A DNA stretch of 64,000 bases from Haloarchaeobius sp. HME9146 (GTDB taxonomy: Archaea; Halobacteriota; Halobacteria; Halobacteriales; Natrialbaceae). Location of the stretch: assembly GCF_025399835.1 (NCBI RefSeq), contig NZ_JAODVR010000001.1, positions 3,286,001-3,350,000 on the forward strand, written 5' to 3'. Positions 1-64,000 of this stretch are shown in pieces; within the stretch, counting starts at the first letter, position 1; every line of letters begins with the position of its first letter. Below the pieces are notes generated by a model. It saw nothing but the letters and a program-made list of their open reading frames with translations. It was not told the DNA's origin and did no database searches. The position numbers and the translations under genes were made by a program.

Positions 1-461
1 CCCCCGACGACGGGCAGGTCGCGCTCGGCGGCGAGTCGTTCCGCCCGCCGCCGGTTCTCCGGGTGTTTTCCGTTCACCTCGACGGCGTCGAACTCCGCCG
101 TGGAATGGCGGATGTCCCCGTTCCGGAACGGGTGCGCCATGATGGCCACGCAGTCGTGGTCGTGGGCGAGGTCGACCGCTTCGGTGGGCCGGAGTTCGCC
201 CTTCGTCGTCTCCCTGGGCGGGTCCGGGCCGACGACGAGGACGTGGCCTCGCGTCGTCGATATCTCGATGCCGGGCAGCAACACCGGGTCCTCCGCACGG
301 AACGGCGTGTAGTAGTCGTGGTTCGTGAGTGCGAGGGCGTCGAGGCCGCGGTACCGGGCGACCGCGGCGAGGAGGCGGACCCCGTACGGGTCGAATCGGT
401 CGCCGAGTGCCCGACGCCCGTGGAAGAACCGCGTGTGCGTGTGGAGGTCGATGGTGAACAC
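1..461 (-). CDS. PHP-domain metal-dependent phosphoesterase (partial)
   Basis: The reading frame opens at a GTG (459-461) and runs off the left edge, so only the first 153 residues are seen. The start reads VFTIDLHTHTRFFHG, the HxH metal-binding opening of PHP phosphoesterases, followed by a TNHDYY segment near residue 50, GIEIST near 70 and MAHPFRN near 117, all typical PHP metal or active-site blocks. Members of this family hydrolyse phosphoesters with a multinuclear metal centre; the substrate cannot be told. It is divergent from the lipid kinase gene with about 50 bp between them, which must hold both promoters. The C-terminus is outside the window. Confidence 0.85.
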   Translation of the reverse strand, partial: MFTIDLHTHTRFFHGRRALGDRFDPYGVRLLAAVARYRGLDALALTNHDYYTPFRAEDPVLLPGIEISTTRGHVLVVGPDPPRETTKGELRPTEAVDLAHDHDCVAIMAHPFRNGDIRHSTAEFDAVEVNGKHPENRRRAERLAAERDLPVVG

Positions 462-514
462 GTCTCGGATAGACTGTGGCCAAGGTCTTTGTCGTTCCCC
501 CGCGCAGTCTGCCT

Positions 515-1408
515 ATGTCCGATTGCATCCTCGTCCTGAATCCCAAGAGCGGCGGCGGGAAACGGGCCGACCAGACACGACGGCTCGCCGACGAACACGG
601 CTACCGAGTCTGGGAGTCCACGGGGCGCGGGGAGACGTACGAACTCGCCCGGGATGCGGTGTCGGAAGACGCCTCGCTGGTGGTCGCAGCCGGTGGCGAC
701 GGGACCCTCAACGAGGTCGTCCGGGGCGTCGACGACGCGGGCGGCCTCGACAGCACCACCCTCGGGGTCGTCCCGGCCGGGACGGGGAACAACTTCGCCG
801 ACCGACTCGGCATCCAAGGCATCGAGCACTCCTTCCAGCTCCTGGAGTCCGGTCGTCGCCGTCGAATCGACCTCGGGGTGGCGAACGGTCGCCTGTTCGT
901 CAACTCCTGCGTCGGCGGCCTGACCGCGGATTCGAGCGTCGCCACGACGCCCGAGTTCAAGAAGCGCTGGGGGGTGCTGGCCTACGTCATCAACACGATG
1001 CGGGAGTACCGGGACTTCGAAGGGCTGGACATCGACGTGCACGACGAGAACGGCGCGGAGCTGTACGCCGGGGAAGCCATCGGCGTCCTCGTGGGCAACG
1101 GCCGGCGGTTCGTCGGCGAACCCGGCGTGCAAGCCAACATGGAGGACGGGATGCTGAACATCGTCGTCATCGAGGACCGCCCCGCACGGTCGCTCGCCAG
1201 TGACGAGGCTATCCGCCGGTTCCTCCGGCGCGACCGGGACCACCTGACCCGCCTGCTCGCCCCGGAGATGCACCTCACCGTCCACGGCGACGAGCCTCGG
1301 CACTTCAGCCTCGACGGCGAGGGGCTGTCGACGACCGAGTTGAAGGCGCGGTCGCGGCCGCAGTGTCTGCGGTTCTGCGTGAGCAAGACGTACCAGCCAC
1401 GCCCCTGA
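515..1408 (+). CDS. Diacylglycerol kinase family lipid kinase
   Basis: This 297-residue protein begins MSDCILVLNPKSGGGK, the nucleotide-binding opening of the DAGK catalytic domain, and carries the signature GGDGTLNEVV near residue 60 and the PAGTGNNFA loop near 90. The C-terminal beta domain with HFSLDGE (about residue 270) is the conserved end of YegS/BmrU-type kinases. It should phosphorylate a lipid alcohol with ATP at the membrane face; archaeal substrates are unknown. I chose the internal ATG at 515 because the 13 residues before it are not conserved-looking and the LNPKSGG motif normally lies within ten residues of the start. It is followed by idi, an isoprenoid gene, which would suit a role in lipid metabolism, but that is inference. 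Confidence 0.88.
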   Translation: MSDCILVLNPKSGGGKRADQTRRLADEHGYRVWESTGRGETYELARDAVSEDASLVVAAGGDGTLNEVVRGVDDAGGLDSTTLGVVPAGTGNNFADRLGIQGIEHSFQLLESGRRRRIDLGVANGRLFVNSCVGGLTADSSVATTPEFKKRWGVLAYVINTMREYRDFEGLDIDVHDENGAELYAGEAIGVLVGNGRRFVGEPGVQANMEDGMLNIVVIEDRPARSLASDEAIRRFLRRDRDHLTRLLAPEMHLTVHGDEPRHFSLDGEGLSTTELKARSRPQCLRFCVSKTYQPRP

Positions 1409-1423
1409 CGAAAGCGAAGTTCC

Positions 1424-1429
1424 TTTTTA
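1424..1429 (+). promoter_or_regulatory. TATA-like box of idi
   Basis: TTTTTA lies 23-28 nt upstream of the idi ATG at 1452. That spacing puts the transcription start at the initiation codon, so the mRNA is probably leaderless, as usual in haloarchaea. Confidence 0.5.
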
Positions 1430-1451
1430 CGGGGTCGTCGATTGTTGATGC

Positions 1452-2030
1452 ATGAGTACCCCAAACGAAGCAGACGAGGTGGCCGAGGAACTCCCGCACA
1501 AGAACGCGGGACAGGAGGTCATCGCCGTCGACGCCGACGACAACGAACAGGGCCTCGTCAACCGCCTCGACGCCCACACCGGTGAGGGTATCCGCCACCG
1601 CGCGTTCACCTCGCTCGTGTTCGACGGGGACGGGAACATCCTGCTCGCCCAGCGCGCCGCCGACAAGCGCCTGTGGGGCACCTGGTGGGACGGCACCGTC
1701 GCCTCGCACCCGGTCGAGGGACAGTCCCAGGAGGCCGCCACCCGCGAGCGCCTCGAAGAGGAACTCGGTATCACGCCCGACCAGTACGAGAACCTCCAGC
1801 TCACCGACCGCTTCGAGTACAAGCGCTACTTCGAGAACGCGGGCGTCGAGCACGAGGTCTGTGCCGTCCTCAAGCTCACCCTCACCGACACCAGCCTCGA
1901 CCCCGACCCGGAGGAGGTCGAGGGCCTGATGTGGGTCCCCTACGAGCGACTCCACGACAATCCCGAGTTCTACCGGCAGCTCCGCCTGTGCCCCTGGTTC
2001 GAGATCGCGATGCGCCGCGACTTCGACTGA
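1452..2030 (+). CDS. idi: Type I isopentenyl-diphosphate delta-isomerase (Nudix)
   Basis: The 192-residue product interconverts isopentenyl and dimethylallyl diphosphate, the step that primes archaeal ether-lipid and carotenoid synthesis. The Nudix fold is visible: H49 of the metal site, the WWDGTVASHP block (residues 78-87), the Nudix helix with REREEEL-like spacing (98-105), and the E133-x-E135 pair that corresponds to the two metal/catalytic glutamates of the E. coli enzyme. The position of the E. coli catalytic Cys67 (VCGHP) is Ala84 here (VASHP). Length fits the family. The start has a TATA-like box at leaderless distance. It may still be a true isomerase, since the rest of the active site is intact, but a related Nudix hydrolase activity is possible. 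Confidence 0.85.
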   Translation: MSTPNEADEVAEELPHKNAGQEVIAVDADDNEQGLVNRLDAHTGEGIRHRAFTSLVFDGDGNILLAQRAADKRLWGTWWDGTVASHPVEGQSQEAATRERLEEELGITPDQYENLQLTDRFEYKRYFENAGVEHEVCAVLKLTLTDTSLDPDPEEVEGLMWVPYERLHDNPEFYRQLRLCPWFEIAMRRDFD

Positions 2031-2045
2031 ACCGGAGAAGAAAAA

Positions 2046-2063
2046 GGCGTGTGCTAACACGCC
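2046..2063 (+). terminator. Perfect hairpin after idi
   Basis: GGCGTGT-GCTA-ACACGCC is a perfect 7-bp stem with a 4-nt loop, 16 bp after the idi stop and just before the TATA-like box at 2072-2078. It may end idi transcription or be an operator for the next gene. No T-run follows it, so a classical intrinsic terminator is not shown. Confidence 0.3.
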
Positions 2064-2071
2064 ACAAAGTA

Positions 2072-2078
2072 CTATATC
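2072..2078 (+). promoter_or_regulatory. TATA-like box of the 105-residue gene
   Basis: CTATATC-type sequence about 50 nt upstream of the ATG at 2125. It predicts a short 5' leader that contains a small CGGGA/TCCCG hairpin (2100-2114). Confidence 0.4.
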
Positions 2079-2124
2079 GTCTACCCACGTAGTCAGCGGC
2101 GGGAACGGCTCCCGTGACGAGACA

Positions 2125-2442
2125 ATGGTAGCAACGCACCACCCGGAACCCGAAGTCGCATTCGGCCTCGGCAGAGCAGAAGCGTGGGTCGTCCATCACG
2201 TGATGGTCGAACAGTTGACGCGCGAGGACCACGAGGGCCCCGAGCCGTGGTGGGCGCTCGATATCGCGCGAAAACTCGAAGACGGCTCGACCACACTTAC
2301 ACCGTTCGAGGCGTGGCGGCTCCGGGAAGACCTGCTGACCTACGCGGAGCGCGAGGATACCCCGGAGAGTGACGTCGCACTGGCGATGGCTATCGTCTCA
2401 CGTATCGAGGCGACGTTCGGAGAGCCACCACTCGCACAGTAA
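2125..2442 (+). CDS. Hypothetical haloarchaeal protein, 105 aa
   Basis: I do not recognise a function. The protein is acidic, all-helical looking and soluble, with no cysteine and no membrane segment. It starts MVATHHPEPEV and has a central amphipathic region (residues 45-80). Codon use matches the neighbours and a TATA-like box lies upstream, so it is a real gene. It stands alone between idi and a convergent small membrane protein. Confidence 0.7.
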   Translation: MVATHHPEPEVAFGLGRAEAWVVHHVMVEQLTREDHEGPEPWWALDIARKLEDGSTTLTPFEAWRLREDLLTYAEREDTPESDVALAMAIVSRIEATFGEPPLAQ

Positions 2443-2456
2443 TCGATTTTTCCGGT

Positions 2457-2744
2457 TCAGGGGCGGGTCGTCGCCCAGACCGCCATCACACCAAGGAAGA
2501 GCGCCGGCAGCATCGGGAACGCGAGCAGCGCGACCCAGTACGGGAGTGCGGGCGGACGGAGGTAGACGACGATGGGCGCGACGAGGAACGCGAACACGAT
2601 GACGCCGACGAGCGTCCAGCCCCGGTAGTCGAACTCGCGCTCGACCGAGTCCGGGTGGACGACGCCGTCACTGGTCTCTCCATCCGACCCGACAGCGCCG
2701 GGGCGGTGCACGTACCCACCGTCGTCGTCGTCCTCAGAGCTCAC
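2457..2744 (-). CDS. Small two-TM membrane protein, 95 aa
   Basis: An acidic hydrophilic head (residues 1-40, rich in Asp and Glu) is followed by two hydrophobic segments, about 45-64 and 68-90, ending in ATTRP. Function unknown. Its start overlaps the end of the upstream dehydrogenase gene by 11 bp on the same strand, so the two are probably co-transcribed. The overlap and the clean TM pattern support it as real. Confidence 0.7.
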   Translation of the reverse strand: MSSEDDDDGGYVHRPGAVGSDGETSDGVVHPDSVEREFDYRGWTLVGVIVFAFLVAPIVVYLRPPALPYWVALLAFPMLPALFLGVMAVWATTRP

Positions 2745-3774
2745 TATCTGGGATTACGACCACCTTGCCAAAGCCCTCACGGTTTTCCAGCATCTCGTGT
2801 GCTCGCTTGGTCTCGCTCATCGGCAGGGTGTCGCGAATCTTCGGCTCGAACGTCCCGTCCCAGACCAGCGAGAGCGCCTTCTCGGCCTCGCCGTGGGTCG
2901 CCATCGTCGACCCGATGACCTTCAGCTGGTTCCAGAAGATGCGGTTGATGTTGGTCTTCGGCCGCGGACCCGTCGTCGCCCCGCAGGTGACGATTCGGCC
3001 GTTCTTCGCGAGGGACTTCAACGACTTGTCCCACGTGGCCTCGCCGACGTGGTCGACGACCATGTCGACCCCGCGCTTGCCCGTCATCTCGCGGATCTCG
3101 GCCGCGAAGTCCTCGGCCTCGTAGTCGATGACGTGGTCGGCACCGCACTCTTTCGCGTGTTGGAGTTTCTCCTCGCTGGAGGCAGTGGCGTACACCTCGG
3201 CTCCGGCGTGGGCGGCTATCTGGACCGCCGCGTGGCCGACGCCACCGGAGGCACCCAGCACGAGGACGGATTCTCCCTGTGTCAGGTCGCCGCGCTCGAT
3301 CATCATGCGCCAGGCGGTCTGGAACACGAGCGGGGCGGCCGCGGCCGTCTCCCAGTCGACGTGGTCGGGCACCGGCGTCAGGTTCTCCGCGGGGATGGCC
3401 GCGTACTCGGCGTGCACACCGCGGACGTGCTCGCCGATGACGTGGTAGTTCACACACAGCGCCGTGTCACCGGTTCGGCAGAACTCACACTTCCCGCAGT
3501 GGACGCCCGCGAGGAGCGCGACCCGGTCGCCCGGCTCGAAGCGCGTGACCGCCTCGCCAACCTCCTCGACGACGCCCGCTCCGTCGCTCCCGGGGATGTG
3601 TGGCATCTCCAGGTCGACGCCGGGGAGGCCCCGGCGGGTCCAGACGTCGAGGTGGTTGAGTGCGCCGGCCTTGATGTCGACCAGCACCTCGTCTCGGCCC
3701 GGCTCCGGGTCCGGGAAGTCGCCGTACTCGATGACGTCCGCGTCGCCGTGCTCGCTGAACTGAACGGCTTGCAT
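2734..3774 (-). CDS. Zinc-type alcohol dehydrogenase / quinone oxidoreductase (MDR family)
   Basis: The 346-residue protein has the GroES-like domain first and a Rossmann domain with GASGGVGHAA (about residue 165) for NAD(P)H. Four cysteines in the stretch HCGKCEFCRTGDTALC (about 92-107) form the structural zinc lobe. The catalytic-zinc cysteine of true alcohol dehydrogenases is not seen; NHLDVWTRRG stands in its place, as in quinone reductase-like members. It therefore likely reduces a quinone, enone or aldehyde with NAD(P)H. The start at 3774 (MQAVQFSEHG) is the usual MDR opening; a 39-residue upstream extension is rejected because it would run into the moaB promoter region. It is divergent from moaB. 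Confidence 0.87.
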   Translation of the reverse strand: MQAVQFSEHGDADVIEYGDFPDPEPGRDEVLVDIKAGALNHLDVWTRRGLPGVDLEMPHIPGSDGAGVVEEVGEAVTRFEPGDRVALLAGVHCGKCEFCRTGDTALCVNYHVIGEHVRGVHAEYAAIPAENLTPVPDHVDWETAAAAPLVFQTAWRMMIERGDLTQGESVLVLGASGGVGHAAVQIAAHAGAEVYATASSEEKLQHAKECGADHVIDYEAEDFAAEIREMTGKRGVDMVVDHVGEATWDKSLKSLAKNGRIVTCGATTGPRPKTNINRIFWNQLKVIGSTMATHGEAEKALSLVWDGTFEPKIRDTLPMSETKRAHEMLENREGFGKVVVIPDSEL

Positions 3775-3889
3775 GGTTCGAGGGTCCAGTGGCTGGGTAA
3801 AAGCACTGTGCGTTCGTCCATTGTCTACCGGTTCTTCGACTATCGTCGAACACCGGCCGGTTTTGTGCCCCCCAGCCCAAGCGGGGGGC

Positions 3890-4540
3890 ATGAGCGAACA
3901 CGACGGCGACGACCACGGGCACGAGCACGACCACGGCGACGACCAGGCGAGCGAAGACGAGGACCACGACCACCACGAACACGCAGACGAACAGGACCAC
4001 CACGGTCACGAGGACCACGACCACCACCATCACCACGACATCACCTCGCTCGGGGTCGGCGTCGTCACCGTCTCCTCGTCCCGGTCACTGGACGACGACC
4101 CGGCCGGCGACACCATCGAGGCCACATTCGAGGACGAAGGGCACGAGGTCGTCGTCCGCGAGCTGGTGCCTGACGAGTTCGACAGCGTCCAAGGGACCGT
4201 CTCCCGGCTGACGGAGCGGCGCGACGTGGATGCGGTCGTCACGACCGGTGGGACCGGCGTGACACCCGACGACGTGACGGTCGAAGCCGCCCGCCAGCTC
4301 TTCGAGAAGGAACTCCCCGGTTTCGGCGAACTGTTCCGCCGATTCTCCTACGACGACATCGGGACGACCGTCATCGCGACGCGGGCCACCGCGGGCATCT
4401 CCAACGGCTGTCCGGTGTTCTGTCTGCCGGGGAGTCGCCCGGCGGTCGAACTCGGCGTCGAGGACATCATCCTCCCGGAGGTTCCCCACCTCGCCGGGCT
4501 GGCCCAGCGCGAGGAGCCCGAGGAGGACGACGAAGAGTAA
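3890..4540 (+). CDS. moaB: Molybdopterin adenylyltransferase family protein MoaB, histidine-rich N-terminus
   Basis: The C-terminal 165 residues form a MoaB/MogA domain: GVGVVTVSSSRSLDDDPAGD (about 54-73), the MPT-binding TTGGTGVTPDD (about 118-128) and the late block with NGCPVFCLPGS (about 175). Such proteins adenylylate molybdopterin during molybdenum cofactor synthesis. Ahead of it lies a 47-residue head made almost only of His, Asp and Glu (about 17 His), which looks like a metal-binding or metal-storage arm. The start at 3890 (MSEHDGDD) includes this arm and fits the codon pattern; no upstream extension is credible. It stands alone, with no other Moco gene nearby. Confidence 0.88.
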   Translation: MSEHDGDDHGHEHDHGDDQASEDEDHDHHEHADEQDHHGHEDHDHHHHHDITSLGVGVVTVSSSRSLDDDPAGDTIEATFEDEGHEVVVRELVPDEFDSVQGTVSRLTERRDVDAVVTTGGTGVTPDDVTVEAARQLFEKELPGFGELFRRFSYDDIGTTVIATRATAGISNGCPVFCLPGSRPAVELGVEDIILPEVPHLAGLAQREEPEEDDEE

Positions 4541-4562
4541 CGAACCCGAACAGAACGACCGA

Positions 4563-4880
4563 TTAGCCGGGGAACGGTGCGAGCGTCGCGGTCAGAACCG
4601 CGGGTTCGTCCCCGTCGTTTCGCGCGCCGTGGGCGACCCCGCGGTCGTGGAACACCACACCGGGTGCGGTGACGGTCTCCTCGGTCTCGTCCTGTATCAC
4701 CGTCACAGTCCCCTCGACGACGTGGAACACGTTCGCCGACGTGGGATGGTCGTGCGGGTCGAGCGTCGCCCCTGGCCCGAGTGCGAAGGCTTTCACGAGC
4801 ACGTCGTCCGCGACGACGACCTCGGCGTCGAGCACCTCGCCAGCGTCGGGGTCGAGGTCGGGATACCGGTCGAGTGTCAT
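4563..4880 (-). CDS. Single-domain cupin protein, 105 aa
   Basis: A small cupin with motif 1 as HDHPTSANVFHVVEG (about residues 43-57, giving H-x-H and a Glu) and motif 2 as GVAHGARN (about 83-90). These supply the metal ligands of a mononuclear cupin. No reaction can be assigned. I start at M in MTLDRYPDLD (4880), because upstream codons read into an unconserved tract. It is convergent with moaB. Confidence 0.8.
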   Translation of the reverse strand: MTLDRYPDLDPDAGEVLDAEVVVADDVLVKAFALGPGATLDPHDHPTSANVFHVVEGTVTVIQDETEETVTAPGVVFHDRGVAHGARNDGDEPAVLTATLAPFPG

Positions 4881-5045
4881 ACCCGACCTTGCGGGTGGAC
4901 GGTCCTTATCGATGGTGGTCCCAGCACTGGACGGCTGGAACGGGAACACGCGGCAAAAACGGGCGAGAACGTCGCAAAACGCGCGACGGGATAATGAGCA
5001 ACGGACGACGGCGGGGGTCGTCCGAGAGTGAAGTGGTTCAGCTAC

Positions 5046-6152
5046 TCAGTAGTAGCGGCGGCGACCGATTCCCCAGGTGGGCCGAAGGGTGTACGGGCGA
5101 CGGCGCATCCGGAACGGCTGGCGCGTCCGGATGACGCCGCGGGCCCGCGGCGTGAAGCAGCTGGTACACTGGTCGTACTCACCCTCGGTCTTGAGCCAGT
5201 TGACCTGGATGGGCGGCGACGGTTCGTCGGTCGGGCAGAGGATCTCCTCCTCCTCCTCGACCGGGAACTCTTCCTCCTCCTCGACCGGGAACTCTTCCTC
5301 CTCCTCGACCGGGTACTCTTCTTCCTCTTCGCCGATGGGCAGGTCCTCTTCCTCCTCGTCGATGGGCAGGTCTTCGTCGAGCATCGTGTCGATGGCGACC
5401 TTGAGTTCGAGGGCGGGCTTGTCCTCCTCGGCGTCGAGATAGCCGAGCGCGATGCCACTGTACGCGTGGCCGCCCTGCAGGTCGACCTCCATGGTGGCGA
5501 CGGGGTCCGGAAGGTCCTCCGGTGGGTTCTCGGGGTCGATGGCCGGGAACACCTCGACGATGTGTGGCCCGGCGTCCGTGGTGAGGTACTCACTGGCCGA
5601 CCCGAACGAGAGCTTCTCGACGACCTGGACGTCCTCTTCGGTTATCTCCTCCTTCAGCGAGACGAGTACCACGTCGACCTCCGGCGCGTCGGGCGAGGCG
5701 TGGATGAACCGGATGGCGGACTCCTCCTCCATCGGCGGCGTCGTCATGTCCTCGAACGCCTGCGGCTCGAACGTCGCGGCGGTGATCTCACCGAGAGCCA
5801 TGATGGTGAACTTGCCCTCGTCGAGTTCGGTAGTCTGCGAGAAGACCACGTCGTCCGGGCTGCCGGCCTTCGTGATGGTGATGTCGTGCTCACCGGAGTC
5901 GAGCACGAGATACTCGCTTACGGTCCCGAATGGCACGTTCGACAGGACGACCTCGTCGTCGACGACGACGTCGACGTTCGGGGCGTCCGGCGACGCGTGG
6001 ATGACCCGGAGCTCGGTGAGCCCTTCGGCCGCCTCGTCGTCAGCCGACTCGTGATAGTCCGCACGGACCGCGACGGCACCGAACCCCCCGAGTGCCGCTG
6101 TCCCCCCGACGATACCGATTGACTGTAGAACAGTGCGTCTGGTTGCTACCAT
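5046..6152 (-). CDS. Tat-exported DUF4397 protein with acidic repeat and basic tail
   Basis: The 368-residue protein opens with TRRTVLQS and a hydrophobic run to about residue 28, a twin-arginine signal. Two DUF4397 units follow (about 47-125 and 147-235), each opening with RVIHASPDAP or RFIHASPDAP, a beta-rich extracellular fold. Residues about 255-300 are tandem 8-residue units of the form PVEEEEEF, encoded by a 24-bp minisatellite. The end is different again: two cysteines (QCTSC) and an Arg-rich tail ending GRRRYY. The role is unknown, probably cell-surface. A second DUF4397 protein lies 0.9 kb upstream in the same orientation. Confidence 0.85.
   Translation of the reverse strand: MVATRRTVLQSIGIVGGTAALGGFGAVAVRADYHESADDEAAEGLTELRVIHASPDAPNVDVVVDDEVVLSNVPFGTVSEYLVLDSGEHDITITKAGSPDDVVFSQTTELDEGKFTIMALGEITAATFEPQAFEDMTTPPMEEESAIRFIHASPDAPEVDVVLVSLKEEITEEDVQVVEKLSFGSASEYLTTDAGPHIVEVFPAIDPENPPEDLPDPVATMEVDLQGGHAYSGIALGYLDAEEDKPALELKVAIDTMLDEDLPIDEEEEDLPIGEEEEEYPVEEEEEFPVEEEEEFPVEEEEEILCPTDEPSPPIQVNWLKTEGEYDQCTSCFTPRARGVIRTRQPFRMRRRPYTLRPTWGIGRRRYY
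5244..5375. repeat. 24-bp minisatellite within a DUF4397 gene
   Basis: About three near-perfect 24-bp units (containing CTCGACCGGGAACTCTTC on the plus strand) followed by two diverged units. They encode the Glu-rich tract. Unit length is a multiple of three, so copy-number change would keep the frame. Confidence 0.8.
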
Positions 6153-6325
6153 AGCACCCGTACTGAGGTGTGGGACCCGGTTAGGTAAGCGCCCGTTCGC
6201 TCACGAGCGAGAACAACTCAGAACCAGACATATTGTTCCGCAGCGAGTAATCGAGATACAGGAACCCATTTCACAGATGCTTCTCTCACGAACAAACTGA
6301 ATTCTGATACATCTGAAAATCGGGG

Positions 6326-6934
6326 TCAGGTCCGGGTCTCGGCCCCGTCGAACCCGCCCCCGTCGTAGCCCGGAATCGCCGTCGCCGGCAGCACGTACGT
6401 CTCGTCCGGAAGCCCAGCCGGGTCGACGCCGACACGGGCGAGCGCCTCGGTGTCTCGTCCCTCGCGGGCCGTCCGGATTCGCTCGTCCAGCATCGCGGCG
6501 AGCCGGTCGGCGTCACGGACGAACCACAGCCGCAGGTCGCCCTCGGCCGGCCGGAAACAGACCAGCGTCGCGGTACCGAACCGGTCGCCAGCCCGGGAGC
6601 GCTCGACCGCGACCAGCTCGATGGAGTCGTACGGCACGACGTCGCTGGCACCGTCGACGCCGCCACGGTCGCGCTCCAGCCGGTCGGCGTACAGCCGAAT
6701 CTCGGTCGAGCGCGCCTCCTGCACCCCCGGCAACACGAAGTATCCCCAGACGACCGCGAACACGGTCACCCCGATGACGACCGGCGCGGCCGCACCGAGG
6801 ACCGGGGTGAGGTAATCGTCGCCGACGACGGCGAACGCGACGGCCAGGAAGCCGCCGAGCAGGTACACGCCCGGGGTCACGAGCAGTGGGCGGGCGTCCG
6901 CCTCGAACGTCTCGATGGGACCACTAGTCACCAC
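6326..6934 (-). CDS. Membrane protein with PH-like domain
   Basis: About 202 residues: an N-terminal cytoplasmic stretch, two hydrophobic helices (about 22-42 and 48-68), then a soluble beta-rich part with TEIRLYADRLERDR and LVCFRPAEGDLRLWFVRDAD that resembles the bacterial PH-like domains found after paired TM helices. The function is unknown. The start is one of two adjacent GTG codons (6934 or 6931); the upstream ATG at 7021 would add an unlikely Pro/Ser-rich head. It sits between the two DUF4397 genes, all on the minus strand. Confidence 0.72.
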   Translation of the reverse strand: MVTSGPIETFEADARPLLVTPGVYLLGGFLAVAFAVVGDDYLTPVLGAAAPVVIGVTVFAVVWGYFVLPGVQEARSTEIRLYADRLERDRGGVDGASDVVPYDSIELVAVERSRAGDRFGTATLVCFRPAEGDLRLWFVRDADRLAAMLDERIRTAREGRDTEALARVGVDPAGLPDETYVLPATAIPGYDGGGFDGAETRT

Positions 6935-7038
6935 GCTCCAGTGATGGACTGGGCGTGCGAAAGGCGTTGTGGGCGGGCGACCATCGGACCGGGACGTGGT
7001 CGGCAGGGACGTGGTCGGCACTCACGGGGACGGTGTAC

Positions 7039-8109
7039 TCACTCGTCGTCGGTCTGGAACGGCGAGTCGAACTCGATGCGTCCGTCGTCGAACCGGCCGC
7101 CGAACCCGCCACGACCGGGACCGGGCCCGTCACCCTGCGGGCTGTGGACGCCACGCCGCCAGCGGCGACGCCAGCCGCCCCGACCGCGACCCCAGCCACC
7201 GCGGCCCCAGTCGTCGCGGTCCCAGCCGCCTCTACCCCAGCCGCCACGTCCCCAGCCACCGCGGCCCCAGCCGCCACGACCGCGCCCGCGCCCGCCCCGT
7301 CCCCGGAGCGGCGGGATACTGCTCAGCGAGAGCCGGGGGCTGGCCGAGAGGTTGTCTACGACCGGGAGGAGCGTGAAGCCGCGCTCGCCGCCGATGGAGA
7401 GCGCGCCCGAGTCGTCGTACAGGAACCCGTGGGCGAAGACAGTGTAGGTCGCCCCGCCCGCCAGCGCGAGCAACACGTCGAGGCTTCGCTGCCGGCCGGG
7501 CTTGCGGAGGGTAAGTTCGAGCGTCCCCGCGGGGACCGTCTCGTAGTCGGTCGCTTCACCGAACTCCAGGCGGCGGGCCAGCCGGCCGACGCCCTTCGCC
7601 CGCACGTTCACCTCGCCCGCATCGGGCGAGACGTGGATGAATCGCACCTTCGCCTCGGTCCGTGAGACCGGCGTGTTGTCGTCCTCGAAGACGAGCAGTT
7701 CGGAGTCACTGCTCGGGAGACTCGGTCCGGCGACGACGATGGTGTGGTCGCCCTCGCGGAGCTCCACCAGCTTGTCCGGCCCGTCGCGCCCCCCCGGAGC
7801 GAACGTCTGGATGTCTAGGATGGTTCGAAAGTCGAAGAGGCCGCGTCGCATCTCCGCGTACGGCGTTATCTGCCCGTACTCGAACTGCTCGAGCACCTCG
7901 AAGTCGTTGACGAGCAGGTCCAGCGCCGGGCCGTCCGGCACCGCGTGGAGTACACGGATCGCCGCCGGGTCGGCCTCCCGGTATCCGAGTTCGTCGTCCT
8001 CGAACGGGAACTGGTCGTCGTCGGCCTGCGCCGCGACGTTCCACCCCCCGAGCGCCGCTGTCCCCCCAACGATACCGAGCGTCTTGACGACGGTTCGCCG
8101 TGTAGTCAT
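7039..8109 (-). CDS. Tat-exported DUF4397 protein with GRGGW repeat tail
   Basis: The 356-residue protein begins TTRRTVVKTLGIVGG, a Tat signal nearly the same as in its paralogue. Two DUF4397 units follow (about 48-135, with RVLHAVPDGP, and 150-245, with RFIHVSPDAG). The last 100 residues are low complexity: repeats of GRGGW from about 268 to 315, rich in Gly, Arg and Trp, then an acidic end. The tail is strongly basic and aromatic, opposite in charge to the acidic tail of the paralogue at 5046-6152. Probably a cell-surface or envelope protein; ligand unknown. Confidence 0.85.
   Translation of the reverse strand: MTTRRTVVKTLGIVGGTAALGGWNVAAQADDDQFPFEDDELGYREADPAAIRVLHAVPDGPALDLLVNDFEVLEQFEYGQITPYAEMRRGLFDFRTILDIQTFAPGGRDGPDKLVELREGDHTIVVAGPSLPSSDSELLVFEDDNTPVSRTEAKVRFIHVSPDAGEVNVRAKGVGRLARRLEFGEATDYETVPAGTLELTLRKPGRQRSLDVLLALAGGATYTVFAHGFLYDDSGALSIGGERGFTLLPVVDNLSASPRLSLSSIPPLRGRGGRGRGRGGWGRGGWGRGGWGRGGWDRDDWGRGGWGRGRGGWRRRWRRGVHSPQGDGPGPGRGGFGGRFDDGRIEFDSPFQTDDE
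7155..7308. repeat. 15-bp tandem repeat encoding GRGGW
   Basis: Short in-frame tandem units (plus strand CCAGCCGCC with small changes) encode the Gly-Arg-Gly-Gly-Trp tract. Some units are varied (WDRDDW), so the array is not freshly expanded. Confidence 0.75.
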
Positions 8110-8145
8110 TGCGAGTCACTCTAGGGGTTGGTGACAAGATAGCGA

Positions 8146-8158
8146 TTACTTACAGTAA
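8146..8158. promoter_or_regulatory. Palindrome TTACT-TAC-AGTAA upstream of DUF4397 gene
   Basis: A 13-bp inverted repeat with perfect 5-bp arms, 37-49 bp upstream of the minus-strand start at 8109. The position suits an operator or activator site. No regulator is identified. Confidence 0.35.
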
Positions 8159-8242
8159 CTGGGGGATGGGGTGGTTATTTCTCTCAGGATACTGGGTGGT
8201 GCACCCGTTACTTCTCCCAGCGAGGCGAGGAGAATCGGGGAA

Positions 8243-8569
8243 CTACGACGCCGCGAGTTCCTCTGCCACCGCCTCGGCGTCCAGCAGTGCCGGGTCGATG
8301 GCCAGCACCTCCTGTCCGCTGACGAACTCCGGGAGGGAGTCGTCGGTGAACGCCACGATTCGCACGTCGGGGTTCATCGTCTTCGCGATGGGGATCGAGG
8401 TCGCCTGTCCCACGTCCGTGAGGACGAACAGGTCGGCCTCGAGGATACCCGCCTCTTCGAGTGCGGGGCGGTTCGCCACGTCGGGAATCACCGTCACCTC
8501 GATGCCTTCGGCTTCGAGGGCGGCGACGAGTGCGTGTTCGTCTACACCGGCGAAGATGGCCTTCGTCAT
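8243..8569 (-). CDS. Small Rossmann-like protein linked to guaAB-pyrG
   Basis: The 108-residue protein reads like the N-terminal half of a TrkA/Rossmann fold: an opening strand MTKAIFAGVDE, then alternating strands and helices with VTVIPD, LFVLTD and VRIVAFTDD. No catalytic motif is seen. Haloarchaea have a conserved family of this size beside the nucleotide synthases (I believe DUF7126). It begins 4 bp after the guaAB stop on the same strand, so it is the last gene of the pyrG-guaAB operon. A regulatory or ligand-sensing role is a guess. Confidence 0.75.
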   Translation of the reverse strand: MTKAIFAGVDEHALVAALEAEGIEVTVIPDVANRPALEEAGILEADLFVLTDVGQATSIPIAKTMNPDVRIVAFTDDSLPEFVSGQEVLAIDPALLDAEAVAEELAAS

Positions 8570-8573
8570 CGTC

Positions 8574-9491
8574 TCACTCGTACTCGATGGTCGCCGGCGG
8601 TTTGTGCGTTACGTCGTACACCACGCGGGCGACGTTGTCGTTCGTACCGGTGATGCGCGACTGGATGCGCTGGAGGGTGTCCCAGTCGATGTTCTGGGCG
8701 CGGGCGGTCATGCCGTCACGCGATTCGACGGAGCGGACCGAGACGACCCAGCCGTGGACGCGGTTGTCGCCCTTGACGCCGGTCGCCTTGCCGATGACGG
8801 CCGCGAGGGCCTGCCACGGGTCGTACTCCTCCAGTTCCTCCTCGATGATGTGGTTCGACTCGCGGGCCACCTCGAGTTTCTCCTCCGTTATCTCGCCGAT
8901 GACGCGCACGGCGAGGCCGGGACCGGGGAACGGCATGCGCTCGGAGACGACCTCTTCGAGGTCCATCGCGCGAGCGACCTCGCGGACCTCGTCCTTGTAG
9001 AGGTCACGGACCGGCTCGACGATGCCCTCGAAGTCCATGACGTCGGGAAGACCGCCAACGTTGTGGTGGGACTTGATGCCACCTTCGGACTCGATACGGT
9101 CGGGGTAGATCGTTCCCTGCACGAGGTACTCCGCGTCGACTGCCTTCGCCTCGCGCTCGAACTCGCGGATGAACTGCTCACCGATTATCTCGCGCTTCTC
9201 CTCGGGGTCCGTAACCCCTTCGAGGGCGTCGAGGAAGCGGTCCTGTGCCTCGACGATGTCGAGCGAGTGCATGTAGTCGAACGTCTCGCGAATCTGCTCG
9301 GTCTCGCCCTTGCGCATCAGCCCCGTGTCCACGTAGATGGGCACGAGGTTGTCGCCGATGGCCTCGTAGGCCAGCGCGGCCGCGACCGAGGAGTCGACAC
9401 CGCCCGAGAGGGCGATGATGGCCTTCGAATCGCCGATTGCTTCCTGAATCTCTGCGACTGCTTCCGGGATGAACTCGTCTGTGTCTACCAT
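8574..9491 (-). CDS. guaAB: GMP synthase (glutamine-hydrolysing) subunit B
   Basis: The 305-residue ATP pyrophosphatase subunit converts XMP to GMP with ammonia supplied by a separate glutaminase subunit (split in archaea). The PP-loop [14 protein letters not shown] is at about residues 28-41, DTGLMRKGE at 55-63, and the C-terminal dimer domain has [16 protein letters not shown] and the end [25 protein letters not shown]-type XMP-binding tail. The glutaminase partner gene is not in this window. The start codon overlaps the pyrG stop by one base, indicating translation coupling. Confidence 0.96.
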
Positions 9492-11170
9492 TATGCTTCG
9501 ACCTCTTCGGTCTCCGTTTCGGAGTCGACGTCACGCTGTTGCTCGACGACGGCCTCGACGAGGCCGACGAACGGGGGCGATGCACGGCCGGGGCGGCTAC
9601 GGAACTCGGGGTGGAACTGCGTCCCGAAGAAGTACGGGTGGCCGTCGAGTTCCAGTATCTCCATCCGGTTGCCCGCGGTGCCCGAGAACACCATGTCGGA
9701 GTCCTCGAAGTCCTCGAAGTACTCGGGGTTCACCTCGTAGCGGTGACGGTGGCGCTCAGTGCAGGAGTCGCCGCCGTAGAGTCGGGCCGCGACCGTCCCG
9801 GACTCGATGTCGGTCTCGTGTGCGCCCAGACGCATCGTCCCGCCCATGTCCGTGACCTCGTACTGCTCGGGCAGGATGTCGATGACCGGGTGCGGGGTGT
9901 CCGCGTCCATCTCGGCGGAGTGTGCGCCCTCGAAGCCCAGCACGTTCCGGGCGTACTCGACGACCGCCATCTGGAAGCCCAGACAGAGGCCGAGGAACGG
10001 CACGTCGTTCTCGCGGGCGTACTTGACTGCCGCAATCTTGCCTTCGGTCCCGCGCGAGCCGAACCCACCGGGAACGACCACGCCGTCGCACTGGGCGAGG
10101 CGCTGGAAGTGCTCGCTGTCCTCGCCATCGGCGGCGAGTTCGTCGGCGTCGACCCACACCACGTTCACGTCGACGCGCTGGTCCAGTCCGGCGTGCTTCA
10201 GCGACTCGTGGACCGACATGTACGCGTCCTCGAGGTCGTACTTCCCGACCAGCGCGATGTCGACCTCGCCCTCGCGGTCGCGGGTGACGATGTTGCGCCA
10301 GGAGTTGTCGCGCTCGCGCTTCGGGAGCGCCCGGGAGAACAGCCCGAGCTGGTCCATCACGTACTCGTCGAGGCCCTCCTCCTCGACCATCAGCGGGACG
10401 TGGTAGATGTCCTCGACGTCGGGGTTCGAGAAGACCGCCTTCGTCGGCACGTCACAGAACAGCGCGATCTTCTCCTTCGTCTCGGGGTCGAGCTTGTCGT
10501 CGGCGCGCCCGACGAGCACGTCGGGCTGGAGGCCGATGCTGCGCAGCTCCTTCACGGAGTGCTGGGTCGGCTTCGTCTTCTGCTCGCCGTTCTTCGAGTA
10601 GGGAACCAGGGTGACGTGGACGAACAGCAGGTCGTCCTCGCTCTCTTCGTGGGCGAACTGGCGAAGGGCCTCGAGGTAGGGCATCCCCTCGATGTCCCCG
10701 ACGGTGCCGCCGATCTCGACGATACACACGTCGGTACCCTTGGCCGCCTCGCGGATGCGACGCTTGATGTCGTCGGTGACGTGCGGGATGACCTGCACCG
10801 TCTTCCCGAGGTAGTCGCCAGCACGCTCCTTCTCGATGACGTGCTTGTACGCCTTCCCCGTGGTGACGTTGTGGTCCGAGGTCATGTCGATGTCGAGGAA
10901 GCGCTCGTAGTTCCCCAGGTCGAGGTCGACCTCGCCACCGTCCTTGAGAACGTACACCTCGCCGTGCTGGAACGGGTTCATCGTCCCGGCGTCGACGTTC
11001 AGGTACGGGTCGACCTTGACCGCGGTCACGTCGAACCCGGCGTTCTTGAGAAGCCTGCCTGTACTCGCGGCCGTGATACCCTTCCCCAGCCCGGACATCA
11101 CGCCGCCTGTCACGAAGATGAATTTGTTCCCGAGTGTGGGGTCGTACCCCGTTTCGGAATCGGTCGACAT
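9491..11170 (-). CDS. pyrG: CTP synthase
   Basis: The 559-residue enzyme makes CTP from UTP, ATP and glutamine. The synthetase domain begins [17 protein letters not shown] (about 16-32), a P-loop, and has [20 protein letters not shown]. The C-terminal class I glutamine amidotransferase domain carries the nucleophile elbow LGLCLGFQ (Cys about 392) and the His-Glu pair in FHPEF near 520. It is the first gene of a pyrG-guaAB-small protein operon, giving pyrimidine and purine amination steps common control. Upstream lies a repeat element. Confidence 0.97.
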
Positions 11171-11290
11171 ACTGACTGTGCGCGAGAGTCACTCAAAACG
11201 ATTTCGGAGACGTTCGGACGTGTGAATGGCTGTCTTTCAGCCGGGCGAAAGGAAGGGCGGGTTCGGGGGCGAAACACGACGACGAAACCG

Positions 11291-11473
11291 GTGTGGCGCG
11301 CGCGGTGTCGTGTGCCGAACACCAGTGAGGCCACGACTCGGAAGCGCGCGAGGGAGGACCGGAGTGAAGCGTAGCGAAACGGAGGGAGTCGGCTGGGGAG
11401 GGTGTGGTGCGGTTGCGGGGCGGTGGCGGGGCGGTGGGGGGCGGTGGCGGTCGTCGCCACCAGCGCGAGGAAC
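11291..11473. repeat. Half copy of the long palindromic repeat (copy A)
   Basis: This stretch matches the right half of the elements at 38657-39071 and 46097-46436: GTGGCGCGCGCGG at 11292, GCGCGCGAGGGAGGACCGGA at about 11344, then GGAGGGAGTCGGCTGGGGAGGGTGTGG (11381-11407 region) and a degenerate end CCACCAGCGCGAG. No left arm with the same core is found upstream, so it is a truncated copy. It occupies the divergent intergenic region between pyrG and the small winged-helix gene; the rest of that region (11171-11290 and 11474-11570) shows nothing else I can identify. Confidence 0.75.
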
Positions 11474-11573
11474 TGAGTTCACGGCTACACGACCGACGAT
11501 GCCAGCTGGACCGACCCCCGACGAGCCGTGATTCCGCCGGTATCCTTCCCGTGGACCCTGAACAATTAGGACC

Positions 11574-11583
11574 GAAACTTATG
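11574..11583 (+). promoter_or_regulatory. TATA-like box of the small winged-helix gene
   Basis: GAAACTTATG sits about 30 nt upstream of the ATG at 11608 and supports that start over the ATG at 11581, which lies inside the box. Confidence 0.45.
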
Positions 11584-11607
11584 CTCCTTGCTACCGAACC
11601 ACGTAGC

Positions 11608-11838
11608 ATGCCGACCGTCCGTGCGGACTCACACAGGGGGAGAGTATGCGGCGCGCTCACGACAGACGACTGGAAGGACTGCCACGACGTGGCGAGAGAG
11701 ACCGAGTACTCGGCCGAGAGCGCCTCCAGCATGCTCGCCGACGTGAACCGGGCGGGGTACGTCGAGCGAAAGCGGGTTGGGGAGAACTACGGCGTCGAGT
11801 TCGAGTATCGTCTGAAAGAGACCGTCCGGGTGCAGTAA
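11608..11838 (+). CDS. Small winged-helix protein, 76 aa
   Basis: After a short head, residues about 18-70 read as a winged helix: ALTTDDWKDCHDVARETEYS (helices 1-2), SAESASSMLADVNRAGYVERKR (recognition helix) and a beta wing GENYGVEFEYRLKE. It is a likely DNA-binding regulator of unknown target. I use the ATG at 11608 because the TATA-like box at 11574-11583 covers the earlier ATG. It is convergent with the ABC transporter operon, whose last gene ends 13 bp away. Confidence 0.68.
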   Translation: MPTVRADSHRGRVCGALTTDDWKDCHDVARETEYSAESASSMLADVNRAGYVERKRVGENYGVEFEYRLKETVRVQ

Positions 11839-11850
11839 GCACCGGTATCG

Positions 11851-12924
11851 TCAGTCGTCGGAGTGCACAGCCGACTCTTCTGCGACCGAATCCTCCGCGT
11901 GCGAGAGCGGTTCGCTCTCCCAGTAGTCGTGGTCACCGTCGAGCCGGAAGCACGTCGCCTGATGCTGCGGGCCGTGCTCGTAGGCCGGCGGTTTCTCCGT
12001 CTTGCACGCCTCGGTGGCGTACGGGCACCGGGTGTGGAACCGACAGCCCGAGGGCGGGTTCCGCGGCGAGGGAACGTCGCCCTCCAGCACGTCGCCCCGG
12101 CGACCGTACTCCTCGACCGAGGGTCGCGGCACGCTCTCGAGCAGCGCCTGCGTGTACGGGTGCTGCGGGTTCTCGAATATCTCGTCGACCGGGCCGGTCT
12201 CGACGATCTCGCCGAGATACATCACGGCCACGCGGTCGGAGATGTGCCGGACCACGGAGAGGTCGTGGGCGACGAACAGGTACGTCAGCCCGAACTCCTC
12301 CTGCAGGTCGCCGAGCAGGTTGAGCACCTGCGCCTGCACGGAGACGTCCAGCGCGGACACCGGCTCGTCGAGCACGATGAACTCGGGGTCGAGCGCGATG
12401 GCGCGGGCGATGCCGATGCGCTGGCGCTGGCCCCCGGAGAACTCGTGGGGGTACCGGTCGACCTGACTCGCCGAGAGCCCGACGCGCTCGAGCAGTTCCG
12501 CGGCGCGTTCCTGGCGCTCCTCGCGGTCCGCGATACCGTGGATGCGCAGGCTCTCGGTGACGATCTCGCCGATGGTCATCCGCGGGTCGAGGCTGGAGAA
12601 CGGGTCCTGGAAGACGATCTGGGCGTTCCGGCGGAACGCCTTCAGTTCCGCCTTGTCCATCTCGAAGACGTTCTCGCCGTCGAACTCCACGGTGCCGCCG
12701 GTGGCCTCGCGGAGCCGGAGGACGGTCTCGCTGGTGGTGGACTTCCCACAGCCGGACTCGCCGACGAGCCCGAGCGTCTCGCCCTCCTGGACCTCGAAGG
12801 AGACCCCGTCGACGGCCTTGACGCTCTGTGTCTCGTTGCCGAGCAGGCTGTCGAGGAACGTGTCGTTCTCGTAGTAGTACTTCTCCAGGTCGGTCACGCG
12901 CAGCAGTGGCTCGCTCTCACTCAT
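11851..12924 (-). CDS. dppF: Oligopeptide/dipeptide ABC transporter ATP-binding protein (DppF/OppF)
   Basis: The 357-residue ATPase has Walker [10 protein letters not shown] (about 57-65), Q-loop [12 protein letters not shown] (about 106-117), the signature [14 protein letters not shown] (about 165-178), Walker [15 protein letters not shown] and the H-loop FVAHDLSVV. The C-terminal extension with [15 protein letters not shown] is the cysteine-rich oligopeptide-transporter C-terminal domain that commonly binds an Fe-S cluster. I start at [10 protein letters not shown] (12924), 8 bp inside the preceding ATPase gene; the longer form would overlap it far more. It is the last gene of a five-gene importer operon. 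Confidence 0.95.
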
Positions 12925-14110
12925 CGGAATCACCTCGCTCGAAGTAGTCGTCGGGAAGCGCCTGTCCAGGGTCGTACTCGCCGTCGGCGAGCACGCACCG
13001 GGCGACGTGGTCCGGGTCGTCCCCGACCTGTCGATGCTCGGGCCGGGAGAGACAGGACTCCATCGCCTTCGGACAGCGGTCGGCGAAGTAACACCGGTCA
13101 CCCATCTCGCTGTCGAGCAGGCTTGGGACGTTCCCTTCGATGGGGTCGAGGCGCGGTTCGGGGTCGTCGAGGTCCGGCAACGAACCGAGCAGCCCCTGCG
13201 TGTAGGGGTGGGTCGGGCTGTCGAAGACGGCCTCGAGCGACCCGCGTTCGACGACCTCGCCCGCGTACATGACCGCGACCCGCTCGCACATCCGGGCGAC
13301 GACGCCGAGGTCGTGTGTGATGAGCACGATGCTCATCCCGCGCTCCTCCTGGATGTCGCGCAGGAGGTCCAGAATCTGGGCCTGGATGGTCACGTCGAGC
13401 GCGGTCGTCGGCTCGTCCGCGATGAGCACGTCCGGCTCGCCGGCGAGTGCCTGTGCGACCATCGCGCGCTGGAGCATCCCGCCGGAGAACTCGTGGGGGT
13501 GCTGGTCGGCGCGCTCGGCCGCGTCGGGGATGCCGACCTGGTCGAGCAGTTCGATTGCCCGCGCGTGGCTCTCCTCGCTGGTGTAGGAGCGGTCCGGCAG
13601 GAAGCTGTCGACGATGAGGTTCCCGAGACCGTAGCCCTGGGTCCGCGACCGCGTCTTCCGGGGGTTGGCGGTGGTCCGGCGCTGGACCTCGACCGCCTCG
13701 GCGATCTGCTCGCCGACCGTGAGCGACGGGTTGAAACTCGACATCGGGTCCTGGAAGATGGTGCTGAACGTCGGCCCTCGCAGGGAGCGACGCACACCCT
13801 TCGGGAGTTTGCGGAGGTCGACGAAGTCACCGTCGACCGCCGTGGGCTCTTTCGACTCGAACTCCTCGGCGAGGTCGGCGTCGCGCAGCCACACCCGGCC
13901 GTCGGTCACCCGACCCGGCGACTCCACCAGGTCGATGACCGACAGCGCGGTGACCGATTTGCCAGAGCCGGACTCGCCGACGATGCCCAGAATCTCGTTC
14001 TCGCGCACGTCGAACGACACCGACTCGCAGGCGTTGACCTGCCCCTCCTCCGTGAAGAAGCGCGTCGAGAGGTCCTCGACGCGGAGCAGGTCCTCGTGTG
14101 CTCGGCTCAT
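12917..14110 (-). CDS. dppD: Oligopeptide/dipeptide ABC transporter ATP-binding protein (DppD/OppD)
   Basis: The 397-residue ATPase pairs with the DppF-type protein. It has Walker [10 protein letters not shown] (about 46-54), a long Q-loop region with [12 protein letters not shown] (about 118-129), an insertion rich in Arg and Thr (about 140-180), the signature [16 protein letters not shown], Walker [13 protein letters not shown] and H-loop LITHDLGVV. Near the C-terminus [17 protein letters not shown] is the cysteine-rich tail of the family. Its start shares one base with the dppC stop. Confidence 0.95.
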
Positions 14111-15216
14111 CAGACACCACCCTCCCCTTCGATACCGGGGTCGAGGGCGTCCCTGAGCCAGTCACCGACGAGGTTCAGCCCGACGACGGTGATGACGATG
14201 GCCAGCCCGGGCATGGCGGCGATCCACCACGCCGTGGTCTGGTACTCGCGCCCCAGGGCGATGTCGAAGCCCCAGGAGACGTTCGCGGCCGAGAAGCCGA
14301 GGAACGACAGTGCGCTCTCCAGCAGGATGATGGCCGCGACCTGGATGGTCGCCAGCACGAGGATGGGCGTCACGGCGTTGGGCAGGATGTGCCGGAGCAG
14401 GATGGTCGCGTCGCTCGCGCCCATCGAGCGGGCCGCCTTGACGTAGGACTCCTCGCGCAGGCTGAGTGCCTCCCCGCGGGCGACGCGGGCGAACCACACC
14501 CAGTTGACGAGCGCAACGACCACGATGACCGTCCCCGGCAGTATCGTCTGCGTCGGCATCGGCCCGGGGAGCCCGATGGCGTCACGGAAGACGCTGACGA
14601 GCCCGAGCTGGACGAACGGGTCCGGGATGGCGAGTTTCGCCTGTCCCCAGACCCCGACCAGCGCGATGGCCAGCACGAGCGACGGGAACGCGAGCATGAC
14701 GTCGGCCGCCCGCATCAGGGCGTCGTCGACCTTGCCGCGGTAGTAGCCCGCGGAGAGGCCGACCGTGACGCCGATGAGCGTGGCGAGTGACGTCCCGAGG
14801 ACGCCGACGAGCAGCGACACCCGCGCCCCGTATATCAGCCGGGAGAGGATGTCACGACCGTTCCCGTCGGTCCCCAGTGGGTGGTCCCACGACGCGTTGT
14901 TGTAGACGGTCCTCGTCTCGGTCACGATCTCGCCGTCCTCGAAGACGACGCTCCCGTTCTCCTTGACCTGGACCTCCTGGACCGACTTCTCGGAGAAGCC
15001 GACGGGCGGCAAGCGCGACTCCTCCAAGTTCTGCTTGGTCGGCCGGTCGGGCGCGACGAACGGTGCGAACACCGCGACGCAGACGACCAGCACGACGATG
15101 GCGATACCGATCTTCGCCAGCCCGTTCCGGGCGAGTTCCTTCTTCAGGTTCCTGACGGTCCGTGGAGAGAGCGTCAGGCCACGCAACAGTTTCAGTAGTG
15201 AATCGAGAGATGCCAT
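14110..15216 (-). CDS. dppC: ABC transporter permease (DppC type)
   Basis: The 368-residue permease has an N-terminal TM helix (about 32-54), a large external segment, and then five TM helices with the EAA loop RGEALSLREESYVKAARSMGAS (about 245-266 contains the conserved EAA...G pattern). That is the DppC/OppC topology. It forms the membrane channel with DppB. One-base overlaps with its neighbours on both sides indicate a tight operon. Confidence 0.94.
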   Translation of the reverse strand: MASLDSLLKLLRGLTLSPRTVRNLKKELARNGLAKIGIAIVVLVVCVAVFAPFVAPDRPTKQNLEESRLPPVGFSEKSVQEVQVKENGSVVFEDGEIVTETRTVYNNASWDHPLGTDGNGRDILSRLIYGARVSLLVGVLGTSLATLIGVTVGLSAGYYRGKVDDALMRAADVMLAFPSLVLAIALVGVWGQAKLAIPDPFVQLGLVSVFRDAIGLPGPMPTQTILPGTVIVVVALVNWVWFARVARGEALSLREESYVKAARSMGASDATILLRHILPNAVTPILVLATIQVAAIILLESALSFLGFSAANVSWGFDIALGREYQTTAWWIAAMPGLAIVITVVGLNLVGDWLRDALDPGIEGEGGV

Positions 15217-16214
15217 CAGTCGAATCCCACCCGGGGGTTGATGTACGCGTACAGCGTGTCGACCGCGATGTTCACGACGACGAAGCCGACGGCGATGACG
15301 ATGAGCGAGCCCTGCACCATCGGCCAGTCACGGGCCCGGATGCTACCGATGAGCAGCTGGCCGAGCCCCGGCCAGTCGAACACCGACTCCGTGATGACCG
15401 CGCCACCGATGAGCGAGCCGAGCTGGAGCCCGACCACGGTGACGATGGGGATGAGCGTGTTCCGCAGGACGTGCCGGTAGCGCACCAGCACCTCCGGGAG
15501 TCCCTTCGCCCGCGAGGCACGGACGTACGACTTCCCGAGCTCGTCGAGCATACCGCTTCGGGTGAGCCGTGTGATGAGCGCCGTGAAGTACGTCCCCAGC
15601 GTGATGGCGGGGAGCGTGATGTAGCTCAGCCACGTGACGAACCCGTTGATCGCCGCCCCGGGCTGGCCGCTGAGCAGGAGCCCGACGACCGCCGGGAAGC
15701 CGATTCCCCGCTGGCTCGTCGGGAACACGTCCAGCTGGACGGCGAAGATGATGACGAGCATCACGCCGAGCCAGAAGTTCGGCGTCGAGATGCCACCCAG
15801 CGAGAACAGCGTCGCGAGGTAGTCCGGTGGCTCGTGCCGTCGAGTCGCACTGACGACGCCGAGCGGAATCGCGAGCACGACCGCGACGATGGTCGCCGCG
15901 ATGGCGAGTTCGAGCGTCGCCGGCAGCGTCCGCATCACACGCGACGTGACCGCGGTGTTGTTCGTCAGGGACGTGCCGAGGTCGCCGAACGGGATGCCTG
16001 CGAGGAACTCCAGGTACTGGATGTGGATGGGCTTGTCCAGCCCGAGCTCGCGGATGACCTGCTGGCGGACCTCGGGCGCGACGTCGGGCGGGAGCAGGAC
16101 GTTCGCCGGGTTCCCGGGAGCGATGACCCGGAGCCCGAAGACGACCGTCACGACACCCCAGACGACGAGGAGCCCTTGCAGTGTTCGTTTTGTCAGAAAA
16201 CGGACGAGGGACAT
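15216..16214 (-). CDS. dppB: ABC transporter permease (DppB type)
   Basis: The 332-residue permease begins MSLVRFLTKRTLQGLLVVWGVV, the DppB first helix, and has the GDLGTSL motif near 78, six TM helices and the EAA loop LDELGKSYVRASRAKGLPE (about 225-243). It partners DppC. It lies 10 bp after the substrate-binding protein gene, giving the order A-B-C-D-F on the minus strand. Confidence 0.95.
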   Translation of the reverse strand: MSLVRFLTKRTLQGLLVVWGVVTVVFGLRVIAPGNPANVLLPPDVAPEVRQQVIRELGLDKPIHIQYLEFLAGIPFGDLGTSLTNNTAVTSRVMRTLPATLELAIAATIVAVVLAIPLGVVSATRRHEPPDYLATLFSLGGISTPNFWLGVMLVIIFAVQLDVFPTSQRGIGFPAVVGLLLSGQPGAAINGFVTWLSYITLPAITLGTYFTALITRLTRSGMLDELGKSYVRASRAKGLPEVLVRYRHVLRNTLIPIVTVVGLQLGSLIGGAVITESVFDWPGLGQLLIGSIRARDWPMVQGSLIVIAVGFVVVNIAVDTLYAYINPRVGFD

Positions 16215-16224
16215 GGTGGTTCTA

Positions 16225-17787
16225 CTATTCGCTCTTGCTCATCGCGTAGGCGTCGATGCGCTCGTCGGAGCGGGGCTCCCAGTCGATGCGGTCCGCGACA
16301 CCGTAGACGCTGAACTGACGGTTCAGGAAGATCCACGGGGCCTCGTCGTGTGCGAGGGCGTTCGCCTCCTGCAGCGTGCTCGTCCGGGCGTCGCCGGTCT
16401 GGTTGGCCGCCTTCTCGAGCAGCGAGTCGAACTCGTCGTTGCTCCAGGTCGTGAGCGCGCCGTCGCTGGCGAGCAGCGCCTTCATGACGAGGGCACCCTC
16501 GAACGTCGCCTCACCCCAGCCGATGAGGTACCACTTCGGCTTGTCCTCGATGTTCCCGGTGAGGAGCTCGTCGACGAGCGACCCGAAGTCGCGCTGTTTG
16601 ACCGTCGCGGAGACGTTCGACAGTTCGTCGATGTAGCCCGCGACCGCCTGGGCGATCTCGAGGTCCTTGAGGTAGCGCCCCGAGGGCGTGTGGAGTTCGA
16701 TCTCCGCGCCCGCGTGGCCGCTGGACTCGACGAGCGCCTCGGCCTCTTCGGGGTCGTACGGGTACGGCTCGACGTCGGGGTTGTGCCCGACGAAGTTCTC
16801 CAGGGTCGGCTGTCCGGTCTGGGCACCGAAGCCGCCGAGGACGTTCGAGACGATGCTCTCGAGGTCGATGGCGTAGTTCAGCGCCTGGCGGAACTCCGTG
16901 GAGGAGAACGGCTCGACGTCGTAGCGCAGCGCGTTGTAGATGATACGCGTACTCGGGGAGGCCTTGACGGACGTGCCGTCGTTGTTCTCGACCTCCGAGA
17001 CCTGCTGGGGCGGGACGTTGACGATGACGTCGGTCTCGCCAGCGACGAGCTGGTTGACACGCGTACTGGACTCGGTGGCCGCCTTGAACGTCAGCTGGGA
17101 GACCTCGGCGGGGTCGTTCCAGTACTCCTCGTTCCGGACGAGGACGACCTCCTGGTCCTCGGTGTAGGTGTCGAGCTTGAACGGGCCCGTTCCGTTCATG
17201 TCCTGTGCGATCTCCTGCTTCGAGCGCTCCTCGATCCAGGACTTCTGGACGATGTCGCAGTAGGTCGCGAACTCGGAGAAGACGATGGGGTTGACGCCGT
17301 CCGTGTTGACGGTGATCTTTCCATCGCCGGCTTCGGCACCGGTGACACCCGCCAGCTGGTCGCTCTGCGGGCTGGCGAAGCCGACGTCCTCCTTGACGAT
17401 ACGGTTGATGCTGTAGGCGGCGTCCTCGGCGGTGAACTCGTCGCCGTTGTGGAACGTCGCGTCCGTCCGGAGTTCGAACTCGACGGCGGGCTCGCCGTCG
17501 ACGCGGGAGAAGCCGGTCGCGAGTGCGTTGACCATCTTCCCGTCGGCGTCGCGGGTGAGCAGGCCCTCGTAGGCGTGCAGCATCACGACGTCTGTCGGGG
17601 TCTCACGGTGGTCGTGTGGGTCGAGCCCCGAGGGCATGTTGCCCTGGGTGACGGTTACTTCGAAGTCACCCAGGGACTCCTCGCCCCCGCCTCCGAGACC
17701 GCCGATACACCCTGCTGCAGAAGCGGCGACCGCGGTCGCGCCCGCATATTTCAAGAATCCACGCCGGTCGGTGGTGCGTTCTGGCAT
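16225..17787 (-). CDS. ABC transporter substrate-binding lipoprotein (family 5)
   Basis: The 520-residue protein opens with DRRGFLKYAGATAVAASAAGC: a twin-arginine motif, a hydrophobic run and a lipobox ending in Cys27, so it should be exported folded and lipid-anchored outside. The body is the family 5 extracellular solute-binding fold (peptide, nickel or other ligands), with GLDPHDHRETPTDVV and the RTDATFHNGDEFTAEDAAYS block (about 115-140). It is the first gene of the importer operon. A TATA-like box (17812-17818) lies at leaderless distance. Ligand is not predictable; peptides are the default. Confidence 0.94.
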   Translation of the reverse strand: MPERTTDRRGFLKYAGATAVAASAAGCIGGLGGGGEESLGDFEVTVTQGNMPSGLDPHDHRETPTDVVMLHAYEGLLTRDADGKMVNALATGFSRVDGEPAVEFELRTDATFHNGDEFTAEDAAYSINRIVKEDVGFASPQSDQLAGVTGAEAGDGKITVNTDGVNPIVFSEFATYCDIVQKSWIEERSKQEIAQDMNGTGPFKLDTYTEDQEVVLVRNEEYWNDPAEVSQLTFKAATESSTRVNQLVAGETDVIVNVPPQQVSEVENNDGTSVKASPSTRIIYNALRYDVEPFSSTEFRQALNYAIDLESIVSNVLGGFGAQTGQPTLENFVGHNPDVEPYPYDPEEAEALVESSGHAGAEIELHTPSGRYLKDLEIAQAVAGYIDELSNVSATVKQRDFGSLVDELLTGNIEDKPKWYLIGWGEATFEGALVMKALLASDGALTTWSNDEFDSLLEKAANQTGDARTSTLQEANALAHDEAPWIFLNRQFSVYGVADRIDWEPRSDERIDAYAMSKSE

Positions 17788-17811
17788 AGGCCGGTACTAC
17801 CCAACACGGCC

Positions 17812-17818
17812 ATATAAA
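17812..17818 (-). promoter_or_regulatory. TATA box of the ABC importer operon
   Basis: On the minus strand TTTATAT ends about 25 nt upstream of the start codon at 17787, which predicts a leaderless mRNA for the five-gene operon. Confidence 0.6.
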
Positions 17819-17932
17819 TCCCACTACCCATGCGCACGAATCACAAAGGAACCAATCGTAAATTAAAGATATCAGGCCGTGTATCCCGGAATCTACCGAC
17901 CGGAATCTCCGGAGCGGGAATCGAAGGACACA

Positions 17933-17939
17933 GTATAAG
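17933..17939 (+). promoter_or_regulatory. TATA box of the first M14 gene
   Basis: GTATAAG lies 25-31 nt upstream of the ATG at 17964, consistent with leaderless transcription. Confidence 0.6.
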
Positions 17940-17963
17940 TCAGGCGCGTCCCAGCCTCGTTCC

Positions 17964-18743
17964 ATGCGCGTCATCTCGCTCGGGGAGGGTGAGCCGGAGC
18001 TCGCGGTCGTCGCCTGTATCCACGGCGACGAACTGTGTGGCAAGCACGCCGTCGAGCGGTTCCTGGCGGACGACCCCACGATACACGAACCGGTGAAGTT
18101 CGTCGTCGCCAACGAGGCGGCAGTCGACGCGGGTCGTCGGTACGTCGACGAGGACCTCAACCGGACGTTCCCGGGCGACCCCGACGCCGACACCCACGAG
18201 GGCCGACTCGCTGCCGAGCTTCTCGACGAACTCGCCGGCCTGCGCGTCCTCGACCTGCACTCGACGCTCTCGATGGCCGAGCCCTTCGCGCTCTACCAGC
18301 GCGCGACGCCGGAGACGTTCCACGTCCTCCAGCGAGCCGGCATCGACCGTGCCGTCGACATCAGCCACGTCCCGGGTGGGCTGGTGGGGTACCTCGACGG
18401 GGTCGCCGTCGAGTGCGGCATCAAGGGGAGCGACGCGGCCACCGAGAACGGCGAACGCATCCTCCGGGGCTTCCTCGCGGGGAACGGCGTCATCGACACC
18501 GAGTTCTCGCTGGCCGACCCGGAGGTGTTCTCGGTCACCGAGCGCGTCGAGGGCACCGGGTACGAGTTCATCGCCGAGAACTTCGTGCGCGTGCCCGCTG
18601 GCGAGGCGTTCGCCCGCCGTCACGACGAGGAGCTCACGGCTCCCGAGGCGTTCTATCCCGTCCTCATGTCGACCGACGGGTACGACGATATCGTCGGGTT
18701 CGGCGCACGGCGGCTCGGCCGCCTCTCCGAGCTGGACCACTGA
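17964..18743 (+). CDS. Succinylglutamate desuccinylase/aspartoacylase family protein (M14-like), copy 1
   Basis: This 259-residue zinc amidohydrolase has the ligands H20-x-x-E23 (ACIHGDEL) and H99 (DLHST), the substrate-contact N66-R67 in DLNRTFPG, and a likely catalytic Glu150 in VAVECGIKG. The family removes acyl groups from N-acyl amino acids; the exact substrate is unknown. The C-terminal beta domain is present. It is followed 94 bp later by a paralogue in the same direction, a tandem duplication. Each copy has its own upstream TATA-like sequence. Confidence 0.88.
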   Translation: MRVISLGEGEPELAVVACIHGDELCGKHAVERFLADDPTIHEPVKFVVANEAAVDAGRRYVDEDLNRTFPGDPDADTHEGRLAAELLDELAGLRVLDLHSTLSMAEPFALYQRATPETFHVLQRAGIDRAVDISHVPGGLVGYLDGVAVECGIKGSDAATENGERILRGFLAGNGVIDTEFSLADPEVFSVTERVEGTGYEFIAENFVRVPAGEAFARRHDEELTAPEAFYPVLMSTDGYDDIVGFGARRLGRLSELDH

Positions 18744-18837
18744 TTCAGTCCGAGAATCGACAGCAAACGCGGGGGAAACCGTGCCCTGACGGGGCGAATC
18801 GTATCGTTTTTGCACTCTGCCCCGCTGGTCTCATCTG

Positions 18838-19626
18838 ATGTTGGTCGAACAGTTGGGCGAGGGCGAGCCGGAGCTCGCCGTCGTCGCGGGCATCCACGGT
18901 GACGAACCGTGTGGCGTGCGGGCCGTCGAGCGTCTCATCGACGAGCAGCCGCCGGTCCGTCGCCCCGTCAAGCTGGTCGTTGCGAACGAGGAGGCGCTGG
19001 AAGCGGGCGTCCGCTACCTCGAAGAGGACATGAACCGGACGTTCCCGGGCGACCCCGACGCCGACACCCACGAGGGGCGACTCGCCGCCGCGGTGTACGC
19101 CGAGGTCGAGGACTGCCTCACCTTCTCCATCCACTCCACGCGCTCGCACGCCGACCCCTTCGCCGTCTACGACAGGATGACCGAGCACGTCCGGAACGTG
19201 GTTCCGCGGCTCCCGGTCGCCGCCGTGGTCGAGACCGGCGACTCCGTCGATGGCCGGCTGACGACCGCGGTCGACGTCATCGAGGTCGAAGCCGGCCTGC
19301 AGGGGACCGACGCGGCCGCCGAGAACGCCGACCGGCTGACCCGTGCGTTCCTCACCGCGACCGGCGCGCTCCCCGGCGACGCCCCCGCCAAGCCGATACC
19401 ACACTTCCGACTCCACGAGCGCATCCCGAAGGTGCCCGCCGAGCGCTACGAGGTGTTCGTCGAGAACTTCCAGCGGGTCGCCCCCGGGACGACGTTCGCG
19501 GCCGCCGACGGCGACGAACAGGTCGCCGACGCCGAGTTCTACCCCGTGCTTCTCTCGACCGATGGCTACGAGGACGTGTTCGGCTACGCTGCGACACGAC
19601 TCGGCCACCTCACGGCCGAGGCCTGA
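18838..19626 (+). CDS. Succinylglutamate desuccinylase/aspartoacylase family protein (M14-like), copy 2
   Basis: The 262-residue paralogue shares the layout of copy 1: H20-x-x-E23 in AGIHGDEP, N66-R67 in DMNRTFPGDPDADTHEGRL, H99 in SIHST and Glu151 in VEAGLQG. The segment from residue 66 to 82 is identical in both copies. The middle and C-terminal parts differ, so the two have likely diverged in substrate. A T-rich box (about 18805-18811) lies about 30 nt before the start. Confidence 0.87.
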   Translation: MLVEQLGEGEPELAVVAGIHGDEPCGVRAVERLIDEQPPVRRPVKLVVANEEALEAGVRYLEEDMNRTFPGDPDADTHEGRLAAAVYAEVEDCLTFSIHSTRSHADPFAVYDRMTEHVRNVVPRLPVAAVVETGDSVDGRLTTAVDVIEVEAGLQGTDAAAENADRLTRAFLTATGALPGDAPAKPIPHFRLHERIPKVPAERYEVFVENFQRVAPGTTFAAADGDEQVADAEFYPVLLSTDGYEDVFGYAATRLGHLTAEA

Positions 19627-19646
19627 GTCAGTTGCTCGCGGGAGAA

Positions 19647-19979
19647 TCAGTCGCTCTCGAACACGCGGTCGCGGTCGATACTGAACTCTAACCCTGCCTT
19701 ACCGACCCGGCGAGACGCGGGTACCTCGCGCCCGACGAGGTCGTCGAGGTCGTCCGGGCCGACGCCCATCGCGTCCAGGAACCGCTTCAGGTCACAGTTC
19801 GCCCCCCACACCGGCGGTCTGTCGAAGGTGTCGGTGAACTCATTCCCGGAGGGAAGCCCGAGGGTCACCTCGACCGTCGTCGGCGTCTCCGTGACGGAAA
19901 CGATGGGAATCGAGTCCAGGTCGCGGCCGGCCGTGACGTCGGCGAGTTCGTTCACCGCGTCATCGATGTCCTTGCTCAT
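19647..19979 (-). CDS. Hypothetical protein, 110 aa
   Basis: I do not recognise the family. It is a soluble acidic protein starting MSKDIDDAVNEL, with a beta-rich middle (PIVSVTETPTTVEVTLGLPSG-type strands, about 28-48), DRPPVWGANCDLKRFLDAMG (about 54-73) and a charged end. The codon use and its position, convergent with the M14 gene and ahead of other minus-strand genes, support a real gene. The start at 19979 avoids an unlikely Cys/Ser-rich extension. Confidence 0.65.
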   Translation of the reverse strand: MSKDIDDAVNELADVTAGRDLDSIPIVSVTETPTTVEVTLGLPSGNEFTDTFDRPPVWGANCDLKRFLDAMGVGPDDLDDLVGREVPASRRVGKAGLEFSIDRDRVFESD

Positions 19980-20025
19980 TCGGTGGAGGTTCGGTCCCGG
20001 ACCGCCTAACCGTTGTGCTGGCCGA

Positions 20026-20301
20026 CTACAGCCGCCGGCCGAGGAGCACGAGCAGCGTGCCAATGGCGAGCAGGCCGAGGCCCGCCCCGACGAGGCGCAG
20101 GTCGAGCGTCCACGGGTGTGCGCCACAGCCGAGGAAGAACAGGTCGGTTCCCTCGATGGCGAAGCGACCCTGCCAGGTGTCGAGGGCGTTGGCCCGACAG
20201 CCGACGCCGGGAGCGAACACCGCCCAGAGCGAGACGACGACGCCGACGAGGAGCGCCGACCAGCCGAGTTCGGGCGTCCATCGGCGAACGAAACCGGTCA
20301 T
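20026..20301 (-). CDS. Small two-TM membrane protein, 91 aa
   Basis: Two hydrophobic helices (about 14-34 and 68-87) flank an external loop with two cysteines (GVGCRANALD and FFLGCGAHPW), which could form a disulphide. Ends LLGRRL. Function unknown. The start at 20301 (MTGFVRRW) places positively charged residues before the first helix. Confidence 0.65.
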   Translation of the reverse strand: MTGFVRRWTPELGWSALLVGVVVSLWAVFAPGVGCRANALDTWQGRFAIEGTDLFFLGCGAHPWTLDLRLVGAGLGLLAIGTLLVLLGRRL

Positions 20302-20358
20302 GGGCGGCGCTTCTCGGGGACCGGGCAAAGGCGTTGCTACTGGCGACCAGCTGGGCCG

Positions 20359-20964
20359 CTACCGGGCCAGGGGCGGGACCAGGAACGAGCCGACCGTCTT
20401 CGCGATCTTCTCGTGCTGGCCGACGAAGTGGTGGTCCGCTCCGTAGGCGACCGTCTCGTGACCGAGTTCGTCGGCCCGGTCGACGACCTGCTGCCAGTCC
20501 ACGAGGTCGTCGCGCTCGCCGTAACACACCTGGACCGGACAGTCGATGTCGTCGAGGGCGGCGACGGCGTCGAGGTCGGCCGCGAGCCGCGGCGCTGGTG
20601 CCAGCACCGACACCGCCGCGACAGGCACGTCGACGGTGGACGCCGCAAGCAGCGCCTGACAGCCACCGAAGCTGTAGCCGAACAGACCGACCGTCTCGTA
20701 CCGGTCGGCGGCCCACCGGAGGGCGTTCCGCACGTCCTCGCGCTCGCCGTAGCCCTCGTCCCAGTCACCGTAGTCGATGCGCAAGCAGTCGATGCCGTGG
20801 TGGGTCAGCACCTCGCCGACCGCCACGAGCCGGCGGTCGCTCCGGTTCCCGCCGTGCTGTGGATGCGGTGGGCAGGCCACCACGCAGGCCGTCGCGTCGT
20901 CACCGGCCGAATCGAGTGTCGCTCGGACGTCACGTGCGCCCGGTACCAGCAGTTCGTCGGACAT
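20359..20964 (-). CDS. Alpha/beta hydrolase, dienelactone hydrolase-like
   Basis: The 201-residue protein has the nucleophile elbow GYSFGG (Ser about 99), a strand RIDYGDWDEGYGE, a late Asp in YGERDDLVDW and a His in GADHHFVGQ, giving the Ser-Asp-His triad. CPPHPQHGG near residue 33 supplies the oxyanion loop. It probably hydrolyses an ester or lactone. The start (MSDELLVPGA) is divergent from pspA and 54 bp from it; a much longer frame would run antisense through pspA and is rejected. Confidence 0.83.
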   Translation of the reverse strand: MSDELLVPGARDVRATLDSAGDDATACVVACPPHPQHGGNRSDRRLVAVGEVLTHHGIDCLRIDYGDWDEGYGEREDVRNALRWAADRYETVGLFGYSFGGCQALLAASTVDVPVAAVSVLAPAPRLAADLDAVAALDDIDCPVQVCYGERDDLVDWQQVVDRADELGHETVAYGADHHFVGQHEKIAKTVGSFLVPPLAR

Positions 20965-20986
20965 GTAGACACATTCGCACAGTGAC

Positions 20987-20996
20987 GTTTTTAAGT
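20987..20996 (+). promoter_or_regulatory. TATA-like box of pspA
   Basis: GTTTTTAAGT lies about 25-30 nt before the ATG at 21019, giving a leaderless or very short-leader transcript. Confidence 0.55.
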
Positions 20997-21018
20997 TCGT
21001 GGGATGAAATAAACGGGT

Positions 21019-21906
21019 ATGGGAATACTCTCGCGCGCCTCGTACGTCATCAAGTCCAAGATCAACTCGATACTGAACCGGGCCGAAGACCCGACAGAGA
21101 CCCTGGACTACTCCTACGAGCAGATGCGAGACCAGCTCCAGCAGGTCAAACGCGGCATCGCGGACCTCACCACCCAGAAGAAGCGCCTGGAGATGCAGAA
21201 GCGACGCCTCGAGGAGGACGTCGAGAAGCACAACCGCCAGGCCCGTGAGGCCGTCCGCCAGGACCGCGAGGATCTCGCCCGCCGCGCCCTCGAGAAGAAG
21301 AAGACGAAGATGACCCAGATGGAGCAACTCGAAGGCCAGATCGAGCAGCTCCAGAACACGCAGGATCAGCTGCTGGAGAAGAAAGAGACCCTCCAGAGCC
21401 GCATCGAGGAGTTCCGCACGAAGAAGGAGACGATGAAGGCCCGCTACGAGGCGGCGGAGGCCAGCAACCGCGTTTCGGAGGCCATGACGGGCGTGGGCGA
21501 CGAGATGGACGATGTCGGCCTCGCCATCGAGCGCGCAGAGGAACGCACCGAGGACATGGAGGCACGCGCCGCCGCCATGGACGAACTGTACGACGAGGGC
21601 GCGTTCGACGACGCGCTGTCGGACAAGGACTCCATCGACCGCGAACTCGAACAGCTCGGCTCCTCCAGCGAGGTCGACGCCGAACTCGACACGCTCAAGG
21701 CCGAGATGGGCAAGGGCGGCTCCGGTGGTGGCAGCAGTGACACCGAGGTCGACGCCGACGTGAGCGACGAGGACGTCACGGCTGACCTCGAGGAACTCGA
21801 ACAGGAGATGGAGGCCGCCGAGGCGGCCAAGGCCGGTGGCGAGGGCAGCAGCGCGGACGTCGAGGCGGAACTGGAAGACGTCGAAGAAGAGCAGTCCGAG
21901 ACGTAA
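21019..21906 (+). CDS. PspA/IM30 (ESCRT-III-like) membrane-remodelling protein
   Basis: The 295-residue protein opens MGILSRASYVIKSKINSILN, the amphipathic membrane-binding helix of PspA/Vipp1 proteins, with AEDPTETLDYSYEQMRDQL next. Residues 40-210 form long coiled coils rich in Lys, Glu and Gln. A Gly/Ser linker (about 232-240) leads to a second acidic helical stretch ending in EEEQSET, an extension typical of haloarchaeal members. It should polymerise on the inner membrane face under envelope stress. Upstream it is divergent from a hydrolase. Confidence 0.92.
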   Translation: MGILSRASYVIKSKINSILNRAEDPTETLDYSYEQMRDQLQQVKRGIADLTTQKKRLEMQKRRLEEDVEKHNRQAREAVRQDREDLARRALEKKKTKMTQMEQLEGQIEQLQNTQDQLLEKKETLQSRIEEFRTKKETMKARYEAAEASNRVSEAMTGVGDEMDDVGLAIERAEERTEDMEARAAAMDELYDEGAFDDALSDKDSIDRELEQLGSSSEVDAELDTLKAEMGKGGSGGGSSDTEVDADVSDEDVTADLEELEQEMEAAEAAKAGGEGSSADVEAELEDVEEEQSET

Positions 21907-22031
21907 CCGGCCAGTCGGTGTGTTGCGAACGGGGCGGGGCGTACTTCCTCTCAGGCGGCGATTTCATCAATCTCACCTGATTTCTCTGTGCTAGAAACAA
22001 TCATCTCCCCTCCGCACGTAGGTGGTGTATT

Positions 22032-23501
22032 ATGGCCGAACGGGTACCGACGGGGATTCAGGGATTGGACGAGGTCCTCCATGGGGGGTACATCGAGAAC
22101 CGGAGCTACCTTGTCAGGGGGGAGCCCGGCGTCGGGAAAACACTGCTCGGTCTGCACTTTCTGATAGAGGGCGTCGAACAGGGGGAGCGCTCGCTGTTCA
22201 TCAACCTCGGGGCACCCGAGGCCGACATCCGGGAGGATGCCAGGGGGCTGGGGATGGACCTCGACGGGGTCGATATCCTCGACCTGAGTCCCGCCTCTGA
22301 CTTCTTCGTCGAGAACAAGATGTACGATATATTCACCAGTCCAGAGGTCGAACGTGGCGAGTTCACGGCCGTCATCTCCGAAGCCGTCTCCGAGTTCAAG
22401 CCGGACCGGGTGTTCGTCGACCCGTTGACGCAGTTCCGCTATCTCTCCCCCGACGAGTTCCAGTTCCGCGAGGAGGTCCTTTCGTTCCTGCAGTACCTCA
22501 AGGAGAACGACTGTACGACCCTGTTCACCTCCCAGTCCACCCACAACTTCCCCGACGACGACCTGCAGTTCATCAGCGACGGGAACATCCTGCTCTACTA
22601 CGGTGAAGTGTTGCACCACGTCGAGGTGACGAAGATGCGCGGGAGCGAGTTCGAGAAGGGCCCCCAGACCGTCGAGATCGGTGACGGCGGGATGCACATC
22701 TACCCGCTGCTCAGACCCGGCCGGTTCAAACTCGACTACGAACCCGTTCCCATCCCGTCCGGCAACGAGAAACTCGACACGATGCTGCGGGGTGGGGTCG
22801 AACGCGGGACGACGACGCTCATCAGTGGCCCCACCGGGGTCGGCAAGACGACCGTCGCGATGCAGTTCCTGCTCTCCGCCGCCGAGGAACGGGGTGAGCG
22901 CGGCATCATCTACCTCTTCGAGGAGTCCGAGAACACGTTCGTGCTACGTGCGGAGTCGCTCGGCCTGCCGATCAGACGGCTCGCGGAGGAGGGACTCATC
23001 TCGGTCATGCAGGTCGACGCGCACGAACACTCCGCCGAGCAGTTCTCCCGGCAGGTCCGGCGCGAGGTCGAAGAGAAAGACACCAGGCACGTCCTCATCG
23101 ACGGTATCGACGGGTACGTCGCCTCCATCAGCGGCGACGAGCGCGACCTCATCTCGCGCCTGCACGCGGTGGTCGGCTACCTGCGCAACGTCGGGGTGAC
23201 GACCTTCCTGACCAGCGAGATGGAGACCATCACCGGGCAGTTCCGGCCGAGTTCGCGGCGGGCGAGCTATCTCGCGGACAACATCATCTTCCTCGGCTAC
23301 TTCGAGCTGGGGTCACAGATACACCGGTCCATCGGGGTGTTGAAGAAACGCGCCAGCGCCTTCGACCAGAGCATCCACGCGTTCACCATCGACGAGAACG
23401 GCATCCAGGTCGGTGAGGAGCTGGACAACCTGCACGGCATCCTCAGCGGGACCCCGATGTGGTACGAGGAGGATATCCCGGAACTGGGTGAGCTCGACTG
23501 A
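22032..23501 (+). CDS. KaiC-like double-domain RecA ATPase
   Basis: The 489-residue protein has two KaiC/RecA domains. Walker A motifs are GEPGVGKT (30-37) and GPTGVGKT (266-273); Walker B-like strands are RVFVDPLT (about 126) and HVLIDGID. Each domain opens with a TGIQGLDEVLHGG or SGNEKLDTMLRGG block as in KaiC. Such proteins are signalling ATPases and some haloarchaeal relatives show day-night expression. The stop overlaps the next start (ATGA-type overlap at 23501), so it is coupled to a histidine kinase, which suggests a two-protein signalling unit. Confidence 0.92.
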   Translation: MAERVPTGIQGLDEVLHGGYIENRSYLVRGEPGVGKTLLGLHFLIEGVEQGERSLFINLGAPEADIREDARGLGMDLDGVDILDLSPASDFFVENKMYDIFTSPEVERGEFTAVISEAVSEFKPDRVFVDPLTQFRYLSPDEFQFREEVLSFLQYLKENDCTTLFTSQSTHNFPDDDLQFISDGNILLYYGEVLHHVEVTKMRGSEFEKGPQTVEIGDGGMHIYPLLRPGRFKLDYEPVPIPSGNEKLDTMLRGGVERGTTTLISGPTGVGKTTVAMQFLLSAAEERGERGIIYLFEESENTFVLRAESLGLPIRRLAEEGLISVMQVDAHEHSAEQFSRQVRREVEEKDTRHVLIDGIDGYVASISGDERDLISRLHAVVGYLRNVGVTTFLTSEMETITGQFRPSSRRASYLADNIIFLGYFELGSQIHRSIGVLKKRASAFDQSIHAFTIDENGIQVGEELDNLHGILSGTPMWYEEDIPELGELD

Positions 23502-24982
23502 TGAGCCCCGTCCTCTCAGAGAGCGACCAGAAGGAGGAGACGGTCGTCCTGTTGCTGGTCCATCGACGCAACCGGGAACTGCTCTCCGAGTGGCTCTCCC
23601 GTCACTTCCACGTGACGGTCCCACAGGAAGGGGACCTCCCCGGTTCGTTCGACCTCTGCCTGTTCGACCTGGTCACCCTGCACGAGCACAAGGCGGAGCT
23701 CGAGCGGAAGAAGAAGGAGGCCGCACCCGTGTTCGTCCCGTACCTGCTGGTGATGCGTGAGCGAGAGCGCTCACGGCTCGGCGACGACATCTGGGACCTC
23801 ATCGACGACCGGGTCATCATCCCGACGAGCCAGGCCGAACTCGGGGCGCGGGTGAGTACCCTGTTGACCGCCCGCTGGCAGTCCCTCGAACTGCAAGAAC
23901 TCAAGGAGCACGAGGTCGGCAAGGAGCAGGCGTTCACGGAGAGCGCCCTCCGGTCCCTGCCGGACATCTTCTACGTGCTCGACACCGACCTGAAACTCGA
24001 CCGCTGGAACGACAGGCTCGCCGCCGTGACCGGTGCGAAACAGGCCGACCTGGAAGCGACAGAACTGGCCGAACTGGTCCGGGAGGACCATCGGGAGGCG
24101 GTGACGGACGCGTTCGAGACCGTCCTCGTCGGCGGCGGGACGGCCAGGGTCGAGGCGGTCCTGGTGACCGAGAACGGTGACGAGGTCCCCTACGAGTTCA
24201 CCGCGGCACGCCTCACCGACCCCGACGACGAATGCCTCGGTATCGTGGGTGTCGGCCGTGACGTGACCGACCGGGCCGTCCGTCGTGAACTGGCGCGCCA
24301 GAACGAGCGCCTCGAACGGTTCGCCAGCATCGTGAGCCACGACCTCCGGAACCCGCTGACGGTCGCGAACCTCAACCTCGACCTGGGCCGGGACACCGGT
24401 GACGACGAGTACTTCGAGAAGGTCGAACGGGCGCTCGACCGGATGAACACCCTCATCGAGGACGTGCTCGCGCTCGCCCGGAAGGGACAGGTCGTCGGCG
24501 AGTTCGAGCCGGTCTCGCTCCGGACCGCCGCCGAGACGGCCTGGTCGAACGTCGGGACGAACGATGCGACCCTCGACATCGCCGACCAGACGATGATACT
24601 CATGGCCGACGACTCGCGGCTCCACGACCTGCTGATGAACCTGTTCCGGAACTCCATCGAGCACGGGGGCGAGGACGTGACGGTGACCATCGGCCCGATC
24701 GACGGGACCGGCTTCTACGTCGAGGACGACGGGGATGGTATCTCCGACAAGGAGAAAGAGAAGGTGTTCGAGTACGGCTACACCACCTCCGAGGAAGGCA
24801 CCGGGTTCGGGCTGGCCATCGTCCGGTCCATCGCGGAGGCCCACGGCTGGACCGTCGAACTCGTCGACAGCGCCGACGCTGGCGTCCGGTTCGAGGTGAC
24901 CAACGTTGAGTTCGCGGAGCCAGCGGACCTCGGGGCGACCGAGGACGACGACGCGGCCGATTCCGACGACAGCGAGGAGTAA
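23501..24982 (+). CDS. Histidine kinase with N-terminal pseudoreceiver and PAS
   Basis: The 493-residue protein has: residues 1-140, a receiver-like fold in which the usual acidic pair is replaced (LLLVHRRNRE) although an Asp stands in CLFDLVTL; a PAS domain (about 150-265, with LPDIFYVLDTDLKLDRWN and GIVGVGRDVTD); HisKA with SIVSHDLRNPL (His about 284, the phosphorylation site); and HATPase with N-box LFRNSIEHGG and G-box DDGDGIS and GTGFGLAIV. There are no TM helices, so it is cytosolic. It is translationally coupled to the KaiC-like gene and probably works with it. No response regulator is adjacent. Confidence 0.9.
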   Translation: MSPVLSESDQKEETVVLLLVHRRNRELLSEWLSRHFHVTVPQEGDLPGSFDLCLFDLVTLHEHKAELERKKKEAAPVFVPYLLVMRERERSRLGDDIWDLIDDRVIIPTSQAELGARVSTLLTARWQSLELQELKEHEVGKEQAFTESALRSLPDIFYVLDTDLKLDRWNDRLAAVTGAKQADLEATELAELVREDHREAVTDAFETVLVGGGTARVEAVLVTENGDEVPYEFTAARLTDPDDECLGIVGVGRDVTDRAVRRELARQNERLERFASIVSHDLRNPLTVANLNLDLGRDTGDDEYFEKVERALDRMNTLIEDVLALARKGQVVGEFEPVSLRTAAETAWSNVGTNDATLDIADQTMILMADDSRLHDLLMNLFRNSIEHGGEDVTVTIGPIDGTGFYVEDDGDGISDKEKEKVFEYGYTTSEEGTGFGLAIVRSIAEAHGWTVELVDSADAGVRFEVTNVEFAEPADLGATEDDDAADSDDSEE

Positions 24983-25035
24983 GGCCGGGCGAGTTAGCCC
25001 CTCGATTTTTCCCGTCGCCGCCGCGACACCCGGAC

Positions 25036-26103
25036 GTGTCACAGAGCGACGGGAGTGAGGCGCGCGAGGACGACCAGCCCAGCGACAAGCTTCGCCGTCG
25101 GGCCGACGAGAGCAGCCTGAAACTCCGGCTATTGATGGACGCCGACCGGCTGGTCGTCACGGCCGGGCTCGTCGGCTTCGTCTTCCTCGCCATCCTGCTC
25201 GTCGGCATCGTCCATCCGACCGACGCTGCCACGCTCCTGGCCGACGGCGACCCCGTCGAGACGCTGTTCCAGGCGTTCGTCACCGCCATCATCACCGGCG
25301 TGACGCTCGTGCTGACGCTCAACCAGCTCGTGCTCTCGCAGGAGCTCGGGGCCGTCGGGGACCAGCGCGACCGGATGGAGGGCGCGATGACGTTCCGCGA
25401 GGACGTGCGCGAGGTGGTCGAGACCGCGGTCACCCCCGCCGAGCCGTCGGCGCTCCTCCGGGCACTGGTCCTGACCTCGCGCGACCGCGCCGAGTCGCTC
25501 CGGGAGGCCACCGCCGACACCGACGACGAGACGCTCCGCGAGCAGGTCGACGAGCTCACCGACAGTCTCGTCGAGAACGCCGAATCGGTCGCGTCCGACC
25601 TCGACGGGGCGACCTTCGGGGAGTTCGACGTGGTGTTCGCGGCGCTGGACTACAACTACTCCTGGAAGATACACGCCGTCCGGCGGGTCCGGACCGAGCA
25701 CCGGGATGTGCTCTCCGACGACGCCGTCGCCGCCCTCGACGACCTCGAAGACGTGCTGTCGCTGTTCGGCCCCGCCCGCGAGCACGTGAAGACGCTCTAC
25801 TTCCAGTGGGAACTCGTCGACCTCTCGCGGGCCATCGCCTACGCCGCGGTGCCGGCGCTGGTCAGCACCACCGCGATGCTCGTCTTCTTCGACGCCGACG
25901 CGCCCCTGTTCGCGGGGCAGACCCTCGGTGTGAGCCACACGCTGGTCGTGCTGGCGGCGGCGGTCGCCATCGCGGTCGTCCCGTTCGCGCTCTTGCTCTC
26001 GTACGTGGCCCGCATCGCCACGGTGACGAAGCGGACGCTCTCCATCGGGCCGTTCATCCTGCGCGAGACCGACCGCGGGACCGACGACGGTGGGAACCGC
26101 TGA
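25036..26103 (+). CDS. Hypothetical membrane protein, four TM helices, 355 aa
   Basis: The start is a GTG. A charged head (1-36) is followed by a TM pair (about 39-60 and 78-104, with GVTLVLTLNQLVLSQELG), a long acidic helical cytoplasmic part (about 110-265) and a second TM pair (about 272-293 and 303-330). No known domain is recognised. A T5 tract (about 25008-25013) separates it from the kinase gene and may end that operon. The role is unknown. Confidence 0.72.
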   Translation: MSQSDGSEAREDDQPSDKLRRRADESSLKLRLLMDADRLVVTAGLVGFVFLAILLVGIVHPTDAATLLADGDPVETLFQAFVTAIITGVTLVLTLNQLVLSQELGAVGDQRDRMEGAMTFREDVREVVETAVTPAEPSALLRALVLTSRDRAESLREATADTDDETLREQVDELTDSLVENAESVASDLDGATFGEFDVVFAALDYNYSWKIHAVRRVRTEHRDVLSDDAVAALDDLEDVLSLFGPAREHVKTLYFQWELVDLSRAIAYAAVPALVSTTAMLVFFDADAPLFAGQTLGVSHTLVVLAAAVAIAVVPFALLLSYVARIATVTKRTLSIGPFILRETDRGTDDGGNR

Positions 26104-26116
26104 CGCCGGGGCGTGG

Positions 26117-26575
26117 CTAGGCGGTAGCCCGGCGTATCGCTCGGCGTAACTCGTTCGCCCGTTCGGGGGTGCAGGGGCCGCGCGAGCGCCAGCGAACCGT
26201 CCCGTCGGCATCGAGAAGCAGGGCGTGAGCGCTGTCGACGCTCCGGATGCCCAGTGCGCGCTGGAACCGGGCGACGTCAACGTACAGCCGGATGGTCCGG
26301 GCCCGGCGCTCCGCGTCGGGCACCTCCTCGGACAGCCCGCCCGTGAGCCGCGACTTCGACACCCTGTGTCGGCGCGAGAGCGTGGGCAGTTCGTAGTACT
26401 CGAAGTCAGGGTAGCGGGCGGCGAGTGGGGCCGCCGCCGCCAGCCACGACTCGACGGCCGGCTGTTGCCATCGCTGGAACGAGACCACGACGAGCGTCGG
26501 GTCGCCCGCGAAGTCCGTCGGGAGGTCGAAGCGGACGCCTTCGAGGTTCTCGCCCGAGACCGACGGGAAGCGCAT
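26117..26575 (-). CDS. Thioredoxin-fold protein without CxxC, 152 aa
   Basis: Residues 1-40 read as the opening of a redoxin fold (FPSVSGENLEGVRFDLPTDF, then LVVVSFQRWQQPAVESW), and the end has ALLLDADGTVRWRSRG as in TlpA or peroxiredoxin-like proteins. There is no CxxC and the position of the active cysteine is FQRWQ, so it is unlikely to be a disulphide reductase. The layout recalls the ATP10-type assembly proteins. The start at 26575 is near a leaderless position. It is divergent from the ThrRS-like gene. Confidence 0.6.
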   Translation of the reverse strand: MRFPSVSGENLEGVRFDLPTDFAGDPTLVVVSFQRWQQPAVESWLAAAAPLAARYPDFEYYELPTLSRRHRVSKSRLTGGLSEEVPDAERRARTIRLYVDVARFQRALGIRSVDSAHALLLDADGTVRWRSRGPCTPERANELRRAIRRATA

Positions 26576-26649
26576 GCGTACCGATACGCGCCCGAGGGGG
26601 AGAAACCCGTCGTCGGCACCCTTTTCTCTCACCCCGGCAAGGTGTCGGC

Positions 26650-28356
26650 ATGCGCCTGCTGTGTATCCATTCGGCCCGACTGGCCGTCGAGGCGGCAACC
26701 GCGGCCAGCGACGCGGCCGCGGTCCGCGGGCCACCCGACCCGGTGGAACTGTCGGACTGCCTCACCGTCGCCGTCACCGTCGAACCCGGTGACCTGACCG
26801 ACGGGGTGGCCGCCCAGGCCGCCGCCGAGGTCCGGGAGACGGCCGACAAGCTCGCCGTCGACGCCCTCGCGCTCGTCCCCACGGAGCACCTGAGCGACCG
26901 CCCTGCCGACGACGAGGCCACGGACCGTGTGCTGGACGCGGTCGAGGCCGCCCTCACCGACGATTTCACCGTCGTTCGGGCCCCTCGCGACTGGTTCCTC
27001 GCGCTCGACCTCGAGACGAAGGGACACCCCTACGCGGCACAGTCGGTTCGCGTCACCGCGGCGGACGTCCCCGCGGAGGCACCCCCCGAGCATCGCGACT
27101 GGCTCCTCCTGACGCCCGATGGCGAACAGCACGAACCGCTGGCCGAGTCGGCGTCCCTCTCAGGGGCGCAGAAGGCCGTGATGAACGCCGGAGGCGAAGG
27201 TGCTCCCGGCAGCACCGGGTCGGAGCCGTCTGTCGACTCGCTCCTGTCCGACCATGGATTCGCGAGCGTCGACAGGGACACCCCTGACGGAATCCGGTAT
27301 CTGCCACGGGGGGCACTGCTCCGGCGGTCGCTCCGCGACGTGGTCGAGGACCGCGCGGCTGCCGCCGGTGCGACACCGGTCGAGTCGGAAGCGGCAGCCG
27401 GACAGGCTCCCGGGACGGCGGGTGGCACGGGACGGGAACTCATCGAAGCCATGGACCGGTCGACCGTGGACGCCCCGGTGCGACTGTTCGAAGTGCAGAC
27501 GAAGCCGACTGGCCGGGCATCGGGCTCCAACAGGCACCCCTTCCGACACCAGCGAACCGCGACGGTCCCGACACTCACCTCGCTGACACCAGGCGGTGAC
27601 AGCGCCAGGGCGGAGTTCGAGACGCTGGCAAGGCTCACGGTCGACGTTCACGACGCCATCGGGCTCGACCCGGTCCTCACGGTCCGAACCTCGTCCGCGT
27701 TCTGGGAGCGGTCCCGGGACTGGCTGGTCGACCTCGTCCGCTCGCTCGACCGGCCAGCGCTGGTCGACCGCCGGCCCGAGACCCCCGACTGGACGGTCAG
27801 ACTCGACCTCGCGGTCGCACCCGACGGGCGGGCACCGGTCGAGACCGGGACGGTCGCGCTCGAACCCGCGCCGGGCACAGGTGAGAACCGGGCACGCCTC
27901 CACTGCGAACCGGTCGGGAGCATCGAAGCGGTGACGGCAGCACTGCTGTCGCGGGCCGCCGCCATGGACCGGCCACGGCTCCCGACGTGGCTCGCGCCGA
28001 CACAGGTCCGGTTCGTCCCCGTGGAGTCCGAGCATCTCGCGCACTGCGAGTCGCTGGCCGAGACGGTGGCGGCGGCCGGTATCCGGGTCGACGTGGACGA
28101 CCGGACCGACGACACCGTCGGACGCCGCCTCTCGGCTGCGACCACCGACTGGGTTCCCTACCTCGCAGTCGTCGGTGACCAGGAGGCCGACGGGGACCAG
28201 CTGAAGGTACAGGTACGAGCGAACGGGACCGAGGTGGCCCTCACGGTCACGGAACTCGTCGAAGCCGTACAGGCGGCTGTGAGCGACACCCCCCGGAGCC
28301 GCTGGTCGCTCCCTCGCCGGTGCAGCCAGCAGCCGCGGTTCGCCGAGACTACCTGA
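26650..28356 (+). CDS. Degenerate threonyl-tRNA synthetase-like protein (editing domain, decayed core, anticodon-binding domain)
   Basis: The 568-residue protein begins MRLLCIHSARL, the archaeal ThrRS editing domain, with KGHPYAAQSVRV (about 125-135) matching the family's KGHPLAELSR. The middle (about 250-420) aligns with the class II core (RLFEVQT, HRQRTATVPTLTSL-like, SSAFWERSRDWLVDLV, GTVALEP) but the Cys/His zinc ligands are not seen, the motif 2 loop is shortened, and the motif 3 position reads GSIEAVTAALL where the family has Arg after GSVE. The anticodon-binding domain is intact (PTWLAPTQVRFVPV, VRVDVDDRTDDTVGRRL-type block). It probably cannot charge tRNA but may bind or edit it. Confidence 0.8.
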   Translation: MRLLCIHSARLAVEAATAASDAAAVRGPPDPVELSDCLTVAVTVEPGDLTDGVAAQAAAEVRETADKLAVDALALVPTEHLSDRPADDEATDRVLDAVEAALTDDFTVVRAPRDWFLALDLETKGHPYAAQSVRVTAADVPAEAPPEHRDWLLLTPDGEQHEPLAESASLSGAQKAVMNAGGEGAPGSTGSEPSVDSLLSDHGFASVDRDTPDGIRYLPRGALLRRSLRDVVEDRAAAAGATPVESEAAAGQAPGTAGGTGRELIEAMDRSTVDAPVRLFEVQTKPTGRASGSNRHPFRHQRTATVPTLTSLTPGGDSARAEFETLARLTVDVHDAIGLDPVLTVRTSSAFWERSRDWLVDLVRSLDRPALVDRRPETPDWTVRLDLAVAPDGRAPVETGTVALEPAPGTGENRARLHCEPVGSIEAVTAALLSRAAAMDRPRLPTWLAPTQVRFVPVESEHLAHCESLAETVAAAGIRVDVDDRTDDTVGRRLSAATTDWVPYLAVVGDQEADGDQLKVQVRANGTEVALTVTELVEAVQAAVSDTPRSRWSLPRRCSQQPRFAETT

Positions 28357-29374
28357 GGCCGATACCGGGCACGTCGTCGAGGTCGATGGCCCCGCCAGGG
28401 CGGACCGGCCCGTCGTAGGGGTCCGCATCCGCTGCCAACAGGAGGGAACCGTCGAGGTCGACGTAGTCACACAGCGGCGCGAGCTGCCCGCCCGCGGAGA
28501 TGGCCGCGTCGGACTCGATCATGCAGCCGAGCATGACCTCGAGCCCGTGAGCACGGGCGGTGTGAATCATCCGCCTGGCCTCGACCAGCCCACCGCACTT
28601 CATGAGCTTGAGGACGACCACGTCGGCCCGGTCGGCGACCCGGGGTACGTCGTCGAGTTCGACGCAGGATTCGTCGACGGCAACGGGCAGTGGGGAGTGT
28701 TCGTACACGTAGCGGAGCCCCTCGGGGTCCTCGGCGGACACCGGTTGCTCGACGAACTCCACGTCGTACTCGGCGAGCCACTCGGCGTTCCCGACCGCCT
28801 CCTTCGGCGTCCACGCCTCGTTGGCGTCGACCCGGATGGTCGCGTCGGGGGCGGCGTCGGCCACCGCGGCGATGCGGGCCCGGTCGTCGTCGGTGCCGAC
28901 CTTCACCTTCAGGATGTCGTAGCCGTCGTCGGCCGCGCGGGCCGCCTTCTCACCCATCGTCTCCGGGTCGGCGATACCGACCGTGTAGGAGGTCTCGGGT
29001 GCCTCGTCCGGGTCGAGCCCCCAGTACTGCCACAGCGGGAGTCCGGTTCGTTTGCCCACGAGATCGTGGAGCGCGATGGAGACGGCGGTTCGGGCGGCCG
29101 GGTTGCCGCGAATCGACTCCCGGAGGTCGGCCTCGATGGCCGCGACCTGGAACGGGTCGTCGATGGCTTCGAGGTCGGGCCGCAGGCCTTCGAGGACGGC
29201 CTCGACCGTGTCTGCAGTCTCGCCGTAGTGGACCGAGGGAGCGGCCGCACCGATACCCTCGTGCTCCCCGTCGGAGAGCCTGACGAGGACGTTCTCGGCC
29301 ACGTCCTGCGAGCCCCGCGAGATGGTGAACGTCTCCGCGAGTTCCAGCGAGACGCGCTCGACGTCGACGTTCAT
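28349..29374 (-). CDS. dgcA: Enolase-superfamily epimerase, DgcA-like (N-acyl-Glu racemase or dipeptide epimerase)
   Basis: The 341-residue protein has the enolase-superfamily active site of the Ala-Glu epimerase group: K156-x-K158 in ILKVKVG, metal ligands D183 (RVDANEAW), E209 (FVEQP) and D234 (AVDES), and the opposite Lys about 256 in LKLMKCGG. It overlaps the upstream DUF1611 gene by 4 bp (ATGA). In Pseudoalteromonas a DUF1611 protein (DgcN) N-acetylates D-Glu and the linked enolase-family protein (DgcA) racemises the product, so the same D-glutamate route is inferred here. It is convergent with the ThrRS-like gene, overlapping its last 8 bp. Confidence 0.85.
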   Translation of the reverse strand: MNVDVERVSLELAETFTISRGSQDVAENVLVRLSDGEHEGIGAAAPSVHYGETADTVEAVLEGLRPDLEAIDDPFQVAAIEADLRESIRGNPAARTAVSIALHDLVGKRTGLPLWQYWGLDPDEAPETSYTVGIADPETMGEKAARAADDGYDILKVKVGTDDDRARIAAVADAAPDATIRVDANEAWTPKEAVGNAEWLAEYDVEFVEQPVSAEDPEGLRYVYEHSPLPVAVDESCVELDDVPRVADRADVVVLKLMKCGGLVEARRMIHTARAHGLEVMLGCMIESDAAISAGGQLAPLCDYVDLDGSLLLAADADPYDGPVRPGGAIDLDDVPGIGLR

Positions 29375-30384
29375 AGAATCGCCTCCAGCAGGTCGTCGGC
29401 GTCGAAGCGGACCAGGTCGGCCGCGGGTGCGTCGATGGCGTCGGCGAACTCCTCGAGGGCCTCACGGGCCGCCTCGTCCGACTCGATTCCCGACGTGTTG
29501 AGCGACCCGCCGACCACCTCGGTCTCGTGGACCGGCGCAGCCAGGGACTCGTACAGGTCGACGTACGTGTCGAGGTCCTGGAGCGGGTAGTCCTCGTACC
29601 CGTGGACGCGCTCCTGGCCCGCCCGATGGCAGAGGACGAGTTTGTCCGGCTGGGCACCGTGGAGGATGCCACAGGTGACGGCGGAGTACGCCGGGTGCGT
29701 GATGGCGCCCTGCCCCTCGACGAACAGGTAGTCGTGGTCGTCGCCCTTCTCCAGTATCATCTCCTCGACCGCGCCGGCGGTGAAGTCGCTCACGACCCGG
29801 TCGATGGGGTTGCCCCACCCCTCTATCATGATGCCAGTCTGTCCGGTCGGGATGACGGCCGCGTCGTGGCCGGCCTCGCGGGCGGCCTCGCACAGCTCCA
29901 TCGTCGCCGTCATCTTCCCGACCGAGCAGTCCGACCCGACCGTGAGGACGACCTCGGCGTCGACCTGCCCGGCGACGCCCTGGGCCACCGTCAGGTCGGC
30001 GTCGGGCTTGCGGACGTCCCAGATGTCGCAGTCGTGTTCGGCCGCGAGGCTCGCGAACTCCTCGTCGTCTTCGAGGAAGTAGTGGAGGCCGGCGACGAGG
30101 TCGCAGCCCCGTTCGAGCGCGGTCCGGACGTCGTCGCGCCAGGACTCGTCGAAGCCGCCGCCGATGGGGGCGATGCCGATGACGAGCGCGTCACACTCGG
30201 GCGCGTCGGCCATCGAGTCCACCACGGGGGCGTCCTGCACGTCGCCGACGAAGTCGTTGACGCGAGCGCCGGCTTCGTCGCGGTCCAGGACGGCGACGAC
30301 CTCGTCGTCCGAGTAGCGCAACAGGCCGAGTGCGGTCTTCGCGCGGTCCGGGAACTTCTCGTGGGCGAGGATGGCGATTCGCAT
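29371..30384 (-). CDS. dgcN: DUF1611 protein, DgcN-like N-acetyltransferase
   Basis: The 337-residue protein has an N-terminal Rossmann-like domain (1-120, from MRIAILAHEKFPDRAK) and a C-terminal domain with the P-loop-like VGSDCSVGKMTATMEL (149-164), PTGQTGIM and VEGQGAITHP. This is the DUF1611 family, of which a characterised bacterial member, DgcN, is a D-glutamate N-acetyltransferase. It is followed with a 4-bp overlap by the dgcA-like gene, so the two are one operon. A substrate of another N-acyl amino acid cannot be excluded. Confidence 0.85.
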   Translation of the reverse strand: MRIAILAHEKFPDRAKTALGLLRYSDDEVVAVLDRDEAGARVNDFVGDVQDAPVVDSMADAPECDALVIGIAPIGGGFDESWRDDVRTALERGCDLVAGLHYFLEDDEEFASLAAEHDCDIWDVRKPDADLTVAQGVAGQVDAEVVLTVGSDCSVGKMTATMELCEAAREAGHDAAVIPTGQTGIMIEGWGNPIDRVVSDFTAGAVEEMILEKGDDHDYLFVEGQGAITHPAYSAVTCGILHGAQPDKLVLCHRAGQERVHGYEDYPLQDLDTYVDLYESLAAPVHETEVVGGSLNTSGIESDEAAREALEEFADAIDAPAADLVRFDADDLLEAIL

Positions 30385-30415
30385 GCCCGCTGGTTTCCAT
30401 CGCGAGCAAAAAAGC

Positions 30416-30715
30416 CTACTTTCTCCGGGCGTTCTCGTAGCTGGCCCGAAGGTACGGTTCGGCCGCGTCGAGGTCGGTCAGCGAGACGACCGCCCACGCC
30501 GCCGCGGTCAGCCCCTCGGTGATGAACGGTTCGACCGGAACGAGCGAGGCGAGTTCCTCGCGCTCGGGCGGCGTGAGCGTCGTGAGTGCGAGTCTGTCCT
30601 CGTCCACCAGGGCGAACAGTCGCTCGTCGACGGTGAACGACGGGTGGCCGAACAGCCGTCGTTGCTCGACCCCGTCCCATGCACCGACGACCGATTCGAC
30701 GACCGTGACGGTCAC
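30416..30715 (-). CDS. TfoX/YjbR-like small protein, 99 aa
   Basis: A compact protein with RRLFGHPSFTVDERLFALVDEDRLAL (in two parts, residues 19-44) and a C-terminal helix ending EPYLRASYENARRK. The pattern of a mixed fold with a FA-V-D core resembles the TfoX N-terminal or YjbR/MmcQ fold. Function unknown in archaea. It lies 32 bp upstream of the dgcN start on the same strand and could be co-transcribed. Confidence 0.65.
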   Translation of the reverse strand: MTVTVVESVVGAWDGVEQRRLFGHPSFTVDERLFALVDEDRLALTTLTPPEREELASLVPVEPFITEGLTAAAWAVVSLTDLDAAEPYLRASYENARRK

Positions 30716-30820
30716 GGAGTCCCCCCGGCTCTGCTGACACCCATACCGAACCTATGTCACCATCGCTCTTGGCTGTTTCAGGGCCGCTGACTGGCCAAAA
30801 GAGATTAAACGAGTTGGGCG

Positions 30821-30826
30821 GGAGGT
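30821..30826 (+). promoter_or_regulatory. Shine-Dalgarno site of the frameshifted kinase gene
   Basis: GGAGGT lies 6 bp before the ATG at 30833, a strong anti-16S match that is unusual here since most genes in this window look leaderless. It fixes the start of the gene. Confidence 0.65.
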
Positions 30827-30832
30827 AGTAAC

Positions 30833-32553
30833 ATGGTTCCTGGTGTCATACTCGCCGCGCCAGTGACGGTTCTCGGTGGCTGTGCCGCGGTGATGGTGGC
30901 ACTCGGTGTGCTCGCCTTCCGCCGTCACGACGTGCCCGGAACCGGGGCGTTCGGCGTCCTGACACTCGGTATCGCCTTCTACGCGTCGGCCTACGCCGTC
31001 GCGCTGTCGACACCCGTCACGGCGGAGACGGCTCGACTGTTCTGGGAGCGGGTGATGTGGTTCGGCATCACCGCCATCCCCATCGCCTGGTTCGTCTTCG
31101 CGGTGGAGTACACCGGCCACGAGGGGTGGTTGGACCGACGTATCCTCGCCGCGCTCTGTGTCCCCCGATGGTGGGCATCGTGCTCCTCTGGGTCGCCCCC
31201 GAGACGTACCTCTGGCCCGCCTACGACCTCCGGACGTGGAACGGGCTCACACTCATCGACCAGCAGTACACACCCCTGTTCTGGGTGCTGTACGGCTACG
31301 AACTGCTTCTCATGCTCATCGGGACCGCCATGCTGTTCCGCCACGGCGTGGTCACCGACGGGGTCTACCGCGGCCAGACCGCAGCCTTCGTCGTCGGCGC
31401 GTGCGTCCCCGGCATCGCGAACCTCGCCTCCATCTTCGGCTACGCTGCCTCCCCCGGGCTCGACCTGACTCCCTACGCCTTCGCCATCACGGGGCTGGCG
31501 TTCGGCGTCGCCATCTTCCGTCACGAGGGGTTCGACTGGGTGCCGGCGTCGCGCCGCCTCGGCCAGCAGGTGATGGTCGAGAACATGACCGAAGCCGTCG
31601 TCCTCGTCGACCACGACGACCGCATCGTCGACGCCAACCCCGCCGCCACCGAGGCGCTCTTCGGGGGCAGAGGGACCCCGACCGGTGCGTCACTGAACGA
31701 GGTCCTCCCCGCCGTCTCCGCCCGCCGGGACGGGGGCAGTGCCCAGACCAGGACGGTGGTCGACGACCAGGTGTACGAGGTGAGCGGGTCGACTGTCACC
31801 GACCACCGCGACCGGGAACTCGGCCGCGTCCTCGTGTTCACCGACGTGACCGAGCGCCACCGCCGCGACAAGCGCCTGTCGGTCCTCAACCGGGTGCTCC
31901 GACACAACGTCCGCAACGACGTGACCATCGTCGACGGCTACGCACAACTGCTCGAAGAACAGACCGAGGACGACGACCTCGCGACCGCTGCGGCCGACAT
32001 CCGCGAGGTCGCTGGCGACATCGTGGCCATCTCGAAACGTGCCCGGGAGCTCCAGCTCGTGCTCGACTCGGATGGCGAGACGGTCGGCAACCTCACGGAC
32101 CGGCTGACGGCGGTCGTCTCGGCGGTGCGGTCCAGGTACCCCGACGTTCGGGTCGATGCCGACATCCCGCCCGGGGCGATGGTGCCCAGCCCCGACGTGT
32201 GCGAGACGGTCGTCGAGAACCTGCTGGTCAACGCGGCCGCACACAACACCGGCGAACGACAGCACGTCTGGCTGACCGCCGAGCGCGACGGCGACGACCT
32301 GCTCGTCGTCGTCGCGGACGACGGCCCAGGCATCCCGAGTTCCGAGCGCGCGCCGCTCTCGAACGAGGCGGAGACGCCGCTCGACCACGGGAGTGGGCTC
32401 GGGCTCTGGGTCGTCAACTGGGGCGTCCACGCCGTCGGTGGCGACGTGACCTTCGACACCGGCGACGACGGCACCGTCGTCACCGTCACCCTGCCCTTGG
32501 CCACGGTCGACGAGGGCGAATCCAACGTCGCAGACGCCTTAGAGCAGGCGTAA
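30833..32553 (+). pseudogene. Membrane sensor histidine kinase with a -1 frameshift
   Basis: The first frame (from 30833) encodes the N-terminal half of a 7TM sensor region (histidine-kinase N-terminal 7TM type), and the second frame, running to 32553, continues it with VGIVLLWVAPETYLWPAYDL, more TM helices, PAS (with VENMTEAVVLVDHDDRIVDANPAA-type sequence), HisKA (RVLRHNVRNDV, His in HNVRND) and HATPase (N-box NLLVNAAAHN, GSGLGLWV). The frames join at a run of five C (31162-31166); a sixth C restores a single 570-residue kinase. This may be a sequencing error, a recent mutation or slippage. The gene ends overlapping the convergent Vms1-like gene by 15 bp. Confidence 0.75.
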
Positions 32554-33426
32554 CCGGGTCGAGAAGAACTCGTGGAACGCGTCGTCGAGCGCGGCTCTCG
32601 GGTCGCCGGTGGCGTCGACGGCCGCGGTCGCGACCGCCTCGTCCGCGAACTCCCGGACGAGCCGGCGGTCGCCGACGACCACGAGCCGGTCGGCGTCGCG
32701 GTCGGCGATGGCCTCCCGACAGTCGTCGAGGTGGGAGTCGATCTGTTCGTCGCGGATGCGCTCGAAGCGTGCCTGTGAGAAGCCGCCCTTCGAGTGCTTG
32801 CCCTTCACGTCGCTCTCGAACCCGGAGACTGCGACTCGCTCGGTGCCCTCGTAGGTCCCGAGCGCGAACAGGTCCGCGCGGACGAGCGCCAGCGAGAAGC
32901 GCCCCACGGGCTCGACCCAGGCGCGGTCGAGACGGAACGACTCACCCCACTCGCAGAACTCCTCGGGCGCGAGCGGCGCGTCGAGGGCCACCTGGACCAG
33001 TCCGGCGTCGTCGGTGTAGTACAGACACGGCGCGGCCCGGTCGAGCAGCGTGGCGCGCTGGCCGAGCGTCTCGGCGGCCGCCTCGGGGACCTCGTCGGTC
33101 ACCATCGCGGAGAGGGCACCCTCGGGGCCGGTCTCGACGCTCGCCAGTCGGTCGAGCACCTCGGACAGTCGCTCCCCGTGGAGGTCCTCCTGTCCCCGGA
33201 ACGCGAGGTCGGTCTCGTCGGTGTCGACCCGGTCGAGTTCGCCCTCGAGCTGGGCGATGCGGTCTTCGAGCCGGTTCACCCGCTCCTCGGCGTCCTGTCT
33301 CGCGGTCGCGGCGTCGGCGCGACGCTCCTGTTCGGCCTCCAGCTGGTTCTGGAGGCGCTGCTTGTCGGCCTCCAGCTCCTCGATGCGCGTCTTCAGTTCG
33401 GCGCGGCCGAGCAACTCGTCGAGCAT
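32539..33426 (-). CDS. Vms1/Ankzf1-type peptidyl-tRNA hydrolase (VLRF1)
   Basis: The 295-residue protein starts with a coiled coil (about 3-65). The core is an eRF1-like domain with the hallmark KGKHSKGGFSQARFERIRDEQI spread over about residues 203-224, the family equivalent of the eRF1 GGQ-region; the catalytic Gln is in GGFSQ. Members release peptidyl-tRNA from stalled ribosomes. The C-terminal part has VVVGDRRLVREF as in eRF1 domain 3. The start at 33426 (MLDELLGRAE) is chosen because a longer frame reads through a disordered tract. It follows a 137-residue gene by 28 bp. Confidence 0.85.
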   Translation of the reverse strand: MLDELLGRAELKTRIEELEADKQRLQNQLEAEQERRADAATARQDAEERVNRLEDRIAQLEGELDRVDTDETDLAFRGQEDLHGERLSEVLDRLASVETGPEGALSAMVTDEVPEAAAETLGQRATLLDRAAPCLYYTDDAGLVQVALDAPLAPEEFCEWGESFRLDRAWVEPVGRFSLALVRADLFALGTYEGTERVAVSGFESDVKGKHSKGGFSQARFERIRDEQIDSHLDDCREAIADRDADRLVVVGDRRLVREFADEAVATAAVDATGDPRAALDDAFHEFFSTRLRLL

Positions 33427-33454
33427 CGAGTAGAACCGTGCGAGCCGGACACTT

Positions 33455-33868
33455 CTACGTTCCGGCGTCGGGACCGCCACCGACCGACCAGCCGTCGCGT
33501 GAACTGCCGCCAGCACCGGGTTCTCCGGCTCCGTCGGACAGCCGCGTCTCGCCGTAGCCGGTGAACTGGAGCAACTGGCTGGCCCGGTCCGCCTTGGCGA
33601 GGAAGACCTCCGTGAGTGCGGGCGGGGTGTCGATGTCGAGTCGGTCGAACAGCCGGTCCGGGACGGCCTCGTCCCCGTGGACCGCGAGGTGGGCCGTGTC
33701 GAGTTTCATCACGAGGGGGCTGTCGAGTCGCGTGATGCCCGACCCGTCGTGGTAGAGTTGTTCGGTGACGCGTTCGTGCTGGGTGCGTGCCATGACGGCA
33801 CCGTCCTGCTCGGAGGGCGTGACGTAGAGCCGCCCGAGATAGTAGCTGCGAGAGAATTCCTCGAACAT
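33455..33868 (-). CDS. Haloarchaeal conserved protein, DUF5802-like, 137 aa
   Basis: The first 105 residues are conserved-looking and beta-rich (FEEFSRSYYLGRLYVTPSE, then AVMARTQHERVTEQLY and HLAVHGDEAVP); the last 30 are Gly/Ser-rich and probably disordered. I believe it belongs to the haloarchaea-only DUF5802 family, of unknown function. It lies just upstream of the Vms1-like gene and may share its promoter, which would link it to ribosome rescue. An inverted repeat sits just upstream of its start. Confidence 0.68.
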   Translation of the reverse strand: MFEEFSRSYYLGRLYVTPSEQDGAVMARTQHERVTEQLYHDGSGITRLDSPLVMKLDTAHLAVHGDEAVPDRLFDRLDIDTPPALTEVFLAKADRASQLLQFTGYGETRLSDGAGEPGAGGSSRDGWSVGGGPDAGT

Positions 33869-33878
33869 CGCTGTGCGG

Positions 33879-33903
33879 TTGTGTGCAAGTCAGTGTCACA
33901 CAA
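33879..33903. promoter_or_regulatory. Inverted repeat TTGTGTG...CACACAA at a promoter
   Basis: Perfect 7-bp arms separated by 11 bp lie directly upstream of the minus-strand start at 33868. A TATA-like box for that strand is at 33919-33926. The repeat therefore spans the likely transcription start, as an operator would. Confidence 0.4.
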
Positions 33904-33918
33904 AAGCGTTCTGGGGAG

Positions 33919-33926
33919 TACTTATA
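33919..33926 (-). promoter_or_regulatory. TATA box of the DUF5802-Vms1 genes
   Basis: On the minus strand GATATAAG stands about 50 nt before the start at 33868, so a short leader is expected. Confidence 0.45.
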
Positions 33927-34026
33927 TCGGACCGCAATTCGACCGTGAAACGCCCAGAGAAACGGTTCTGAACGAATCGAAAACCGTCTGGAGAGCGCGC
34001 GTGAACGGTCCGAACGGTGTCCCGAC

Positions 34027-34032
34027 TTTTTA
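34027..34032 (+). promoter_or_regulatory. TATA-like box of the secreted coiled-coil gene
   Basis: TTTTTA ends 25 nt before the ATG at 34058 and supports that start rather than the adjacent GTG at 34055. Confidence 0.5.
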
Positions 34033-34057
34033 GTAGTCGGTGATGTAGGAATATGTG

Positions 34058-34858
34058 ATGCGGAGCATACTCGCCGTGGTGCTCAGTCTCTCGCTCATCA
34101 CAGGGGCGGTTTCCGTCGCAGCGACGGGGTCCCAGCCAGGGCTCTCTCTGGCAGCGGGTGAAGAGCATGGGGACGTGCAGCTACCCGACAACAACACGAC
34201 GGACGGTAACTCGTCCATGGGGGCACAGGTCTCCACGTTCATGCAGTCGAGCGCGACCGACGCGAACGCCTCGGTCGACTCTGGCATGTGGAGCGCCGCC
34301 TACAACGGCTCGAAATCGAACGAGTCGAAGGCAGCGCTCGTCACCCAACGTGTGAACGATATCGACGCGCGACTGGCGGCACTCGAGAAGAAGAAGCAAC
34401 GACTGCAGGACCGGAAGGACGAGATGAACCCGGTCGCCTACAAGGCCCAGCTCGCGGCCATCACGAGCCAGCTGGCCGCCATCTCCGAGGACATCAACCA
34501 GACGGAGACGAGGGCGGAGGAGGTCGGCGTGAACACGACGAAGCTCGAGGAGCTTCGGACGAACGCCAGTGACATGGCCGGGCCCGAGGTCGCCGCGATG
34601 GCGCGCGAACTCGCCGGCAATGGCCCACCAGAGGACATCCCCGGGCTCGGCCCCGACAAGGGTGAGAACCAGGGAGCCGACAACGAGACGGACGGCAACA
34701 GTGGTCCCCCGGACAACACGGGAAATGACAACGTGACCGGGAACGGGACCGACGGTCAGGGCCCGCCGGACGACCCGGGCAGTGGTGGCGGTGGCGGTGG
34801 TAACGACGGCGGCAACGCCCCTAGCGTCATCGCAGACCGTATCGCGGCACGGCGATAA
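34058..34858 (+). CDS. Secreted coiled-coil protein rich in N-glycosylation sites
   Basis: The 266-residue protein has a signal peptide (1-22, ending near SVAATG), a central coiled coil (about 93-160, with AALEKKKQRLQDRKDEM) and a long Gly/Pro/Asn/Asp-rich tail. About eleven N-x-S/T sequons occur (NTT, NSS, NAS, NGS, NES, NQT, NTT, NAS, NET, NVT, NGT), so it is likely a heavily glycosylated external protein. There is no C-terminal anchor. The next gene is a winged-helix regulator, possibly linked to its expression. The function is unknown. Confidence 0.75.
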   Translation: MRSILAVVLSLSLITGAVSVAATGSQPGLSLAAGEEHGDVQLPDNNTTDGNSSMGAQVSTFMQSSATDANASVDSGMWSAAYNGSKSNESKAALVTQRVNDIDARLAALEKKKQRLQDRKDEMNPVAYKAQLAAITSQLAAISEDINQTETRAEEVGVNTTKLEELRTNASDMAGPEVAAMARELAGNGPPEDIPGLGPDKGENQGADNETDGNSGPPDNTGNDNVTGNGTDGQGPPDDPGSGGGGGGNDGGNAPSVIADRIAARR

Positions 34859-34870
34859 GCACAGACATTC

Positions 34871-34875
34871 TTTTA
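34871..34875 (+). promoter_or_regulatory. TATA-like box of the winged-helix regulator
   Basis: TTTTA sits 26 nt upstream of the ATG at 34902 and predicts a leaderless mRNA, independent of the preceding gene. Confidence 0.45.
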
Positions 34876-34901
34876 CGCGCCCCTCGCCAAGGTTGGCATA
34901 G

Positions 34902-35558
34902 ATGGATTCAGCGGCGCTGCTCGACCTGCTCGGGAACGAAAATCGCAGACGGATACTCCGTCTGCTGGCGCGCAAGCCCTGCTACGTGACCGAGATCAGC
35001 GAGTACCTCGGTGTCAGCCCGAAGGCCGTCATCGAACACCTCCGGAAACTGGAGGACGCGGGGCTCATCGAGAGCCACACCGACGACCAGCGACGCAAGT
35101 ACTTCCACATCGCGCGGAACCTCCGGCTGGAGGTGAACGTCTCGCCCTACGGCTTCGCGACCAAGAGCGCCTACCCGGCCTCGAAGAGCCTGGACATGAC
35201 GACGTGTCGCCACCTCAAGCTCGACGTGCAGTACTCCGAGGACGAGCACGAGCCGAAGGACCTCATCGCGGACCTCTCTCGCCTGGAGGAGCTGGAGAAC
35301 GAGCTCTCGATGGCCCAGCGATGGGTCCAGGGTCGCATGACGGACGTGCTCGACCGCATCACGGAGACGGTCGGCGCGGGCTCGGACTCGCGGCTCTACG
35401 CGGACACCTTGCTCGCGGTGCGGTCGGAGCCGAAGTCGGTCATCGAGATCGCCAACTCGGTGGACGCCCCACCCGCGATGGTCGAGGAGGTACTCGCGGA
35501 CCTACAGGAGAACGGACTGGTTCGATATACGGGCGAGGGCTGGTCGCTGGGCGACTGA
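34902..35558 (+). CDS. ArsR-type winged-helix transcriptional regulator
   Basis: The 218-residue protein starts with a clear winged helix: ALLDLLGNENRRRILRLLARKP (4-25), then VTEISEYLGVSPKAVIEHLRKLEDAGLI (28-55) with a wing at SHTDDQRRKYFHI. A middle helical part (about 110-155) could dimerise, and residues 160-215 look like a second winged helix (VIEIANSVDAPPAMVEEVLADLQ). It is a DNA-binding regulator with no visible ligand site. It lies downstream of the secreted coiled-coil gene in the same direction. Confidence 0.85.
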   Translation: MDSAALLDLLGNENRRRILRLLARKPCYVTEISEYLGVSPKAVIEHLRKLEDAGLIESHTDDQRRKYFHIARNLRLEVNVSPYGFATKSAYPASKSLDMTTCRHLKLDVQYSEDEHEPKDLIADLSRLEELENELSMAQRWVQGRMTDVLDRITETVGAGSDSRLYADTLLAVRSEPKSVIEIANSVDAPPAMVEEVLADLQENGLVRYTGEGWSLGD

Positions 35559-35577
35559 GCATTGTTCTCGAGACAGC

Positions 35578-36216
35578 CTACCAGGAGAGGTCGTCCTCGA
35601 AATCGTCCGGGTCCGAGGTGAGGCCGTTCCGGAGGTCACTGCCGAAGTAGTAGCCGACGAGCGCACCGACCAGCCCCAGGCCCGCGCCGAAGGCGAGGAG
35701 GTACTCACCGCCTGGGAGGAACGCGAACCGGAAGTTGCTGAGCAGCGCGGTCCCGAGGCCGACACCGAGGCCGCCCAGTGCGGTCTCGGCGTATCGTTTC
35801 CGGGAGGTGGCGAGGCCGTAGACGAACGCGGCCGCGACCATCCCGACGAAGCTGGCGACACCCCCGAGGAGCGGCGTGAAGCCGGCGGCGATGAAGCCCA
35901 CGGTCATGAGGACGCTGACGAGCAGGAACGACTTCGGGTTGAAGTACCGCGTCAGGCCCTCGTCGCTGGTCGAGCCTGCCTGCTGTTTCGGCGCGGGCTC
36001 GTCGTCGAGTCCGAGGTCGAGGTCCATGTTGGCCTCCTCCGAACTGGCGCGACGGTCGCGCTTCTGGCGCTTGCGGCCACCGCCGTCCCCGTCGCCACCC
36101 CCGCCCGATTCGCCGCCCTCGAGGTCGGAGAGCAGCTTGTCGGTCTCCGCGAGGAGGTCCTCGGTGGACTTCTCCGGGGGTTTCTCGACCGTCTTCTCGT
36201 CGCCGCGGTCGGACAT
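35578..36216 (-). CDS. Haloarchaeal membrane protein with acidic disordered head, 212 aa
   Basis: Residues 1-85 are charged and disordered with a Gly/Asp run; residues about 90-200 hold four TM helices (FLLVSVLMTVGFIAAGF, then FVGMVAAAFVYGLA, LGVGLGTALLSN and LAFGAGLGLVGALVGYYFG). The tail is acidic. Function unknown. The start (MSDRGDEKTV, 36216) is chosen because upstream codons continue as a spurious frame antisense to gatD. It is convergent with the regulator gene and divergent from gatD. Confidence 0.75.
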   Translation of the reverse strand: MSDRGDEKTVEKPPEKSTEDLLAETDKLLSDLEGGESGGGGDGDGGGRKRQKRDRRASSEEANMDLDLGLDDEPAPKQQAGSTSDEGLTRYFNPKSFLLVSVLMTVGFIAAGFTPLLGGVASFVGMVAAAFVYGLATSRKRYAETALGGLGVGLGTALLSNFRFAFLPGGEYLLAFGAGLGLVGALVGYYFGSDLRNGLTSDPDDFEDDLSW

Positions 36217-36345
36217 GCCCGAGAGTAGTGCTGGAACTGACAAGAGCCTTTTCGTGGGCCGGATGACGGCTTTCCCGACCGACGACGCACCCCGCGTGTC
36301 GCCCAGAAGGATGCCTTTAGGTGCAGGCGTAGCGAAGCGCCTCGC

Positions 36346-37602
36346 ATGAACCCAGGCGACCGCGTCCGCGTCACGCGGGCCGATAGCGAGTACGAGGGCG
36401 TCTTGCTCCCGTCGTCGACAGCCGAGCAGCTCGTGGTCAAGCTCGACGGTGGCTACAACGTCGGCATCGACCGCGCCGAGAGCGACGTCGAGGTACTGGA
36501 GTCCGACGTCTACCAGATCGAGGCCGCACAGAAAGACAGCGAGGCGGCGAGCGAGGTGGAGTTCGACGAGGACCTCCCGACCATCGCACTCATCTCGACC
36601 GGTGGCACCATCGCCTCGACCGTCGACTACCGCACCGGCGCGGTGACGGCCCAGTTCGACGCCGAGGACGTGCTCCGGGCGGTCCCGGACCTCGCGGGCC
36701 GGGCGAACTACCGCGGCCGCGTCGTCGCGAACATCCTCTCCGAGAACATGGAGGTCCCCATCTGGCAGGACCTCGCCGAGGCCATCCACGAAGAGGTCGA
36801 GAACGGGGCCGACGGCGTCGTCGTCATGCACGGCACCGACACGATGCAGTACTCCGCCTCCGCGATGTCGTTCATGCTCGACTCGCCGGTCCCCATCGTC
36901 TTCACCGGCAGCCAGCGCTCCGCGGACCGCCCCTCCTCGGACAACGTGATGAACGCGGTCTGCGCCGTGGAGGCCGCGAAGGCCGACGCCGCCGAGGTCA
37001 TGGTCTGCATGCACGGCTCCGAGAGCGACGACATCTGCGCGCTCCACCGCGGCACCCGCGTCCGCAAGAACCACACCTCCCGGCGTGACGCCTTCGAGAC
37101 CATCGGCGCAGAGCCGCTCGGTATCGTCGACTACGACTCCGAGACCGTGGAGTTCCACGGCGAGTACGAGGCGCGCGGCGAGGCCGACCTCGCCATCTAC
37201 CCGGATCTCGAATCCGAGGTCGAACTCGTGAAGTTCACGCCCGGTATGGACCCCGCGTTCTTCGACGCGTGCGAGGGCAAAGCCGGCGTCATCATCGAGG
37301 GGACCGGCCTCGGCCACGTCCACACCGATTTCATCCCGACCATCGAGGAACTGGTCGAAGACGGCACCCACGTCGTCATGACCAGCCAGTGTCTCGAAGG
37401 CCGCGTCTGTGACCGCGTGTACGACACCGGCCGCGACCTGCTCGACGCCGGCGTCGTCGAGGGCGAGGACATGCTCCCCGCCGTCGCGAAGGTCAAGCTC
37501 ATGTGGGCGCTCGCGAACCGCGACGACGCGGAGATCGCGCGGACCATGCGGGAACCGCTCGCCGGCGAGATAACCGAGCAGTCCCGTCCCTGGAACGCGT
37601 AG
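36346..37602 (+). CDS. gatD: Glu-tRNA(Gln) amidotransferase subunit D
   Basis: The 418-residue asparaginase-like subunit of the archaeal GatDE complex supplies ammonia for turning Glu-tRNA(Gln) into Gln-tRNA(Gln). After an N-terminal GatD-specific domain (1-72) come the asparaginase motifs STGGTIAS (about 83-90, first catalytic Thr) and MHGTDTMQYSA (about 161-171, second Thr-Asp), and a late Lys/Glu region. GatE is not in the window. A TATA-like CTTTAGG is about 28 nt upstream. It abuts the GNAT gene with no gap. Confidence 0.96.
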   Translation: MNPGDRVRVTRADSEYEGVLLPSSTAEQLVVKLDGGYNVGIDRAESDVEVLESDVYQIEAAQKDSEAASEVEFDEDLPTIALISTGGTIASTVDYRTGAVTAQFDAEDVLRAVPDLAGRANYRGRVVANILSENMEVPIWQDLAEAIHEEVENGADGVVVMHGTDTMQYSASAMSFMLDSPVPIVFTGSQRSADRPSSDNVMNAVCAVEAAKADAAEVMVCMHGSESDDICALHRGTRVRKNHTSRRDAFETIGAEPLGIVDYDSETVEFHGEYEARGEADLAIYPDLESEVELVKFTPGMDPAFFDACEGKAGVIIEGTGLGHVHTDFIPTIEELVEDGTHVVMTSQCLEGRVCDRVYDTGRDLLDAGVVEGEDMLPAVAKVKLMWALANRDDAEIARTMREPLAGEITEQSRPWNA

Positions 37603-38559
37603 ATGGCCGGCGAGATGACGACCGAAGTCACCTACCGGCGCGCGACCCACGACGACTACGACGACGTGGTCGCGTTCACGAAGGACACCTGGGCCGACCG
37701 CGACGGGAGCGACTACATCCCGCGCATCTACCACGACTGGCTGGAAGAGGAGGACGAGTACGACCAGCAGTACACCTGCGTCGCCGAGGTCGACGGCCAG
37801 GTCGTCTCCATCGCCCAGACCGTCCTGCTCTCCACCCGCGAAGCCTGGTGCCAGGGCATGCGCACCGACCCCGACTACCGCGGACAGGCCATCGGGCGCG
37901 AACTCACCCACGAGATGTGGGACTGGGCCCGCGAGCAGGGTGCCACCGTCGCCCGCAACATGGTGTTCTCGTGGAACATGATGGGCCTGGGCCACTCCCG
38001 CGGCGTCGGGTTCGGCCCCGCGACCGAGTTCCGCTGGATGCACCCCGAGCCCGATTCGGCGGCGGAAGGTCCCCTCGACACCACCGACGACCCGAACGTC
38101 GCCTGGAACTACTGGACCGACTGCGACGCCCGCGACCACCTCGCCGGACTCGGCCTCGCGATGGACGAATCCTGGGCCGTCGTCGAGTTGCGCCCCGAAC
38201 TGTTCGAACGCGCCGCCGAGAACCAGATGCTCGCCGCCGTAACGAGTGATTCCGGTGTCCGCGGTGTCACGTACCGTGTCCGTGACTACGAGCGCGAGAA
38301 CGAGGAGGGCGAGCCGAAGACCTGGGCCGAGTACGGCGTCGCCGGCTGGGACGACCTCGACGCGGCCCGGGAGCTGGTCGCTGCAGTGAAGCGCGACGCC
38401 GCATCACTGGACGCCGACCACGTCCGCGTCCTCATCCCCGAAACGGTGGAGTACGTGTCGGACGCGTCGTTGCTTCGTGCGGGGATATCGGATGAGCCTG
38501 ACTTCGTGATGGCCGCCGACTTGACGGCCGACTATCGCGGCCAGTTCGGCTCGAGGTAA
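37603..38559 (+). CDS. GNAT-family N-acetyltransferase, 318 aa
   Basis: The N-terminal half is a GNAT domain: YRRATHDDYDDVVAF (10-24), the acetyl-CoA loop RTDPDYRGQAIGREL (about 87-101) in the R/QxxGxG/A position, and NMVFSWNMMGLGHSRGVGF (about 120-138). The C-terminal half (about 170-318) looks like a second, diverged GNAT-like domain. The substrate is unknown. The ATG follows the gatD stop codon immediately, so the genes are coupled. Downstream is repeat copy B. Confidence 0.87.
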   Translation: MAGEMTTEVTYRRATHDDYDDVVAFTKDTWADRDGSDYIPRIYHDWLEEEDEYDQQYTCVAEVDGQVVSIAQTVLLSTREAWCQGMRTDPDYRGQAIGRELTHEMWDWAREQGATVARNMVFSWNMMGLGHSRGVGFGPATEFRWMHPEPDSAAEGPLDTTDDPNVAWNYWTDCDARDHLAGLGLAMDESWAVVELRPELFERAAENQMLAAVTSDSGVRGVTYRVRDYERENEEGEPKTWAEYGVAGWDDLDAARELVAAVKRDAASLDADHVRVLIPETVEYVSDASLLRAGISDEPDFVMAADLTADYRGQFGSR

Positions 38560-38656
38560 CGGGTCGTTCGTTCTCGGATGTTGGAGTGTTCTTGGTCGCT
38601 GTTTTCTGTGGCGATGATACCCGCTTCGAGAGCGACGGAAGTGGTGACGAGCAGCT

Positions 38657-39071
38657 AGCTCGCGCGATGGCAGTGGAGACCGCCACCGCACAGCACCGCA
38701 GCCACGCCCTCCCCAGCCGACTCCCTCGGTTTCGCTTCACTACGTTTCGCTCCACTCGGTCGTCCACCGTGAGAGCAAGCTCTCACGAGCCCGCACTCGC
38801 TACCACTCGTCCGGACCTCGCGCCTGCAACTCGCGGCGTTGCTGGCGCAACGCACGCGATCCGGCGCGCGCCAGACAGGAATTCGGACGCAGTCGCAAGG
38901 AACAAGCTGTCGTTGGCGCGCGCCAGCCGACCGCCGAGCGCCAGTGAGGGTGGCCGGCGGAGCCGTGCGAGGGATGAGCACTGGACTGGAGCGGAGCAAT
39001 GCGGAGCGGAAGGAAGCGCACAATCGGCTGGGGAGGCTGTGGTGCGGTTCCACTGCCATCGCGCGAGTCAC
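38657..39071. repeat. Long palindromic repeat element, full copy (copy B)
   Basis: About 415 bp. The left end reads CGCGCGATGGCAGTGGA (38661) then CCTCCCCAGCCGACTCCCTC (38708); the right end, read on the minus strand, gives GCGCGATGGCAGTGGAACCG and CACAGCCTCCCCAGCCGATT. The arms are thus terminal inverted repeats of about 70 bp, and the inner part also mirrors (GGCGCGCGCCA occurs twice, at 38875 and 38917). It contains frames that are open only through composition and I see no gene in it. It lies between the convergent GNAT and SAMP1 genes; the remaining parts of this 588-bp gap show nothing else. Confidence 0.8.
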
Positions 39072-39147
39072 CGAAGCGGTATCGAGCAGACTGCCGATGA
39101 CGGGAACGCCCGAACACACGGCACAAAAGAACCTCCTGGAATCGTGC

Positions 39148-39435
39148 TTACGCAGAACCACCACTCACGGGCGGGAACAGCGCCAGCTCGTCGTCTTCTG
39201 TCACGGGCTCGTCCATGCCCTCGCCCTCCATCTGGACGTTCGAGCCGTTCTTGAGGATGTTTATCTGCGGGGCCACGTCGCCCTCGTCGTCGAGGACCCG
39301 GTCGCGAAGGCCGGGGTGGGCGTCGAACAGGGCGTCGAGGGCGTCGCCGACGGTCGGGTCGGCGGCCGCCACGTCCACGTCGACCTCCTTCGCGCCGGCG
39401 ACTTCGGCGAGGTCGGCGAACAGCTTCCAGTGCAT
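39148..39435 (-). CDS. samp1: Ubiquitin-like small archaeal modifier protein (SAMP1/MoaD type) with Ser-Ala extension
   Basis: The 95-residue protein matches SAMP1: start MHWKLFADLAEVAGAKEV, middle VGDALDALFDAHPGLRDRV and end DELALFPPVSGG. SAMPs are beta-grasp proteins whose C-terminal Gly-Gly is joined to lysines of target proteins or carries sulfur for molybdopterin. Here the Gly-Gly is followed by Ser-Ala and then TAA, so a free diglycine end would need trimming by a protease. It stands alone, with repeat copy B ending 77 bp after its stop. A plain MoaD role is also possible. Confidence 0.88.
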   Translation of the reverse strand: MHWKLFADLAEVAGAKEVDVDVAAADPTVGDALDALFDAHPGLRDRVLDDEGDVAPQINILKNGSNVQMEGEGMDEPVTEDDELALFPPVSGGSA

Positions 39436-39455
39436 ACGGGAACTCAGCCGCGGAG

Positions 39456-40661
39456 TCAGGAAAGGGTTTCTGCCTGCGCTTCGGCTGCCGGTTCCTCGGC
39501 GGCCGCGGTCGCCGCCGCCTCGAACGTCCGGAGCGCGTCGGGGCGGGCGATGACGTAGACGGTGGTCCCGGCCGGGAGTTCGGTGTGCCGCGCGGGCGTC
39601 GCCGTCACGGCCCCGTCGGGGGCGCGGACGGCGGCGACGGTCACGTCGAGCGCGCCGACGGTCAGGCCGGCGAGCGCGGAGCCCTCGTCGATGGCGACCG
39701 CGCCCATGGTCTCGTCGGCGACCCGCAGCAGGGAGGCGAACTCCCGGTCGGCGCTTGGTTCGGCCGGGAGCGTGACGAGGCGGTACTCGGTCGTATCTGA
39801 CAGGGATTCGGCGTCGGTCTCGTCGACGGCGAGCGTGACCACGTCGCCGCTGGTCGCCCGGAGTTCGCCGGTGGCGCGGCGCTGCAGCCCGTCTTCGGTT
39901 CGCTCCCACACCTGCACCACGTCGCCGGGGCTGGCGGCGTGGGCGGGGTCGGCCGTGATGGCGATGGCGACGGTCCCCGGGGCGAGCGTCGGCCCGATTC
40001 CGGCGGCGCGCGAGCCGACCGCGAGGTAGGAGACGGTCCCGTCCTCGGCGATGTCGAGGTCGACGTGGCCGACGCCGTAGTCGTCCTTGAGCCGCGCGAC
40101 GACCCGGTCGCGCAACTCGACGACGGTGATTCGCCGCGGGAAGACGAAGGTGGTCTCGGCGAGTGCTTCCTTCGTTTCGGGGTCGACCGGGTCGTAGCCG
40201 TCGATGTCGTCGACCTCCTCGGGGAGGGTGACGGTGACTGCCCGGCCGACCGCCCGGACGAGCTGGGAGACCTCGCGGTCGAGTTTGGCCGTCCCGGTGA
40301 CGGCGAAGGCGTTGGCCGCGAAGGTGTCGCCGCCCCGGCGGCCGAGGTCCGCCCCGATGCCGGCGGCGACGATGCTGCTGATGGTCGTCGCCGCGGCGGC
40401 CGTGTCCACCGCGGTCGTACTCGCCAGCGTCTCCTCGGTGTTGAGGACGAGCGCGACCGCCCCGATACCGATGAGGATGGCGACCCCGTCCGGGACGCCC
40501 TCGCGGGTGTACCACCGGTAGAGGACGGCGACGAGGCCGGCGACGACGGCCGCGAGCGCCCCGAGGCTGAGAATCCGGATGATGGCGACGAACAGCTGGT
40601 TCATCGTGATGCCGGGGACGACGACCTGTGCGGCCGTGGCCGGGATGCCGGCAGTCGTCAT
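39456..40661 (-). CDS. Membrane protein with TrkA-C (RCK_C) domains, copy 1
   Basis: The 401-residue protein has two or three TM helices in the first 85 residues (MNQLFVAIIRILSLG.., GVAILIGIGAVALVL) and then soluble domains. The last part (about 300-390) has the RCK_C pattern with ETMGAVAIDEGSALAGLTVGAL and TELPAGTTVYVIARPDAL. Such domains bind ligands that gate K+ or other cation transport. It is the second of two genes with a 4-bp start-stop overlap (40658-40661), a pair next to a potassium channel. The transported ion is inferred. Confidence 0.8.
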   Translation of the reverse strand: MTTAGIPATAAQVVVPGITMNQLFVAIIRILSLGALAAVVAGLVAVLYRWYTREGVPDGVAILIGIGAVALVLNTEETLASTTAVDTAAAATTISSIVAAGIGADLGRRGGDTFAANAFAVTGTAKLDREVSQLVRAVGRAVTVTLPEEVDDIDGYDPVDPETKEALAETTFVFPRRITVVELRDRVVARLKDDYGVGHVDLDIAEDGTVSYLAVGSRAAGIGPTLAPGTVAIAITADPAHAASPGDVVQVWERTEDGLQRRATGELRATSGDVVTLAVDETDAESLSDTTEYRLVTLPAEPSADREFASLLRVADETMGAVAIDEGSALAGLTVGALDVTVAAVRAPDGAVTATPARHTELPAGTTVYVIARPDALRTFEAAATAAAEEPAAEAQAETLS

Positions 40662-41914
40662 GCGACCACCTCCGCGAACGAGTCGAGCGCCTGGCGACGC
40701 CCGACCACGAACAGTTCGTCGCCGGCCGCGAGTTCGGTGGAGCCGCGGGGCGCGAACACCCACCGCCGCTCCTGCTCGGTCGCGCCCTCGACGGGCGCTT
40801 TCCGGACCGACATGACCGCCACGTCGTAACTATCCCGGATGCTCGCCTCACCGATGGTCGTGCCCGCGAGGGGGCCGTCGGCCGCGACGGTCAGTTTCCG
40901 GAACCGCTTCCCGGAACGCCGAAGCAGCGAGACCAGTTCGAACTCCCGGCGGGTCCCCCGGGACTGGATCATCACGCGGGCCCAGTCGACGCCGAGGAGG
41001 TCGGACGCTGCTGGCCGCGGGACCGCGACGGTGATGCGTCCCTCCCCGCCGGTGGTCGTCGGCGCGGTCGTCGGGGCGGGAACGCTCTCGTCGTCGGTGC
41101 CGCCGTCGGTCGCGGTCGGCTTGTCCGACCCCGAGTCCGCCTTCGACCCTTTCCCGCCGCCCGAGTCCGCACTGAGGAGCGTGCCGGCGGTCCGGCCCGC
41201 CTCGGTAAGCAGCGTCAGGTCGTCACCGCGGGCACAGCCCGTCGGAACCAGCGTCTGCACGGACACCGCACGCTTGCCCGTCGGGACGCGCCGGGAGAGC
41301 CCACTCGTGGGTGGGGCAGCCGTGATCTGTGCCCGTGCCCGCGAGTCGAGCGAGACCGCCACGTCGGCGAGGTCGTACTCGGTCTTCAGGCGCTCGGTGA
41401 GCCGCGTCTCCAGTTCAGACAGCGGGAGGTCGGCCGGGAGCGCCCACGAGCCCTCGGAGAGCGTCTCGCGGAGGTCGGCGGGCAGCGGCGGGTAGCCCTC
41501 CATGTCGCGGACGGGCCCCGTCGGCGTGATGGTCACCTTGCCGACCCCGCCGACGAAGTCGACCACCTCCGCGGACAGGGTCCGCTTTCGCAGGCCGGAC
41601 AGCGAGAACCGCCGGGGCATGTTCGCCCCGAGTTTGTCGCCCTGGCTGTGTGCCCACAGCGAGAGCATCATCACGACGACCGCGGCGGTCAGAATCCGCG
41701 GCGAACTCTTCACGCTCTCCTCCAGGAGTCCCATCAGCCCCCCGTTGATGCCGGCGATGGCTGTCGCCAGAACGACCACACCGAGCCCGGGGACCGTCAC
41801 CCCGGTGAAGTACTTGAAGATGAAGCCGAGACTGCCGGAGACGAGCGCGGGGATGATGCCCGCGAGCAGGCCGAGGTAGAGACCGTAGAGGATTTCGACC
41901 GGAAGCGTAGCCAT
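40658..41914 (-). CDS. Membrane protein with TrkA-C (RCK_C) domain, copy 2
   Basis: The 418-residue protein starts with hydrophobic helices (about 6-30, 38-62 and 74-92, with PALVSGSLGFIFKYFTGVTVPGLGV), then a soluble region with a disordered Ser/Asp/Gly linker (about 245-285), and a C-terminal RCK_C domain (about 340-415) with LTVAADGPLAGTTIGEASI and TELAAGDELFVVGRRQAL. It is the upstream partner of copy 1 and is divergent from the potassium channel. The start at 41914 is chosen from the hydrophobic start; the upstream extension overlaps the channel promoter. Confidence 0.8.
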   Translation of the reverse strand: MATLPVEILYGLYLGLLAGIIPALVSGSLGFIFKYFTGVTVPGLGVVVLATAIAGINGGLMGLLEESVKSSPRILTAAVVVMMLSLWAHSQGDKLGANMPRRFSLSGLRKRTLSAEVVDFVGGVGKVTITPTGPVRDMEGYPPLPADLRETLSEGSWALPADLPLSELETRLTERLKTEYDLADVAVSLDSRARAQITAAPPTSGLSRRVPTGKRAVSVQTLVPTGCARGDDLTLLTEAGRTAGTLLSADSGGGKGSKADSGSDKPTATDGGTDDESVPAPTTAPTTTGGEGRITVAVPRPAASDLLGVDWARVMIQSRGTRREFELVSLLRRSGKRFRKLTVAADGPLAGTTIGEASIRDSYDVAVMSVRKAPVEGATEQERRWVFAPRGSTELAAGDELFVVGRRQALDSFAEVVA

Positions 41915-41978
41915 GGCCAACGCATCGGTTTCCTGGCGTAAACCAGTATCGCCAAACGGAGCGCCGACAGGGATAGCG

Positions 41979-41986
41979 TTCTTTAT
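41979..41986 (+). promoter_or_regulatory. TATA-like box of the potassium channel gene
   Basis: TTCTTTAT ends 29 nt upstream of the ATG at 42016, so transcription should start at or near the ATG. Confidence 0.5.
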
Positions 41987-42015
41987 CCGGCCGGACGAAC
42001 GAAACACGACAGAGC

Positions 42016-43200
42016 ATGGGGTTGCGAAGTCGACTGTTCGGTGCGCGCGCGCCAGTCGCGTTGACGACAGCGGTCGCGCTGCTCTCGATCGTCACCGGCA
42101 TCACCAACATGGCCGTCGAGACGACGCCCATCTTCCTCGGGAGCTGGTTCCCCGAGTCGGTCCAGCAGACCGCCGGCTTCACCGGCACGCTCACCGGTTT
42201 CGTCATGCTGGTGGCCGCCTACGGGCTCAGGCGCGGCCTCCGGTCCGCCTGGTACGTCGCGCTGGTGTTGCTCCCGGTGACGGGCATCCAGGGCGTGGTC
42301 CAGGCGAGTCAGTTCTCGCTCCCCCTCATCGCCCTGTCGCTGGTGAGCATCCCCTTCCTGCTGCTCAACCGCAAGCGATTCGACCGCGAGGTCGAACTCA
42401 GCGCCACCCAGAAGGCCGCGGGCATCGCACTCGTCGGGGTCCAGTTCTACGGGACCATCGGTGCCTACGCCCTGCGCGACGAGTTCCCGCGCATCGGTGA
42501 GGGCTCGCTCGGCCTCCTCGACGCCTTCTACTTCACCATCGTCACCGCGAGTACCGTCGGGTACGGTGACGTGACACCCGACAGTTTCCGTGGCGAACTG
42601 TTCGCCATCTCCGTCGTCGTCCTCGGGACGGCGAGTTTCGCGGTCGCACTCGGTGCACTGTTCTCGCCGATCATCGAAGCCAGATTCGCACGCGCACTCG
42701 GTAGAATGACTGATACACAGCTCGAACTCCTCGAAAACCACGTCATCGTCCTCGGCTACGGTGACCTGACGGAACCGATTCTCGAAGAACTCACGGCCGG
42801 CGACGTCCCGTTCGTCGTCATCACGCCCGACCAGACGCGGGCGGCCGAACTCTCGGACCGGGGCATGAACGTCCTCACGGCGGACCCGAGCGACGAGGAA
42901 CCGCTCCAGCGCGCCCAGTTGCAGGACGCGACGGCCGTGGTGGCCGCCACGAACAACGACGCCGAGGACGCGTTGGCCGTCCTGACGGCCCGCCAGCTCC
43001 GCCCCGACGTGCGAATCGTCGCGGCCGCGACGGACACCGAGAACGCCGGCAAGCTCCGGCGCGCCGGCGCGGACACCGTCATCAGCCCGGCGAGCATCGG
43101 TGGCCACCTGCTCGTCGAGTCCGCGCTCAGCGGGAAAGACACCGAGCGCATCGCCGACGAGATACTGGAGACGAAAGAGAACGAGCGAGCGGACGACTAG
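42016..43200 (+). CDS. Potassium channel with RCK N domain
   Basis: The 394-residue protein has N-terminal TM helices (about 14-34, 56-74, 80-96 and 100-117), then a two-TM pore module with selectivity filter TVGYGD (180-185) between helices at about 136-153 and 195-220, and an RCK/TrkA-N domain from about 240 (HVIVLGYGDL, then VVITPDQTRAAEL, and AVVAATNNDAEDAL). The filter predicts K+ selectivity; the RCK domain suggests gating by NAD(H), nucleotide or ions. It is adjacent to the two TrkA-C proteins and ends overlapping the next convergent gene by 4 bp. Confidence 0.92.
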   Translation: MGLRSRLFGARAPVALTTAVALLSIVTGITNMAVETTPIFLGSWFPESVQQTAGFTGTLTGFVMLVAAYGLRRGLRSAWYVALVLLPVTGIQGVVQASQFSLPLIALSLVSIPFLLLNRKRFDREVELSATQKAAGIALVGVQFYGTIGAYALRDEFPRIGEGSLGLLDAFYFTIVTASTVGYGDVTPDSFRGELFAISVVVLGTASFAVALGALFSPIIEARFARALGRMTDTQLELLENHVIVLGYGDLTEPILEELTAGDVPFVVITPDQTRAAELSDRGMNVLTADPSDEEPLQRAQLQDATAVVAATNNDAEDALAVLTARQLRPDVRIVAAATDTENAGKLRRAGADTVISPASIGGHLLVESALSGKDTERIADEILETKENERADD

Positions 43201-43601
43201 GCCGCGAGCAGTTTGCCGACGGTCCGCTCGATGTCTTCGAACGCGTCGATGTTCATCTCGTCCGTCGTGGCGATGACGCCATGGTCGCCGACGATGACAC
43301 GGCCGAGGTAGCCGTGGTCGAACACCCGGATGGTGAGCCGGTACTCACCGAGTGAGCCGCCGATGTCGTCACGAGCCGCCAGCGTCCCGTACGTCTCCTG
43401 TGAGGTGAACCCCATGCGCTCGTTCTCGACGATCTCGGCCTTGACCTCGCGGAGTTCGCTCTCGGCGGCTTCGAGGTCCTTGCGGATGTAGACGACCTCC
43501 CAGTCGTCGGGCGTGAACACGATGACCGAGCGGAGGCTGTCGCCGAGACCCGTTCGGCAGGTCGAGACGAGCTCCTCTTCGAGTGTGGTGGGTGTTTCCA
43601 T
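43197..43601 (-). CDS. Haloarchaeal conserved protein, DUF7522-like, 134 aa
   Basis: A soluble protein with helical head (METPTTLEEELVSTCRTGL), two beta stretches with RSVIVFTPDDWEVVYIRKDLE (30-50) and RLTIRVFDHGYLGRVIVGDHGV (about 95-116). This is a haloarchaea-only family, I believe DUF7522, of unknown function. The start at 43601 gives the conserved opening. It lies between the K+ channel and an HPP-USP protein, and overlaps the channel gene by 4 bp. Confidence 0.68.
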   Translation of the reverse strand: METPTTLEEELVSTCRTGLGDSLRSVIVFTPDDWEVVYIRKDLEAAESELREVKAEIVENERMGFTSQETYGTLAARDDIGGSLGEYRLTIRVFDHGYLGRVIVGDHGVIATTDEMNIDAFEDIERTVGKLLAA

Positions 43602-43663
43602 GGCAATACTACGCACCGAGGAGATATGAGCACGTCCCTGTCAGGTCCAGCCACCGACCGGGG

Positions 43664-45196
43664 TCACGCGCCCCGGTGGACGATGGCCACGTCGCAGTCG
43701 ATGTCGCGTATCTTCTCGAACGTCGGCGGCGCGATGAACCGCGAGGCGGCGGTCCGGTCGGTGCTCGCGCCGACCACGACGAGGTCGTACTGGGGCGCGT
43801 TCGCCGTGAGGAACCGCCGGATGGAGGAGTTCGAGACGCGGGTCTCGAACGTCGCGTCGAAGGGGTCGACGAGGTCGAGCAGCATGGACTCGGTGGGGCG
43901 GCGCTGGCTCTCGTGGTCGATGCACGAGCAGACGCTCAACTCACCAGCCCGGCCGGTGACGCGCTGGGCGAAATCGAGCATCGCGTGGGCGTTCTGTCCC
44001 GCGCGGGCCACCGCGACCAGCGCTCGTCGCCAGCGGGTCCGTCCAGAGCACGACCGGAACGCGATGACGTCCAGTGGGTCGTCGAACAGCTGCTTGACGA
44101 ACGGGGAGAGGCTGCCGTGTTCCTCCTCGTAGGCCGTGACGACGAGGTCGCAGTTCACCTCGCGGGCGGTCCGGAGCGTGACGTTCGCGGGGCTGGCAAC
44201 CTCGGACGCGACGACGACCTCGCAGGGAACCCCCAGCTTCGTCCGGATGCGCCCGGCGAGCCGTTCGAGTCGCATCGCGGCCTGTCCGGCGACCTGTTCC
44301 TCGGCTTCGTTTTCGACCACCGCGGCCTCACCGTCGGCCTTCTGACCGGCGTCAACTTCCGGCGTGGTCGCCTCGTTCTCCAGGATGGCGTCGGCGGCCG
44401 AGGCGATCTCCTCGTCGCTGACGATGTCGAGCAGGACGACCTTGCCGGCGTCGTGCGCCCCGGCGATGCGGCCGGCGAACATCGCCGTCTCCTCGGCCGT
44501 CTCACCGCGGACCGGCACCAGCACGTGGTCGTCCCCCTTCGTGGTCTGGTAGAGGTACCGGGCACGCTGCTGGTAGAAGTTGCGCTTCCACAGGTAGAAC
44601 GCGCTGGCGACGATACCCGACGCCACGAACACCGACCCCGCGTACTGGAGCAGGAACGTGCCGACGCTGGTCGTCTCGGTGAACACCGGCGCGATGAGCG
44701 CGAGCAGGGCGGTCGAGAACGCAGAAGGCTGCTCGACCGTGAGCCCCCACGTGACCGCACCGGTCAGGAACACCGCGATGGCGGCCGTCACGGGCGAGAC
44801 GACGAGTTCCGTGGTCGAGAGTGGATTCCGCAGGCTGGTGTGGACGGCGACGAAGATGGCCGCGGTGCCACAGAGCGCACCCGTCGTGAGGCCGCCGACG
44901 AACGACAGCGGCGAGGCGTACTTCCCCTCCGGGTCGGCAAAGAGCGAATACGTCCCGGACGCGAGCGGCGGGAACAGCACGAAGGGGAGGAGGTCCTCGG
45001 CGTTCGCGATGGCGGTCACACCCGCGATGAGCAACGGGACGATGACGAGTACCGACAGGTGGACGAGGTTCTTCGTGTCCTCGACCCACCGGCGGAACTC
45101 CCGCCACTCCCGCCGCTCGGCCCGGCGGAGCCGGTTGACGATGGCGTGATACCGCGCCCGGAGGTCCTCCAACACGTCCAGCGGTACCCCCGCCAC
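43664..45196 (-). CDS. HPP-family membrane protein fused to two universal stress domains
   Basis: The 510-residue protein has an HPP membrane part (about 45-205, five or six TM helices; PPLASGTYSLFADPEGKYASPLS carries the family core) and a cytosolic region with two UspA-like folds (about 220-360 with HVLVPVRGETAEE, and 375-510 with RRALVAVARAGQNAHAM and YDLVVVGASTDRTAA). It is likely a transporter with an attached stress-sensing module, ion unknown. A nitrite/anion role is known for some HPP proteins of plants, but that is not shown here. Confidence 0.85.
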   Translation of the reverse strand: MAGVPLDVLEDLRARYHAIVNRLRRAERREWREFRRWVEDTKNLVHLSVLVIVPLLIAGVTAIANAEDLLPFVLFPPLASGTYSLFADPEGKYASPLSFVGGLTTGALCGTAAIFVAVHTSLRNPLSTTELVVSPVTAAIAVFLTGAVTWGLTVEQPSAFSTALLALIAPVFTETTSVGTFLLQYAGSVFVASGIVASAFYLWKRNFYQQRARYLYQTTKGDDHVLVPVRGETAEETAMFAGRIAGAHDAGKVVLLDIVSDEEIASAADAILENEATTPEVDAGQKADGEAAVVENEAEEQVAGQAAMRLERLAGRIRTKLGVPCEVVVASEVASPANVTLRTAREVNCDLVVTAYEEEHGSLSPFVKQLFDDPLDVIAFRSCSGRTRWRRALVAVARAGQNAHAMLDFAQRVTGRAGELSVCSCIDHESQRRPTESMLLDLVDPFDATFETRVSNSSIRRFLTANAPQYDLVVVGASTDRTAASRFIAPPTFEKIRDIDCDVAIVHRGA

Positions 45197-45315
45197 CCAG
45201 TAAAGCGGTTCGTTCGGACTGGCGTGTCTCGCGGGTTCCCCCGACGAAACCGCGTTTCGTCCGGTTACCCCGGGGTTGCCTGCGGTTTATGCGGGTCCGG
45301 TCGCTAGGGTGGTGC

Positions 45316-46050
45316 ATGAGTACCCGAGAGGTTCCGGACCCCGTCGAGCTCGCGGGGCGGTTCGTGCGGGCCGGCAAGACGAGCGGGGACGCCGAGGCGT
45401 ACCGCCAAGCGCTGGCGACGCTGGACCGGCGGGTCCTCCGCCAGCGCGTGACCGACGACGACGCGAAGCGCGCGTTCTGGCTGAACGTGTACAACGGCTT
45501 CGCGCAGGCCCTGCTCCGGGAGGACCCCTCGCTGTGGGAGAAAGCGGGTCTCCTCCCGACCCGCCCCATCTTCACGGACGCCCTCGTCACCGTCGCCGGC
45601 CACGAGTTGAGCCTCGACGACATCGAACACGGCTTCCTCCGGCGCTCGAAGACGACCTGGGGGTTCGGCTACGTCCCCCGGTTGCGCACCGACTCGTTCG
45701 AGAAGATGCACCGGGTCGAGGAGCCGGACCCACGCATCCACTTCGCGCTGAACTGCGGGGCCGCGTCGTGCCCGCCAGTGGCCGAATACACGACGTCGGG
45801 CATCGACGAGGAACTCGACCGGGTGACCGCGTCGTATCTGCACAGTGAGTGTGACTACGACGAGGCGAGTGACGTGGTCCGGGTGCCCAAACTGTTCTCG
45901 TGGTACCGCGGCGACTTCGGCGGGAAAACGGGAATCGTGCGGTTCCTGCAGGAGTACGACGTGGTGCCGGCCGATGCCAGCCCGAAACTGGCGTATTCAG
46001 AGTACGATTGGTCGCTGAAGCTCGGGGCGTACACCGACCTGGAGGCGTGA
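45316..46050 (+). CDS. DUF547 domain protein, 244 aa
   Basis: The family core is visible: KRAFWLNVYNGFAQALL (residues 55-71), GYVPRLRTD, PDPRIHFALNCGAASCPPV (about 137-155, with the paired cysteines) and a C-terminal LFSWYRGDFGG (about 195-205). DUF547 resembles a transglutaminase/papain-like fold; its activity is unknown. The start at 45316 (MSTREVPDP) is likely leaderless and is used over the ATG at 45289 because the upstream nine residues are unlike the family. It is divergent from the HPP-USP gene. Confidence 0.85.
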   Translation: MSTREVPDPVELAGRFVRAGKTSGDAEAYRQALATLDRRVLRQRVTDDDAKRAFWLNVYNGFAQALLREDPSLWEKAGLLPTRPIFTDALVTVAGHELSLDDIEHGFLRRSKTTWGFGYVPRLRTDSFEKMHRVEEPDPRIHFALNCGAASCPPVAEYTTSGIDEELDRVTASYLHSECDYDEASDVVRVPKLFSWYRGDFGGKTGIVRFLQEYDVVPADASPKLAYSEYDWSLKLGAYTDLEA

Positions 46051-46096
46051 GTCGGGTCGGTAGCTGGTTTTACTCCGTGTTCGTGACGGCGAGCAG

Positions 46097-46436
46097 GTGA
46101 CTCACGCTGGCGTCCATGACCGCACCACAGCCTCCCCAGCCGACTCCGGTGCTCGGCTTCGCCTGCGCTCCTCGTCCCTCGCGCGGCTCCGCCGACCAGC
46201 CTCACTGGCGTTCGGCGGCCGGCTACCGCGCGCCACATTCCTGATTCCCCACCGTGGCGCGCGCGGTCGGCAGTCCGAGCACGAGGCGACCGTGTCGCCT
46301 CGCAGAGCGAGGCTACCGACGAAAGCGCGCGAGGGACGACTGGAACGGAGCGAAGCGAAGTGGAGGGAGTCGGCTGGGGAGGGTGTGGCTGCGGTGCTGT
46401 GCGGTGGCGGCCTCCACTGCCATCGGCGCGAGTCAC
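46097..46436. repeat. Long palindromic repeat element, full copy (copy C)
   Basis: About 340 bp bounded by GTGACTCACG on the left and, on the minus strand, GTGACTCGCG on the right. Inside, both arms carry ACCACAGCCTCCCCAGCCGACTCC or its variant, then CGTCCCTCGCGCG and a central GGCGCGCGCGG tract, so the whole folds as an imperfect giant hairpin. It lies between the convergent DUF547 and nucleoside phosphorylase genes. The flanks of this 503-bp gap (46051-46096 and 46437-46553) hold nothing else that I see. Confidence 0.8.
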
Positions 46437-46553
46437 ATGCTCGTCGCCGCCAGCAGCAGAGACAGAGAAACGACCAGAAGCACCGAACTCAGCACTCAGG
46501 ACGGGACCCGACGGTCACGAAACCGAGAACAGTCGAAACGACCGAAACCCGGT

Positions 46554-47285
46554 CTATTCGGCCAGGTCGCGAACCGCTTCCAGCGAGATGTCGATGGCGC
46601 GCCCGACGTTGTTCTTCGCCTTCTCCGGCAGTTCGTCGTCCTCGGTGTCGGTGCCCTTCTGCGTGCCCAGCACGAGGTTCCCGTCGACGGTGCAGATGGC
46701 CCCGGCAGCCAGACCCTTGCGGCGGGCGAGCGTGAACACGGTCGCGGCCTCCATCTCGACGCTGAGGATGCCGGCGTCGTTCCAGTCTTTCACGTACTCG
46801 TCGGTCTCTGCGTAGTAGGCGTCGTCGGAGGCGATGGGGCCGACGTGGATGTCCTCGTCGTTGGCCTCGGCACCGGCGACGAGCGCGTTCATCACGTCGA
46901 AGTCCGGGACGGCGGGGTACTCGACGGCCTCGTACCGTTTGCTGGTACCCTCGTTCTTGGCCGCGCCGGTCGCGACGATCATGTCGCCGATCTCGACGTC
47001 CTCCTGCAGCGCGCCGGTCGTTCCGACGCGGATGAACGTCTCGACGCCGACGTTCGCGAGCTCCTCGACGGCGATAGCGGCGGACGGACAGCCGATACCG
47101 GTCGAGCAGATGGTCAGGTCGACACCCTCGTAGGTGGCGTTGACGACCTTGTATTCGCGGTTCTCGGCGACGACCTCGCTCTCGTCACAGTGGCCGGCGA
47201 TGCGGTCGACGCGACCCGGGTCGCCCGGAATCAGCGCGATATCGTTCACGTCGCCCTCGTCCACGAGGAGATGCGGTTGTGTCAT
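46554..47285 (-). CDS. Nucleoside phosphorylase (uridine phosphorylase family)
   Basis: The 243-residue enzyme has the NP-I phosphorylase signatures: ALIPGDPGRVDRIA (phosphate-binding, about 17-30), FIRVGTTGALQEDVEIGDM (about 85-103) and LSVEMEAATVF (about 180-190). It should cleave a nucleoside with phosphate to the base and (deoxy)ribose-1-phosphate. The base preference, uridine or guanosine, is not decided by the sequence. The next genes downstream in the region include a PfkB kinase and a ribose-1,5-bisphosphate isomerase, which would take the ribose-1-phosphate on. Confidence 0.9.
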   Translation of the reverse strand: MTQPHLLVDEGDVNDIALIPGDPGRVDRIAGHCDESEVVAENREYKVVNATYEGVDLTICSTGIGCPSAAIAVEELANVGVETFIRVGTTGALQEDVEIGDMIVATGAAKNEGTSKRYEAVEYPAVPDFDVMNALVAGAEANDEDIHVGPIASDDAYYAETDEYVKDWNDAGILSVEMEAATVFTLARRKGLAAGAICTVDGNLVLGTQKGTDTEDDELPEKAKNNVGRAIDISLEAVRDLAE

Positions 47286-47346
47286 ATGGCGGGATTCGCG
47301 CAAGCACAGCAAAAAAGGACCGTTCTCCGGCAGGCACGCGACGGAC

Positions 47347-47784
47347 TCACACCGGCAGCAACAACAGCGTCACTGCGGCGACGACCACGCCGTACACCAC
47401 CGCGGAGAACAGCCACTGCTGGAACACTGCTTCGCGCCGGTCCGCGTCGAATCCGGCGCGGGGGAGCACCAGGAAGCCGAAGAAGTTGATGATGAACACG
47501 GTCAGCACCGTGGTGGCGAGGATGACCGTCGACCAGAGGCCGAGCCGGGGTTCGAGGGCGAGGACGCCGACGCCGAGCCCGAAGCCCCCGACGATGCCAG
47601 TGCCGTGGTGGACCACCTGCGCAGCCACCTGTGACACCTCGTCGATGGGCTTACGCAGGAGCTTCGAGGCCGCGACGTATGCTGGCGTGAACCCCTCCGG
47701 CATGAGGAACATCGGGAGGTCCATCGCGAGTGCGCCGACGAGGCCGGCCAGCGTGCAGACGAGCAGCGTATCGACCGCGGACAT
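47347..47784 (-). CDS. Four-TM membrane protein, 145 aa
   Basis: Hydrophobic helices at about 5-27, 62-80, 86-110 and 122-143, with short loops; residues 55-60 carry VVHHGTG, a His pair that might bind metal or haem. No family is recognised. It lies 61 bp upstream of the nucleoside phosphorylase start on the same strand and could be co-transcribed. Confidence 0.7.
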   Translation of the reverse strand: MSAVDTLLVCTLAGLVGALAMDLPMFLMPEGFTPAYVAASKLLRKPIDEVSQVAAQVVHHGTGIVGGFGLGVGVLALEPRLGLWSTVILATTVLTVFIINFFGFLVLPRAGFDADRREAVFQQWLFSAVVYGVVVAAVTLLLLPV

Positions 47785-47821
47785 GCGAGAGAGGTGGGAT
47801 GGTGTCTAGAAAAGTCATCGG

Positions 47822-47980
47822 GTGTCGGCACCGACGGCGAGACCGGCGACCGGGCTGTACCGCGAGACGGAACCAGTGGGGCTGGAGTACACGCTGATCA
47901 TGGGCGGCGTCGCCACTGTCGTCGTATTCCTCGCGCTGTACCTCAACTGGGCGGGCTGGTGGAACGCGAACACCCGCTGA
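47822..47980 (+). CDS. Single-TM microprotein, 52 aa
   Basis: A short frame from a GTG codon: a hydrophilic head with PTARPATGLYRET, then a TM helix EYTLIMGGVATVVVFLALYLN and a Trp-rich end WAGWWNANTR before TGA. The hydrophobic helix and the aromatic C-terminal belt resemble a real membrane protein, and codon third positions are GC-rich as in neighbours. It is divergent from the four-TM gene and convergent with pfkB. Function unknown. Confidence 0.6.
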   Translation: MSAPTARPATGLYRETEPVGLEYTLIMGGVATVVVFLALYLNWAGWWNANTR

Positions 47981-47997
47981 CCTGACTGCAGCAACAC

Positions 47998-48879
47998 TCA
48001 GAACTGCTCGTCCAGGAACGCCTCGACTTCCTCGGTCGTCGGGGCAGCCCGCGCCCCCTCTTCTGCTGCCGTGATGGCCCCGCAGGCGTTTCCGCGCTCC
48101 AGCGCCCGCTCGTAGTCGTCGGTGGTCAAGAGCGCCGAGAGGAAGCCCGCCGCGAAGGCGTCGCCCGCGCCGGTGGTGTCGACCGGGTCGATGCCGAAGC
48201 CGGGGTGCTCGTAACTCGCGTCGGGGGTGTGGACGACCGCGCCCGCCGCTCCGCGCTTGATGACGAGGGTTCGGTCCGCGAACGCGGACTCGGTGTACTC
48301 GTTCTCCAGGACGGTCTTCGCCTCCTTGTCGTTGAGGAAGACGATGTCGGAGTCCGCGAGCGCGGCCGAGAAGTCCCGGTCGGCGAGCCGGCGTCCCGGG
48401 TCGAAACTGACCGTGACGCCCGCCTCGGCGGCGACCTCGGCGATACGAGCCGCGGTATCGGGGCGCTGGCTGGTGAGGTGGACGTGGTCGGCGGCGCGGA
48501 CCGCCTCGGGATCCACGTCGTCGGGGGCGACGGCCTCGTTCGCGCCGTCGTTGCCGAGCACCGCGACCTCACCCGCCTCGTCCACGAGCAGGTACTTGAC
48601 GGTGGTCTCGGCGGCTTCGGCGACGAGCAGGGAATCGAGGTCGACGTCGGCCGCTTCGAGTTCGCGCCGGGCGAGCAGGCCGTGTTCGTCGTCGCCGACG
48701 CTGCCCAGCAACTCGGCGTCGACATCCAGATGCGAGAGCGCGACCGCGACGTTGGCGGCGCTGCCGCCGCCGGAGGCCTGCTGGGAGTCGATGCGGGACT
48801 CGCCGTCTGGCTCGGGGAGGCGGTCGACCCGCAACGTCACGTCCCAGTTGACGTGCCCCGCGGTGAGGACGCGGACCAT
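47998..48879 (-). CDS. PfkB-family carbohydrate kinase (candidate ribose-1-phosphate kinase)
   Basis: The 293-residue protein has the PfkB N-terminal motif GGGSAANVAVALSHL (about 37-51) and the C-terminal DTTGAGDAFAAGF (about 238-250) with the catalytic Asp. The substrate cannot be read off. In haloarchaea and Thermococcus a PfkB kinase phosphorylates ribose-1-phosphate from nucleoside phosphorolysis to ribose-1,5-bisphosphate. With a nucleoside phosphorylase and a ribose-1,5-bisphosphate isomerase nearby, that role is the best inference. It starts two bases before the end of the DUF63 gene. Confidence 0.87.
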   Translation of the reverse strand: MVRVLTAGHVNWDVTLRVDRLPEPDGESRIDSQQASGGGSAANVAVALSHLDVDAELLGSVGDDEHGLLARRELEAADVDLDSLLVAEAAETTVKYLLVDEAGEVAVLGNDGANEAVAPDDVDPEAVRAADHVHLTSQRPDTAARIAEVAAEAGVTVSFDPGRRLADRDFSAALADSDIVFLNDKEAKTVLENEYTESAFADRTLVIKRGAAGAVVHTPDASYEHPGFGIDPVDTTGAGDAFAAGFLSALLTTDDYERALERGNACGAITAAEEGARAAPTTEEVEAFLDEQF

Positions 48880-48880
48880 C

Positions 48881-49753
48881 CTACAGCACCACCGGGAGAA
48901 CCGACAGGAAGGGGAGGCTCGACACGGCTCCCTGGCCGGAGACGGCGAACAACACGAGGTTGTGGATCCCGGGGCCGAAGCCGACGGCGGCCACGAACGT
49001 GAGCAACAGCCGGGCCTGGCGCGGCTCCTCGTCGACGAACTCCTTGAACGCGGCGACGATTATCAGCGCGAGGACGATCTTCACCACGACGAACAGCCAC
49101 CCGCCACCGATGAACTCGGCGGTCGGGAGACGCTCACCGGCTTCGAGGACGTACCGCGAGAGCGCGACGCGTTCGCTGCTCCCGAGGACGTCGTACCCGA
49201 TGGCCGTCGTGACGCCGTCGAGCGTGTGTGCGAAGACGACGAACGCGCCGGTCTTCCCGACGTGGGCGGCCACCTCGGTGTACTTCAGGCTGAACAGGAG
49301 CCAGGCGACCGCCGCCACGATACCGGCGATGACGCCGCCGATGACGGACCAGAACGGCGTGAAGTCGCCCGCGTTGATGGCCAGGAGGACCGCGAACACG
49401 AGGAACATGGCGGCGAAACCGGTTCCGGCGGTGCCCACGGCCCGGTCGACGTGGAAGTTCTGCCGGATGGCGGCGAGGAACGTCATCAGTATCCAGACGA
49501 GACCCGTGAACGTCGCGACCGTGATATACACCGTGATGGTCCCGAACAGCGGCGCAACGGCCTCGGGATAGGCTTCGAGCTGGTAGAGGACGTGGAGGAC
49601 CGCCCCGGTCATCATCCACGGGGCGAACGCCACAGGGGTCCAGTCGGTGACCGGCGGATGGACCGCCCAGGTCAGCGCGGCAACCCCCAAGAATGCCAGC
49701 ACCAGCGGCACAAGATAGACGAGTGGAGGGAGTTCTGCCCCTACAGGTAACAT
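48881..49753 (-). CDS. DUF63 membrane protein, 290 aa
   Basis: Seven or eight TM helices: PLVYLVPLVLAFLGVAALTW (10-29), then PWMMTGAVLHVLYQL, ITVYITVATFTGLVWILMTF and so on to GIHNLVLFAV near the end. HTLDGVTTAIGYD (about 180) and FGPGIHN are the DUF63 blocks, an archaeal family of unknown function. It lies between the pfkB and isomerase genes, with 1-2 bp to pfkB, so is likely co-transcribed with them. Confidence 0.85.
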   Translation of the reverse strand: MLPVGAELPPLVYLVPLVLAFLGVAALTWAVHPPVTDWTPVAFAPWMMTGAVLHVLYQLEAYPEAVAPLFGTITVYITVATFTGLVWILMTFLAAIRQNFHVDRAVGTAGTGFAAMFLVFAVLLAINAGDFTPFWSVIGGVIAGIVAAVAWLLFSLKYTEVAAHVGKTGAFVVFAHTLDGVTTAIGYDVLGSSERVALSRYVLEAGERLPTAEFIGGGWLFVVVKIVLALIIVAAFKEFVDEEPRQARLLLTFVAAVGFGPGIHNLVLFAVSGQGAVSSLPFLSVLPVVL

Positions 49754-49802
49754 GTCCGATATCGTGGGGGCGAACAGAAAGAAGGTTCCGGTACCGGGAC
49801 CG

Positions 49803-50768
49803 TCAGGCTTCCCACGGCCGGTTGGTCTCTGAACCGAACAGGTCACGCATCAGCACCACGACACTCTCGGGCGGGAACTGTCCACGTTCGGTGACGATGG
49901 CGTCGACGTACCGGGGCGGCGTCACGTCGAACGCCGGGTTCACCACGTCGAAGCCGTCGGGGTCGCCCTGTATCTCGGCGCGCTCCTCGTCGGAGATGAT
50001 CTCCGTCTCGTCGCGCATCTCTATCTCGACGGTGTGGCCCGTCAGGGTGTCCGGGTGGAGCTTGAGCGTCTGGGCGGCGACCATCACAGGCGTCCCGCGG
50101 TCGCGGGCGTTCACCGCCAGCCCGGAGGTCCCTATCTTGTTGATGACGCTCCCGTCGGCCGCGATTGAGTCCGCCCCCACGAGGACGTGGTCAACGTCGT
50201 TGAGGTAGCGCCGGGCCGCGCTGTCGACGACGAGGGTGACCGGAACGTCCCACTCGCGGAGCTGCTGGGCCGTGATGTGGCCCTGCTTCCGGGGACGGGT
50301 CTCCTTGACGATGGCCTCGATGTGCTTGCCCTGGTCGAGGGCGGCTTTCACACAGGAGAGCGCGTCGGTCGAGTGACAGTGGGTCATCACCGTATCGCCG
50401 TCTCGCAGGCGGTTCGCCCCGATCTCTCCCAGTCGGTCCTGGGCGTCGTCGAGGTCCCGCTGGAACGACGAGGCGCTGTCCAGTACCGACTGTCGGAGTT
50501 CCTCGAGCGTGTCGCCCTCGATATCGGCCATCACGAACCGGAGGGCGTTGGGCAGGCTGACCGCGGTCGGTCGGGTCTCGTAGAGGACTCTCGCGGCCGC
50601 TCGCAGTTCCGCCCTGAGGGCGTCCGGCGTGTCCGCGTCGCTCTCTCTGGCCTGTGTCGCGAGCGCACCCGCGGCGGCGTCGGCGATGGTCGCCGCCCCA
50701 CGGATCTCCATGGTCGCGATGTCGTCGGCCGTCTCGGCCACGTCGGAATGGACGGTAGGGGAGCTCAT
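49803..50768 (-). CDS. Ribose-1,5-bisphosphate isomerase (eIF2B-related)
   Basis: The 321-residue protein is a member of the eIF2B alpha-type sugar phosphate isomerases. THCHSTD (129-135) holds C131 and GADSI (198-202) holds D200, in step with catalytic Cys133 and Asp202 of the Thermococcus enzyme. Length and RPRKQG (about 158-163) also fit. It turns ribose-1,5-bisphosphate into ribulose-1,5-bisphosphate. No RuBisCO gene is in the window. Part of the nucleoside catabolic set. The start at 50768 is chosen because the longer frame enters the deoC promoter. Confidence 0.93.
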
Positions 50769-50885
50769 ACCTACAACTCTATCCGGAGCGAACAAAAAGT
50801 GCCCGACAGCCCCGCCCCGCCACCGGCCGAACGCGCACCGCGGCAGAACACGCCGTATTTCACCCCGGCGCGAGAACACCGGGCC

Positions 50886-51530
50886 ATGAACCGTCAGGAA
50901 CTCGCCGCCAGCATCGACCACACCGTCCTCGGCCCTGAGACGACCCTCGACGACGTGCGAGGCGTCCTCGACGAGGCCGCCGAGTACGGGATGAACGCCT
51001 GTATCCCACCGTGTTACGTCGCCGAGGCCGCCGAGTACGCCCCAGACGTGACGCTGGCGACCGTCGTCGGCTTCCCCCACGGCCAGCACGCCCCCCGGAT
51101 GAAGCGCGAAGAGGGTGTCCAGGCGTGGGACGACGGCGCAGACGAACTCGACGTCGTCATCAACATCGGCCGGCTGAAGGCGGGCGACACCGAGGCGGTG
51201 CGCGAGGAACTCGCGGACCTCGTCGCCGCGGTACCCATCCCCGTGAAGGTCATCATCGAGACCGCACTCCTCACCGACGAGGAGAAACACGCCGCCTGCC
51301 AGGCCGCGAAGGACGCGGACGCGGAGATGGTCAAGACCTCGACCGGGTTCGCCGACGGCGGTGCCCTCGTCGAGGACGTCGAACTCATGAGCGAGTACCT
51401 GCCCGTGAAGGCCAGTGGGGGCGTCGGCTCGTGGGCTGACGCGGAGGCCATGTTCGACGCCGGCGCGGTCCGCATCGGCGCATCGAGCGGCGTCGCTATC
51501 GTCGAGGACTACGTCGAGAACGCGGAGTAA
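50886..51530 (+). CDS. deoC: Deoxyribose-phosphate aldolase
   Basis: The 214-residue class I aldolase cleaves 2-deoxyribose-5-phosphate to glyceraldehyde-3-phosphate and acetaldehyde. It has [10 protein letters not shown] (10-19), D89 in [11 protein letters not shown]121 in VKVIIET and the Schiff-base Lys150 in VKTSTGF. It is divergent from the R15P isomerase with 117 bp between, adding deoxynucleoside use to the nearby ribonucleoside route. The start at 50886 gives the normal family length. Confidence 0.95.
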
Positions 51531-51560
51531 CGTCGAAAAAACCGGGGTCGGTTCGCGGGG

Positions 51561-53549
51561 TCAGCCCCGGACTCTGCGGGCGAGCAGCGCCGCACCGAGG
51601 AGTGCGACCGCGCCCACGCCGATGGCGGTGCCGGAGACACCGGCCGCGATGGGTTCGGGCTGTTCCTCACCGGCCCCCATCGGCTCCTGGTCGGGCGCGG
51701 CTTCCTCGAGTTCGAGGAACGCACCGACCTGGGTCTCATCTATCTCGGGGAACACCGTGGTCGCGGGGTCCCAGTCACCGGGCATGTGGACGACCGTGTC
51801 CACGCTTACCTCGGGCAGGAGCTGTACCTGGTCGATGGTCGGGTTCGCCATCGTAGCACCCGTCACCTTGACGTAGGTCGTGGTCTCGCCGGCCTCGAGT
51901 TCGCTGTAGAGCTTCTGGACGTGGAGCCCATCGAACTGTTCGTCGACGAGTTCACCGAGTTTCGTGAGGTCGGCGAACTTCGCGGCCGCCTGGATGGTGA
52001 CCGTGCCCTCTTGCATGTTCACCATCAGCTTGGCCTTCTCGAGGTCGCCCTGCTGCATCGCCTCGAGTATCTTCGCCGAGTGCGGGTCCATGTCGTCCGT
52101 GGCACCCTGCTTCATCGCTTCGGCGAGCACCATGTCGACGAGGCCGCTCTGGCTCACCGTCACGGCCATGTCGGTCGAGAGGACGCCCTCCTCGGTGCCG
52201 GCAGTTATCTGCACGCTGGACGTCGGAACGTCGATGTCACGGGCGTCGAGTTCCGTGACGAACGACTCCCAGTTCTCGTGGTCGAATCCAGCCTCGAGCT
52301 GGAGGCGGTTCGTCGGCTCGTCGGCGTCGACGCTCGACAGCAGCCCACGCCAGTTGAGCGTCATCGTCAGGTCCGCTGCCTGCTTGGCGTCGAGTTTCGC
52401 GCGGTGCGTCTCGACGAGCGCCTCGTCTTTCCCGGCGAGCGTCGCGATGTCGAGGTTCGCGGTGACGAGTTCGTCTATCCCGTCGAGCTTGACGTTCCAG
52501 GCGAACACCGTCGTCGACTCCGTCTGCTCCATGATGACCGTCATCTCGGTCAGCGTCGCGGCGCTGATGCGCTCGGCGACGAGTTCACGCTGCTCCTCGG
52601 TGAGTTCGACGTCCTGGGAATCAGCCATGGCGTCGGCGAGGTGTTCCGACAGCGCCTCCTCGACACCGTCGAAGTTGACCGTGTAGGCCATCGTCAGCCG
52701 ACCGGTCTCCGCGTCGAACTCGTGCTCGTCGACGGTGACGGTCGTCTCACCGTCGAGCATCTCCCCGACACCACTGAAGGTGTTCAGGAGCGTCTCTTCG
52801 GCGGCTTCGCTGGTCTCCCAGCTGTCGGTCGCGAACTCGTTCACGATGATCGACTGGTAGCCGAACAGGACGAATCCGTCGTCGACTTCGGTGAGCGTGA
52901 GCTCGTAGACGTCACCCTCGAACGCCTCGGCCTCCGGCTCATCGGCCTCCGCGGGCATCTCGGCGTTCTCTTCCGCCATCTCGGGCAGCGTCCCCATGAA
53001 CACGTAGCCCTGCATCGTCAGCGAGGACCCTATGGTGACGACACCCTCGGTCGCGAGGATCTCGTCGGTGGAGGTCGTGGGGAGTTCGCCGGTCGTCTCC
53101 GCATCGCTCATGAACGTCGCGTCGACGACGAGCGACCCGCTGCTCTCCGTCTCGTCGGTCGACGTGCTGACGTCGAGCGTCAGGTCGGTCAGGGACTCCG
53201 GCGTCGGCATCGCGACTGCCCCCTGGGCGTCGAACATGTCGGGGTCGATGTCGATGGTCGCCTGCCCGCTCAGCTCGGGGTCTGTCGCACCGGTCAGGAA
53301 GACGGCTGCGAGTCCCTTGGACACGTCGAGTGCGGCGTGTCCGGACGTGGCGGTATCCTCGTGTTCGCCCCTGTAGACGAGCACGGCATCACCGTTCTCG
53401 AAAACGAATATCTCGTCGGCCGCCTCGACCGACGCGTCGTGCATGTCGGCGCTCGTCGCGGTGCCGTACGCCGCCCCCGCGACGCCCGCGCTCGTGACGA
53501 GCATGAGTGTGACAGCGACGACGAGCGCTGTCCGTAAGTTGGAAGGCAT
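51561..53549 (-). CDS. Large secreted surface protein with C-terminal anchor, paralogue 1
   Basis: The 662-residue protein has a signal peptide (1-27, ending AGVAGA), a long acidic beta/helical ectodomain and a C-terminal TM helix (about 637-657) ending LLARRVRG. Shared blocks with the next gene include IFVFENGDAVLVYRG (47-61), the MPTPESLTDL block, YTVNFDGVEEALSEHLADAM (about 290-310) and VHMPGDWDPATTVFPEIDE near 588. No PGF motif precedes its TM helix, only PIAAGVSGTAIGV. Function unknown. It starts about 270 bp after its paralogue's stop, and both face the same way. Confidence 0.85.
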   Translation of the reverse strand: MPSNLRTALVVAVTLMLVTSAGVAGAAYGTATSADMHDASVEAADEIFVFENGDAVLVYRGEHEDTATSGHAALDVSKGLAAVFLTGATDPELSGQATIDIDPDMFDAQGAVAMPTPESLTDLTLDVSTSTDETESSGSLVVDATFMSDAETTGELPTTSTDEILATEGVVTIGSSLTMQGYVFMGTLPEMAEENAEMPAEADEPEAEAFEGDVYELTLTEVDDGFVLFGYQSIIVNEFATDSWETSEAAEETLLNTFSGVGEMLDGETTVTVDEHEFDAETGRLTMAYTVNFDGVEEALSEHLADAMADSQDVELTEEQRELVAERISAATLTEMTVIMEQTESTTVFAWNVKLDGIDELVTANLDIATLAGKDEALVETHRAKLDAKQAADLTMTLNWRGLLSSVDADEPTNRLQLEAGFDHENWESFVTELDARDIDVPTSSVQITAGTEEGVLSTDMAVTVSQSGLVDMVLAEAMKQGATDDMDPHSAKILEAMQQGDLEKAKLMVNMQEGTVTIQAAAKFADLTKLGELVDEQFDGLHVQKLYSELEAGETTTYVKVTGATMANPTIDQVQLLPEVSVDTVVHMPGDWDPATTVFPEIDETQVGAFLELEEAAPDQEPMGAGEEQPEPIAAGVSGTAIGVGAVALLGAALLARRVRG

Positions 53550-53816
53550 TACGTATGTCCTTGGTCGCTTGGTTCGATAACACTCTCGTATAATCTGACA
53601 CTATTTGGGAGTCTCCAGCAGGGTGAGTGAGCAGTAACTAACACGGAGACAGTGACCCCCTAACTCGGGGTTCGGCGCGGTACACCTCTCTCTACAGGAC
53701 AGAACCTAACAGAACAATTACCCACGGTTGTCGCGAGTGCCGGTCGCTGCCCAGCGAGTCGACGTCGAGAAAGTGGAGAGCGGTTCGCGGTGGGCGGTCG
53801 AGCCGACGTGAGTCGT

Positions 53817-55757
53817 TCAGTCGCGCACTCGAAGCGCGACCAGGCTCAGGCCGAGGACCGCCACGATGGCAGTGCCGACGCCGAAGCCGGGCATGCCACC
53901 GAGCATGCCGCCGCCACCGTTGTTCACACCGATGTAGTTCCGGACCTCGTCGTGGTCCATCTCGGGGAAGCTCTGCTCGTCGGGGTTCCAGTCACCGGGC
54001 ATGTGGACCGTGGTCTCGCTGTCCACGACCGCCAGCGACCGGACGTCAGACTCGCTCGCACCCTCGGAGACGGCTCCCTTCAGGCGGACGTAGGTCTTCC
54101 CGTCGCTGCCGGCGGTCCCGTAGGCGCTCACGACGTTGAGGTCACCGTACTGCTCGGCCATCGCGTCCTCGAACGCCGAGAGGTTGTCGAACGAGGCACC
54201 TGCCTCCATCGAGACGTTCCCGTCCTCCATCGAGACGTCCATCTTGGCCTTCTCGAAGCCGGATTTCTGGAACGCCTCGAGCAGCCGCTTGACCTGCGGG
54301 TCGGTCTGGCTGCCCTGCAGCGACTTGACGGCGCTGTCGACGGCGCTGTCGAGGAAGTCCTGCTGTTTCACCTCGGCGGACATCGTCGTCTCGAGCTGCC
54401 CGTCGTTCGTCTCGGCGTGGGCCTCGAGCGACATCGTGCCGAAGGTGGTGTCGGTACGGGACTCCATCTCCGAGACGTACGCGCCCCAGTTCTTCGTCGT
54501 GTACTCGGTGTCGAACTGGACGCGCGCAGTGTTCTCGTCGGGCGAGGTCAGCTTGCCGTTCCAGGTGACCGTCTGCTGGAGGTCGGCCGCCTGCTGGGCC
54601 TCGAACGCGGCCTTGGCCTGTTCGAGCGCCTCGGCGTCCTCGTCCTGCATCTCGGAGGCGGCGGCGAGGTCGAACATCGCCTTCACGGGCTCGTCGTACT
54701 CGTCGAGCTGGACGTCCCACGACGCCTTCGCGTTCGTGTCGGTCACGTCGACCGTCGCGGACACCTTCGTCACTTCGAGCTGCTGGATGCGCTGGGCGAG
54801 GTCGTCGGCCTCGCTCTCGGAGAGGTCGAGCTGCTGGGAGGTCGCCAGTGCCGAGGCGAGCTGCGTCGAGATGGCCTCGTCCACACCGGTGAACTGGACC
54901 GTGTACGCGATGTCGATGCGGTTGGTCGAGGAGTCGAACGAGTAGGAGTCGACGCTGACCGACACCTCACCGTCGAGCTGGCGGGTGAGGGCACTGAACT
55001 GGGATTCGAGTTGCTGTTTCGCATCCGCACGCGTGCTCCAGGCGTCGGCCGAGTACTGGCCGACCTCGTAGTTCTGGGCGGCGGTCAGGGTGTAGCCACC
55101 GCTGGTCTCTTTCAGCGTGAACTCGTGGTGCTGGTTCGCGAGGGAGGCGGGCTTCTGCTCGAAGGCGACGTCGACCGAGCCGCTCGTGGTGAACGTGCTC
55201 GCGGTGGTCTTCATCGTCCCCTCGGTCGAGAGCGATTTGACCATCGAGGTGGACTGGCCCACGGTCCCGTCCTCGCTGGAGAACGTCCCGTCGAAGGAGG
55301 CCGACGCCTTCGCGTTGTCCGTGGTCTGGGTGACCGACGCGTCGAAGGTCAGGTCCTCGACGGAGTCGGGCGTGGGCATCTCGAGCGAGCCGTCACCGGA
55401 GAACGACTCCGGCTGGAGGACGAACGTCGCGTCGCCCGTCACGTTGCGCTGCGTCGGGGTCTGGTCCTCGACGAGGATGTGCATCAGCCCCTGGGAGAGG
55501 TCGACCCCGTAGTGTCCGGTGGTGGAGGTGGAGGGGCTCTGACTCCCGGTGTCGTAGACGAGAACGGCGTCACCGTTCTCTTTGACGTATATCTCATCTG
55601 CCGATTCGAGCGAATCGTCCTGGGCGAGGGAGCCGACGGCGGGGGCCGGGTCCTCACCAGCGGGGGTCGCTCCCACGGTCACCACGCTGCCCATGGCGCT
55701 TGCCACGAGCAGGGCGGTGACGGTGAGAACGAGCATCGTCTGTTTTTTCGAACGCAT
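53817..55757 (-). CDS. Large secreted surface protein with PGF-CTERM, paralogue 2
   Basis: The 646-residue protein has a signal peptide (MRSKKQTMLVLTVTALLV...), an ectodomain parallel to paralogue 1 (IYVKENGDAVLVYD, MPTPDSVEDLTF, YTVQFTGVDEAISTQLASAL, VHMPGDWNPDEQSFPEMD) and a C-terminal PGF-CTERM: GGMPGFG, TM helix and LRVRD. PGF-CTERM proteins are cut and lipid-anchored by archaeosortase A. The start at 55757 is preferred over the ATG at 55772 because a TATA box (55783-55790) implies transcription starts near 55760. Function unknown. Confidence 0.85.
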   Translation of the reverse strand: MRSKKQTMLVLTVTALLVASAMGSVVTVGATPAGEDPAPAVGSLAQDDSLESADEIYVKENGDAVLVYDTGSQSPSTSTTGHYGVDLSQGLMHILVEDQTPTQRNVTGDATFVLQPESFSGDGSLEMPTPDSVEDLTFDASVTQTTDNAKASASFDGTFSSEDGTVGQSTSMVKSLSTEGTMKTTASTFTTSGSVDVAFEQKPASLANQHHEFTLKETSGGYTLTAAQNYEVGQYSADAWSTRADAKQQLESQFSALTRQLDGEVSVSVDSYSFDSSTNRIDIAYTVQFTGVDEAISTQLASALATSQQLDLSESEADDLAQRIQQLEVTKVSATVDVTDTNAKASWDVQLDEYDEPVKAMFDLAAASEMQDEDAEALEQAKAAFEAQQAADLQQTVTWNGKLTSPDENTARVQFDTEYTTKNWGAYVSEMESRTDTTFGTMSLEAHAETNDGQLETTMSAEVKQQDFLDSAVDSAVKSLQGSQTDPQVKRLLEAFQKSGFEKAKMDVSMEDGNVSMEAGASFDNLSAFEDAMAEQYGDLNVVSAYGTAGSDGKTYVRLKGAVSEGASESDVRSLAVVDSETTVHMPGDWNPDEQSFPEMDHDEVRNYIGVNNGGGGMLGGMPGFGVGTAIVAVLGLSLVALRVRD

Positions 55758-55782
55758 TCGGCCGGGTATCATCTAGCCATCC

Positions 55783-55790
55783 TAATAATT
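55783..55790 (-). promoter_or_regulatory. TATA box of surface paralogue 2
   Basis: On the minus strand AATTATTA. With the usual 25 nt spacing it starts transcription near 55760, just ahead of the ATG at 55757. Confidence 0.5.
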
Positions 55791-56010
55791 CCCCCGCTTC
55801 AAGTGCCACTGGAATTATACATCGTCGTCGGGTAGCTCCCGGAGACGGACCCCAGACAGCAGCCCCGAAACCGGTCGAGAGGCCATTTTCAGGGAGTCCC
55901 TCGACTGGCCCCCGACGCCGCCTGCGAGATAGTATCATGCGAGGCATACGAATCTCGGCAGGGGTGGTCCCACGATGGTGACTCCCGCCCGACTCGGTTT
56001 CGTGGCGCTT

Positions 56011-56028
56011 TTGCCCGCGCACGGGCAA
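56011..56028. promoter_or_regulatory. Perfect hairpin TTGCCCG-CGCA-CGGGCAA before the methylthiotransferase gene
   Basis: Seven-bp arms with a 4-nt loop, 11 bp upstream of the ATG at 56040. It overlaps the place of a leaderless promoter or, if transcribed, is a leader hairpin. Confidence 0.4.
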
Positions 56029-56039
56029 GGACCGATAGC

Positions 56040-57296
56040 ATGGCCCGGTACCACATAGAAACGTACGGCTGCACCTCGAACCGCGGGGAGAGCCGCCAGA
56101 TAGAGTCGGCGCTCAGGGACGCCGGCCACTACCGCGTCGACGGTCCCGAGACGGCAGACGTCGCCATCATGAACAGCTGTACCGTCGTCGAGAAGACGGA
56201 GCGCAACATGCTCCGCCGGGCCAAAGAACTCGAAGCCGAGACGGCCGACCTCATCGTCACCGGCTGCATGGCGCTCGCCCAGGGCGAGGAGTTCGAGAAC
56301 GAGGACATCGACGCCCAGATCCTCCACTGGGACGACGTGCCACAGGCCGTCACCAACGGGGAATGCCCGACGCCCGGCCCCGGCGTCGAACCGGTGCTCG
56401 ACGGCGTCGTCGGCATCCTCCCCATCGCGCGCGGCTGCATGAGCGACTGCTCGTACTGCATCACGAAGCACGCGACCGGGAAGATAGACAGCCCACCCGT
56501 CGAGGAGAACCTCGAGAAGGCCCGCGCACTGGTCCACGCGGGCGCGAAGGAGATTCGCATCACCGGCCAGGACACCGGCGTCTACGGCTGGGAGCAGGGC
56601 GAGCGCAAGCTCCACACGCTGCTCGACCGCATCTGCACCGAGATAGAGGGTGACTTCCGCGTACGCGTGGGCATGGCGAACCCGAAGGGCGTCCACGGCA
56701 TCCGCGACGAACTCGCCGCGGTGTTCGCGAAGCACGACGAACTCTACAACTTCCTGCACGCGCCCGTCCAGTCCGGTTCGAACGACGTGCTGGGGGACAT
56801 GCGCCGCCAGCACCAGGTCTCGGAGTACGTCGAGGTCGTCGAGGCGTTCGACGACGCACTCGACTACTGGACCCTGAGCACCGACTTCATCGTCGGGTTC
56901 CCGACCGAGACGGACGAGGACCACCAGCAGAGCCTCGCGCTCCTGCGCGAGACCCGGCCCGAGAAGATCAACGTCACCCGGTTCTCCAAGCGTCCCGGCA
57001 CCGACGCCGCCGACATGAAGGGGCTCGGCGGCACGCTGAAGAAGGAGCGCTCGAAGGAGATGTCCGAGCTGAAGATGGAGGTCGTCGGCGACGCCTACGA
57101 GGCGATGGTCGGCGAGACGATGGAGGACGTGCTGGTCGTCCAGGAGGGCACGGCTGACTCCGTGAAGTGTCGCGACGCGGCCTACCGCCAGATAATCGTC
57201 CAGAACGCCTCCGAGCACGGTCTCGAACCGGGCGACTTCGTCGACCTCGAAGTGACGGGACAGAACACCGTCTACGCGTTCGGGACGCCGGTCTGA
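56040..57296 (+). CDS. tRNA t6A37 methylthiotransferase (CDKAL1/MtaB type)
   Basis: The 418-residue radical SAM enzyme adds a methylthio group to threonylcarbamoyl-adenosine 37 of ANN-decoding tRNAs. The N-terminal MTTase domain has cluster cysteines C11, C47 and C76; the radical SAM motif RGCMSDCSYC gives C133, C137 and C140. HAPVQSGSND (about 240) and a C-terminal TRAM domain (from about 360, with GDFVDLEVTG) complete it. It is followed by a convergent CDF gene just past the stop. Confidence 0.94.
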   Translation: MARYHIETYGCTSNRGESRQIESALRDAGHYRVDGPETADVAIMNSCTVVEKTERNMLRRAKELEAETADLIVTGCMALAQGEEFENEDIDAQILHWDDVPQAVTNGECPTPGPGVEPVLDGVVGILPIARGCMSDCSYCITKHATGKIDSPPVEENLEKARALVHAGAKEIRITGQDTGVYGWEQGERKLHTLLDRICTEIEGDFRVRVGMANPKGVHGIRDELAAVFAKHDELYNFLHAPVQSGSNDVLGDMRRQHQVSEYVEVVEAFDDALDYWTLSTDFIVGFPTETDEDHQQSLALLRETRPEKINVTRFSKRPGTDAADMKGLGGTLKKERSKEMSELKMEVVGDAYEAMVGETMEDVLVVQEGTADSVKCRDAAYRQIIVQNASEHGLEPGDFVDLEVTGQNTVYAFGTPV

Positions 57297-57297
57297 C

Positions 57298-58221
57298 TCA
57301 GTCGCCGCCGTCCTTCCGTAACAGTTCCTCCGTCGCCCAGTCGTCTTTCCACTCGCCGAGTTCCTTCGGGTCCACGTGGACGAACACGTCGTCGACCTCT
57401 TCGATATCCCGGATGGACTGGACCACGTCGGACTCGATGTCGTGCGCCTCGAACAGCGTGTGGTCGCCCTCGACTTCGATGTGCAACGAGACGTCTATCT
57501 CGGGGCCGACGTAGTGGGCGACCACGTCGTGGACGCCGTGGACCTCCGGATGGGCGAGCGCCCGCGAGACGATCTCGGCGCGGAGGTCCTCCGGCGGCGC
57601 GGCACCGACGAGGTAGTTGACGTTGTCGCGGACGATCTCGACGCCGGTCCAGAGGATGGCCAGCGAGACGACGCCGGCCGCGAGCGGGTCGAGCACCGGG
57701 AAACCGAGGCCGGAGCCGACGACGCCGACGAGTGCGGCTCCGGCGGTGAGCACGTCGTTCCGGTTGTCGAGGGCGGTCGCGACCAGCGCCGGAGAGTTGT
57801 AGTCGTCACCCATCTGGAGGCAGTAGCGATAGAGCCCGAGTTTCACCACGCCGGACGCGACGAGGACGGCGACCGCGGACGTGGAGTAGCGGACGACGAA
57901 CTCGCCGGCCAGGAGCGTGGTCACGGACTGCCAGAGGACGAACCCGCCGGCCGCGAACACGCCGACGGCGACGAACAGCGAGACGAACGGCTCGATGCGC
58001 TCGTGGCCGTGGGGATGCTCGAAGTCCGGCGGCTGCGTGGTGAGGTACAACCCGAGGAAGACGATGAGGCTGTACGCGGAGTCCGCGAGGCTGTTGACCG
58101 CCTCGGAGCCGACCGCGAGGCTGCCCGTCTGCCAGTAGACGAGCCCCTTCACCGCCGCGAGCAGGACGTTCGCGACAACGATGATAGCGCCGACCTGCCT
58201 GACGGTACTGCCGCGTGCCAT
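57298..58221 (-). CDS. Cation diffusion facilitator (zinc/metal efflux)
   Basis: The 307-residue protein has six TM helices with the transport sites SEAVNSLADS (about 39-48, N/D instead of HxxxD) in TM2 and LDNRNDVL (about 150-157) in TM5, then a cytoplasmic domain with HGVHDVVAHYVGPEIDVSLHIEVEGDHTL (spread over about 230-258) for regulatory metal. It should export divalent metal in exchange for protons. A ZIP-family gene, on the same strand 129 bp upstream, would do the reverse. Confidence 0.92.
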   Translation of the reverse strand: MARGSTVRQVGAIIVVANVLLAAVKGLVYWQTGSLAVGSEAVNSLADSAYSLIVFLGLYLTTQPPDFEHPHGHERIEPFVSLFVAVGVFAAGGFVLWQSVTTLLAGEFVVRYSTSAVAVLVASGVVKLGLYRYCLQMGDDYNSPALVATALDNRNDVLTAGAALVGVVGSGLGFPVLDPLAAGVVSLAILWTGVEIVRDNVNYLVGAAPPEDLRAEIVSRALAHPEVHGVHDVVAHYVGPEIDVSLHIEVEGDHTLFEAHDIESDVVQSIRDIEEVDDVFVHVDPKELGEWKDDWATEELLRKDGGD

Positions 58222-58350
58222 TCGTGTCGGGATACGAGGGGGGAGTAAAAGGGCTTGTCGCGTTTCCGCAGAGGGAGTGCCGGCACGGGGTCACACGACG
58301 ACGACCCACCGTCGCGCGGTCGCAGTGAAGCCGTCTTACAACAGCCCCGC

Positions 58351-59157
58351 TCAGATGAATGCGAGTGGGACCATCACGGCGAAGCCGAGAGCGACGCCGG
58401 AGACGAGTTCCAGCCGGCCACCACCCTCCATGCGCTCGCCGAGTTCCAGCGCCTCCGGGATGAACTCGGTGGCGACGAGGAAAATCATCGCACCCGCGGC
58501 GAACCCGTAGCCGTACGGGAGGAACTCCCGGGCGTACCGGACGAAGCCGAAGGCGATGACCGCGCCGATGGGCTGTGGCAGGCTGGAGAAGACGGCCCAC
58601 CAGACCATCTTGGGCTCGCTCACGTCCATCGCCCGCAGCGGGATGGAGATGGCCACGCCTTCCGGGACGTTGTGGATGGCGATGGCGACCGTGATGAACA
58701 CCGCGACGATGGGGACGCCGAAGCCGAGGAACGAGATACCGTCCTGTAGCCCCGGCAGGTTCAACTCGGCGAAGGAGACGCCGACGGCGACGCCCTCCGG
58801 GAAGGAGTGGACGGTGAGGATGCCGAGGATGAGCAGGAGCTTCTTGAAGTCCGCCTCGGCGTACGCGCCGGGCTCCGGTTCGTACTCCTCGATGATCTCG
58901 TGTGCGACGACGACCAGCACCACGCCCGCGAGCATCCCGATGCCGACCGCGGTGAGGGTACCGCTCGCCGTCCCCTCGAAGATGAGGCCGAACACCGACG
59001 CCGACACCATGATGCCCGAGGCGACCCCCCACAGCACCACGTTCCAGCGGTCGCTGATGTCGTCGATGACGAAGAACGGTAGCGCGCCAAGGCCCGTGGC
59101 CAGTGCGGTGATGAGCCCCGCGATGAACACCAGGACCAGGTTCTCCAGCAGCGCCAT
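58351..59157 (-). CDS. ZIP-family metal transporter
   Basis: The 268-residue protein has eight TM helices and the two ZIP metal-site motifs: TVHSFPEGVAVGVSF (about 113-127) and AIHNVPEGVAISIPL (about 163-177), where His-x-x-x-Glu ligands line the path. It likely takes up zinc or another divalent cation. The start (MALLENLVLV, 59157) is preferred over one 15 codons upstream, since the hydrophobic helix follows it directly. Next to the CDF exporter. Confidence 0.9.
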   Translation of the reverse strand: MALLENLVLVFIAGLITALATGLGALPFFVIDDISDRWNVVLWGVASGIMVSASVFGLIFEGTASGTLTAVGIGMLAGVVLVVVAHEIIEEYEPEPGAYAEADFKKLLLILGILTVHSFPEGVAVGVSFAELNLPGLQDGISFLGFGVPIVAVFITVAIAIHNVPEGVAISIPLRAMDVSEPKMVWWAVFSSLPQPIGAVIAFGFVRYAREFLPYGYGFAAGAMIFLVATEFIPEALELGERMEGGGRLELVSGVALGFAVMVPLAFI

Positions 59158-59327
59158 GTCTCTGTTCGATACTCGCGTGGGCGGCGACATAACGCTTGCC
59201 ATCTCAGAAAATTATTTTCGGTTCCCCTAAACCAAAATTGTCGATTGTGGGTTCGCCGGGGCGCGCAGGGGCAACCTGGCCCGGACAGGGCGCGCGCACC
59301 AGCCGCGGGACCGGATGGACCGACCGC

Positions 59328-59870
59328 TCAGTCGAAGCGGACCGCGGTGTCAGAATCGACCACTGTCGCGCCGTCCTGGGCCGCGAACGCCTCGTGCAGC
59401 CGGTCGTAGGTGTCCTCCAGCGCCTCGACGATGACCTTCGTGTCCGAGACGACCGGCATGAAGTTCGTGTCACCGTTCCAACGGGGAACGACGTGCGTGT
59501 GGAGGTGGTCGTCGATAGAGCCGCCTGCCGCCCCACCACCCAGGTTCAAGCCGGCATTGAAGCCGTCTGCACCCATGGCATCCTCGAGCGCAGACAGGGT
59601 TCGCTGTTTCAGTCTGGCGTGGTCGAGCAGGGTCTCCTCGTCGAGGTCGCCGTAGTCACCGGTGTGGTCGCGTGGGATGACCATGGCGTGCCCCGGGTTG
59701 TACGGGTAGTTGTTGAGCATGACGAAGGCGTGGGCGCTGCTGGCGACGATGCGGTACTGCCTGTCGCCGTCTCTCGTCGGGAGCTCGCAGAACACACAGC
59801 CCTCGATGTCCTCGTTCTTGTCGTCGCGCTCCACCCACTCGATCCGCCACGGTGCGAACACCTGTTCCAT
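59328..59870 (-). CDS. HIT-family nucleotide hydrolase/phosphorylase
   Basis: The 180-residue protein has the histidine triad H122-L-H124-T-H126 in DHLHTHVVPRW, with FVMLNNYPYNPGHAMVIPRDH (in two parts, about 49-69) ahead, and a CVFC zinc-type pair (C25, C28). Proteins of this type hydrolyse dinucleotide polyphosphates or AMP conjugates. It lies alone; downstream is the ZIP gene. Confidence 0.9.
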   Translation of the reverse strand: MEQVFAPWRIEWVERDDKNEDIEGCVFCELPTRDGDRQYRIVASSAHAFVMLNNYPYNPGHAMVIPRDHTGDYGDLDEETLLDHARLKQRTLSALEDAMGADGFNAGLNLGGGAAGGSIDDHLHTHVVPRWNGDTNFMPVVSDTKVIVEALEDTYDRLHEAFAAQDGATVVDSDTAVRFD

Positions 59871-60031
59871 ACCTGCACTCGGAGGGCTGGTGATTTCAAT
59901 CCCACGTCACAGCACCCCTCTGATATCTGGTACGAAAGGGCTGCTATCCCGGTTTCAAGAGGCAACATCCCGATTACAAGCACCCCTCATTCGGCCCCGA
60001 GACGTTTCGAAGCTGCTGATATCGGCACATT

Positions 60032-60052
60032 AACCGATAATCACTATTGGTT
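60032..60052. promoter_or_regulatory. Inverted repeat AACCGATA-ATCAC-TATTGGTT
   Basis: Eight-position arms with one mismatch, about 40 bp upstream of the TATA-like box at 60091. A possible operator for the zinc-ribbon gene. Confidence 0.3.
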
Positions 60053-60071
60053 GTCAAGAATGGTCTGTTCA

Positions 60072-60085
60072 ACCGTATAAACGGT
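60072..60085. promoter_or_regulatory. Inverted repeat ACCGT-ATAA-ACGGT
   Basis: Perfect 5-bp arms separated by 4 bp, ending 5 bp before the TATA-like box at 60091, where a bound protein would affect TFB/TBP recruitment. Confidence 0.35.
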
Positions 60086-60090
60086 CGATT

Positions 60091-60099
60091 CTTTTTATG
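60091..60099 (+). promoter_or_regulatory. TATA-like box of the zinc-ribbon gene
   Basis: CTTTTTATG lies about 27-35 nt before the ATG at 60126, so the mRNA is leaderless or nearly so. Confidence 0.55.
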
Positions 60100-60125
60100 C
60101 TACTATACCTCATCTGGCCAAGTGG

Positions 60126-60326
60126 ATGGCGACGACTGACAACTCACTCAACGGGCGGAACGAACACTGCGACAGCTGCGGTACGGACACGCTCCACAGC
60201 GTGTCGGTGCAGCTGGTTACCGAGAGCACGAAGAAGGAGAACTCCCAGTTCTCGCGCGAACCCTACCGGGTGACGGAATGCCAGCGGTGTGGGGAGCGGG
60301 CGAGCCAGCGCATGAACAACGCGTAA
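60126..60326 (+). CDS. Small zinc beta-ribbon protein, 66 aa
   Basis: Two CxxC pairs (CDSCGTD at about 15-21 and CQRCGER at about 53-59) make a likely zinc ribbon. The rest is beta-strand with Ser/Gln-rich sequence (LHSVSVQLVTEST). Haloarchaea have a small family of this type (I believe DUF7835); it could be a transcription or translation factor accessory. The strong promoter with inverted repeats suggests it is well expressed and regulated. Confidence 0.75.
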   Translation: MATTDNSLNGRNEHCDSCGTDTLHSVSVQLVTESTKKENSQFSREPYRVTECQRCGERASQRMNNA

Positions 60327-60410
60327 GGGGTCGACAGCAGGGTTCGACACGTATCGACAGACGAACAGGGAAAGGAAGACTCGGGGATACTCGTTTGCGG
60401 GTGGGCGCGG

Positions 60411-61313
60411 TTATCGTGACCGGGTGGTCACTTCACAGCCGTCTTCAGTGACGATGACGGTGTGTTCTTTCTGACTGACGAGCTTCCCATCGTCCTCTTT
60501 GAGCACCGGGTAGCCGTGGACGATGTCGTTCATCTTCAGCCGACGCAGCGCCATCTCGGGACGGGCGATGTCGAGCCAGCGGGTCGCGAACGGGAGCGTC
60601 TTGAACTCCTCGGTGATCTGTTCGAGCGCCTGTCGGGCGTTGCGGTCCCGGACCGAGGCCTCCCGCTCGAGCGCGAAGATCTCCTCGTCGGCTCCCTCGG
60701 AGACCTTTCCGCTCCCGTCGGTCGCGAACGGTTCGATGGCGACCACGTCGCCGACTTCGAGGGTCGTGCCCTGCGAGACGGCGCGGTTCGGGATGTTCGG
60801 GTCGGTGTGTTGCTCCCAGTGGCCCAGCCCGTGGCCGGAGAGGTTCACGACCGGGTTGAAACCGTAGCCCTTGATGACGTCCTCGATCTCCGCGCCGATG
60901 GTGCCGGTGTCGACGCCGGCCTCGACCACGTCCAGGGCCGCGTCCAGTGCCTCCTCGGACGCCTCGGCGAGTTCGGGGTTCCCCGAGAGGTCGACCGTGA
61001 CGGCGGTGTCGGCCAGCCAGCCGTCGATGCAGACGCCGATGTCGAGGTTGACCATCTCCTCGCCGAAGACGGAGTCGTCGTCGATGCTCGGCGTCGCGTG
61101 GGCGGCTTCCTCGTCGATGGAGATGTTGACGGGGAACGCCGGCTGGCCGCCGAGTTCGCGGATGCGCTCTTCGGCCCACTCCGCGACCTCGAGGTGGCTC
61201 GTGCCCACCTCGACCATCTCAGCGGCCTCGTCCCGTACCTCGGCGAGGATGCGGCCGGCCTCTCGGTGTTTCTCGTACTTCTCTGCGTCCAGGTCGACCT
61301 CGGTCTCGCTCAT
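60411..61313 (-). CDS. map: Methionine aminopeptidase, archaeal type II
   Basis: The 300-residue enzyme removes the initiator Met from nascent proteins. It has the two-metal site of the pita-bread fold: INISIDEEAAHATPS (about 64-78, the His), VNLDIGVCIDGWLADTAVTVDLS (in parts, the two Asp), GHGLGHWEQH (about 164-173, His) and the two late Glu in AIEPFATDG and KEHTVIV. The insert of type II enzymes (about 200-265) is present. The start at 61313 (MSETEVDLD) gives the normal length. A T-rich box for the minus strand lies at 61336-61342. Confidence 0.95.
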   Translation of the reverse strand: MSETEVDLDAEKYEKHREAGRILAEVRDEAAEMVEVGTSHLEVAEWAEERIRELGGQPAFPVNISIDEEAAHATPSIDDDSVFGEEMVNLDIGVCIDGWLADTAVTVDLSGNPELAEASEEALDAALDVVEAGVDTGTIGAEIEDVIKGYGFNPVVNLSGHGLGHWEQHTDPNIPNRAVSQGTTLEVGDVVAIEPFATDGSGKVSEGADEEIFALEREASVRDRNARQALEQITEEFKTLPFATRWLDIARPEMALRRLKMNDIVHGYPVLKEDDGKLVSQKEHTVIVTEDGCEVTTRSR

Positions 61314-61361
61314 GTCACGTGATTTGCTCACCGGCGAAAAAGAGGTTGCGTTCGGTGGGCG

Positions 61362-61375
61362 CGACAAAGTTGTCG
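61362..61375. promoter_or_regulatory. Perfect palindrome CGACAA-AG-TTGTCG between divergent genes
   Basis: A 14-bp palindrome with 6-bp arms at the centre of the map/phosphatase divergent intergenic region, next to an AT-rich stretch (61376-61391). It may be a shared operator. Confidence 0.4.
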
Positions 61376-61446
61376 TATATTGGGATATATAGTTCACTTA
61401 GAAACTGTTTATGTCGGTGACGACCTCTCTCACGTAAGTCACCACG

Positions 61447-62154
61447 ATGAGCGCACCAGAACCAGCCTTCTCGGACACAGCGGCCGCCTGGCATCGAACC
61501 GTCGACGCGGACGACTGGGACGACATCTACGTCGTCGGGGACGTTCACGGCTGCTTCGACGCGTTGCAGCACCTCCTGCAGGAGATAGACCCGAGCGAGG
61601 ACGACCTCGTCCTCTTCGTCGGCGACCTCGTCCGCAAGGGCCCGGACAGTCGCGGCGTCGTCCAGCTCGTCCGCGAGTCCCCGAACATGCTGTCGGTCCG
61701 CGGGAACAACGAGGAGAAGCTCATCCGCGGGGAGAAGACGCTCGACGAACTGAGCGCGGTCGACATGGAGTACATCGCGTCGATGCCGGTCGCCATCTCG
61801 TTCGACGAGTCGCTCGTCGTCCACGGCGGCATCGACCCGCGCAAGCCCCTGGCAGACCACAGCGTCGACGACGTCCAGAACATGCGCTCGCTCGCACCCG
61901 GTGGGAGCTACGACCGACCATACTGGTTCGAGGAGTACGACAGCGCGCCGAAGGTGTTCTTCGGCCACACCGTCCTCGACGCGCCAGTTCACCGCGAGTG
62001 GGCCGTCGGCCTCGACACCGGCTGCGTCTACGGCGGGGAGCTGACCGCGTACGACTACTGGGCTGACGAGTTCATCGCCGTCCCGCTCGACCGCGAGGGG
62101 AAGGGACGCAAATCGTCGAAAATCGTTACCCCGCCCGGCCGCAAGGTAGCGTAA
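61447..62154 (+). CDS. PPP-family metallophosphoesterase
   Basis: The 235-residue protein has the calcineurin-like motifs GDVHG (31-35), GDLVRKGPDS (about 58-67), GNNE (about 86-89), HGGIDPR (about 120-126) and GHTVLD (about 170-175), the layout of bis(5'-nucleosyl)tetraphosphatase and PPP phosphatases. The substrate may be phosphoprotein or dinucleotide. It ends 6 bp before ppk1, so the two are likely one operon, pointing towards phosphate or polyphosphate metabolism. Confidence 0.9.
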   Translation: MSAPEPAFSDTAAAWHRTVDADDWDDIYVVGDVHGCFDALQHLLQEIDPSEDDLVLFVGDLVRKGPDSRGVVQLVRESPNMLSVRGNNEEKLIRGEKTLDELSAVDMEYIASMPVAISFDESLVVHGGIDPRKPLADHSVDDVQNMRSLAPGGSYDRPYWFEEYDSAPKVFFGHTVLDAPVHREWAVGLDTGCVYGGELTAYDYWADEFIAVPLDREGKGRKSSKIVTPPGRKVA

Positions 62155-62160
62155 GAACCG

Positions 62161-64000
62161 ATGGCAGACGACTCCCCACCGGTCGAATCAGTCGTGGACC
62201 ACGACTACGACCTCGACGCCCCCGAGTACTACCTCAACCGCGAGCTCAGCGAACTCGCCTTCCAGCGGCGGGTACTGCACGAGGCCATCGACGAGCGCAA
62301 TCCCCTCCTCGAACGGGTGAAGTTCCTCTCCATCTTCACCTCGAACCTCGACGAGTTCTTCATGAAGCGGGTCGGCGGCCTGAAACAGCAGATGGCGGTC
62401 GACGTGACCGACACCACGCCCGACGGTCGCACGCCCCAAGAGCAGTGGGAAGAGATCATGCAAGAGACGCGCCCGATGTTCGAGGAGCAGGCGCGCTGTT
62501 ACCGCGAGGACATCAGGCCGGCGCTCGCGGACCAGGGCATCTACGTCGTCGACCACGACGACCTCGAGCCCCACGAACAGCAGGACCTGCGTGAGTACTT
62601 CGAGCGCTCCGTGCTCCCGACGCTGACCCCGCTGACGTTCGACCCGGCCCACCCGTTCCCGTTCATCTCGAACCTCTCGCTCTCACTCGCCGTGTTGACC
62701 CGGAAGAGCCCGGACGCCGAGCCGAAGTTCTCGCGCATCAAGATTCCCGGGAACCGGCCGCGGCTCGTCCAGGTCGGCGACAGTCACACCTACGTGCCCA
62801 TCGAGGGCATCATCGCGGCGAACCTCGACCTGCTGTTCCCCGACGTGGAGGTGCTCGACCACTCGATGTTCCGGGTCACCCGGAACGCCGAGGTCCGGCG
62901 GAACGAGGAGGTCGCAGAGGACCTCATCGACATGATAGAGGAGGTCCTGCGCGAGCGCCGGTTCGCGACCGTGGTACGCCTCGAGCTCGAGGCCGACACC
63001 CCCGACCGCGTGCGGGAGCTACTGAAAGAACACCTGGACGTGACCGAGCGCGAGATATTCGAACGGGAGGGCCCGCTCGACTACCGCGACCTGATGGGGC
63101 TGACCGACCTCGACCGACCCGACCTCAAACTCGACCCGTGGACGCCACAGCCGCACCCGCGGCTGCTCGAGTCCCGGATGGAGGAGGAAGACCGGGACCT
63201 CTTCGACACCATCCAGCAGCGGGACATGCTGGTCCATCACCCGTACCACTCGTTCTCGAAGACGGTCCACACGTTCATCGACGACGCGGCCCACGACCCC
63301 GACGTGCTGGCCATCAAGGCCGCCATCTACCGCACCTCGCGCGACTCGAACGTCATCCAGAGCCTCATCGAGGCGGCCCGCAACGGGAAGCAGGTCGCGG
63401 TGATGGTCGAGTTGAAGGCGCGCTTCGACGAGGAGAACAACCTGCGGTGGGTGAAGAAACTCGAAGAAGAGGGTATCCACGTCGCGTACGGGACGCCCGG
63501 CTACAAGACCCACACCAAGACGACGCTCGTGGTTCGCGAGGAGGGCGACGACGTCGAACTGTACTCCCACGTCGGAACCGGGAACTACCACTCCGAGACG
63601 GCGAAGACGTACGTCGACATCGGCCTGCTCACCGCGAACAAGGACATCGGGCAGGACCTCGTGAAGCTGTTCAACTTCTTCACCGGGCACTCGATGCACG
63701 ACCAGTACCGCGAGTTGCTCATCGCGCCCGGAAACATGCGCAAAGACTTCGAGGCGATGATTCGCCACGAGGCGGTGGTCGCCCGCGAGGGCGGCGAGGG
63801 CCGCATCGTCGCGAAGATGAACCGGCTGGAGGACCCCGGCATCGTCAGAGAGCTGTACGAGGCGTCCATCGCGGGCGTCGACATCGAGCTCTACGTCCGT
63901 GACATCTGCCGGCTCCGACCGGGCCTCGACGGCGTGAGCGAGAACATCGACGTGTACAGCGTCGTCGGGCGGTTCCTCGAACATTCTCGCATCTGGTACT
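62161..64000 (+). CDS. ppk1: Polyphosphate kinase 1 (partial at right edge)
   Basis: From the ATG at 62161 the frame stays open to the end of the window (613 codons). It starts MADDSPPVESVVDHDYDLDAPEYYLN and has the N-terminal domain FLSIFTSNLDEFFMKRVGGLKQQ (about 54-76), VELKARFDEENNLRWVKKLEE (about 418-438) and YGTPGYKTHTKTTLVV (about 447-462) and HVGTGNYHSET, blocks holding the autophosphorylated histidine and the ATP site of PPK1. The last 100 or so residues of the family are missing beyond the edge. It forms or uses polyphosphate with ATP. Confidence 0.95.
   Translation, partial: MADDSPPVESVVDHDYDLDAPEYYLNRELSELAFQRRVLHEAIDERNPLLERVKFLSIFTSNLDEFFMKRVGGLKQQMAVDVTDTTPDGRTPQEQWEEIMQETRPMFEEQARCYREDIRPALADQGIYVVDHDDLEPHEQQDLREYFERSVLPTLTPLTFDPAHPFPFISNLSLSLAVLTRKSPDAEPKFSRIKIPGNRPRLVQVGDSHTYVPIEGIIAANLDLLFPDVEVLDHSMFRVTRNAEVRRNEEVAEDLIDMIEEVLRERRFATVVRLELEADTPDRVRELLKEHLDVTEREIFEREGPLDYRDLMGLTDLDRPDLKLDPWTPQPHPRLLESRMEEEDRDLFDTIQQRDMLVHHPYHSFSKTVHTFIDDAAHDPDVLAIKAAIYRTSRDSNVIQSLIEAARNGKQVAVMVELKARFDEENNLRWVKKLEEEGIHVAYGTPGYKTHTKTTLVVREEGDDVELYSHVGTGNYHSETAKTYVDIGLLTANKDIGQDLVKLFNFFTGHSMHDQYRELLIAPGNMRKDFEAMIRHEAVVAREGGEGRIVAKMNRLEDPGIVRELYEASIAGVDIELYVRDICRLRPGLDGVSENIDVYSVVGRFLEHSRIWY

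Follow-up and report, generated by a model that had tools for sequence, protein, structure and literature searches.

BOX repeats of Streptococcus pneumoniae proliferated in the past, and novel insertions are now slow to appear (PMC3049150). They are dispersed, intergenic and non-coding, with variable internal modules and a predicted RNA fold, and in these respects the haloarchaeal family described here is like them. We saw no sequence relation between the two, however, and the haloarchaeal family differs in its strand-specific fold of three or four helices, strong covariation, apparent exchange of hairpins, order-wide range and lack of terminal inverted repeats (TIRs). The ERIC/RU and REP/BIME repeats of bacteria (reviewed in PMC2229807) are also short, non-autonomous, intergenic and structure-forming, and occur singly or as inverted pairs. 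The haloarchaeal unit, by contrast, is not one imperfect palindrome, and no REP-type Y1 transposase was found in the copy-rich genomes.

Close to their ends, the PATEs of the haloarchaeon Haloquadratum walsbyi carry palindromes similar to those of IS605 elements, and they lack both ITRs and target duplications; the MITEs and SMRs of that organism have ITRs (PMC3119063). Our family resembles all three in being haloarchaeal, short, transposase-free and multi-copy, and resembles PATEs further in lacking ITRs and target duplications. Its link to IS605, in contrast to theirs, is a weak hint: a hairpin followed by GGGGAGG at two tnpB 3' ends. Our search of the open-access literature found no description of the family, which does not prove that none exists. 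We consider it a real genetic family, apparently undescribed. By analogy it would work like BOX, ERIC and REP repeats and is putatively one of their kind rather than a homolog, having many dispersed, intergenic, non-coding copies that form structure and that are present or absent between related genomes.

Tracts B and C Are Pairs of Opposed Units

The window, a 64,000-nt stretch of the main contig of the Haloarchaeobius genome, contains two tracts, B (38657-39071) and C (46097-46436), that the initial annotation took for the two full copies of a long palindromic repeat. Both tracts exist, and their inverted arms were confirmed: 38659-38677/39049-39067 (19 nt, 100% identity) and 38702-38720/39024-39042 (89% identity) in tract B, and 46125-46147/46366-46388 (96% identity) in tract C. 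Gene calling also bore out that each tract lies between convergent genes and holds no credible gene of its own. What repeats, though, is a directional unit of ~150-200 nt and not a palindrome of 340-415 bp. Compared with other copies, each tract resolved into a pair of oppositely oriented units, arranged head to head as read on the folding strand (Table 1). The similarity reported as ~70-bp terminal inverted repeats is real, but it belongs to the homologous 3' parts of the two opposed units, and the supposed inner hinge, rich in GGCGCGCGCC, is the place where their 5' ends adjoin. Because most units are single, the end-to-end hairpin proposed for the tracts is not the conserved structure, which sits inside each unit. 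For the same reason, we ruled out the palindrome as the repeating unit.

Table 1. Units, unit parts and flanking genes located in the window.
Feature	Position	Strand	Details
Lone unit, third site	11288-11484	+	R1 118.3 bits; overlooked in the initial annotation; counterpart in the congener (G003) without core
Tract B flanking genes	37603-38559 / 39148-39435	+ / -	Convergent; gene calls
Unit B-left	38644-38831	-	Folding strand -; R1 97.8 bits
B-left core TCGGCTGGGGAGG	38708-38720	-	Reads CCTCCCCAGCCGA on +
Unit B-right	38908-39082	+	R1 91.2 bits
Tract C flanking genes	45316-46050 / 46554-47264	+ / -	Convergent; gene calls
Unit C-left	46086-46241	-	R1 95.5 bits; G003 orthologue at same site, base pairs compensated
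Unit C-right	46249-46447	+	R1 149.8 bits; same site in G003 internally deleted
C-right P1 (GGCGCGCG .. GCGCGCG)	46256-46331	+	Encloses variable hairpin P2
C-right P3	46335-46371	+	GAC (46335-46337) opens, GTC (46369-46371) closes
C-right core TCGGCTGGGGAGG	46370-46382	+	Near-invariant
C-right P4	46373-46427	+	GCTGG (46373-46377) pairs with TCGGC (46423-46427) via G.U wobbles
C-right small 3' hairpin GAGTCACATGCTC (class GAGYNNNNNGCTC)	46430-46442	+	Read from alignment; outside RNAalifold consensus

Unit B-left carries an additional hairpin module, TGAGAGCAAGCTCTCA, at ~38770-38785 at the GAGGGA junction, which marks it as one of an extended subtype and puts its true 5' end near 38875. The subtype is rare; a TGAGAGCAAGCTCTCA-like hairpin was also seen at G000:C1:899317 (G000 being the host genome and C1 its main contig), at L094:390-604 and in L106. 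The last of these is the element at site B in genome G001, where it lies on the opposite strand.

Copies in the Host Genome and Their Surroundings

The core word CCTCCCCAGCCGAYTC matched the host genome 61 times at ≤1 mismatch, against 0 times for the reversed control word, and blastn with tract B gave 76 matches genome-wide. A covariance model built from 41 units (R1) found 65 units, with E-values down to 1e-42. Instead of two copies, then, the genome holds 65, five of them within the window. All 65 are on the main contig and none are on the two other contigs, which make up 0.70 of 4.19 Mb. Using a gene caller trained on acidic ORFs, we found every unit to be intergenic, with none spanned by a called gene. 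Orientation relative to neighboring genes was unbiased (16/15/15/14, with 15 sense and 14 antisense units in tandem contexts), and the convergent setting of tracts B and C does not hold as a general rule. No consistent partner gene was found beside the units; recurrent clusters looked like element translations or common enzymes.

Head-to-head pairs occur in several genera. A gap of 26-31 nt between model bounds was present in 12 of the 19 pairs compiled, and the distance between the two 5' ends is nearly constant across genera, at ~42 nt. Neither tract B nor tract C keeps this spacing, their gaps being 76 and 7 nt, respectively. Pairs with the constant spacing include those at G000:C1 42085-42453 and 664405-664784 and those in L177, L149, L192, L169 and L161.

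The 5' boundary of the units is sharp, but neither a TATA-like signal nor an AT peak at ~-27 was seen there in 60 copies from the host and 99 from other genomes. No Rfam family matched the 64-kb window above its curated gathering cut-off. At lax E-values, site C gave miRNA/snoRNA matches that were chance-like only, and these were set aside.

One Strand Carries a Conserved Fold

On the folding strand, the 5' side of a unit runs from T/GGCGYGYG (P1) through a variable hairpin (P2, often CGAGC..GCGAG) to P1', CGYGCGAGGGA. P3 is opened by GAY-GA and closed by A-RTC, and is followed by a nearly invariant UCGGYUGGGGAGG. In the host genus, the 3' part has three pieces: a (GCGGT)n-like linker; CCAYTGCCAYCRGC, which pairs back to the core (P4); and a small end hairpin, GAGYNNNNNGCTC. 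Judged by eye from the alignment, the long type of P3 has an NNANN/NNANN stem with a central A.A or A.G mismatch that changes in concert. The 5' domain is common to all genera aligned and the 3' part differs between them; of 114 copies outside the host genome, 42 have a GGACTGAAAGGG-like motif in this part. At L097, L082, L184 and ~40 other loci in other genera, the 5' domain is followed, 26-108 nt 3' of the core, by another conserved module, GGTGGGACTGAAAGGG(G)C.., which units of the host genome lack.

We examined these helices in an alignment made blind to structure (A1) and in three that were fitted to the model and so lean towards it (A2-A4). RNAalifold on A1 predicted 25 pairs, 14 of which had two-sided changes, and the reverse complement of A1 had no consensus fold. 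Among 30 units from other genomes, aligned by fitting to R1 and thus leaning to that model, 95.9% of cells were paired, compared with 79.3% after shuffling and at most 46% when partners were slid. In these same R1-fitted units, two-sided changes occurred in 19 of 25 pairs versus 10 in shuffles. Wobble pairs were also strongly asymmetric: G.U outnumbered A.C by 88 to 5 in A1 and, across 91 copies from named genomes, by 245 to 7. For the base pair adjoining the core, the combinations as they read on the other strand were C/G in 29 cases, T/A in 25, C/A in 4 and T/G in 0. We dropped the top strand (core CCTCCCCAGCCGA) as the folding strand on the basis of these counts. Given the excess of G.U over A.C pairs, and a reverse complement that yields no consensus fold, a single folding strand is required, not double-stranded DNA.

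This requirement bears on whether the units are chromosomal DNA-level sites, bound by a nucleoid or recombination protein, with a fold that is incidental or a cruciform. The restriction of all host copies to the main contig and the near-constant spacing of head-to-head pairs would suit such sites, but a single folding strand would not, nor would the copies on Halorussus megaplasmids described below. We consider this explanation very unlikely.

Folding energy is not the evidence for structure, since single units had a mean z of about -0.3 on both strands, near that of shuffles. Unit C-right had z -1.8 versus -0.4 for its complement, and tract B as a whole folded far better than its shuffles (z -7.6). 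The near-shuffle energies of single units are what shared low-complexity G+C bias would predict, as are the high G+C content and the short purine and GCGGT repeats within units. Such a bias has next to no chance of explaining the family, given the core-word count against its reversed control, the covariance-model E-values and covariation far above both shuffled and slid controls.

As read from aligned sequences, then, one strand carries a predicted P1-P2-P3(-P4) structure that is conserved, with the fold kept while the letters changed. The initial annotation had suggested a MITE or a structured RNA family. The second suggestion is supported to the extent that many genera conserve a single-strand fold in which covariation is abundant; action as RNA is putative.

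Units Stay at Their Sites while Their Hairpins Change

Site B is empty in genomes G002, G004 and G005 and holds a related element in G001; the congener, G003, has a gene there. That gene (L104, G003:C1:1395500-1397700) is unrelated and starts MDRRRYLILGSGLLSTIAGCSETE, by eye a lipoprotein-like signal. Site C has no element in G001, G004 or G005, and G003 keeps the left unit together with an internally deleted right one. Within 1.2 Mb of G003, 29 sites were placeable, and 20 units were accepted as orthologous, all in the same orientation. At sites 102808 and 452692, the two that we aligned where G003 has no core, the G003 sequence resembles decayed remnants. This presence and absence, together with the remnants at syntenic sites, supports reading the family as dispersed repeats.

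The 20 orthologous units have resided long at their sites, and differ in 157 base pairs. Of these changes, 82 were two-sided and still paired, 52 were one-sided and still paired, and 23 were broken, whereas shuffling predicts 43, 65 and 77, respectively. The low number of broken pairs supports constraint on the fold at kept sites. The core differs at two positions in total over the 19 orthologous comparisons in which it was correctly located.

These paired changes do not look like point mutation compensated in place, which we disfavor. Identity between orthologous units was 0.48 in P2 and 0.57 in P3, versus 0.47 and 0.55 between non-orthologous ones; for the 3' part, the values were 0.61 and 0.49. 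Orthologous P2 and P3 hairpins are thus no more alike than paralogous ones, which suggests that they were replaced and that structure was kept through exchange. Copies within the host genome are mosaics: similarity in P2 does not track similarity in P3 (r -0.03), identical P3s stand beside unrelated P2s, and only 1 of 1225 copy pairs has ≥85% identity in both. No donor copy was identified, so we infer the exchange step from these comparisons; with selection keeping the fold intact, hairpins may have passed between copies by gene conversion or by a process akin to homing.

One unit of G003 (L290:15203-15446), orthologous to the one at G000:C1:721902, has its GCGGT-type linker expanded to a microsatellite-like tandem array of GTTCGGTGCG units. 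This expansion is found in G003 only.

The Family Spans the Order

R1 matched 26 of 41 genomes (host included) with 1 to 65 copies each. Copy number is patchy among relatives, from 0 to 65, and the copy-rich genomes are G000 (65), G031 (54), G003 (51) and G029 (44). R2, a broader covariance model of the 5' domain, was run on a sample of 293 genomes of the order and matched 172, in 50 of 87 genera; the other 121 genomes had no match. In a sample of 197 genomes from the phylum, all 16 with R2 matches belonged to the order. Named carriers include Halorussus, Halosimplex, Halococcus, Haladaptatus, Haloarcula, Halolamina, Salinibaculum and Natronomonas. Some large haloarchaeal plasmids carry units, including Halorussus megaplasmids. 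Contrary to the expectation that open frames in such tracts are often called as proteins, no annotated feature lies under any best match in the plasmid records (one of which is unannotated). The viral contigs and phages searched had no match to the family.

The main rival to the repeat reading is a structured RNA or RNP that functions for the host. The folding strand would be transcribed, P1-P3 would present GAGGGA and UCGGYUGGGGAGG to a protein or RNA, and the copies would provide dosage or local action. This would fit the strand-specific fold with G.U pairs, the purine-rich single-stranded core that is near-invariant across genera and the structure retained at orthologous sites. It sits poorly with the lack of a TATA-like signal at the 5' boundary, the even numbers of sense and antisense units in tandem contexts and the many genomes of the order that lack the family. 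We give it a substantial minority chance. The proposal that the units encode a new class of haloarchaea-wide structured RNA, an RNP component with tens of loci per genome, reshuffled hairpins and a fixed core, seems to us rather unlikely.

Search for a Mobilizing Enzyme

Profile searches did not support dependence on TnpB, Y1 or reverse transcriptase. TnpB (PF07282) had no match in the host genome, and relatives G009 and G024 have 19 each. Y1 transposase (PF01797) had no match in the copy-rich genomes G000, G003, G029 and G031, and no reverse transcriptase was found in the 17 genomes searched, G000 included. Target site duplications, suggested earlier as a point to check, were not enriched over shuffled pairings for k = 3-8. 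Individual units have no terminal inverted repeat, as their ends differ (T/GGCGCG versus the end hairpin). No clean pair of recently filled and empty sites was found, the flanks being too diverged.

These results are hard to reconcile with a classical MITE of a DDE-type ISH element. The copies are short, dispersed and intergenic, and have been gained and lost at sites, as such MITEs would be. A strict MITE fails on the absence of per-unit TIRs and target duplications, on the dissimilarity of copies in P2 and P3 and on the conservation of structure after insertion, and we regard this origin as extremely improbable.

Strand-specific folding of a single strand is typical of the IS200/IS605 group. 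Units could be PATE- or REP-like derivatives of this group, that is, ends or omega-RNA of TnpB elements mobilized by Y1, and the shared style of folding favors this. So do two tnpB 3' ends of G009 (L294:1354-1424 and L295:1288-1405), to which R2 had weak matches (E 0.26 and 0.007, respectively): these ends, of the TnpB omega-RNA/IS1341 type, carry a GAGCGA..GAGCGA hairpin and then GGTGGGGAGG on the same strand. They read GAGCGAACGGC..GCCGTGAGCGAGTAGGGTGGGGAGG, resembling P3 plus core in the same orientation. Their upstream helices are different, however, P1 and P2 are missing and the G-rich segment is itself paired. Such hairpins are also common in these genomes, and the copy-richest genomes lack Y1, with the 65-copy genome lacking TnpB as well. 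Derivation from IS200/IS605 elements is thus improbable in our judgment. From sequence likeness, the tnpB ends and the units may possibly share an origin, or may both use a hairpin theme common among haloarchaea.

Interpretation and Significance

Our best explanation for the observed unit, strand, fold, copy number, distribution, long site residence and mosaic hairpins is a family of haloarchaea-specific, dispersed, non-autonomous intergenic repeats, BOX/ERIC-like, in which one strand of the ~150-200-nt unit must fold. We hold this tentatively, at somewhat less than even confidence. Copies would have arisen through past transposition-like spread, and new insertion would now be rare in Haloarchaeobius. 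Some machinery acting in trans would recognize the folding strand in its folded, single-stranded form, as RNA or as ssDNA, together with its fixed segments GAGGGA and UCGGYUGGGGAGG. Selection on fold and core, plus exchange of P2 and P3 among copies, would maintain the intact ones. The intergenic spread in random orientation, the uneven copy numbers among genomes and the sites gained or lost are consistent with a non-autonomous repeat. Against this reading stand the lack of TnpB, Y1, reverse transcriptase or a partner gene in the genomes searched and the lack of a target duplication. Long site residence and a near-invariant core fit a host function too.

The family is present, at up to 65 copies, in over half of the haloarchaeal genomes sampled, yet it is absent from Rfam. 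Its intergenic tracts can now be annotated. The constraint on the fold of one strand is backed by much stronger evidence than folding energy, and hairpin exchange between copies appears to be visible at fixed sites. Whether the folded strand is RNA or ssDNA, and what binds the invariant core, have become testable questions. With this family, the archaea gain a clear counterpart of the bacterial BOX/ERIC repeats.
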